Origin: a virus
DNA: 21,190 nt
Direction: 5' to 3' (one strand)
Virus record (IMG/VR): IMGVR_UViG_3300044591_001482
Coordinates: 1-21,190 of that record
Positions within the stretch are counted from its first letter, which is position 1; each line of letters begins with the position of its first letter. Shown here one piece after another: positions 1 to 21,190 of this stretch. Position numbers and translations under genes: made by a program. The notes beneath the pieces were generated by a model that was not told the origin of the DNA, did not search any database, and was given only the letters and a program-made list of their open reading frames with translations.

Positions 1-1673
1 GCAAACGCCGACCGCCGGCAGAAGGTGCGGATCGTCCCGGTGCTCTGCCCCCAGTTGGCGTCGATGAGCATTTGCGAGATCCGCATCGCCGCCCCGTCCT
101 CACGCTTCCAGTCGCGGCCCATGAGCATTTGCGCGACCGACTCCAGACCGGCGTGTAGCGATGCCTCGAAGCCAGCCCCCTTCGCCGCCTGGGAGAGCGT
201 CCGCTTCGCGTGCTTGGCTTCAAAGAACGACGACGCCTGGTCAGGGAAGGTGCCGTAGGCCACGACGTGACCGCCGAAGGACTGATTCCACGAGGCGACG
301 AGCCAGAAGAGGAGTTTCTCCTGCACGTCGACAAACGCCGTGAGCGTCTGGTGGTCGAGTGGGATTTTCCCACGCTCCAAGGTCGTGGCCCGCAAGGCGA
401 GGCTGCGCTTGTCGAGCTTGTCGCTGGCGATGTCGTCCGCGATCGGTTGATTCTGGTATTCCGCCAGAAACGCCGACTCGCCACGGTCGATCCGCAGATT
501 CCAAGCGTGCTGGATAGCCGTAATCTCGTCGTCGTTCTTTCGCTCAGGCCACGCCACCCGAGCCCCGGCGTCCATCGCCGCCTGATTCTGCCGGTAGTGG
601 TCGTCGGCCGCCCCGGTGCCAGTGCCGTTCCGCTGGCCCTCGCGCCGCAACTCGGCGTATTGGCTCCAGAGATCCTCGGCAGTCGGCCACTCGTAGACGA
701 GCTTCGTCCGCTCGCCCTGCCATGCCGGATGCTTCGCCCTGTCAAGCAGGCGGTCGGCTAGGTCGTCGGGGCGGATCACCGTGATCGTTGCGAGACCGCT
801 GATCTTCGCACCCGGCCCGGCGAGACCGAGGATGGCACCGGAGAGGATCTTTTCCCGAGTATGCACCTGGGCAGGCGACGAGGCCGATTCATCGGTCTGA
901 CAATCGTCGATTAGCACCAGCGAGGGACGCACCGATTTTCCGTCCGGTCTCGTGTGCTTAATGCCTCGGATTCTCCCAGTGATGCCAGCCACCCGGATCG
1001 CCGCTCCGGCACAGGCAGAGCCGGGAATCCACGGCATCGTCACGGTGTCGGAAGTCCACTCAATCGACGTGGGCTTGCCCTTGTAGGTCTGCCCGTGCGC
1101 CCGCTGGGCGATGCGGTCAAGCCGCTGGATGGGATAGATCGCCTCGGGGAAATCAGCCGCCAGAAGCTCGTTCGTTTCCACCTGAGCCTTGATGCTGTCG
1201 AGTTGGGATTGAGCGATGGCAGCGTCCGCCCCGATCAGCATCACAAAAGACGAATGGCCGTAGAGGATCGCCCACAGGCAGGCCCACTCGCACATGGTCG
1301 ACTTTCCACTTCCGCGAGGCATGGCAAAGGCGAACAACTCGCCACGGAGAACGGCCGCCTCGATCTTGGCGATTGCGGACAGGTGGTCTGGCGACCACGC
1401 TAGGACGAAAGCCTCTTTGCCATACGTCTCACAGAAAAGCCGGAAGTTGAGGCGGCACGCATCGCGTCGAGGCTGATCGGCAACCTGCGGGATCTCGCCG
1501 ATGTCACGGCCCGCCTCCGACATCCGAGCCGACCGCTCGGTCATCCGGTCCTTGTGGGAATCGTAGGCGTCGCGATCACCGCCCAGCCGGCGGCGAATGG
1601 CACGAACGTCCTTCAACTGCTCCCGCAGTTTTTTCTCGGCTGCGGCGGCTTTCTGGAGGCGGTCCTCCGCCAT
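1..1673 (-). CDS. terL: phage terminase large subunit (TerL), 3' end beyond window
   Basis: This is the ATPase/nuclease motor that packages phage DNA into the prohead. I translated it by hand from the ATG at 1673; the frame stays open to the left edge, giving 557 residues. A Walker A motif PRGSGKST lies near residues 119-126 and a Walker B strand SLVLIDD near 251-257, followed by CQTDES. The motif FLAEYQNQP, typical where the ATPase meets the nuclease domain, lies further on. The nuclease domain then starts, with acidic strands FVDVQEK and LIDANWGQS. The first 70 residues are charged and helical. The start lies 3 bases after the methyltransferase stop, with only a weak AAGG ribosome site, so translation is probably coupled. 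The C-terminus is missing only because the window ends. Confidence 0.93.
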   Translation of the reverse strand, partial: MAEDRLQKAAAAEKKLREQLKDVRAIRRRLGGDRDAYDSHKDRMTERSARMSEAGRDIGEIPQVADQPRRDACRLNFRLFCETYGKEAFVLAWSPDHLSAIAKIEAAVLRGELFAFAMPRGSGKSTMCEWACLWAILYGHSSFVMLIGADAAIAQSQLDSIKAQVETNELLAADFPEAIYPIQRLDRIAQRAHGQTYKGKPTSIEWTSDTVTMPWIPGSACAGAAIRVAGITGRIRGIKHTRPDGKSVRPSLVLIDDCQTDESASSPAQVHTREKILSGAILGLAGPGAKISGLATITVIRPDDLADRLLDRAKHPAWQGERTKLVYEWPTAEDLWSQYAELRREGQRNGTGTGAADDHYRQNQAAMDAGARVAWPERKNDDEITAIQHAWNLRIDRGESAFLAEYQNQPIADDIASDKLDKRSLALRATTLERGKIPLDHQTLTAFVDVQEKLLFWLVASWNQSFGGHVVAYGTFPDQASSFFEAKHAKRTLSQAAKGAGFEASLHAGLESVAQMLMGRDWKREDGAAMRISQMLIDANWGQSTGTIRTFCRRSAF

Positions 1674-1676
1674 GCG

Positions 1677-2945
1677 TTATTTCGCCTTCGACTTCTTGGC
1701 GGGCTTTTCCAGTTCTGCCTGCTTGCCGGTCAGCGTTTCCCACCGCTTCACGATCACGTCACAGTAGGCCGGGCTGATCTCCATGCCGTAGCACTTGCGG
1801 CCGAGTTGCTCGGCGGCGATCAGCGTCGTTCCGGTTCCGCAGAATGGATCCGCGACCGTTTTGGCTTCACGGCAAAGAGACTGCATGAACCACGCCGGTA
1901 GCTCTAGCGGAAACACCGCCCGATGTTTGTCGGCCTGGTCGTTCTTACCTCGTGGGTCGAGCCGCAGCACGTTGGATAGTGTGCCGTGAAAGTCAGCAAA
2001 CGGAATCGCCCGCGACGCGTTGCCTCCGAACACGAAGCAAAACTCGAACGCGTTCGAAAGTACGTTCGCCTGCATCTGCGGAGCGGCGTTTATCTTGTCC
2101 CACACGATCACGTCAACGAGATCGTCCGACCTTTCCGCGAGCCAGCGGACCATAGCCCGCTTGTTGTCGGCCAGCATCTGGACGTTACATATCACGCACT
2201 CGCTCACGGGCCGAAACGCAGCGAACCAGCCAGCCATAAGATCCGGCCACGAGTCCGGATCGTCTTCGTGCTGGTCGTAGAACGACTCGCGTTTCGCGGC
2301 CCCAGGAACGTAGTGGTCTCGCAGCTTGGCAACGTTGGCCGCACCGTAGGGCGGCGACGTGAAACACAGATCAGCCTTCGCCCCTGCCATCAGCCGCTCC
2401 ACATCCTCGGGCTTCGTGGAGTCGCCGCACAGCAGCCGGTGATCGCCTAGCACCCACAGGTCGCCCGGCTTCGTGATCGGATCGACCGGCGGCTCGGGGA
2501 TCTCGTCCTCGACGATCTCTTTCGCTTCGTCCTGGTAGAGCCCAGCCTCCTCGGCCAAGTCCGAGAGCATCTGCTGCAACTCAGGCGAGCCGGTATCGAC
2601 TTCGCGGAGGATGGCGTCCAGTTTCGCCGCGTCCGATTCCGCCATCGCAGCCAGCGGGTCAAGGGTCGCGAGCACCTTGTCGCCCTCGGCCTCGTTCACG
2701 TCGAGGACGAGGACCGGGAGGATTTGGTCGCCCATCGTCTCGACCCGGAGATGCCCGTCGAGGAGCATCAGCGAGCCGTCGTCGAGCTCGCGGGCCAGAA
2801 CGGCGTCTGCGATCCCGATCTCGGCCAGCACCCCCTTGAGGGCGTCCGCCTGGGCCTGCGGGTGCGTCCGCCAATTCTTCGGGTTTGGCCGCAATTCAGA
2901 CGCAGAGACGCGGCGAAGTTCGCGGATTCTGTCGCGGATTTTCAT
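1677..2945 (-). CDS. ParB-like domain fused to DNA N4/N6 methyltransferase
   Basis: This 422-residue protein has two domains. Residues about 15-110 resemble the ParB/sulfiredoxin fold, with the DGHLR box near 63-67. Residues about 160-405 form a DNA amino-methyltransferase: the catalytic motif TSPPYG lies at 196-201 and the SAM-binding motif DPFCGTGTT at 366-374, followed by AAEQLGRKCYGMEI. Catalytic motif before SAM motif is the beta-class order seen in N6-adenine and N4-cytosine enzymes. The tail is lysine rich. Such ParB-methyltransferase fusions are known in phages, where they may protect phage DNA from restriction; the target site cannot be read from sequence. It sits directly upstream of terL. 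The ATG at 2945 has only a distant GGAG, so the start is likely but not certain. Confidence 0.93.
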   Translation of the reverse strand: MKIRDRIRELRRVSASELRPNPKNWRTHPQAQADALKGVLAEIGIADAVLARELDDGSLMLLDGHLRVETMGDQILPVLVLDVNEAEGDKVLATLDPLAAMAESDAAKLDAILREVDTGSPELQQMLSDLAEEAGLYQDEAKEIVEDEIPEPPVDPITKPGDLWVLGDHRLLCGDSTKPEDVERLMAGAKADLCFTSPPYGAANVAKLRDHYVPGAAKRESFYDQHEDDPDSWPDLMAGWFAAFRPVSECVICNVQMLADNKRAMVRWLAERSDDLVDVIVWDKINAAPQMQANVLSNAFEFCFVFGGNASRAIPFADFHGTLSNVLRLDPRGKNDQADKHRAVFPLELPAWFMQSLCREAKTVADPFCGTGTTLIAAEQLGRKCYGMEISPAYCDVIVKRWETLTGKQAELEKPAKKSKAK

Positions 2946-3127
2946 GATCTACAGGGGCTCCGAATGGGGCGGAACAAAGAAACAAAGTGTGATAATTGGG
3001 TGGCTCGCCGTGGAGGCTTCCCGTCGATTTCGCCGGAAGTACCTATTGCTTTCCCCCTCCCTGGCGGGGTGCCATTTTGGCACTGTAGCGTTTTGCATCA
3101 GTTGCATTTTGCGGCAGTCGCCTGGCG
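2946..3127. other. intergenic region with 13-bp palindrome
   Basis: This 182-base gap separates the T5orf172-type nuclease stop from the ParB-methyltransferase start. It contains a perfect 13-base inverted repeat TGCCATTTTGGCA at 3070-3082, arms of 5 around 3. Beside it, on the minus strand, the word GATGCAAAACG and a variant AAAATGCAAC occur close together. There is no T-run, so an operator is likelier than a terminator. I see no convincing -35/-10 pair and no credible small gene. Confidence 0.4.
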
Positions 3128-3532
3128 TCAGACCAGCGACCCTCCATGCTTCGCAAGCGACTCAACGATCTGGTCGATTGAGATCGCAAACCACTCTCCG
3201 ATCTCGTGTCGATATTCGTCGAACTCTTCATGCAACAACGCTTCTGTCTCAGCGATGTTGTCGGTCTCAATCGTCGCGATCAGATGCAGTTTCCTTGGAT
3301 TGGATGTCTGCATGGCTGCGACGCGAGATCGAATGCTGTTGGACGTGCAGCCAATTTTCACGAAGCCACTTCCATCCGTGACGAAGTAGACGAAACCGCT
3401 TGTCCGACCGATTAGCAATTCGGCCTTGAGCCGCTTGAACTCCTCACGCTTTCGCTGGATTCGGCGTCGCTCTCGCGACCGATTCCAGGCAGCTCGCTTC
3501 TCTTCAGGCGTTCGCACGAATGGCGATGTCAC
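3128..3532 (-). CDS. T5orf172/GIY-YIG-like nuclease domain protein
   Basis: The protein has 134 residues. Residues about 45-125 fit the T5orf172 (Mug113-like) domain, a GIY-YIG relative: YFVTDGSGFVKIGCTSN, then a conserved arginine in RVAAMQTSNP, then a glutamate and histidine in ETEALLHEEFDEY, ending in GEWFAI. The first 40 residues are very basic and probably bind DNA. Members of this family occur in phages as DNA-binding or nicking proteins; the exact role is unknown. The GTG start at 3532 overlaps the rusA stop as GTGA, so it is translated after RusA. Two sequence rows inside the gene are near 49% G+C by hand count, clearly lower than the flanks, which suggests recent acquisition. Confidence 0.82.
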   Translation of the reverse strand: MTSPFVRTPEEKRAAWNRSRERRRIQRKREEFKRLKAELLIGRTSGFVYFVTDGSGFVKIGCTSNSIRSRVAAMQTSNPRKLHLIATIETDNIAETEALLHEEFDEYRHEIGEWFAISIDQIVESLAKHGGSLV

Positions 3533-3939
3533 GGCAATCTTGCTCCTTCAATGGTGACCGTGGTCTGTGGGCTGTGGCCGTATTTTTTCTCAATTGTCAA
3601 TCGCCTGACGTTCGTGTCGTCGCCCATCACGTCTTGCAGCGAATCAAGGATCGCCTTCGCGATGTTGTCCACGTCTGGTCGTGGCAACTTCGGCGCTGTT
3701 GGCTTCACACCCTTCTTCGTCATGTGCGATTTGGGACGCACAAAGACCGCTTCGACGATTACCTCGACTGGCTCGCTTTGCGGCTCTAGGCCCGCCTTGG
3801 TGGCCTCTGCGGCGATCTTCTGGCGGTACGCATGAACTGGATGCGTCGCTGGCACATACGCACGAGCGAACCCGCCCCGAGTCGAGACGCGCGGCCTCGG
3901 CTGCGGGACGGGCTCGCCCTGTACGACGAATGTGATCAC
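3529..3939 (-). CDS. rusA: RusA-family Holliday junction resolvase
   Basis: RusA is a dimeric, metal-dependent endonuclease that cuts four-way junctions made during phage recombination and replication. The protein starts ITFVVQGEPVPQPRPRV, the usual RusA N-terminus. It has the catalytic signature LPRPDVDNIAKAILDSL followed by GDDTNVRRLTIEK, which holds the metal-binding aspartates. I chose the GTG at 3939 because it overlaps the upstream stop as GTGA and matches where the family begins (136 residues). An upstream start at 3984 would add 15 residues inside the preceding gene. It sits between a secreted protein gene and a second nuclease gene. It probably resolves joints made by the RecT encoded upstream. 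Confidence 0.92.
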   Translation of the reverse strand: MITFVVQGEPVPQPRPRVSTRGGFARAYVPATHPVHAYRQKIAAEATKAGLEPQSEPVEVIVEAVFVRPKSHMTKKGVKPTAPKLPRPDVDNIAKAILDSLQDVMGDDTNVRRLTIEKKYGHSPQTTVTIEGARLP

Positions 3940-4232
3940 TCGTAGCGGATCACCGCGAACCACGCTCGCTTTACGGGCGACCACGCAACGCCCTTCTCGA
4001 CGATGCGATACCGTCCGTAGAAGCAGCAGTTTCGCTCTGCCGCCTGTGGGGTCGGTCCGACACCGATACCCTCCCTGCGACCGCCAGAGCGTCCGCAGTG
4101 ACGCAGGATGCCCGTGCGAGCCATCGTCTCGGCGTCTTCCTGCGCTGTCGTGATCGTCGTGGTGACGACGAACTGGTCAGCCAGGGCAACGCCGCCGCAA
4201 ATCATCGCAACCGCCAGGAAAAAACTTCTCAT
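3936..4232 (-). CDS. small secreted protein, planctomycete-type family
   Basis: The protein has 98 residues and a clear signal peptide: MRSF, then a hydrophobic stretch LAVAMICGGVALA, with likely cleavage after ALA. The mature part reads ARTGILRHCGRSGGRREGIG, then TPQAAERNCCFYGR, then KGVAWSPVKRAWFAVIRY. The pattern (ARTG, H-x-GR-x-GG, EGIG, A-x-x-NCCFYG, a GVAW repeat and a terminal aromatic block) resembles small secreted proteins I recall from planctomycete genomes; this is recall, not a search. Three cysteines remain in the mature chain. The ATG at 4232 has GAGG seven bases upstream. The stop overlaps the rusA GTG, so it is part of the operon. Its function is unknown; it looks like host-derived cargo. 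Confidence 0.75.
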   Translation of the reverse strand: MRSFFLAVAMICGGVALADQFVVTTTITTAQEDAETMARTGILRHCGRSGGRREGIGVGPTPQAAERNCCFYGRYRIVEKGVAWSPVKRAWFAVIRYE

Positions 4233-4292
4233 CCGTGAACCTCACAAGGGGTGGGGGTGGGTCTTTTTCCGCTCGCCATCATCGTTTGGCCG

Positions 4293-4547
4293 TCAAGCCT
4301 CGGACCGCTTCGAGGCGAAGTGCTTTCGTCGCACTTCCCGCTTGCGGGCTCGAATCTCTTCGGGCGTGGGATCTGGCACTTCATCTGCACGAACCGGATC
4401 GCGGTCGGGCAATCCGAAAAACTTCCGAGCGGCGTAAATCAACTCGCGAGAGACGTTGAAATGCCGCGCGATGTCTTTCGCCAGCATCCGCGACTCCCAG
4501 AGCCTTTTCAGTTCGCCCTCGGTGATGTGGTAGTAGCGTCGATCCAT
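4293..4547 (-). CDS. small helix-turn-helix protein
   Basis: The protein has 84 residues. Residues about 9-45 form a predicted HTH: ELKRLWESRMLAKDIARHF, then NVSRELIYAARKFFGLPDR. This resembles the DNA-binding units of resolvase-type and small phage regulators. The C-terminal half is charged (EEIRARKREVRRKHF) and likely helical. The ATG at 4547 shares one base with the stop of the sliding clamp gene (TGATG), so it is translated after the clamp. A 60-base gap follows before the secreted protein gene. It could be a regulator or a nucleoid-type protein; its target is unknown. Confidence 0.75.
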   Translation of the reverse strand: MDRRYYHITEGELKRLWESRMLAKDIARHFNVSRELIYAARKFFGLPDRDPVRADEVPDPTPEEIRARKREVRRKHFASKRSEA

Positions 4548-5695
4548 CAGGCGTCCTTGGCGAGCGGCATGATGACCGTCCGAATGCCTTCACCGGCTCG
4601 CAGGATGACCGCAGAGTCGCCATCCTTCGCCTCGATCGTGATCGTCTCGGCCGGGTCGATGCTTCCGCAGCGAAGCCACGACAAGACGAATCGCGGGTCG
4701 AGCTTCACCGTGCAGGCGTGGCCGACTTCGACCAGGTCGCACGTCGCCGACGACTCGCCGTATTCAGACGATCGGGCCGACAGGAAAAGCCCGTCCTTCG
4801 TGAACACGAATTCCGTCCCCTTCGAGCTTTCGCTCGCGCAGATGCTCGCCATTTCGCAGGCGTGAGACAGAGCCCCAGCGACGACGAGCGACGGCGTGAC
4901 GCCGTGATCGACTTCCACGTCTCGCCAGCGTGGGAATCGCCCTTCGATGAGCCTGGAGCGGACAATCGTCCCGTCCACCGTGGCGACGAGCTCGCGGCCC
5001 GTTGTCTCCAGTTGCACCGCCTCGGCCCCCTTGGCGAGCCTGACGAGCGTGTCGACCGCAGCCCGAGGGGCAAGCGTCTGCGAATCGTCGCAGTCTTGCT
5101 CGACCTCGCACGACGCAGCGCAGAGCCGCCGGCCGTCAGTGCCGACGAACGTCAACGTCCCGTATGGCTCCTCTTTGTCCTTCGGGCGTGAGAACTCCAT
5201 CAGCACGGCCCCAAGAGCGAAGCGGCTGCTCTCGTTGTCAGTCGCACCCTTCACGGTGGAGACGAGCGAAACGAACTGGTCAGCGGGCAGGCGCGCGATC
5301 GACCTCGACGCCGCATAGTCCCCTGGGGGATATTCTTTTGCGTCCTCGACCGGGAGCCGCCATGTGCCGCTGCCGCCTTGCACGACGCAACACGAGCCGT
5401 CGACGGTCAGCGTAACCTCGTCAGAGCCGACCAGGCTGCCCACGATGGACGAGAGCCGCTGGAACGGCAGCAGAAGCGGCGGGCCATCCGCCCCAGCGAG
5501 CGGCGCGGTGATCCTCAGTTCGAGATCCGTCGCCGTGATCGTGCCGTCAGCGATCAGCACGTTGGCGAGAATCGGCTTCGGGCTTCGCGTCGGCACTGCG
5601 GCCGCAACCGCTCGCAGCCCGGCAGCGAGGTCGCTGGCTGCCAACTGTATGCCACCACTCTGGGTCTTTCGTCGGGTCTTTGTCGCTGTCGTCAT
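4547..5695 (-). CDS. dnaN: DNA polymerase III beta subunit-like sliding clamp
   Basis: The protein has 382 residues, the usual length of a bacterial beta clamp with three tandem domains. Diagnostic segments are ATDLELRI near 54-61 (domain 1), SSRFALGAVLMEF near 156-168, GTDGRRL near 185-191 (domain 2), RLIEGRFPRW near 248-257 (domain 3 entry) and a C-terminus VIMPLAKDA matching the family's MPM/MPL ending that forms the binding pocket. A beta clamp is a dimeric ring that tethers polymerases and repair enzymes to DNA. I chose the ATG at 5695 because GAAAGGA lies 8 bases upstream; a TTG at 5725 would add 10 residues. No polymerase gene is visible nearby. Clamps this complete are uncommon in phages. 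Confidence 0.93.
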   Translation of the reverse strand: MTTATKTRRKTQSGGIQLAASDLAAGLRAVAAAVPTRSPKPILANVLIADGTITATDLELRITAPLAGADGPPLLLPFQRLSSIVGSLVGSDEVTLTVDGSCCVVQGGSGTWRLPVEDAKEYPPGDYAASRSIARLPADQFVSLVSTVKGATDNESSRFALGAVLMEFSRPKDKEEPYGTLTFVGTDGRRLCAASCEVEQDCDDSQTLAPRAAVDTLVRLAKGAEAVQLETTGRELVATVDGTIVRSRLIEGRFPRWRDVEVDHGVTPSLVVAGALSHACEMASICASESSKGTEFVFTKDGLFLSARSSEYGESSATCDLVEVGHACTVKLDPRFVLSWLRCGSIDPAETITIEAKDGDSAVILRAGEGIRTVIMPLAKDA

Positions 5696-5801
5696 TGCTC
5701 GCATCCTTTCGAGAAAGTGAACCAACCAAGACCCCTGCGGCGAACGTCACCGCCTGGGCCATACCGAAAAACGAGAGGGCCGTGATGTCGTGGATCGTCA
5801 T
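5547..5801 (-). CDS. possible small membrane protein overlapping the clamp start
   Basis: This is an 84-residue open frame. Residues about 8-30 (ALSFFGMAQAVTFAAGVLVG) are a plausible transmembrane helix, followed by a charged segment rich in D, S and K. Its ATG at 5801 overlaps the stop of the upstream small gene as ATGA, the same coupling used throughout this operon, which argues that it is translated. The last half, however, lies on top of the clamp N-terminus in another frame and reads as low-complexity arginine/serine-rich sequence. The unusual 149-base overlap, or chance, are both possible. Without it, about 100 bases upstream of the clamp would be empty. Confidence 0.5.
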   Translation of the reverse strand: MTIHDITALSFFGMAQAVTFAAGVLVGSLSRKDASNDDSDKDPTKDPEWWHTVGSQRPRCRAASGCGRSADAKPEADSRQRADR

Positions 5802-5986
5802 CGGGCCGCCTCCATGCGTTCGATTGACTGTGCCAGCGTGATGCAGCGCCGCATCAGCAGCCGGATCGTGTCTGCGGCCTGCTCATGCAAGAGCCGGCTG
5901 TCGTCGTCGATGTGGTCTAGCCAGGCGTGCATCGCGCACATATCGGCCACGACCATCGGCGCGGGGAGCTCGGGAAGGTCGCTCAT
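5798..5986 (-). CDS. small hypothetical protein
   Basis: The protein has 62 residues, acidic at the N-terminus (MSDLPELPAP) and then largely helical (HAWLDHIDDDSRLLHEQAAD, RLLMRRCITLAQSIERMEA). No family is recognised. The support is positional: its ATG overlaps the upstream stop as ATGA and its own stop overlaps the next ATG the same way. No signal peptide or membrane helix is visible. It may be an accessory or coiled-coil partner of a neighbouring DNA-binding protein, but that is not shown. Confidence 0.65.
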   Translation of the reverse strand: MSDLPELPAPMVVADMCAMHAWLDHIDDDSRLLHEQAADTIRLLMRRCITLAQSIERMEAAR

Positions 5987-6228
5987 CGCTCACCCCCAAT
6001 CGGGCGAATGGTGCGAGCCTGACGCTCGGTGCGGACGATCCAACCGCGACGCTCTAGCGTCTTCAGGTGACACTCCACGCCGTTAGGCGAGGCGATGTCG
6101 AGCAGCCCGCAAAGCTCGCGGACGGTCGGGGCGTACCCGTGGGAGTCGATGTAGTCGACGATCGCGTCGTACACACGGCGCGCGGCGTCGGTAATCGGCT
6201 CGGGGGCGGTGGTGGCTTTGGTGGTCAT
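5983..6228 (-). CDS. LexA-type winged-helix DNA-binding domain, stand-alone
   Basis: The protein has 81 residues and residues about 16-78 closely follow the N-terminal domain of LexA: VYDAIVDYIDSHGYAPTVRE, then LLDIASPNGVECHLKTLERR, then GWI. LexA repressors continue with a self-cleaving S24 peptidase domain of about 120 residues. Here the protein stops right after the winged helix, so it has neither the autoproteolysis nor the dimerisation domain. It could bind LexA-type operators without being inactivated by RecA, or control phage promoters. The ATG at 6228 overlaps the upstream gene's stop (ATGA). The general DNA-binding call is firm; the link to SOS control is inference. Confidence 0.82.
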   Translation of the reverse strand: MTTKATTAPEPITDAARRVYDAIVDYIDSHGYAPTVRELCGLLDIASPNGVECHLKTLERRGWIVRTERQARTIRPIGGER

Positions 6229-7079
6229 GTGTTCTCTTCCTTGAGTTTGAGACCTTCGGCAAGTGCGACGACCTCACGGGGTCGCCTGTAGGGGGCGGCT
6301 TGGTACTGGTCACGCCAGACCTTCGGTGGCGGCTTCTCCTCGGGGCGGTTGCGGGGCGCGCGGTTCGTGCCGCCGCTGTCTTGGCACTTCGAGAGCCAGC
6401 GGACGATGAACGCCCGCCACTTACGCTTACCGGCCCGCTCGGGGTGGGCTTTGAGCCAGGCCGTCGCCTTGGCGAGCTCTTGGTCGAGCACGGCACCGGG
6501 GAACGCCTTAGACCACTCGGAGCGGTCGGCGTCCGTGATCCCCTTCCAGCCTGCGTCAGCAGACCACGAAACGGCATCGGGGTGCTGCGAGCGTTTCCGC
6601 CGCTTCGGCGGATCGCTCGTAGCAACAGGCGCAGCCTGTATATCTTCTTCTGTTATGTCCTGTTCTGTTATGTCCTGTGGTAGACGCGCCTGTAGACGCA
6701 CCTGCGCCTCCTGCGCGTCTACATCAGCGCCTCCGGTGCGCCTCCACTTGTCCTGACGCCTGTTTTTCAGGGCTCGCCGCTTGGCTGCGCCGCCGAAACG
6801 CTCTTCCCATTTGGGGATTTGGGCGGTTTCGCCATCGAAAACGATCCATCCAACAGACGCGACTGCCTCCCAGAATGAGGCTTCGCCGCCGCAGATGCGC
6901 CCGAGCCTGGCTGGCGTCGACCGGAATCGACCGTCAGCGGTGTTCAGTTGCACCCAGCCCCAGAGCTTAAGCAGCCGGAAGACGATCACCTCGACCGGCT
7001 CGCCGGTCAGGTCAACGAGCTCCTGAACCTCGGGCTTGGTATCGAGCGATACGTCTACGGGGAACCATTCAGCGGCCAT
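6225..7079 (-). CDS. phage replication organizer-like protein
   Basis: The protein has 284 residues. Residues 1-100 look like a winged-helix phage replication domain (MAAEWFPVDVSLDTKPEV, then FRLLKLWGWVQ, FRSTPARLGRICG, VGWIVFDG, IPKWEERFG). A basic linker follows, then the repeat QDITEQDITEEDI. The C-terminal part (AFPGAVLDQELAKATAWL, then KRKWRAFIVRWLSKCQ) matches the end often seen in phage replication initiator or DnaD-like proteins that load helicase. A role as origin-binding replisome organizer is likely but not proved. I chose the ATG at 7079, with AGGAG nine bases upstream, over a TTG at 7088. It follows the nuclease gene closely. Confidence 0.75.
   Translation of the reverse strand: MAAEWFPVDVSLDTKPEVQELVDLTGEPVEVIVFRLLKLWGWVQLNTADGRFRSTPARLGRICGGEASFWEAVASVGWIVFDGETAQIPKWEERFGGAAKRRALKNRRQDKWRRTGGADVDAQEAQVRLQARLPQDITEQDITEEDIQAAPVATSDPPKRRKRSQHPDAVSWSADAGWKGITDADRSEWSKAFPGAVLDQELAKATAWLKAHPERAGKRKWRAFIVRWLSKCQDSGGTNRAPRNRPEEKPPPKVWRDQYQAAPYRRPREVVALAEGLKLKEENT
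6650..6679 (-). repeat. tandem 15-bp repeat in replication gene linker
   Basis: Two adjacent 15-base units, CTGTTATGTCCTGTT and CTGTTATGTCCTGTG (plus-strand reading), differ only at the last base. They encode the repeated QDITE/QDITEE linker of the replication protein. Phage replication genes often hold repeated origin sequence inside the gene, so this could be an origin iteron, but two copies alone are weak evidence and slippage in a flexible linker explains it equally well. Confidence 0.5.
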
Positions 7080-7081
7080 GA

Positions 7082-7570
7082 TCAACAACTCCTAGCGAAA
7101 AGACTCATCTGCGTCTCGACGCAAACAGCATCGCCAGCCAACTGATGCCAGGCGTCAATGAAATGCTTCTTGTTTGTGAGCCTTACCCACCCGACAACAA
7201 GCCCTGAGTCGTCCGAAATGGCAGCCGTTGGTATCACGAAGCATTTCCGGGAAAAACGAATGACGAAAAAATCGACATCGACTGCGTGGTAGCGCTTCTG
7301 GCTGTTCTTGAACAGATTCACGCCGTTGTCGTTGTGGCCGTGCTTGCTTCTGTTTTTGCACTGCACGCGGAAGCCATTGACGATCAAGTCGTATGGCTTT
7401 CCTTTTGATGAACAGTCGATAACTTGAAAGCCAAGGTCTCTGCATTTTTTTGCACAGTGACGCTCAAGCCTCCTTCCTCGCTCCGTTGCTGTGACTTCGA
7501 CTGGAATATTCAGCAGTTGGGCTAGCTTCTGGATAAGAAGTTCTGCGCGGCGCTTTTTGCTTCGCTTCAC
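7082..7570 (-). CDS. PD-(D/E)XK-type nuclease with C-terminal clamp-binding motif
   Basis: The protein has 162 residues. It starts at a GTG at 7570 with a perfect GGAGG five bases upstream, and that GTG overlaps the preceding stop as GTGA. The core fits a PD-(D/E)XK nuclease of the Holliday-resolvase-like type: a helix with glutamate E36 (GRRLERHCAKKC), then KPYDLIVNGFRVQCKNRS with D61 and the Q70-x-K72 motif, then a helix with GVNLFKNSQKRY. Residues 154-158 read QMSLF, close to the consensus QL(S/D)LF that binds the beta clamp. About 48% G+C over four rows (116 of 240 bases, counted by hand) is well below neighbouring genes, which suggests acquisition. The exact substrate is unknown. Confidence 0.78.
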   Translation of the reverse strand: MKRSKKRRAELLIQKLAQLLNIPVEVTATERGRRLERHCAKKCRDLGFQVIDCSSKGKPYDLIVNGFRVQCKNRSKHGHNDNGVNLFKNSQKRYHAVDVDFFVIRFSRKCFVIPTAAISDDSGLVVGWVRLTNKKHFIDAWHQLAGDAVCVETQMSLFARSC

Positions 7571-7893
7571 GCAACCCTCCACACATCCGCATTCCGTCCG
7601 CTCGCGGTCTTCCTGGTCCCACCCGTGACGATCAGCCCGCGCCGTGCAAGCTCGATCCGCCGTGGCCTCTGCGTTGACGGATTCATCCCGAGCCGGCGCT
7701 GCATCTCCTCGTCGGTGAGCCCTTCGGGCGTCGCCTGGAGTAGTTCGAGCACGCGCCGCTGCATGGCGTTTAGCGTCGCCGGCCCGAGCGAGTCGGCAGC
7801 CTGGGCCGATGTGATCGAGCCGCGTGCGGCTGGGGCTCGCTGGGTGAACAGCGGGCCGTAATCGCATGGCGGAACGTAGAAGTCGTTGCTCAT
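7567..7893 (-). CDS. winged helix-turn-helix protein
   Basis: The protein has 108 residues. An N-terminal tail rich in aromatic residues (MSNDFYVPPCDYGPLFTQ) precedes a winged helix at about 44-106: MQRRVLELLQATPEGLTDEE, then MQRRLGMNPSTQRPRRIELA, then RRGLIV and a basic wing TRKTASGRNADVW. This layout is typical of small phage or mobile-element DNA-binding proteins that handle right/left junction sites or regulate replication. I chose the ATG at 7893, with GGAGG eight bases upstream; longer in-frame starts to 7977 run into the recombinase gene. The stop overlaps the nuclease GTG. Its target is unknown. Confidence 0.8.
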   Translation of the reverse strand: MSNDFYVPPCDYGPLFTQRAPAARGSITSAQAADSLGPATLNAMQRRVLELLQATPEGLTDEEMQRRLGMNPSTQRPRRIELARRGLIVTGGTRKTASGRNADVWRVA

Positions 7894-7909
7894 CCGTGAG
7901 CCCTCCGTG

Positions 7910-8737
7910 TTAGACCAGTGCCGGCGTCTTCGGCGTCCGCTGCCGAAGTTGTGACCAGTCGCAATAAGCCTGCTCAAAGAGCGCGGGCGATCGGTGGCCC
8001 AGGTGGAGCCGCCCCGCGCCCGGCTTTTCCATCTCGCAATGGGTCGCCCCGCTGCGACGCAGCCACTTCGAGCTCCCGCCCATGCCGACGCTGTCGAGCA
8101 GGATCCGCATGTGCCGCATTGCCATCCGTCGTTTGCAGACCCAGCCGAGGATCCGGCCGTCTGGCGACACGGCGAGCATTTCGTCGATGGCGGTCAGGCA
8201 GGCTGGCGTCAGCGGTCGGACCAACGGATCGCCGGTCTTGCTCTGCGTCCAAGACAGCGTGTCGCCGTCCAGGTGCTCGCGGGTGAACGACATCACGTCG
8301 CCGAATCGAGCCCCGCACTCGTAGGCGAGCAGCACCCAGCACCGGAGGAACTTGCCGAGGTCGGCACCGGATCGGAGCCGCTTGCCGTCGTGGGCTTTCG
8401 TCGCTGCGATCAGCCCGCGAAGTTGTTCGACCGTCCACGCCTTCGTCGGGCTCTTGCGGGCCTTGATCTTCATCACGCCGCGCGGGGCTTCGTCGATCAT
8501 CCCGGTCTCGAACGCATAGCGGTAGAGCGTGAGCAGGATCGTCCGCTCTGCCCTGACGGTGGTGCTGGCCTTCTCGGCAGAGATCGTCCGCAGGTATTCG
8601 TTGACCCGCTTGACGCTGACCTCGCAGCAACGCATGGAGATCCGCTCGACGTTCTCGGCGTAATGCTTGGAGACGATCCGCTCGGCGAGGTACGCCTTAG
8701 CGATGCGTCCGAATGTCATGATGGCTGGCTTTTTCAT
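7910..8737 (-). CDS. tyrosine recombinase (second), box II H replaced by K
   Basis: The protein has 275 residues. A SAM-like core-binding N-terminus (about 5-90) precedes the catalytic domain (about 98-270). Catalytic residues visible are R144 in GARFGDV, K167 in SKTGD, K224-x-x-R227 in SSKWLRRSGATH, H248 in LGHRS and the nucleophile Y258 in QAYCD. In the usual HxxR box the histidine is lysine here, a substitution known in some active members. I chose the ATG at 8737 because AAGGA lies nine bases upstream. The gene is in the recombination operon, next to recT, and is not beside an obvious attachment site. It may be a resolvase or a second integrase rather than the main integrase. Confidence 0.88.
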   Translation of the reverse strand: MKKPAIMTFGRIAKAYLAERIVSKHYAENVERISMRCCEVSVKRVNEYLRTISAEKASTTVRAERTILLTLYRYAFETGMIDEAPRGVMKIKARKSPTKAWTVEQLRGLIAATKAHDGKRLRSGADLGKFLRCWVLLAYECGARFGDVMSFTREHLDGDTLSWTQSKTGDPLVRPLTPACLTAIDEMLAVSPDGRILGWVCKRRMAMRHMRILLDSVGMGGSSKWLRRSGATHCEMEKPGAGRLHLGHRSPALFEQAYCDWSQLRQRTPKTPALV

Positions 8738-8787
8738 TGATCTACGTCCTTGTGTATTGGCCCCGTTTGGTGGGGCAGACCGTCGAC

Positions 8788-9189
8788 TCACCCGCCTGGA
8801 GATGAAGGGTTTCGGCTGGCGTCGACTGCGGTGGTTTCCGACTCCCGCTGCGGGTCGCTGCCGTCTTCCGGCTCTGAGGCTGCGACTGCCTCGACTTTGC
8901 TTGCCCGTCTAACGGTGGCTCTCGCACTGCCCCAGACGTTGACGATCACGGCGTCGGTCAGTTGCCCGCGCTCGGCGAGCACCTGGTCGAGATGGACGAT
9001 CGCCTTGTAGAGCTCCCATCCAGCAGCCCTCGCCTGCTCGGGGGTGAGAGTCGCCATCGGCATCGGCTGGAATCCGCCGTTGATGACCCGCGAGGGCATC
9101 CGGATCGGCGGACGGTCGCCCATGCGAATGTCCGACTCTTCTCGGCGGGCCTCTTCCTCGATGTAGGCGAAGGTGCTGATGTAGCTCAT
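8788..9189 (-). CDS. hypothetical protein next to recT
   Basis: The protein has 133 residues. The middle region (LTPEQARAAGWELYKAIVHL, DQVLAERGQLTDAVIVNVWG) is helical, and the last 35 residues are polar and probably disordered. No family is recognised and no signal or membrane segment is seen. Its ATG at 9189 overlaps the recT stop as ATGA, so it is translated with RecT; a partner or accessory protein of the annealing system is a reasonable guess only. Fifty bases separate it from the recombinase gene that follows. Confidence 0.65.
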   Translation of the reverse strand: MSYISTFAYIEEEARREESDIRMGDRPPIRMPSRVINGGFQPMPMATLTPEQARAAGWELYKAIVHLDQVLAERGQLTDAVIVNVWGSARATVRRASKVEAVAASEPEDGSDPQRESETTAVDASRNPSSPGG

Positions 9190-10034
9190 CGGGCGTTGGC
9201 CTCCGCTTCGACCTCTTGCCCGTCAAAGTGCTCGGTGCCGCTGTCTTGGGCGTTGAGCAGGATGTCGAGCTTCCCGTGGATCAACTGGCAGAGGCTCGCG
9301 TGCTCGTCCTTGGTGAACGTGCCATCGCCCAGCCGCTCGTCTGCCGTGCTGCGGAGCTTCTCCAGACGCTCGACCGTGGTCGCCTTGCTGACGAGGATGC
9401 GAGCCTTGCCCAGCGGCGTTTCCGTCGCGAGCGTGTCGTTGAACTTGGGGCGGACGACGACGGGCTCGGGCTGCGTCACCTTGACCGCTGGGGCCGGCTC
9501 GGGCGTGGCGTCCGAAATCTCGTCTGGGTCGTAGATGCCGACCGAGCCTTCCCAGCCGAGGCTCTTGAGCCCCGCCGTGATCGCCCGACTGCGAAGCATT
9601 GCCTTCGGGTGCTTGGCGTAGTTGTCATTCGACGCCAGGCCAGCCCGCTTCGCGTCCTCCATCGTGAACGTCTCGACGTGCTCGTCGCCGTTGGGGTGCC
9701 GCAGCCAGACGACCGCCTTGCCTTCAGACAGTTCCTTGAACTGAGCCCGTCCGCCGCACGACTTAAACCGCGCCAACTGCGAATCGGCCCGCTCCGTGAC
9801 AGTGCCTTTGATGACCTGGAGTTTTCGGCAGGCAGCCATCGTCCCCATGCCGAGCTCGCGGCCCATCAAGACAATCGCAGCGAACGAAACGCCGTCTTTG
9901 ATGTGGCTCGGCAAAAAGCCGGTGCGCCGCAGGGCATCACCCATGCTGACGAGAGAGTCGAACGATGGTTCCTCGTGCGAGGCGAGAGCCAACCCTCTCG
10001 CTGGTGCCGTGTTTGTGCTGATTTCCGTCGACAT
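9186..10034 (-). CDS. recT: RecT-family single-strand annealing recombinase
   Basis: The protein has 282 residues. Residues 35-175 carry the RecT pattern: a helix GVSFAAIVLMGRELGMGTM, LQVIKGTVTERADSQLARF, then NYAKHPKAMLRSRAITAGL near 138-156 and GIYDPDE near 166-172, which is the end of the core in this family. The C-terminal 100 residues are a charged, less conserved tail. RecT anneals complementary single strands and drives recombination-dependent phage replication, normally with an exonuclease partner. No RecE/Exo gene is adjacent; the PD-(D/E)XK nuclease at 7082..7570 is the nearest candidate. The ATG at 10034 has AAAGGA six bases upstream. Confidence 0.88.
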   Translation of the reverse strand: MSTEISTNTAPARGLALASHEEPSFDSLVSMGDALRRTGFLPSHIKDGVSFAAIVLMGRELGMGTMAACRKLQVIKGTVTERADSQLARFKSCGGRAQFKELSEGKAVVWLRHPNGDEHVETFTMEDAKRAGLASNDNYAKHPKAMLRSRAITAGLKSLGWEGSVGIYDPDEISDATPEPAPAVKVTQPEPVVVRPKFNDTLATETPLGKARILVSKATTVERLEKLRSTADERLGDGTFTKDEHASLCQLIHGKLDILLNAQDSGTEHFDGQEVEAEANAR

Positions 10035-10125
10035 ATCGCGTCCTTTCTGCGTGTGAAAAACAGCCGCGTCCCCGTCCTAGGTCTGCGGCAATCAACCTCC
10101 TGCGCCCGGATCCTCCGGGGGTTTC

Positions 10126-10344
10126 CTAGTGCGTTACGTCCTTGGCAGAGACCGCCAGCCAGCCGCCGTCGATTTCGATTGAGAGCCGGTCGCCGTCGAT
10201 GTCCCAGATGCGACCGCTCCACTGCTTGCCGCCCGAGGTGCCGCTGACGAAATCGCCGATGGCGAAATGCGTCTGGCGAGGGGCGGGCGTCTGGTCGGAG
10301 AGATAGGTCGCGGCGGCGAGATACTCGTTGTCGTGGGCGTTCAT
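10126..10344 (-). CDS. small hypothetical protein (early, promoter-proximal)
   Basis: The protein has 72 residues: MNAHDNEYLAAATYLSDQTP, then a beta-rich segment (FAIGDFVSGTS, QWSGRIWDID, RLSIEIDGGWLAVSAKDV). The strand pattern, with FVSG and SGRIWDI, resembles a small SH3/KOW-like barrel. No family is assigned. The ATG at 10344 has AGGAG ten bases upstream and follows a promoter candidate at 10373-10400. Longer in-frame starts up to 10713 would run through the promoter region and the preceding gene, so I reject them. Confidence 0.75.
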   Translation of the reverse strand: MNAHDNEYLAAATYLSDQTPAPRQTHFAIGDFVSGTSGGKQWSGRIWDIDGDRLSIEIDGGWLAVSAKDVTH

Positions 10345-10372
10345 TCGAGGGGGTCTCCTGTGTGGGTGCGGT

Positions 10373-10400
10373 AATGTACGGGCGTTCCGGTAGTCGTCAA
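10373..10400 (-). promoter_or_regulatory. sigma70-type promoter candidate for the recT-side operon
   Basis: On the minus strand TTGACG (10400-10395, five of six consensus bases) is followed after 16 bases by TACATT (10378-10373, four of six). A start near 10366 would give a short leader carrying the AGGAG of the 72-residue gene. This is a sequence match only. Confidence 0.5.
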
Positions 10401-10456
10401 GCGTCCAGATATCAAGTTGTTGGGGAGTGAAAAGTTTGTTCAGCAGAATGGGTGCC

Positions 10457-10469
10457 GGTAGCGTTACTT
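10457..10469 (-). promoter_or_regulatory. operator-like core copy without promoter
   Basis: AAGTAACGCTACC (minus strand) is repeated here exactly 30 bp downstream of the same word in copy 3. It has no matching -35 or -10, so it looks like an extra protein-binding site in the leader of the recT-side transcript. Confidence 0.5.
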
Positions 10470-10477
10470 GCGTGCGG

Positions 10478-10506
10478 CATGGTAGCGGTAGCGTTACTTC
10501 TGTCAA
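10478..10506 (-). promoter_or_regulatory. 29-bp promoter/operator element, copy 3
   Basis: On the minus strand the element opens with TTGACA (perfect -35) and has TACCAT 16 bases later as a -10. In between lies AAGTAACGCTACC. It matches copy 1 (11337-11365) at 23 of 29 bases and copy 2 (11003-11031) at 22 of 29, counted by hand. It overlaps the stop codon of the 47-residue gene. The core word recurs exactly 30 bp away at 10457-10469, three helical turns, on the same face of DNA. Confidence 0.65.
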
Positions 10507-10646
10507 CCAAGAATCCCGAGAAAGGTCAGCACGATCGAGATCGTGTCGTGAACCATCCGCGCGAGCGGCGAATCGGTGCCGAGCTCTTGGCCGAGGCGGA
10601 TGAGCACGAGCGAGCGGATCGCGGCGTCCCAGTCGATGCGTTTCAT
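10503..10646 (-). CDS. 47-residue hypothetical protein
   Basis: The protein is MKRIDWDAAIRSLVLIRLGQ, then ELGTDSPLARMVHDTISIVL, then TFLGILG. The end is hydrophobic, enough for a short membrane-associating helix. The ATG at 10646 has AAGGA seven bases upstream, a good ribosome site, which is the main reason to call it. Longer in-frame starts up to 10997 would overlap the upstream gene in another frame and are rejected. No family is recognised; it belongs to the cluster of short early genes. Confidence 0.6.
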   Translation of the reverse strand: MKRIDWDAAIRSLVLIRLGQELGTDSPLARMVHDTISIVLTFLGILG

Positions 10647-10723
10647 GTTTGCTTCCTTGCGAGTTTGAAAGTGCCACCCATTTTGCGGCTGTCGGCGGGC
10701 TGGGTGGCCCCACCTTGATCGGT

Positions 10724-10951
10724 TTACCAACCGGGGTTGAAGGGAGCGCCGCCGATTCCGATCAGCCGCATACCCCAGTTCGGCAGCGTGAAGGCTTGCA
10801 TGTGGTCGAGCACCTCGGCAAAGCAACCAGAGAAAAACTTCTTGTCGCCTTCGTGGTCGGTCACGATCCAACCGCCATTCCGCGAATCGTGCTCGGCCTT
10901 CCAGACTTGGGTGATGCCTTCGGCGTCGTAGGCCAGCTTGATCGTCTTCAT
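10724..10951 (-). CDS. small hypothetical protein
   Basis: The protein has 75 residues: MKTIKLAYDAEGITQVWKAE, HDSRNGGWIVTDHEGDKKFF, then an aromatic end with LPNWGMRLIGIGG. It looks like a small globular alpha/beta domain. No family is recognised. The ATG at 10951 has GGGAG eight bases upstream and lies about 45 bases after the predicted start site of promoter copy 2. The in-frame start at 11029 would place the promoter inside the gene and is less likely. Confidence 0.72.
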   Translation of the reverse strand: MKTIKLAYDAEGITQVWKAEHDSRNGGWIVTDHEGDKKFFSGCFAEVLDHMQAFTLPNWGMRLIGIGGAPFNPGW

Positions 10952-11002
10952 CGTTTCGTCTCCCGGCTTGCGTCCTGCGAGTCTCACTTGCTCGCATGGC
11001 CC

Positions 11003-11031
11003 CATTGTAGCGTTATCGTTACTACGCACAA
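11003..11031 (-). promoter_or_regulatory. 29-bp promoter/operator element, copy 2
   Basis: On the minus strand it has TTGTGC (weak -35), then after 16 bases TACAAT (five of six -10 bases). The spacer holds two tandem half-sites, AGTAACG and ATAACG, six bases apart, flanked by GTAG and CTAC. It matches copy 3 at 22 of 29 and copy 1 at 20 of 29. It would drive the 75-residue gene. Confidence 0.65.
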
Positions 11032-11075
11032 GGGGACTTGAAAAGATTTTTTTGGTGGGCGGTTTTCCTCGGGGA

Positions 11076-11324
11076 TTACGAGGGTTTCCGCTTGCGGCTG
11101 GGCTTTTTGACCCGCTCGGCTTTCCGGCGGTTCGACCGGGTGGTCAGGCTGCGGGCCAGTTCGAGCACGTCGGCCCTGTGGACGAGCCAGGCCCGCTCCC
11201 CAGCCTTCCAGCCCCGGAGCCTGGAATCGCCAGCCCCGAGGAGCCGGCGCAGGTAGCCCTCCGTGCAGCCGGCGTTTTCGACGGCTTCAGCGATGGTTAT
11301 CCAATCTTTGTCGGGTGATGCCAC
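11076..11324 (-). CDS. excisionase/MerR-like DNA-binding protein
   Basis: The protein has about 82 residues from the GTG at 11324. Residues about 5-55 fit the winged-helix fold of excisionase or MerR-type proteins: WITIAEAVENAGCTEGYLRR, LLGAG, then GWKAGERAWLVHRADVLELA. The tail is strongly basic (SNRRKAERVKKPSRKRKPS). It lies back to back with the integrase, the normal place for an excisionase or a switch regulator. The start is uncertain: ATG at 11339 or 11330 is possible. I prefer the GTG at 11324, which has GGAGG eight bases upstream. The 11339 ATG is the last triplet of the 29-bp promoter element, so it may not be transcribed. Confidence 0.75.
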   Translation of the reverse strand: MASPDKDWITIAEAVENAGCTEGYLRRLLGAGDSRLRGWKAGERAWLVHRADVLELARSLTTRSNRRKAERVKKPSRKRKPS

Positions 11325-11336
11325 TACCATGCCCTC

Positions 11337-11365
11337 CATCGTAACGTCAGCGTTACTTGCGTCAA
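11337..11365 (-). promoter_or_regulatory. 29-bp promoter/operator element, copy 1
   Basis: On the minus strand it has TTGACG (five of six -35 bases), then after 16 bases TACGAT as a -10. Its core contains a perfect inverted repeat GTAACG-CTGA-CGTTAC at 11341-11356. It matches copy 3 at 23 of 29 bases. It lies just before the excisionase/MerR-like gene and 69 bases from the divergent integrase promoter. Confidence 0.65.
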
Positions 11366-11433
11366 ATTGGACTCCGTCCCGGCCCGGCCCTAAAGTTGGG
11401 TGACGGGCAAATGTCTAGTGGAGGCGAGGGGAG

Positions 11434-11462
11434 TTGGACTGTTGTACAGTAGTGGGTATAAC
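11434..11462 (+). promoter_or_regulatory. integrase promoter with embedded 13-bp palindrome
   Basis: TTGGAC at 11434-11439 and TATAAC at 11457-11462 are separated by exactly 17 bases. TATAAC matches five of six -10 bases. The spacer holds a perfect inverted repeat ACTGT-TGT-ACAGT at 11438-11450, placed where a bound repressor would block RNA polymerase. A start near 11469 leaves a leader with GGGAGA before the integrase ATG. Confidence 0.7.
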
Positions 11463-11486
11463 AGCCATCACACCGGGAGAAACAAC

Positions 11487-12401
11487 ATGGAAACGATGAC
11501 TTTGAAGGAACTGTTCGAGCGGTACGTCACGCTGCGGAATCTCAAGGGCAACACGGCTTCGCTTTACACGCAGTTGGGCGACAGGCTGACGAACTTCCTC
11601 GGCCACGAGCCGACGCTTGCTGACCTCGACGACCTCGTGATCGCGAGATACCTGCGATGGCGGGCCACAACGCCTGGCTACAAGGGGCGTGTGCCATCGG
11701 CCGCGAGTGTCCAGAAGGACAAGGTGATGCTACAGGCGGCGTGGAACCTCGCCGCCCGCAAAAGATGGGCGGCCGATTTCCCAGAGCTCCCGAAGATCCG
11801 CGTACCAGCGAGGCTGCCCACGGGGCGGGCCTACACGTCGGAGGATGTGGCGAAACTCATCGTGCGGGCGAAGCGTCGGCAAGGATCGGTCGGCGGAAAG
11901 CGTGCCGCCTGGTGGTGGCCGACGCTGATATACACCGCGTACTGCACGGGCGAGCGGTTCACCGCCCTGACATCGCTCCGCTGGGGGCAGGTCGATCTGG
12001 AGCGGCGGCGCGTCGTCTTCCTTGGGGAGACTCGCAAAGGCAGCACGCGCGACATCGAGCGTGAGATCACGGAAGACCTTGCCGAGATGCTGCTGCGTGA
12101 GAAAGGCCAGCCAGACGCTCTGGTGTGGGCCTGGGACCGCAAGAGCCGCAGCCAATGGGCGAGCCTACGTCTGCTCTGCCGCCTCGCAGGCGTGAAATAC
12201 AGAGGCTTCCACGGCTTCCGGCGGACGGCGGCGTCTTATGCCGCGCTGGCCGGCGGACGGGCAGCCGCAACGCACCTGCTCGATCACGCAGACCCGAACC
12301 TCCAGAAGATATATGTCGATCCTCAAATCTGCCCCGAGGAGGAGATCAGCCTGAGCGCGTTGCCGAAGCTAGACCTTGACCAGAATCGTCAAGGCGAATG
12401 A
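11487..12401 (+). CDS. int: phage tyrosine integrase
   Basis: The protein has 304 residues and is the only plus-strand gene in the window. The N-terminal SAM-like core-binding domain spans about 5-95. The catalytic domain (about 115-280) has R157 in CTGERFTAL, K184 in ETRKGSTRD, H242-x-x-R245 in FHGFRRTAA, H267 in LLDHADP and the nucleophile Y276 in KIYVDP, a complete catalytic set. It should catalyse site-specific integration of the phage at an attachment site. I chose the ATG at 11487, with GGGAG upstream and a good promoter before it, over a GTG/ATG start about 87 bases upstream that would cross that promoter. It ends in a hairpin shared with a convergent gene. Confidence 0.92.
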   Translation: METMTLKELFERYVTLRNLKGNTASLYTQLGDRLTNFLGHEPTLADLDDLVIARYLRWRATTPGYKGRVPSAASVQKDKVMLQAAWNLAARKRWAADFPELPKIRVPARLPTGRAYTSEDVAKLIVRAKRRQGSVGGKRAAWWWPTLIYTAYCTGERFTALTSLRWGQVDLERRRVVFLGETRKGSTRDIEREITEDLAEMLLREKGQPDALVWAWDRKSRSQWASLRLLCRLAGVKYRGFHGFRRTAASYAALAGGRAAATHLLDHADPNLQKIYVDPQICPEEEISLSALPKLDLDQNRQGE

Positions 12402-12456
12402 CGGCGGCGGCGGCGCAGGGAAAGGACGAAACCCGCGCCGCCGCGACGCGCCGTCA
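12399..12456. terminator. hairpin between convergent genes, built on both stop codons
   Basis: The arms are TGACGGCG at 12399-12406 and CGCCGTCA at 12449-12456. They continue inward as GCGGCGGCGC pairing with GCGCCGCCGC, with a GACG bulge on one side. The outermost bases are the TGA stop codons of the integrase (plus) and of the minus-strand gene. There is no T-run on either side, so it would act by a very stable GC-rich stem. A bidirectional terminator is the likeliest role. Confidence 0.65.
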
Positions 12457-12909
12457 GCCGATCTTTGCATCGCTGTCAACGAAGATGGACTGCCCCCGCC
12501 TCGCCCTGGCTTCCATCTCGGCGACCTTCGCCCGCGTGCCGGGTAGCGCGGCCGTCTTAGGGGCTGCGTCCATTGCCGCCTGAACCTCGGCGACGATAGC
12601 GTCCGCCTCGTCTCGAATCAGCATGGAGGCGTCGTGGATGAGCGTCTGATCGCAGCGGGCGGCGCGGGCCGCGTAGGTCTCGCCCTCTAGGGACTGCCCG
12701 CCTGCCGTCTCAGGATGAGCGAAGAGACGGACGGTATATCTCGCGTGTGCGTGGATTCGCGTCAGCCGGGTCAGCCAGTCGCGGACCTTCACCGGGACCG
12801 ATCTTCGGATCGTCTCCTTTTCGGCGGGCGGTTTTTTTCGCTTTGCGTTTGGGCATGGGGCGGCCTTGGGTTTGTCCTGCCCGAAAAATGTCCGCTGAAC
12901 GTCAGACAT
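12454..12909 (-). CDS. hypothetical protein convergent with integrase
   Basis: The protein has 151 residues. A basic N-terminal third (DVQRTFFGQDKPKAAP, then KRKKPPAEKET) precedes a helical body (VRDWLTRLTRIHAHARYTVR, LIRDEADAIVAEVQAAMDAA). No family is recognised. The basic start suggests nucleic acid contact, but that is a guess. The ATG at 12909 has no strong ribosome site, so the start is less certain; longer in-frame starts would run into the upstream gene. It is the last gene of the late, tail-to-lysis transcript before the integrase hairpin. Confidence 0.65.
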   Translation of the reverse strand: MSDVQRTFFGQDKPKAAPCPNAKRKKPPAEKETIRRSVPVKVRDWLTRLTRIHAHARYTVRLFAHPETAGGQSLEGETYAARAARCDQTLIHDASMLIRDEADAIVAEVQAAMDAAPKTAALPGTRAKVAEMEARARRGQSIFVDSDAKIG

Positions 12910-12935
12910 GATGGCGGGCGATTTTCGCTTAGGCG

Positions 12936-13334
12936 TCAAGCGGCGCGGGGATTGTGTCGCACGATGGCGAGCACGGCCCGGATCCCGATGCGGGCCTCGG
13001 GGCAACTGAACCAGAGGTTTGCAAACTCAACGACGCAGGCTCGGAGCACGAGGTCGAGGGCCGCCTTGTGGCTGGGCTTGCATCCCCACCGGGCTTCGAT
13101 GTTTTCCCTCACCTTCGCAGTCGTGACGGCGATCGCGTCGAGCACGTCGTCAGCGGCTCGCGCACAGGAGAGTTTGCCAGCGATTTCTGCCATCGTCCGC
13201 TCCGGCCAGCACCGGCAGATTTCGGTAACGATCACGTCGCAGGTGTGCTCAAGCTCGGCGGCGCGTGGGCCGATTTGCTCGCGCACGGCGTCGCACAATT
13301 CCCGCAGCGTCAGCGTATCGAGAGCGTCGCCCAC
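12936..13334 (-). CDS. hypothetical protein of the putative lysis region
   Basis: The protein has 132 residues, all helical in appearance: LDTLTLRELCDAVREQIGPR, VIVTEICRCWPERTMAEIAG, DDVLDAIAVTTAKVRENIEA, LDLVLRACVVEFANLWFSC. Seven cysteines are spread through it. No family is recognised and no signal peptide is seen. I chose the GTG at 13334, four bases after a perfect GGAGG and just past the preceding stop; an ATG at 13439 would overlap the upstream gene by about 90 bases. Its role is unknown. Confidence 0.65.
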   Translation of the reverse strand: MGDALDTLTLRELCDAVREQIGPRAAELEHTCDVIVTEICRCWPERTMAEIAGKLSCARAADDVLDAIAVTTAKVRENIEARWGCKPSHKAALDLVLRACVVEFANLWFSCPEARIGIRAVLAIVRHNPRAA

Positions 13335-13347
13335 CGCACCTCCAGCA

Positions 13348-13665
13348 TCAAGGCATGGCCGGTGAACCAGACGCGGGCGACGCTCCCGGCACGCGGCAAC
13401 GCCCATCGGGGCAACCGGGCTTTTTCTTGCACCGTTCACAGGTGCAGGTGCATCGCTGCTCTACGCGGCCGTCCGGCTTCCAGACGCCGTTGACGCACGT
13501 CCGGCCGCAGACGCACTCGGCGGGCGTCGGCGTGGGGGCGGCATCCCCGGCGACCATGCTGGCCCGTGCAGCGGCGACCGCAGCGGCAGCCCTCGGGTGT
13601 TCGAGGCTTGCCGACACGGGGTCAGCCGACAGGGCGGCGAGCGTCGCCAGGATCCATTCCCACAT
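13348..13665 (-). CDS. small cysteine-rich protein with hydrophobic N-terminus
   Basis: The protein has 105 residues. It starts MWEWILATLAALSADPVSA, which looks like a signal peptide or anchor, followed by an alanine-rich stretch. Residues about 50-92 hold nine cysteines: ECVCGRTCVNGVWKPDGRV, then RCTCTCERCKKKPGCPDGRC. Paired C-x-C and C-x2-C spacing suggests a zinc-binding or disulfide-knotted module. No family is recognised. The ATG at 13665 has AGGAG nine bases upstream. It follows a membrane protein gene in the putative lysis cassette, where a small secreted or inner-membrane-attached lipoprotein-like spanin role is possible but unproved. Confidence 0.68.
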   Translation of the reverse strand: MWEWILATLAALSADPVSASLEHPRAAAAVAAARASMVAGDAAPTPTPAECVCGRTCVNGVWKPDGRVEQRCTCTCERCKKKPGCPDGRCRVPGASPASGSPAMP

Positions 13666-13667
13666 GG

Positions 13668-13931
13668 CTAGAAACTCCTGGCGTGGTCGATCACGGGATG
13701 CCCGTCCTCGCCGACCTGGTGCTGCACGAGGCGGGATTCCTTCGGCGGCTGCTCCGCGATGAGGGCGATCCAGAGAAGATTCTTCGCCGCCTTGGCGATC
13801 CACCGGAGCACGGGGCGGTCGTTCGCGGGCGTCGGGTTGACCGGCGACGAGGGCGACGACGAGAGCCACCATCCGGCAGACATACACACGAGGCAGACAA
13901 TGGCGAGTTGCTTGTTGGTGAGTTGGATCAT
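13668..13931 (-). CDS. small membrane protein (putative lysis cassette)
   Basis: The protein has 87 residues. One transmembrane helix at about 8-24 (QLAIVCLVCMSAGWWLSSS) is followed by a proline-rich spacer, a second moderately hydrophobic helix (VLRWIAKAAKNLLWIALIA) near 41-59, and a polar tail. Two hydrophobic segments and a short length are compatible with a holin or other lysis membrane protein, but no family is recognised. The ATG at 13931 overlaps the stop of the papain-like peptidase gene as ATGA, so the two are translated together. Confidence 0.68.
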   Translation of the reverse strand: MIQLTNKQLAIVCLVCMSAGWWLSSSPSSPVNPTPANDRPVLRWIAKAAKNLLWIALIAEQPPKESRLVQHQVGEDGHPVIDHARSF

Positions 13932-15037
13932 GGGGCTAGTTGGTAATCGAGGAATGGGTTGGGCTTGCGAGTGAGCGTGTTGACGGCGGGCATGAGCCAG
14001 TTGCCATGATGGAGGTCGCGCCAGCCGAAACCGGCGACAGAGCCCACGGCGAAACTATCGAGCCCGGCAAGCATCCGGTCGACCGTCTGGCGATCGACCC
14101 AGAAACTCCCTTCGGGCATATCGGCGGGCCACTTCGGGCCGCTGATCCACGACGGCCCCCATGAGTTTTGACAGAGCAGTCCGTCGCGCGGTGAGCCGTT
14201 CTTGGCGTAGCGCACCGAATGGAAGCACATCGCATGAGCCCATTGCCCACGCGCGGCGGCGAACGCATCCGGTCCTCTGACATTCTCGAAGCCGACCATC
14301 GAACAGACGGCGACCGGGAACCCCGCCTCGATAGCGGCTGCCGCCTCGTCGAAGTTGCGGACGAGGGCGACGTGTTTCGTCGGATGCTTCTTTGCGACCG
14401 CGTCGAGCTTGCCCTTGTCGCCCTGGCCGCCGTTGCCCCAGTTGCCCCACTGCTTCGCCCGGTCGGCGGAATAGTCCGTCAGGTCGACGCCGTCGTAGGG
14501 CTGGCGGTAGATGACGCCCCAGTCGCGAAACCAGCGGGCAGCCGCGCCGCCGTAGGAGCCATCGCTCCACCCGCCACCGCCCTCGGGCTTGTTGCGGGCC
14601 TCGACGCGCGAGCCGCCGTAACAACTTTCGGAACTGACGCGGAGCGGAGGATCGGCGAGTCGCCCCGTTTCCCAGTCGACGCATTGAGCGATCCAGACGG
14701 CGTGCTCGCCCCAGGCCCACGAAACGCAGTCGCCGATCCCCTGCCGGCCGCAAACCCAAGGCTTGCCGTAGCGGGATGCGTGAGCCTTGTACGCAGAGCG
14801 ATAGAGGAACGTGTCGACGCCCTTCGCCTTGGCGATCGTGTCGGCACCGGCGTCACGAAAGAGCGGCTGGTCGAGCTCGGCCAGAAATTCTTTTACGCCC
14901 TCGGGGTTGGGCGCGTATCCAAACTGCGACCCTGACGGCGTGTGCCGCTGCGAAACGGCGAGGTAGACGGCGATGCACAGGAGCACCGCAGCGCCGACAA
15001 ACTGCCACGCCTTGATCTCGTCAGCGCGTCGCTTCAC
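13928..15037 (-). CDS. membrane-anchored papain-like cysteine peptidase
   Basis: The protein has 369 residues. A transmembrane helix at about 11-29 (WQFVGAAVLLCIAVYLAVS) anchors a C1A-type (papain) domain. Visible catalytic residues are the oxyanion glutamine Q99 and nucleophile C104 in GRQGIGDCVSWAWG, H268 in WAHAMCFHSVRY, and N291 in CQNSWG, the classic papain asparagine box. The GTG at 15037 has GGAAGG seven bases upstream and overlaps the upstream gene by 17 bases; an ATG at 15082 is the alternative. Its place among small membrane proteins suggests a role in lysis or envelope passage, replacing the usual endolysin. Whether it cuts peptidoglycan or protein is not visible. Confidence 0.85.
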   Translation of the reverse strand: MKRRADEIKAWQFVGAAVLLCIAVYLAVSQRHTPSGSQFGYAPNPEGVKEFLAELDQPLFRDAGADTIAKAKGVDTFLYRSAYKAHASRYGKPWVCGRQGIGDCVSWAWGEHAVWIAQCVDWETGRLADPPLRVSSESCYGGSRVEARNKPEGGGGWSDGSYGGAAARWFRDWGVIYRQPYDGVDLTDYSADRAKQWGNWGNGGQGDKGKLDAVAKKHPTKHVALVRNFDEAAAAIEAGFPVAVCSMVGFENVRGPDAFAAARGQWAHAMCFHSVRYAKNGSPRDGLLCQNSWGPSWISGPKWPADMPEGSFWVDRQTVDRMLAGLDSFAVGSVAGFGWRDLHHGNWLMPAVNTLTRKPNPFLDYQLAP

Positions 15038-15473
15038 CGGCAGCCCTTCCGATCTCGCGATACGCTGCCGCCCACGCCTCACGCTGCGACTTGCTCACCG
15101 GGCCACCGCTCTTGCCGACGGCGTCGTTCAGAAACGCCTCGATGGCTTCCCTGACCTTTGGCTGCCGCTCGCCGATGCTTTCGCCACGGCAACGCAGGAT
15201 CCTCGCCCGCGTGCGAAGCTCGTCGTACTGCGTGCCGGTCTTGAAGAACGGCTCGCCCTGGGCGGCGTCGTGCTCGATCTCAATGGCGAGCTCGTCGGCA
15301 AAGGCTGCGAGCGTCGCGGCGTCGGCCGCAGCGGTCGGGCCGATGAACTTGCCACGCAAGACGAGAGCGCCGCCGGGGGCCGGTGCCGGGGCGGGCCTGC
15401 TCTCCAACGCCCACGCAAGCAGGCAGCCGAGCACCAGGGCCGAGGCGAGCGTGTAGCGGGCGCGGTCTGTCAT
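15021..15473 (-). CDS. small membrane-anchored hypothetical protein
   Basis: The protein has 150 residues. An N-terminal hydrophobic segment (ASALVLGCLLAWALESRP) is a signal anchor or, given the LGC, possibly a lipoprotein signal, and is followed by a proline/alanine linker. The rest is helical and charged (DAATLAAFADELAIEIEHDA, VREAIEAFLNDAV, KSQREAWAAAYREIGRA). No family is recognised. The ATG overlaps the upstream stop as ATGA. It is located between a short membrane protein and the papain-like peptidase, so it is a candidate spanin-type partner; that is inference. Confidence 0.7.
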   Translation of the reverse strand: MTDRARYTLASALVLGCLLAWALESRPAPAPAPGGALVLRGKFIGPTAAADAATLAAFADELAIEIEHDAAQGEPFFKTGTQYDELRTRARILRCRGESIGERQPKVREAIEAFLNDAVGKSGGPVSKSQREAWAAAYREIGRAAGEATR

Positions 15474-15721
15474 GGCTTGTCGCTCCCGGCGACCAGGGCG
15501 AGCGTCAGCGTGTCGATCGCCTTCTTCTCCGCTTCCGCCAGGCTCTCCGTCTGGAGCAGACGCAAGCGGACGTGGGCGAGGTCAGCGATTGCCGACTGGT
15601 AGGTCGGGGCGAGGTGCGGCGGTGGTGCCGGCTCTGGTCCGAGCGACGGGGCAGCCCGGCGGGCGAGCATCGGGCCGACGAGGAGAGCGGCAGCGCCGCC
15701 CAACAGGAGGACGTAGATCAT
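15470..15721 (-). CDS. small membrane protein
   Basis: The protein has 83 residues. It starts MIYVLLLGGAAALLVGPMLA, a strong transmembrane helix, followed by RRAAPSLGPEPAPPPHLAPT, a proline-rich linker, and a C-terminal helix (IADLAHVRLRLLQTESLAEA, EKKAIDTLTLALV) that could form a coiled coil. This single-pass layout with a periplasmic helix recalls inner-membrane spanins, but no family match is claimed. The ATG at 15721 overlaps the stop of the gene before it as ATGA. Confidence 0.7.
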   Translation of the reverse strand: MIYVLLLGGAAALLVGPMLARRAAPSLGPEPAPPPHLAPTYQSAIADLAHVRLRLLQTESLAEAEKKAIDTLTLALVAGSDKP

Positions 15722-16095
15722 GCGTCGTGGGCTTTCCTCACAAGGGGCAACAGAGATTCGATGGCACCGCTGGCGACCAGGAGCAGCAGTTGGCGAGCGG
15801 CCGGTTTGACGATCACCCAGACCGGCCACGCGAGCGCGGGGATCGCCCGGTCTGCAACGGTGTCGAACAGGAGAGCGATCGCGTTGAGGACGAACTGCTT
15901 TCGCTCGGCACCGTCGACCGGGATCGCGTCGGCCGCTTCAATGGCGACCCGCATGAGGGCGACGGCGAGCTCGCCAAACTCCGCGAGCGTGATCCCGCCA
16001 GCGGCCTTGACCTTCGCGGTGGCGACGAACGCCCGCACCTTTTCGGCGAGCGAAAGCAGGTCGTGTGCGGCCTGGAGCGGAGCGGATGAAATCAC
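15718..16095 (-). CDS. hydrophobic helical protein, holin-like candidate
   Basis: The protein has 125 residues. The N-terminal half is an amphipathic helical region with TLAEFGELAVALMRVAIEAA; the C-terminal half has hydrophobic segments (VLNAIALLFDTVADRAIPAL, WPVWVIVKPAARQLLLLVAS, then IESLLPLV). The alternation of a soluble helical domain with membrane-seeking helices and its place first in the run of membrane genes suggest a holin, but no family is recognised with certainty. I chose the GTG at 16095 because AGGAG lies seven bases upstream; a longer start would overlap the preceding gene. Confidence 0.65.
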   Translation of the reverse strand: MISSAPLQAAHDLLSLAEKVRAFVATAKVKAAGGITLAEFGELAVALMRVAIEAADAIPVDGAERKQFVLNAIALLFDTVADRAIPALAWPVWVIVKPAARQLLLLVASGAIESLLPLVRKAHDA

Positions 16096-16105
16096 GGCGA
16101 CTCTC

Positions 16106-16339
16106 CTAGAGGATTCCCATTTCGATCGCCCGGCGTGCCGCTTCGACCGTGCAGCCGAGGCGGAACGCAATCAGTTCGAGGTCGGCTCGCGAGTGCTTCG
16201 CGGGGCGCTTGCTCGTCACCTTGCCCCAATACTGCTGCTGCGGCGTGTAGTGCTGGGCGAGCGACACAACCTCACCGGCAGCCGCGATGGGTTCGCGCCC
16301 GTCAGGTCCGCCTCGACGCCAGTGAGCCGCAGCGATCAC
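16106..16339 (-). CDS. small hypothetical protein
   Basis: The protein has 77 residues: MIAAAHWRRGGPDGREPIAA, a glutamine/tyrosine-rich middle (HYTPQQQYWGKVTSKRPAKH), then a small helical end (RADLELIAFRLGCTVEAARR, AIEMGIL) that looks like the last two helices of an HTH. The GTG at 16339 has GGAGG five bases upstream. No family is recognised. It leads into the membrane-protein run and is preceded by a 51-base gap. Confidence 0.65.
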   Translation of the reverse strand: MIAAAHWRRGGPDGREPIAAAGEVVSLAQHYTPQQQYWGKVTSKRPAKHSRADLELIAFRLGCTVEAARRAIEMGIL

Positions 16340-16390
16340 GTCAGCCTCCGACCGTTCAGATTGGTCGAAAAACGGGCGTGACCGTAGGGG

Positions 16391-17005
16391 CTATGGCAGC
16401 GTTTCGCACTCGGCAAGACAGGCGGCGTAGCCAGCCAGGTCGATCGGCGTGTCGGTCGTTTTGCTCGGCCCCATGTGGCGGGCAACCTTGTCGAGCGTCA
16501 TCACGACTGCCCAGTCGGCGGGGGTCAGCGGACGCTTGAGCACGTCCGCGAAGGCAGCGTTGATCATGCCCACCGTGCGGGCGAAATGGTGGAGCGGCCC
16601 GCCGTACTTCGGACGACGGTCGCGGATTACGTCGATTGCGTCTCTCAGCAACCGCTCGGCTGGCGTCTCGTCATCCTGCGGCGCGAGCAGCCCGTCCCCC
16701 GTATGACGTATGTCAGCCGGATCGCGTTCCTTCTCGCCCCGCAGTTCACGCTCGCCCTGGAGGATCCAGTCCACCGGGATCGACGGCACGTCGGCGTCAG
16801 CGATCTCGGTCGGCGACTCCTGCTCGGTCGTGTCGAAGCACCGGGCAGCGGCCTCCTGCGCGGGGCGGCAACCGGCGAGCGACGCAGCCATCGGCGTGTA
16901 GCCACGATGCTTCGGGTCGTCCGCTGGCGTCGCGTCCATGCGAGCGGCGACGGCTTCGCGGAGGGCTCGGTTCTCGGCTTCGAGTTGGTCAAACGCTGCG
17001 GTCAT
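16391..17005 (-). CDS. MazG-like (DUF6378-type) phage protein
   Basis: The protein has 204 residues from the ATG at 17005. A coiled N-terminus (FDQLEAENRALREAVAARMD) leads to a linker, then residues about 122-203 fit the all-alpha MazG-like DUF6378 domain: AIDVIRDRRPKYGGPLHHFA, TPADWAVVMTLDKVARHMG and TPIDLAGYAACLAECE. The relatives are nucleotide pyrophosphohydrolases that clean the nucleotide pool, though activity here is unproved. The ATG has AAGGAAAGGG upstream. The frame stays open further upstream with protein-like sequence (ADYLREAEYRARRFSGAYFG), and a TTG at 17131 overlapping the previous stop as TTGA is a credible alternative that would fill an otherwise empty 123-base gap. Confidence 0.78.
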   Translation of the reverse strand: MTAAFDQLEAENRALREAVAARMDATPADDPKHRGYTPMAASLAGCRPAQEAAARCFDTTEQESPTEIADADVPSIPVDWILQGERELRGEKERDPADIRHTGDGLLAPQDDETPAERLLRDAIDVIRDRRPKYGGPLHHFARTVGMINAAFADVLKRPLTPADWAVVMTLDKVARHMGPSKTTDTPIDLAGYAACLAECETLP

Positions 17006-17127
17006 GGTTGCCCTTTCCTTGATGAGTCTGAGAACGTCTGCGGCGAGAGAGCCCGATGTGCCGAAGTAAGCACCGGAGAACCGACGAGCGCGGTACTCTG
17101 CCTCACGGAGATAATCTGCGGAGAGCG

Positions 17128-18318
17128 TCAAGCCTTCGCCCTCGGTGACGCAACGTGCATCGACGAGAGCCCGCCGTCCGGCTCGTAGAGAAACGTCTCG
17201 CACGCCTGACGCGAGCCGATGAATCCGTTGACGCTGTGCCAATCGTCGGGCGGGCAGAGAGCCGGGGCCGTTCGCACGATCACGCCGTCGAGCGTCTCAA
17301 TCGGCCGCTGCCACTCCGCAGCCTGCGAGTGGAAATGTCCCGTGTGCCATTCCCGATATGGGCATTTCGCCCAGTGCTGCGAGGCTTCGAGGGCCATGAT
17401 CTGCGGGAGCTTTTTCTTTGCCCGGTGGCCGTGAGCGAACCCAAGGAGGTTCCGCCCGTGGGTGAGGTACTGCCGCCCGGTGAAGTCCTCTTTGACTCGC
17501 ACCGACTTCGACCCGCGAAAACGCTCTGAGAGGATCCGCTGAAACGTCCAGGTCAATACCTCGTCGTGGTTGCCATTGACGATCACGACATCGGTAGGGA
17601 CCGACTGCGACGAACGCTCGACGATGCGGAGCAGCGTGTCGCAGCCGACCGAGATCATCTTCTGGAGCCGCCCGTCACGCTCTAGCGGCGTGCCGCTGGT
17701 CGTGCTGCCGTCTGGCCGGTCGTAGTGGAAGAGGTCGCCGAGAAAGGCGATCGTGCGTCGAGTGGGCTTGTGGGAATCTCCCACCGCTACAAGCTCGTCG
17801 CCTGCCTGCCCGACAAGCCGCTCGGCCAGGTCGAGATCATAGTCGTCGCCTCCGGTCGTTCGCCCCCAGGCGTATTTTCCGAAATGACAATCCGCGACGA
17901 CGAGAACTTGCCAGAGACCGTCCCGCTTCGGCTGGCGATATACCTTTTTTGGTATACGCCGAATCTCCTTCTTCGCCGCGTCGATCATGGACGCCACGCA
18001 TTCCAGCGTAGTCGGCCCGCCCCGTGGCTTGAGCCTCACCCAGACGCGATGCAATTCCGTCACCGTCGCCGTGCCGTCTGCGTCGCTGGTCGCTACCTCC
18101 CACTTGGTTGCTTCAGATGCAGCCACTTCAAAACGCTGCAAGTCGGCCTCGATGTGGGCGAGCAGATCCTCCACCGTGCGAATGCGTGCCGATACGCTGC
18201 GGGCTTCGAGCGTGTCGCCGTCGCGAGTCTGCGTGACCTGCTCGGCCTTCTCAGGTGGACGGCCGGCAGCCAGTGCGGCTTTCTCGGCGATCGCCTGGGC
18301 TATTTTCGCTTTAGCCAA
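17128..18318 (-). CDS. calcineurin-like metallophosphoesterase
   Basis: The protein has 396 residues. An N-terminal part of about 130 residues is helical with a small strand region (TELHRVWVRLKPRG). The phosphoesterase domain then shows every metal motif: D-x-H in VADCHFGK at 143-145, GDLFH at 194-198, GNHD at 249-252, AHGH near 295-298 and GHFH at 327-330. Such enzymes cut phosphodiesters; phage relatives are often linked to DNA ends or recombination, but the substrate is unknown here. The start is a TTG at 18318 with AAGGA eight bases upstream, inside the end of the preceding gene (19-base overlap), so the rare start codon is well supported. Confidence 0.88.
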   Translation of the reverse strand: MAKAKIAQAIAEKAALAAGRPPEKAEQVTQTRDGDTLEARSVSARIRTVEDLLAHIEADLQRFEVAASEATKWEVATSDADGTATVTELHRVWVRLKPRGGPTTLECVASMIDAAKKEIRRIPKKVYRQPKRDGLWQVLVVADCHFGKYAWGRTTGGDDYDLDLAERLVGQAGDELVAVGDSHKPTRRTIAFLGDLFHYDRPDGSTTSGTPLERDGRLQKMISVGCDTLLRIVERSSQSVPTDVVIVNGNHDEVLTWTFQRILSERFRGSKSVRVKEDFTGRQYLTHGRNLLGFAHGHRAKKKLPQIMALEASQHWAKCPYREWHTGHFHSQAAEWQRPIETLDGVIVRTAPALCPPDDWHSVNGFIGSRQACETFLYEPDGGLSSMHVASPRAKA

Positions 18319-18572
18319 TTCTCGATTCCTTGGCGGCCCACGGTGGCAATCTCACGCTCGGCCAACTCGGCAGACAGCAACTCGGCGAACCGGCTTATTG
18401 GCATCCGGCCGCGCTTGTCGATGATCTCGCCACGCAGGAAACTCGTCTTCGCTTCGTTGAGCTCTGCCTGGACGGCGGCTGGCAGCTTGTCAAACCAAGT
18501 CTGGTTCTTGCGGCAGGAGTCGATTGCCCGCTCTTTGAGCGACGCCAGTATTCCGCTCTTCCCCTTCGCCAT
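18300..18572 (-). CDS. small helical DNA-binding-type protein
   Basis: The protein has 90 residues. The second half (MPISRFAELLSAELAEREIA, then TVGRQGIENWLKRK) looks like an HTH with a recognition helix ending in a basic tail. The first half is helical (ILASLKERAIDSCRKNQTWF, LPAAVQAELNEAKTSFLRG). The overall pattern resembles small phage terminase-like or replication-type DNA-binding proteins, but I cannot assign a family. Its ATG shares one base with the stop of the zinc peptidase gene (TGATG). Confidence 0.72.
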   Translation of the reverse strand: MAKGKSGILASLKERAIDSCRKNQTWFDKLPAAVQAELNEAKTSFLRGEIIDKRGRMPISRFAELLSAELAEREIATVGRQGIENWLKRK

Positions 18573-18859
18573 CAGTCCTCCTCGTCGTCACGGTGGCGGA
18601 ATCCCTCGGCGTCGAGCACGCCCGAAAGCGTCTCCGAAAACTCAACAACCGCATCTTCAGACAGGTCAGGCCAGCGGGCGTGAATGAGCTCGTGAATGAG
18701 CGTATCTAAGAGGTCAACGCCCCGGAGCCGGGCGTCGATGCGGATGCGATGGAGCGTGTAGTTGCAATCGCCGTCGATGCCGCGAAGCTGCGAACGCTCG
18801 ATCTTCCATCGCTGGTCGCCGACGTAGACGGTGCGGCGTTGGCGCTTCCTGCGGGGCAT
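18572..18859 (-). CDS. minimal zinc metallopeptidase (HExxH)
   Basis: The protein has 95 residues. The zinc motif HELIH lies at about 57-61 in LLDTLIHELIHARWPDLSED, and a downstream glutamate in VVEFSETL could be the third ligand. A short strand region (TVYVGDQRWKIERSQL, YTLHRIRID) precedes it. The arrangement resembles SprT/ImmA-type small peptidases that phages carry, but at 95 residues it is close to the smallest possible. Its substrate is unknown. The ATG at 18859 has no strong ribosome site; the gene follows a 40-base gap after the tail fibre gene. Confidence 0.8.
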   Translation of the reverse strand: MPRRKRQRRTVYVGDQRWKIERSQLRGIDGDCNYTLHRIRIDARLRGVDLLDTLIHELIHARWPDLSEDAVVEFSETLSGVLDAEGFRHRDDEED

Positions 18860-18899
18860 AAGGCCAGCGTAGAGCGAGGGTCAACGGGTAGGCAGGGCG

Positions 18900-20648
18900 T
18901 CAGGCGTCAGGGAACGCAGCCGTCGGCGGCGTGAAGTTGGCTGTGTAGCGGGCCGACGCAGTGACGCGGACTTCATCAATGTTCCCAGAGAAATCAAAGC
19001 CCGTTCCGGTAGAACTGCCGATCACAATGTTTCCGTTAGCCACATTGAACGACTGCGAGTGCGAGAGCACCAGCTGGCCGTCCTGGTAGACCGAATTGAC
19101 GCCAGCGCTACGGACGACTGCGATGTGCGTCCACGTCCCTGGAGACACAAGCCCTGCCGGCGCTGCATAGCCTTCGCTGTTGTCAAAGAATATGGCTCGC
19201 GTCGGTGACTGATCGAGGTACAGATGAAGCCCGCCGACAGTTGAGCCTTGTCCGCCAGCCTCAAACAGCGTGAAGTAGCCTCCACCGGAGGCCACTCGGA
19301 CCCACATCTCCACCGTAAAGTCTGCTGACCAGTTGAAGCTTGCCAATGTCGCAGAGAGCGAGTCGCCGCTCCCGTCGAAAAGGGCTGACTTGCCGCCGAA
19401 TTTCGATTGCCCCGTGCTTTGCGTCACGTTGCCATTGGCAGTAATCGTTTTCGGCGTGCCGCTCGAATCGGTGAACGTGCTGCCCGTGCCGTCCATGTGG
19501 AGCAACAGGGAGACGTTAGCGAAACTGGGGTCGCCACCACTACTGCCGGTCGGCGTCACGCTAGAAGACGACGTTGAGTATGGCCCCGTGCCGACGCTGT
19601 TGACGGCCGCTACGCGGAATATGTGAGGCACGCCACCGGAAAGACCAGTGACAGTCGCCGATGTCGTCGTCGAGGCGCCATCGGCGAACGTCGTCCAGGT
19701 CGTGCCGCCGTTGATTGAATACTGCACCGCATAGTCAGTGATGGCATACCCACCATTGTCCGCAGGGGCGGTCCACGACAGAGATGCCTGCAACTCGCCA
19801 GCGGTCGCGGTCACGCCAGTCGGAGCACCGAGCGGCGTCCACGAGGCAATCGCCACGCGACGCCAGCCATCCGCCGAGCGGACGTAGAAGAAGGAATCGT
19901 CATAGGCAATCTGCCCCGCCGTGCCGGTCGCACTCGGCGACATCGGGACAGGCTGCCACGAGACGCCAGCAGTCCCGGCATCACCGCGAGGGATTGTCAG
20001 ATTGAGCGTCTGGGCTGGAGCGGTGCCGGTGATCGTGGCCGAGGCCGACGATCCCGCCGCGCCTGTCGTGACCGTGCCAATCGCGAGCGAGTTGGCTGGC
20101 CCGGCGCTTCCCTGCGGCCCCGTGATGGCAGTCAACGCAATAAGGTTCGTCCAGGTTGTTCCGCCAACTAGCCGCCATTGGATATGCGTCGATGTGGCTT
20201 GCAGTTCGACGCTGCTGCCGTTCGTTCCGTTCGTTCCAGCCGCACCGGTGCTTCCCTGCGGCCCAGTGATCGCCGTCAGGGCGACGAGATTCGTCCAGGT
20301 TGTTCCGCCAACTGGCCGCCACTGGAGATGCGTTGACGTGGTCTGGAGCTCGACGTTCGCGCCAGTGTCGCCCTTATCGCCCTTTGGCAGCGTCAGGCTG
20401 AGAACTTGCGCACCGGCTGGCCCCGTCAGCGTCGCCGCCGCCGTCGCGCCACCCGTGACCGTGCCAATCGCCAGCGTCGTCGCCGGCCCAACGTCGCCCT
20501 GCGGCCCACGGTCGCCGACGCTCGTCACGCTGACATTCGCCGTCCCGCCATTCGTGATCGTGGGCGCTGGCGTGCCGGTAGATCCCGGCACCGTGACCGT
20601 TGTGGTCGTGCCACCCGAGACCGTGACCGTGACCTCATTGCCCGCCAT
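18900..20648 (-). CDS. modular tail fibre protein
   Basis: The protein has 582 residues with no enzyme motif. In order: a threonine/valine-rich N-terminus; collagen-like Gly-x-y runs (DRGPQGDVGP near 46-55, GDKGDTGAN near 90-98); a 35-residue module at 99-133 repeated at 147-181; a second repeated stretch (LAIGTVT near 59 and 188); a fibronectin type III domain near 272-367 (APTGVTATAG, YAITDYAVQYSINGG); and a LamG/concanavalin-like domain from 379 to the end (LLLHMDGTGSTF, VEMWVRV, WTHIAVVR, IDEVRVT). Such fibres trimerise and bind host surface sugars. The ATG at 20648 has GAGG six bases upstream and follows the previous stop by eight bases. Confidence 0.88.
   Translation of the reverse strand: MAGNEVTVTVSGGTTTTVTVPGSTGTPAPTITNGGTANVSVTSVGDRGPQGDVGPATTLAIGTVTGGATAAATLTGPAGAQVLSLTLPKGDKGDTGANVELQTTSTHLQWRPVGGTTWTNLVALTAITGPQGSTGAAGTNGTNGSSVELQATSTHIQWRLVGGTTWTNLIALTAITGPQGSAGPANSLAIGTVTTGAAGSSASATITGTAPAQTLNLTIPRGDAGTAGVSWQPVPMSPSATGTAGQIAYDDSFFYVRSADGWRRVAIASWTPLGAPTGVTATAGELQASLSWTAPADNGGYAITDYAVQYSINGGTTWTTFADGASTTTSATVTGLSGGVPHIFRVAAVNSVGTGPYSTSSSSVTPTGSSGGDPSFANVSLLLHMDGTGSTFTDSSGTPKTITANGNVTQSTGQSKFGGKSALFDGSGDSLSATLASFNWSADFTVEMWVRVASGGGYFTLFEAGGQGSTVGGLHLYLDQSPTRAIFFDNSEGYAAPAGLVSPGTWTHIAVVRSAGVNSVYQDGQLVLSHSQSFNVANGNIVIGSSTGTGFDFSGNIDEVRVTASARYTANFTPPTAAFPDA
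20106..20210 (-). repeat. tail fibre 35-residue module, downstream copy
   Basis: This 105-base unit encodes residues 147-181 of the tail fibre. It matches the copy at 20250-20354 at 31 of 35 residues; the central part of the DNA, around GTCCAGGTTGTTCCGCCAAC, is identical. It arose by recent in-frame duplication. Confidence 0.85.
20250..20354 (-). repeat. tail fibre 35-residue module, upstream copy
   Basis: This unit encodes residues 99-133 of the tail fibre, starting VELQTTSTHLQWRPVGG and ending AITGPQGS. It is separated from the second copy by a short glycine/threonine spacer. Confidence 0.85.
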
Positions 20649-20656
20649 TCGCTACC

Positions 20657-21013
20657 TCACGGGTTCGATGCAGTGACGGTGCCGCTCAACACCGTTCGCG
20701 TCACACCGCCAGGCGAGACCCAGCGGAGGAACCAGCGATTCGAGCCGGTCGGCGAGATCGCAAGCGTCTGCGTCTCGGCCATGCTGATCTGAACGGTGCT
20801 CGAAGTGACGTTGTTCACAGTCGCCATCGTGACTGTAACGGCAGGGACAGCGACCGGCGTGTCGGTAGCAGTGGCCCCAAAGCCGCTGTAGACCGCAGCG
20901 GTCACGGTGAACCCCGTGAGGTTCGTGGCGGCGAAGACGGCCGAGAAAGTCACCTCGTCTCCGCGCACGATGCGGAGGTCGAGATCGCCTGGAATTTGCG
21001 AGAAAACAGCCAC
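20657..21013 (-). CDS. baseplate/tail-associated beta-sandwich protein
   Basis: The protein has 118 residues. After a short N-terminus it reads DLDLRIVRGDEVTFSAVFAA, TNLTGFTVTAAVYSGFGATA, then a strand-rich middle and NRWFLRWVSPGGVTRTVLSG. This is the pattern of phage proteins with a BppU-N-like Ig sandwich that connect the tail to a receptor-binding fibre. It sits immediately before the fibre gene, which fits that role. The GTG at 21013 has AAGGG seven bases upstream. The family assignment is by pattern, not by a search. Confidence 0.75.
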   Translation of the reverse strand: MAVFSQIPGDLDLRIVRGDEVTFSAVFAATNLTGFTVTAAVYSGFGATATDTPVAVPAVTVTMATVNNVTSSTVQISMAETQTLAISPTGSNRWFLRWVSPGGVTRTVLSGTVTASNP

Positions 21014-21037
21014 GCGGCAGCCCTTGGGGGTGTGCCG

Positions 21038-21190
21038 TCAGCCTACGTCTCGCCTCTCCGCATCCGCAGGGGGTGGCCCGCCGATCCCGACCATCCGCCC
21101 GAGTTCATTGAGCCGCTGCCTGCGGCGCTCACAACCGCAGTCCTCGACCCCGATCGCGTTGGCGACGGCCTGCGCGCGGTCCTTCGTGAC
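21038..21190 (-). CDS. partial phage protein with DCGCE motif (5' end beyond window)
   Basis: I read this by hand from the right edge; the frame is open to 21190 and stops at 21038. The visible 50 residues include TKDRAQAVANAIGVEDCGCE and RRRQRLNELGRM. A CxC followed by E and a basic, then LN helix is a recurring pattern in short phage proteins of the tail region. No function is known. The start lies outside the window, 25 bases separate its stop from the next GTG, and the gene order suggests a tail or tail-completion role. Confidence 0.72.
   Translation of the reverse strand, partial: VTKDRAQAVANAIGVEDCGCERRRQRLNELGRMVGIGGPPPADAERRDVG

Follow-up and report, generated by a model that had tools for sequence, protein, structure and literature searches.

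A predicted regulator-operator module in the early region of an uncultured phage, and its counterparts in related phages

On the minus strand of a 21,190-bp contig from an uncultured virus, which was analysed as a whole and is called the window below, three small transcription units lie between an integrase gene and a gene for a RecT-like protein, and a near-identical 29-bp element recurs there three times (11337-11365, 11003-11031 and 10478-10506). Which protein reads these repeats, and what follows for the phage when they are read? The copies share 19 of 29 positions (TTG.....AGTAACG.T..CG.TAC.ATG), and each has a TTG-type -35 element, a 16-nt spacer containing AGTAACG and a TACnAT -10 element, while a fourth AGTAACG core (10462-10468) is found exactly 30 bp from the third (10492-10498). 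All this had been described in a first-pass annotation of the DNA as a set of 29-bp promoter/operators. The repeats stand as described, but their internal structure had been missed: the common element is a 16-bp imperfect inverted repeat, GTAACG-N4-CGTTAC, placed inside the spacer between -35 and -10. With at most one mismatch allowed, three copies of this repeat are observed when 0.01 are expected (200 first-order Markov simulations, maximum 1). The features of the locus are collected in Table 1.

Table 1. Predicted genes, promoters and operators of the early-control locus (window coordinates).
Feature	Positions	Strand	Description
Tyrosine integrase	11487..12401	+	PF00589 E 7.4e-9, phrog_1 E 1.2e-27; divergent from gene 1
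Promoter P1	11338..11365	-	-35 TTGACG 11365-11360, -10 TACGAT 11343-11338, spacer 16
Operator O1	11341..11356	-	perfect inverted repeat GTAACGCTGACGTTAC, 0 mismatches
Gene 1	11076..11330	-	84-aa HTH_17 / Xis-BldC-like winged-helix regulator; predicted leaderless start, ATG 11330-11328
Promoter P2	11004..11031	-	-35 TTGTGC 11031-11026, -10 TACAAT 11009-11004; layout kept in relatives
Operator O2	11007..11022	-	GTAACGATAACGCTAC, 1 mismatch
Gene 2a	10724..10951	-	75 aa, no family match; differs among relatives
Gene 2b	10503..10646	-	47 aa (MKRIDWDAAIRSLVLIRLGQELG...); in most variants of the module flanked by O2 and O3
Promoter P3	10479..10506	-	-35 TTGACA, -10 TACCAT, spacer 16
Operator O3	10482..10497	-	GTAACGCTACCGCTAC, 1 mismatch
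Operator O4	10452..10467	-	GTAACGCTACCGGCAC, 2 mismatches; 30 bp from O3
Promoter P4	10373..10400	-	operator-free promoter TTGACG-16-TACATT 5' of gene 3; also in relatives
Gene 3	10126..10344	-	72 aa, function not assigned
RecT-like ssDNA annealing protein	9186..10034	-	phrog_561 E 8.5e-16; downstream in early operon

The promoter-like hexamers that flank O1-O3 suggest that these operators overlap early promoters, while O4 is without hexamers and is a putative operator only. A consensus promoter scanner independently calls the sites at 11365-11338 and 10506-10479, with three promoter-like sites in the region against a mean of 0.3 in shuffled sequences; the middle promoter, P2, which has a weak -35, is absent from its output. 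A search of Rfam gave no match. The word AGTAACG occurs four times in the 21,190 bp, always on the minus strand and always at this locus. The motif had been predicted to be enriched elsewhere in the phage, but the rest of the contig holds no further copies, from which it follows that the regulon is small and local, with three or four sites in one operon.

The start of gene 1 had been placed at 11324. The ATG at 11330, which is also the predicted +1 of P1, is the most likely start, and since the -10 element of the O1 promoter ends 6-7 nt before this start codon, the regulator mRNA is predicted to be leaderless. A leaderless gene 1 mRNA, which we regard as probable from the promoter layout, has a precedent in the cI mRNA that phage lambda transcribes from PRM. 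The gene 1 protein matches Pfam HTH_17 with E 0.0011 and 19.6 bits, which is below the curated cut-off of 27, while its homologue in locus L077 reaches 28 bits and is above it; the match to phrog_66 (excisionase/regulator) has E 0.0014. A sequence search of the PDB returned nothing credible. The AF2 model of the gene 1 protein (pLDDT 73) is a winged helix-turn-helix with the recognition helix at residues 24-33, and has the helix-turn-helix and beta wing of the Xis/BldC-type fold. The top Foldseek match of the model is Xis of mycobacteriophage Pukovnik (4j2n, prob 1.0, TMt 0.73), and BldC is matched with TMt 0.71-0.74; the E-values of these matches are just 0.04-1 because the domain is small. 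Further down in the operon the stop codon of the tiny gene 2b overlaps the -35 element of P3; this gene is kept through the module swaps described below and has 226 relatives in the viral collection.

A search with the gene 1 protein gave 63 viral loci. The motif had been expected to be conserved in relatives of the phage, and it is found at the same positions in about 60 related viral loci. The recurrent order is O1, regulator gene, O2, small gene or genes, O3 (O4). P1 is kept 5' of the homologous gene, and the promoter in front of the regulator gene is recognisable in nearly all of the 63 loci. Among the 82 parsed modules, 75 have a 16-nt spacer in the O1 promoter, and in 78 the start codon follows the end of the -10 element of this promoter by 6-7 nt. 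Among 64 partly redundant sequences there are 58 exact cores TAACG-N4-CGTTA and 111 with one mismatch; a single set simulated with a Markov model gave 0 and 7, respectively. Several classes have a degenerate right half-site. In many classes O3 is followed by a second site in tandem, for the most part at a distance of 21-22 or 28-31 bp. Recognisable sites were not found at two loci with a regulator homologue, L368 and L370. A CGGACCAAGGTTGTCCG palindrome is conserved just 5' of the -35 element of the O1 promoter, on the integrase side, in one sub-clade (L020, L027, L349); it is possibly an att or integrase-promoter element.

The outermost operator bases have changed from G..C to C..G in L032 and in one large clade. 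The change is seen in both arms at several sites, and within a single phage it affects O1, O2 and O3 together. Such a coordinated change at dispersed sites is expected if all of them share one reader. When the whole collection is scanned for the operator pattern, with no use made of the protein, clustered sites appear only together with a regulator gene or in cut contig pieces of regulator-bearing contigs; the other matches are isolated and have no regulator nearby. A base-neutral pattern scan for A- or T-type operators gave just isolated matches without a regulator, and the T-type operator is seen only in the diverged L511 group.

The association between regulator and sites can also be followed in phages that are otherwise closely similar to the one in the window. 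Three loci found via RecT or gene 3 (L066, L077 and L095) have long flanking blocks that are 82-94% identical to the window, with a different small HTH gene in the slot of gene 1 and, in the same places, a different and matched set of O1-O4: CTACCGnTAGAC in L077 and L095, and TGCA-based elements in L066. Where the regulator gene has been replaced the sites disappear. About ten operator classes are found among the relatives. A scan of the viral collection with gene 2b gave 226 loci, and from 80 of these further classes with the same layout were drawn: GTTGCG, GTTCCG, CTACCG, CTGACG/GTGACG, CTAGCG, CTTCCG, TTACCG and a second CTAACG type. Of 28 distinct modules among those listed, 25 have the O2 hexamer again in the O3 region of their own phage; comparisons with O3 of the other classes gave it in 30 of 630 cases. 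In related genomes the regulator and its operators thus diverge or are swapped together, as in heteroimmune systems.

Two features of these replacements may be added here. The regulator of L066 (L066:8980-9330) and that of L547 have no detectable sequence similarity to the others and no Pfam match, and occupy the same O1-O4 slots with TGCA-based operators; a single-sequence model of the former has the same element order, which at pLDDT 61 is weak evidence. In the mosaics L349:1-5418 and L103 the O1 promoter and the 5' end of the regulator gene are of one class, and the recognition helix and the later operators are of another, as if recombination had occurred inside the regulator gene or the assemblies were chimeric.

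If the gene 1 protein reads the sites, residues of the protein should change with bases of the operator. To describe this, residues are numbered from the ATG at 11330 and the half-site is written N1 T N3 N4 C G; for each of 87 distinct regulators the half-site was taken from O2 (a few were assigned by hand from O2 or O3). In the close family, residue 29 is the sole column with disjoint residues in the two operator types: it is always Arg with the G-type, and Leu, Met or Gln with the C-type. The protein of L032 has Gln29 and in every bootstrap tree is separated from the remaining C-type proteins, which means that the type has changed at least twice. When all columns were scanned blindly in the 87 diverse members, residue 29 again had the highest mutual information with N1 (1.00 bit), closely followed by residue 26 (0.93 bit): Arg29 or Lys29 goes with G, and Leu, Met, Gln, His, Ile or Ala29 with C. 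Exceptions are Thr29, which is found with G in the L522 group and with C in L500, and the Leu29 of the L511 group, which is found with T at O2-O3 and with C at O1. In the same scan the highest mutual information with N3 is that of residue 25, and here the pairing is without conflicts: Gly25 with A, Ala25 with G, and Gln25, Arg25 or Ser25 with T. For N4 no single-residue rule emerged from the 87-member scan. The correlation between residues and operators partly follows phylogeny. Independent contrasts are concordant in three cases, opposite in none and without difference in one for N1 and residue 29 (p 0.25), and concordant in three of three for N3 and residue 25 (p 0.25), so that with so few independent switches (three informative pairs each) the tree-based statistics are weak by themselves.

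The structure of BldC bound to DNA was looked at only after the blind scan. There the base contacts in the major groove are made by Lys26 and Arg30 of the recognition helix, Arg30 with bidentate bonds to guanine (PMC5859096). The BldC sequence used was confirmed to be that of PDB 6ama, and in the register given by a profile alignment of weak score, with helix limits of 24-33 in the model and 25-34 in BldC, Lys26 is the counterpart of residue 25 and Arg30 that of residue 29. Taken with the covariation, this suggests a two-residue recognition code, in which residue 29 would specify the first base of the half-site and residue 25 the third. The idea of a phage-specific regulon with one DNA-binding reader is supported by presence and absence, by coordinated module swapping and by residue-base covariation, and on the same three counts the gene at 11076, which had been named as a candidate, is the best-supported one. 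We conclude that the gene 1 protein very probably reads O1-O4.

Consider now how such a system would work. P1 would give a leaderless mRNA from which the regulator is made at once, and the regulator, by binding the inverted repeat in the spacer of P1, would repress its own synthesis. Its recognition helix would read the half-site with Arg29 specifying G as first base and Gly25 specifying A as third. By binding also in the spacers of P2 and P3, and at the O3/O4 pair, it would block RNA polymerase and thereby shut off the early genes 2a and 2b and the P3-driven part of the operon with gene 3 and recT. The spacing of O3 and O4, and of tandem sites generally, at about two or three helix turns suggests co-operative or side-by-side binding. 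P4, which has no operator, would sustain a basal expression of gene 3 and recT, so that these genes would escape full repression. The cycle would thus be an early burst of transcription, immediate synthesis of the regulator, and then repression of P1-P3; a phage of the same class that entered a lysogen or a superinfected cell would be silenced by this same regulator. Repression by steric hindrance is favoured over activation of the MerR type, because the operator fills the 16-nt spacer and the protein has no effector domain, and that the gene 1 protein represses is predicted with considerable confidence.

The simplest use of such a protein in a phage with an integrase would be that of an immunity or early-lytic repressor with Cro/CI-like logic and group-specific superinfection exclusion, and a Cro/immunity-type repressor of the early operon is its most likely identity. 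A separate maintenance promoter for gene 1 was not found in the window, and since gene 1 would be a self-repressing early gene, immunity in the lysogen is not directly indicated; the balance tips only a little in favour of a role in immunity. The diversity of classes between conserved flanks is most easily understood as selection for heteroimmunity. As a whole, the best explanation is probably that O1-O4 are operators of the small winged-helix protein of 11076-11330, acting as an early repressor and possibly in immunity.

Four other explanations have to be weighed against this early repressor. The most serious, though unlikely, is that gene 1 primarily encodes an excisionase, i.e., a recombination directionality factor, which affects the early promoters in a secondary role, in the manner of phage 186 Apl or P2 Cox. 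The protein has Pukovnik Xis as its top fold match, resembles the HTH_17/phrog_66 family and is encoded next to the integrase; moreover, Apl is both excisionase and repressor (PMC7498355), and RdfS, of the HTH_17 domain family, represses its own promoter (PMC11963761). Apl and other directionality factors bind, however, at att to direct repeats spaced by about one helix turn and discriminate weakly between specific and non-specific DNA (PMC7498355), so that a sequence-specific co-diversification would not be expected of them. The sites in the window are inverted repeats that lie in promoters over a stretch of about 900 bp, and thus lack this feature; no clustered copies were found near the integrase. 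A second role of gene 1 in excision is possible. One may also think of the protein as an activator of P1-P3, since its fold belongs to the MerR superfamily, several -35/-10 pairs are imperfect and the operator lies in the spacer. MerR activators do bind the promoter spacer, but their activation depends on spacers of 19-20 nt, and 75 of the 82 parsed O1 spacers have 16 nt. The 84 residues hold no effector or dimerisation domain, and a sole promoter activated by its own product could hardly start. Activation is therefore improbable.

Less probable still is another reader, either the LexA-like protein encoded at 5983-6228 of the window, which had been proposed alongside gene 1, or the LexA of the host in an SOS-controlled regulon. 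The phage protein does have a LexA DNA-binding domain (PF01726, E 2.4e-17) and relatives in 20 of 23 related records, but its copies in L066 and L095 are 96-98% identical although the operators of these phages differ, and it is almost unchanged between the G-type L029 and the C-type L049. The operator type does not follow the phage LexA-like protein, and no column of its alignment separates the types. A host factor, in turn, would not be expected to track a residue in a phage helix or to be swapped with a phage gene. Least probable of all is that the conserved words reflect host promoter consensus and common descent and have no operator function. The right half of the repeat does overlap the -10 element and the flanks are homologous, but O4 is without a promoter, the dispersed sites change together while the -35 and -10 elements stay, and the sites are lost where the regulator gene is replaced.

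The early repressor that we favour resembles several known systems without coinciding with any of them. Classically, phage immunity groups are known from cultured phages and a small number of repressor families. In phage phiC31 one repressor acts at many dispersed and conserved inverted-repeat operators at early promoters, which is the arrangement predicted here, although the phiC31 repressor is much larger and unrelated. As with CI and Cro of lambda and 434 and with the repressor and stoperators of cluster A mycobacteriophages, a heteroimmune repressor-operator system (PMC6550527, PMC9283540), there is a phage regulator with several operators at early promoters and with divergent, matched pairs in otherwise similar genomes. 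In contrast to these, the regulator of the window is a single Xis/BldC-like winged-helix domain, its sites are at three or four places in one early operon instead of a genome-wide stoperator array, and its gene heads an operon apparently under its own control, with a putative role in immunity. With Streptomyces BldC it shares the single winged-helix domain of the MerR superfamily and the two base-reading positions, but BldC binds head-to-tail direct repeats (6ama, PMC5859096), whereas the sites here are tightly defined inverted repeats. Like Apl, Cox and RdfS it is small, encoded together with an integrase and predicted to repress an early promoter or its own. The known sites of Apl, however, are direct repeats that form clusters at att or in the region between pR and pL and are bound with weak specificity, and no cluster of this kind was seen here.

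We lean towards the view that the locus represents a large, undescribed family of swappable early-control, or immunity, modules in uncultured phages, built around a leaderless single-domain Xis/BldC-like regulator with about ten specificities and a natural two-residue code. No published description of the module was found among open-licence papers. Relatives of the regulator were found neither in 84,980 genomes nor in the INPHARED phages. As to the host, gene 2b had no match in 392 genomes of one phylum and the integrase, at 1e-60, none in 301 genomes of one order, and the best matches of RecT, with about 30% identity, were to unrelated MAGs. The Xis/BldC-like family is better known for loose, filament-type binding to DNA; within it, dozens of uncultured phages would here provide a regulator and scattered operators that change in step. 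This natural series would be a data set on how the specificity of a minimal winged helix changes, with a bearing on the evolution of heteroimmunity, and the two-residue code, if true, could become a set of predictive rules.

Outside the locus three further genes on the minus strand may be mentioned. Besides the integrase in Table 1, the window has a second tyrosine-recombinase gene (7910-8740, phrog_1 E 2.4e-20). A homologue of the DNA polymerase III beta-clamp is encoded at 4547-5725 (PF02767 E 3.7e-11, phrog_947 E 1.5e-48), and at 1677-2945 a ParB-like N-terminal part is fused to an N6/N4 DNA methyltransferase (phrog_498 E 8e-69, ParB-like phrog_8071 E 5.4e-12).
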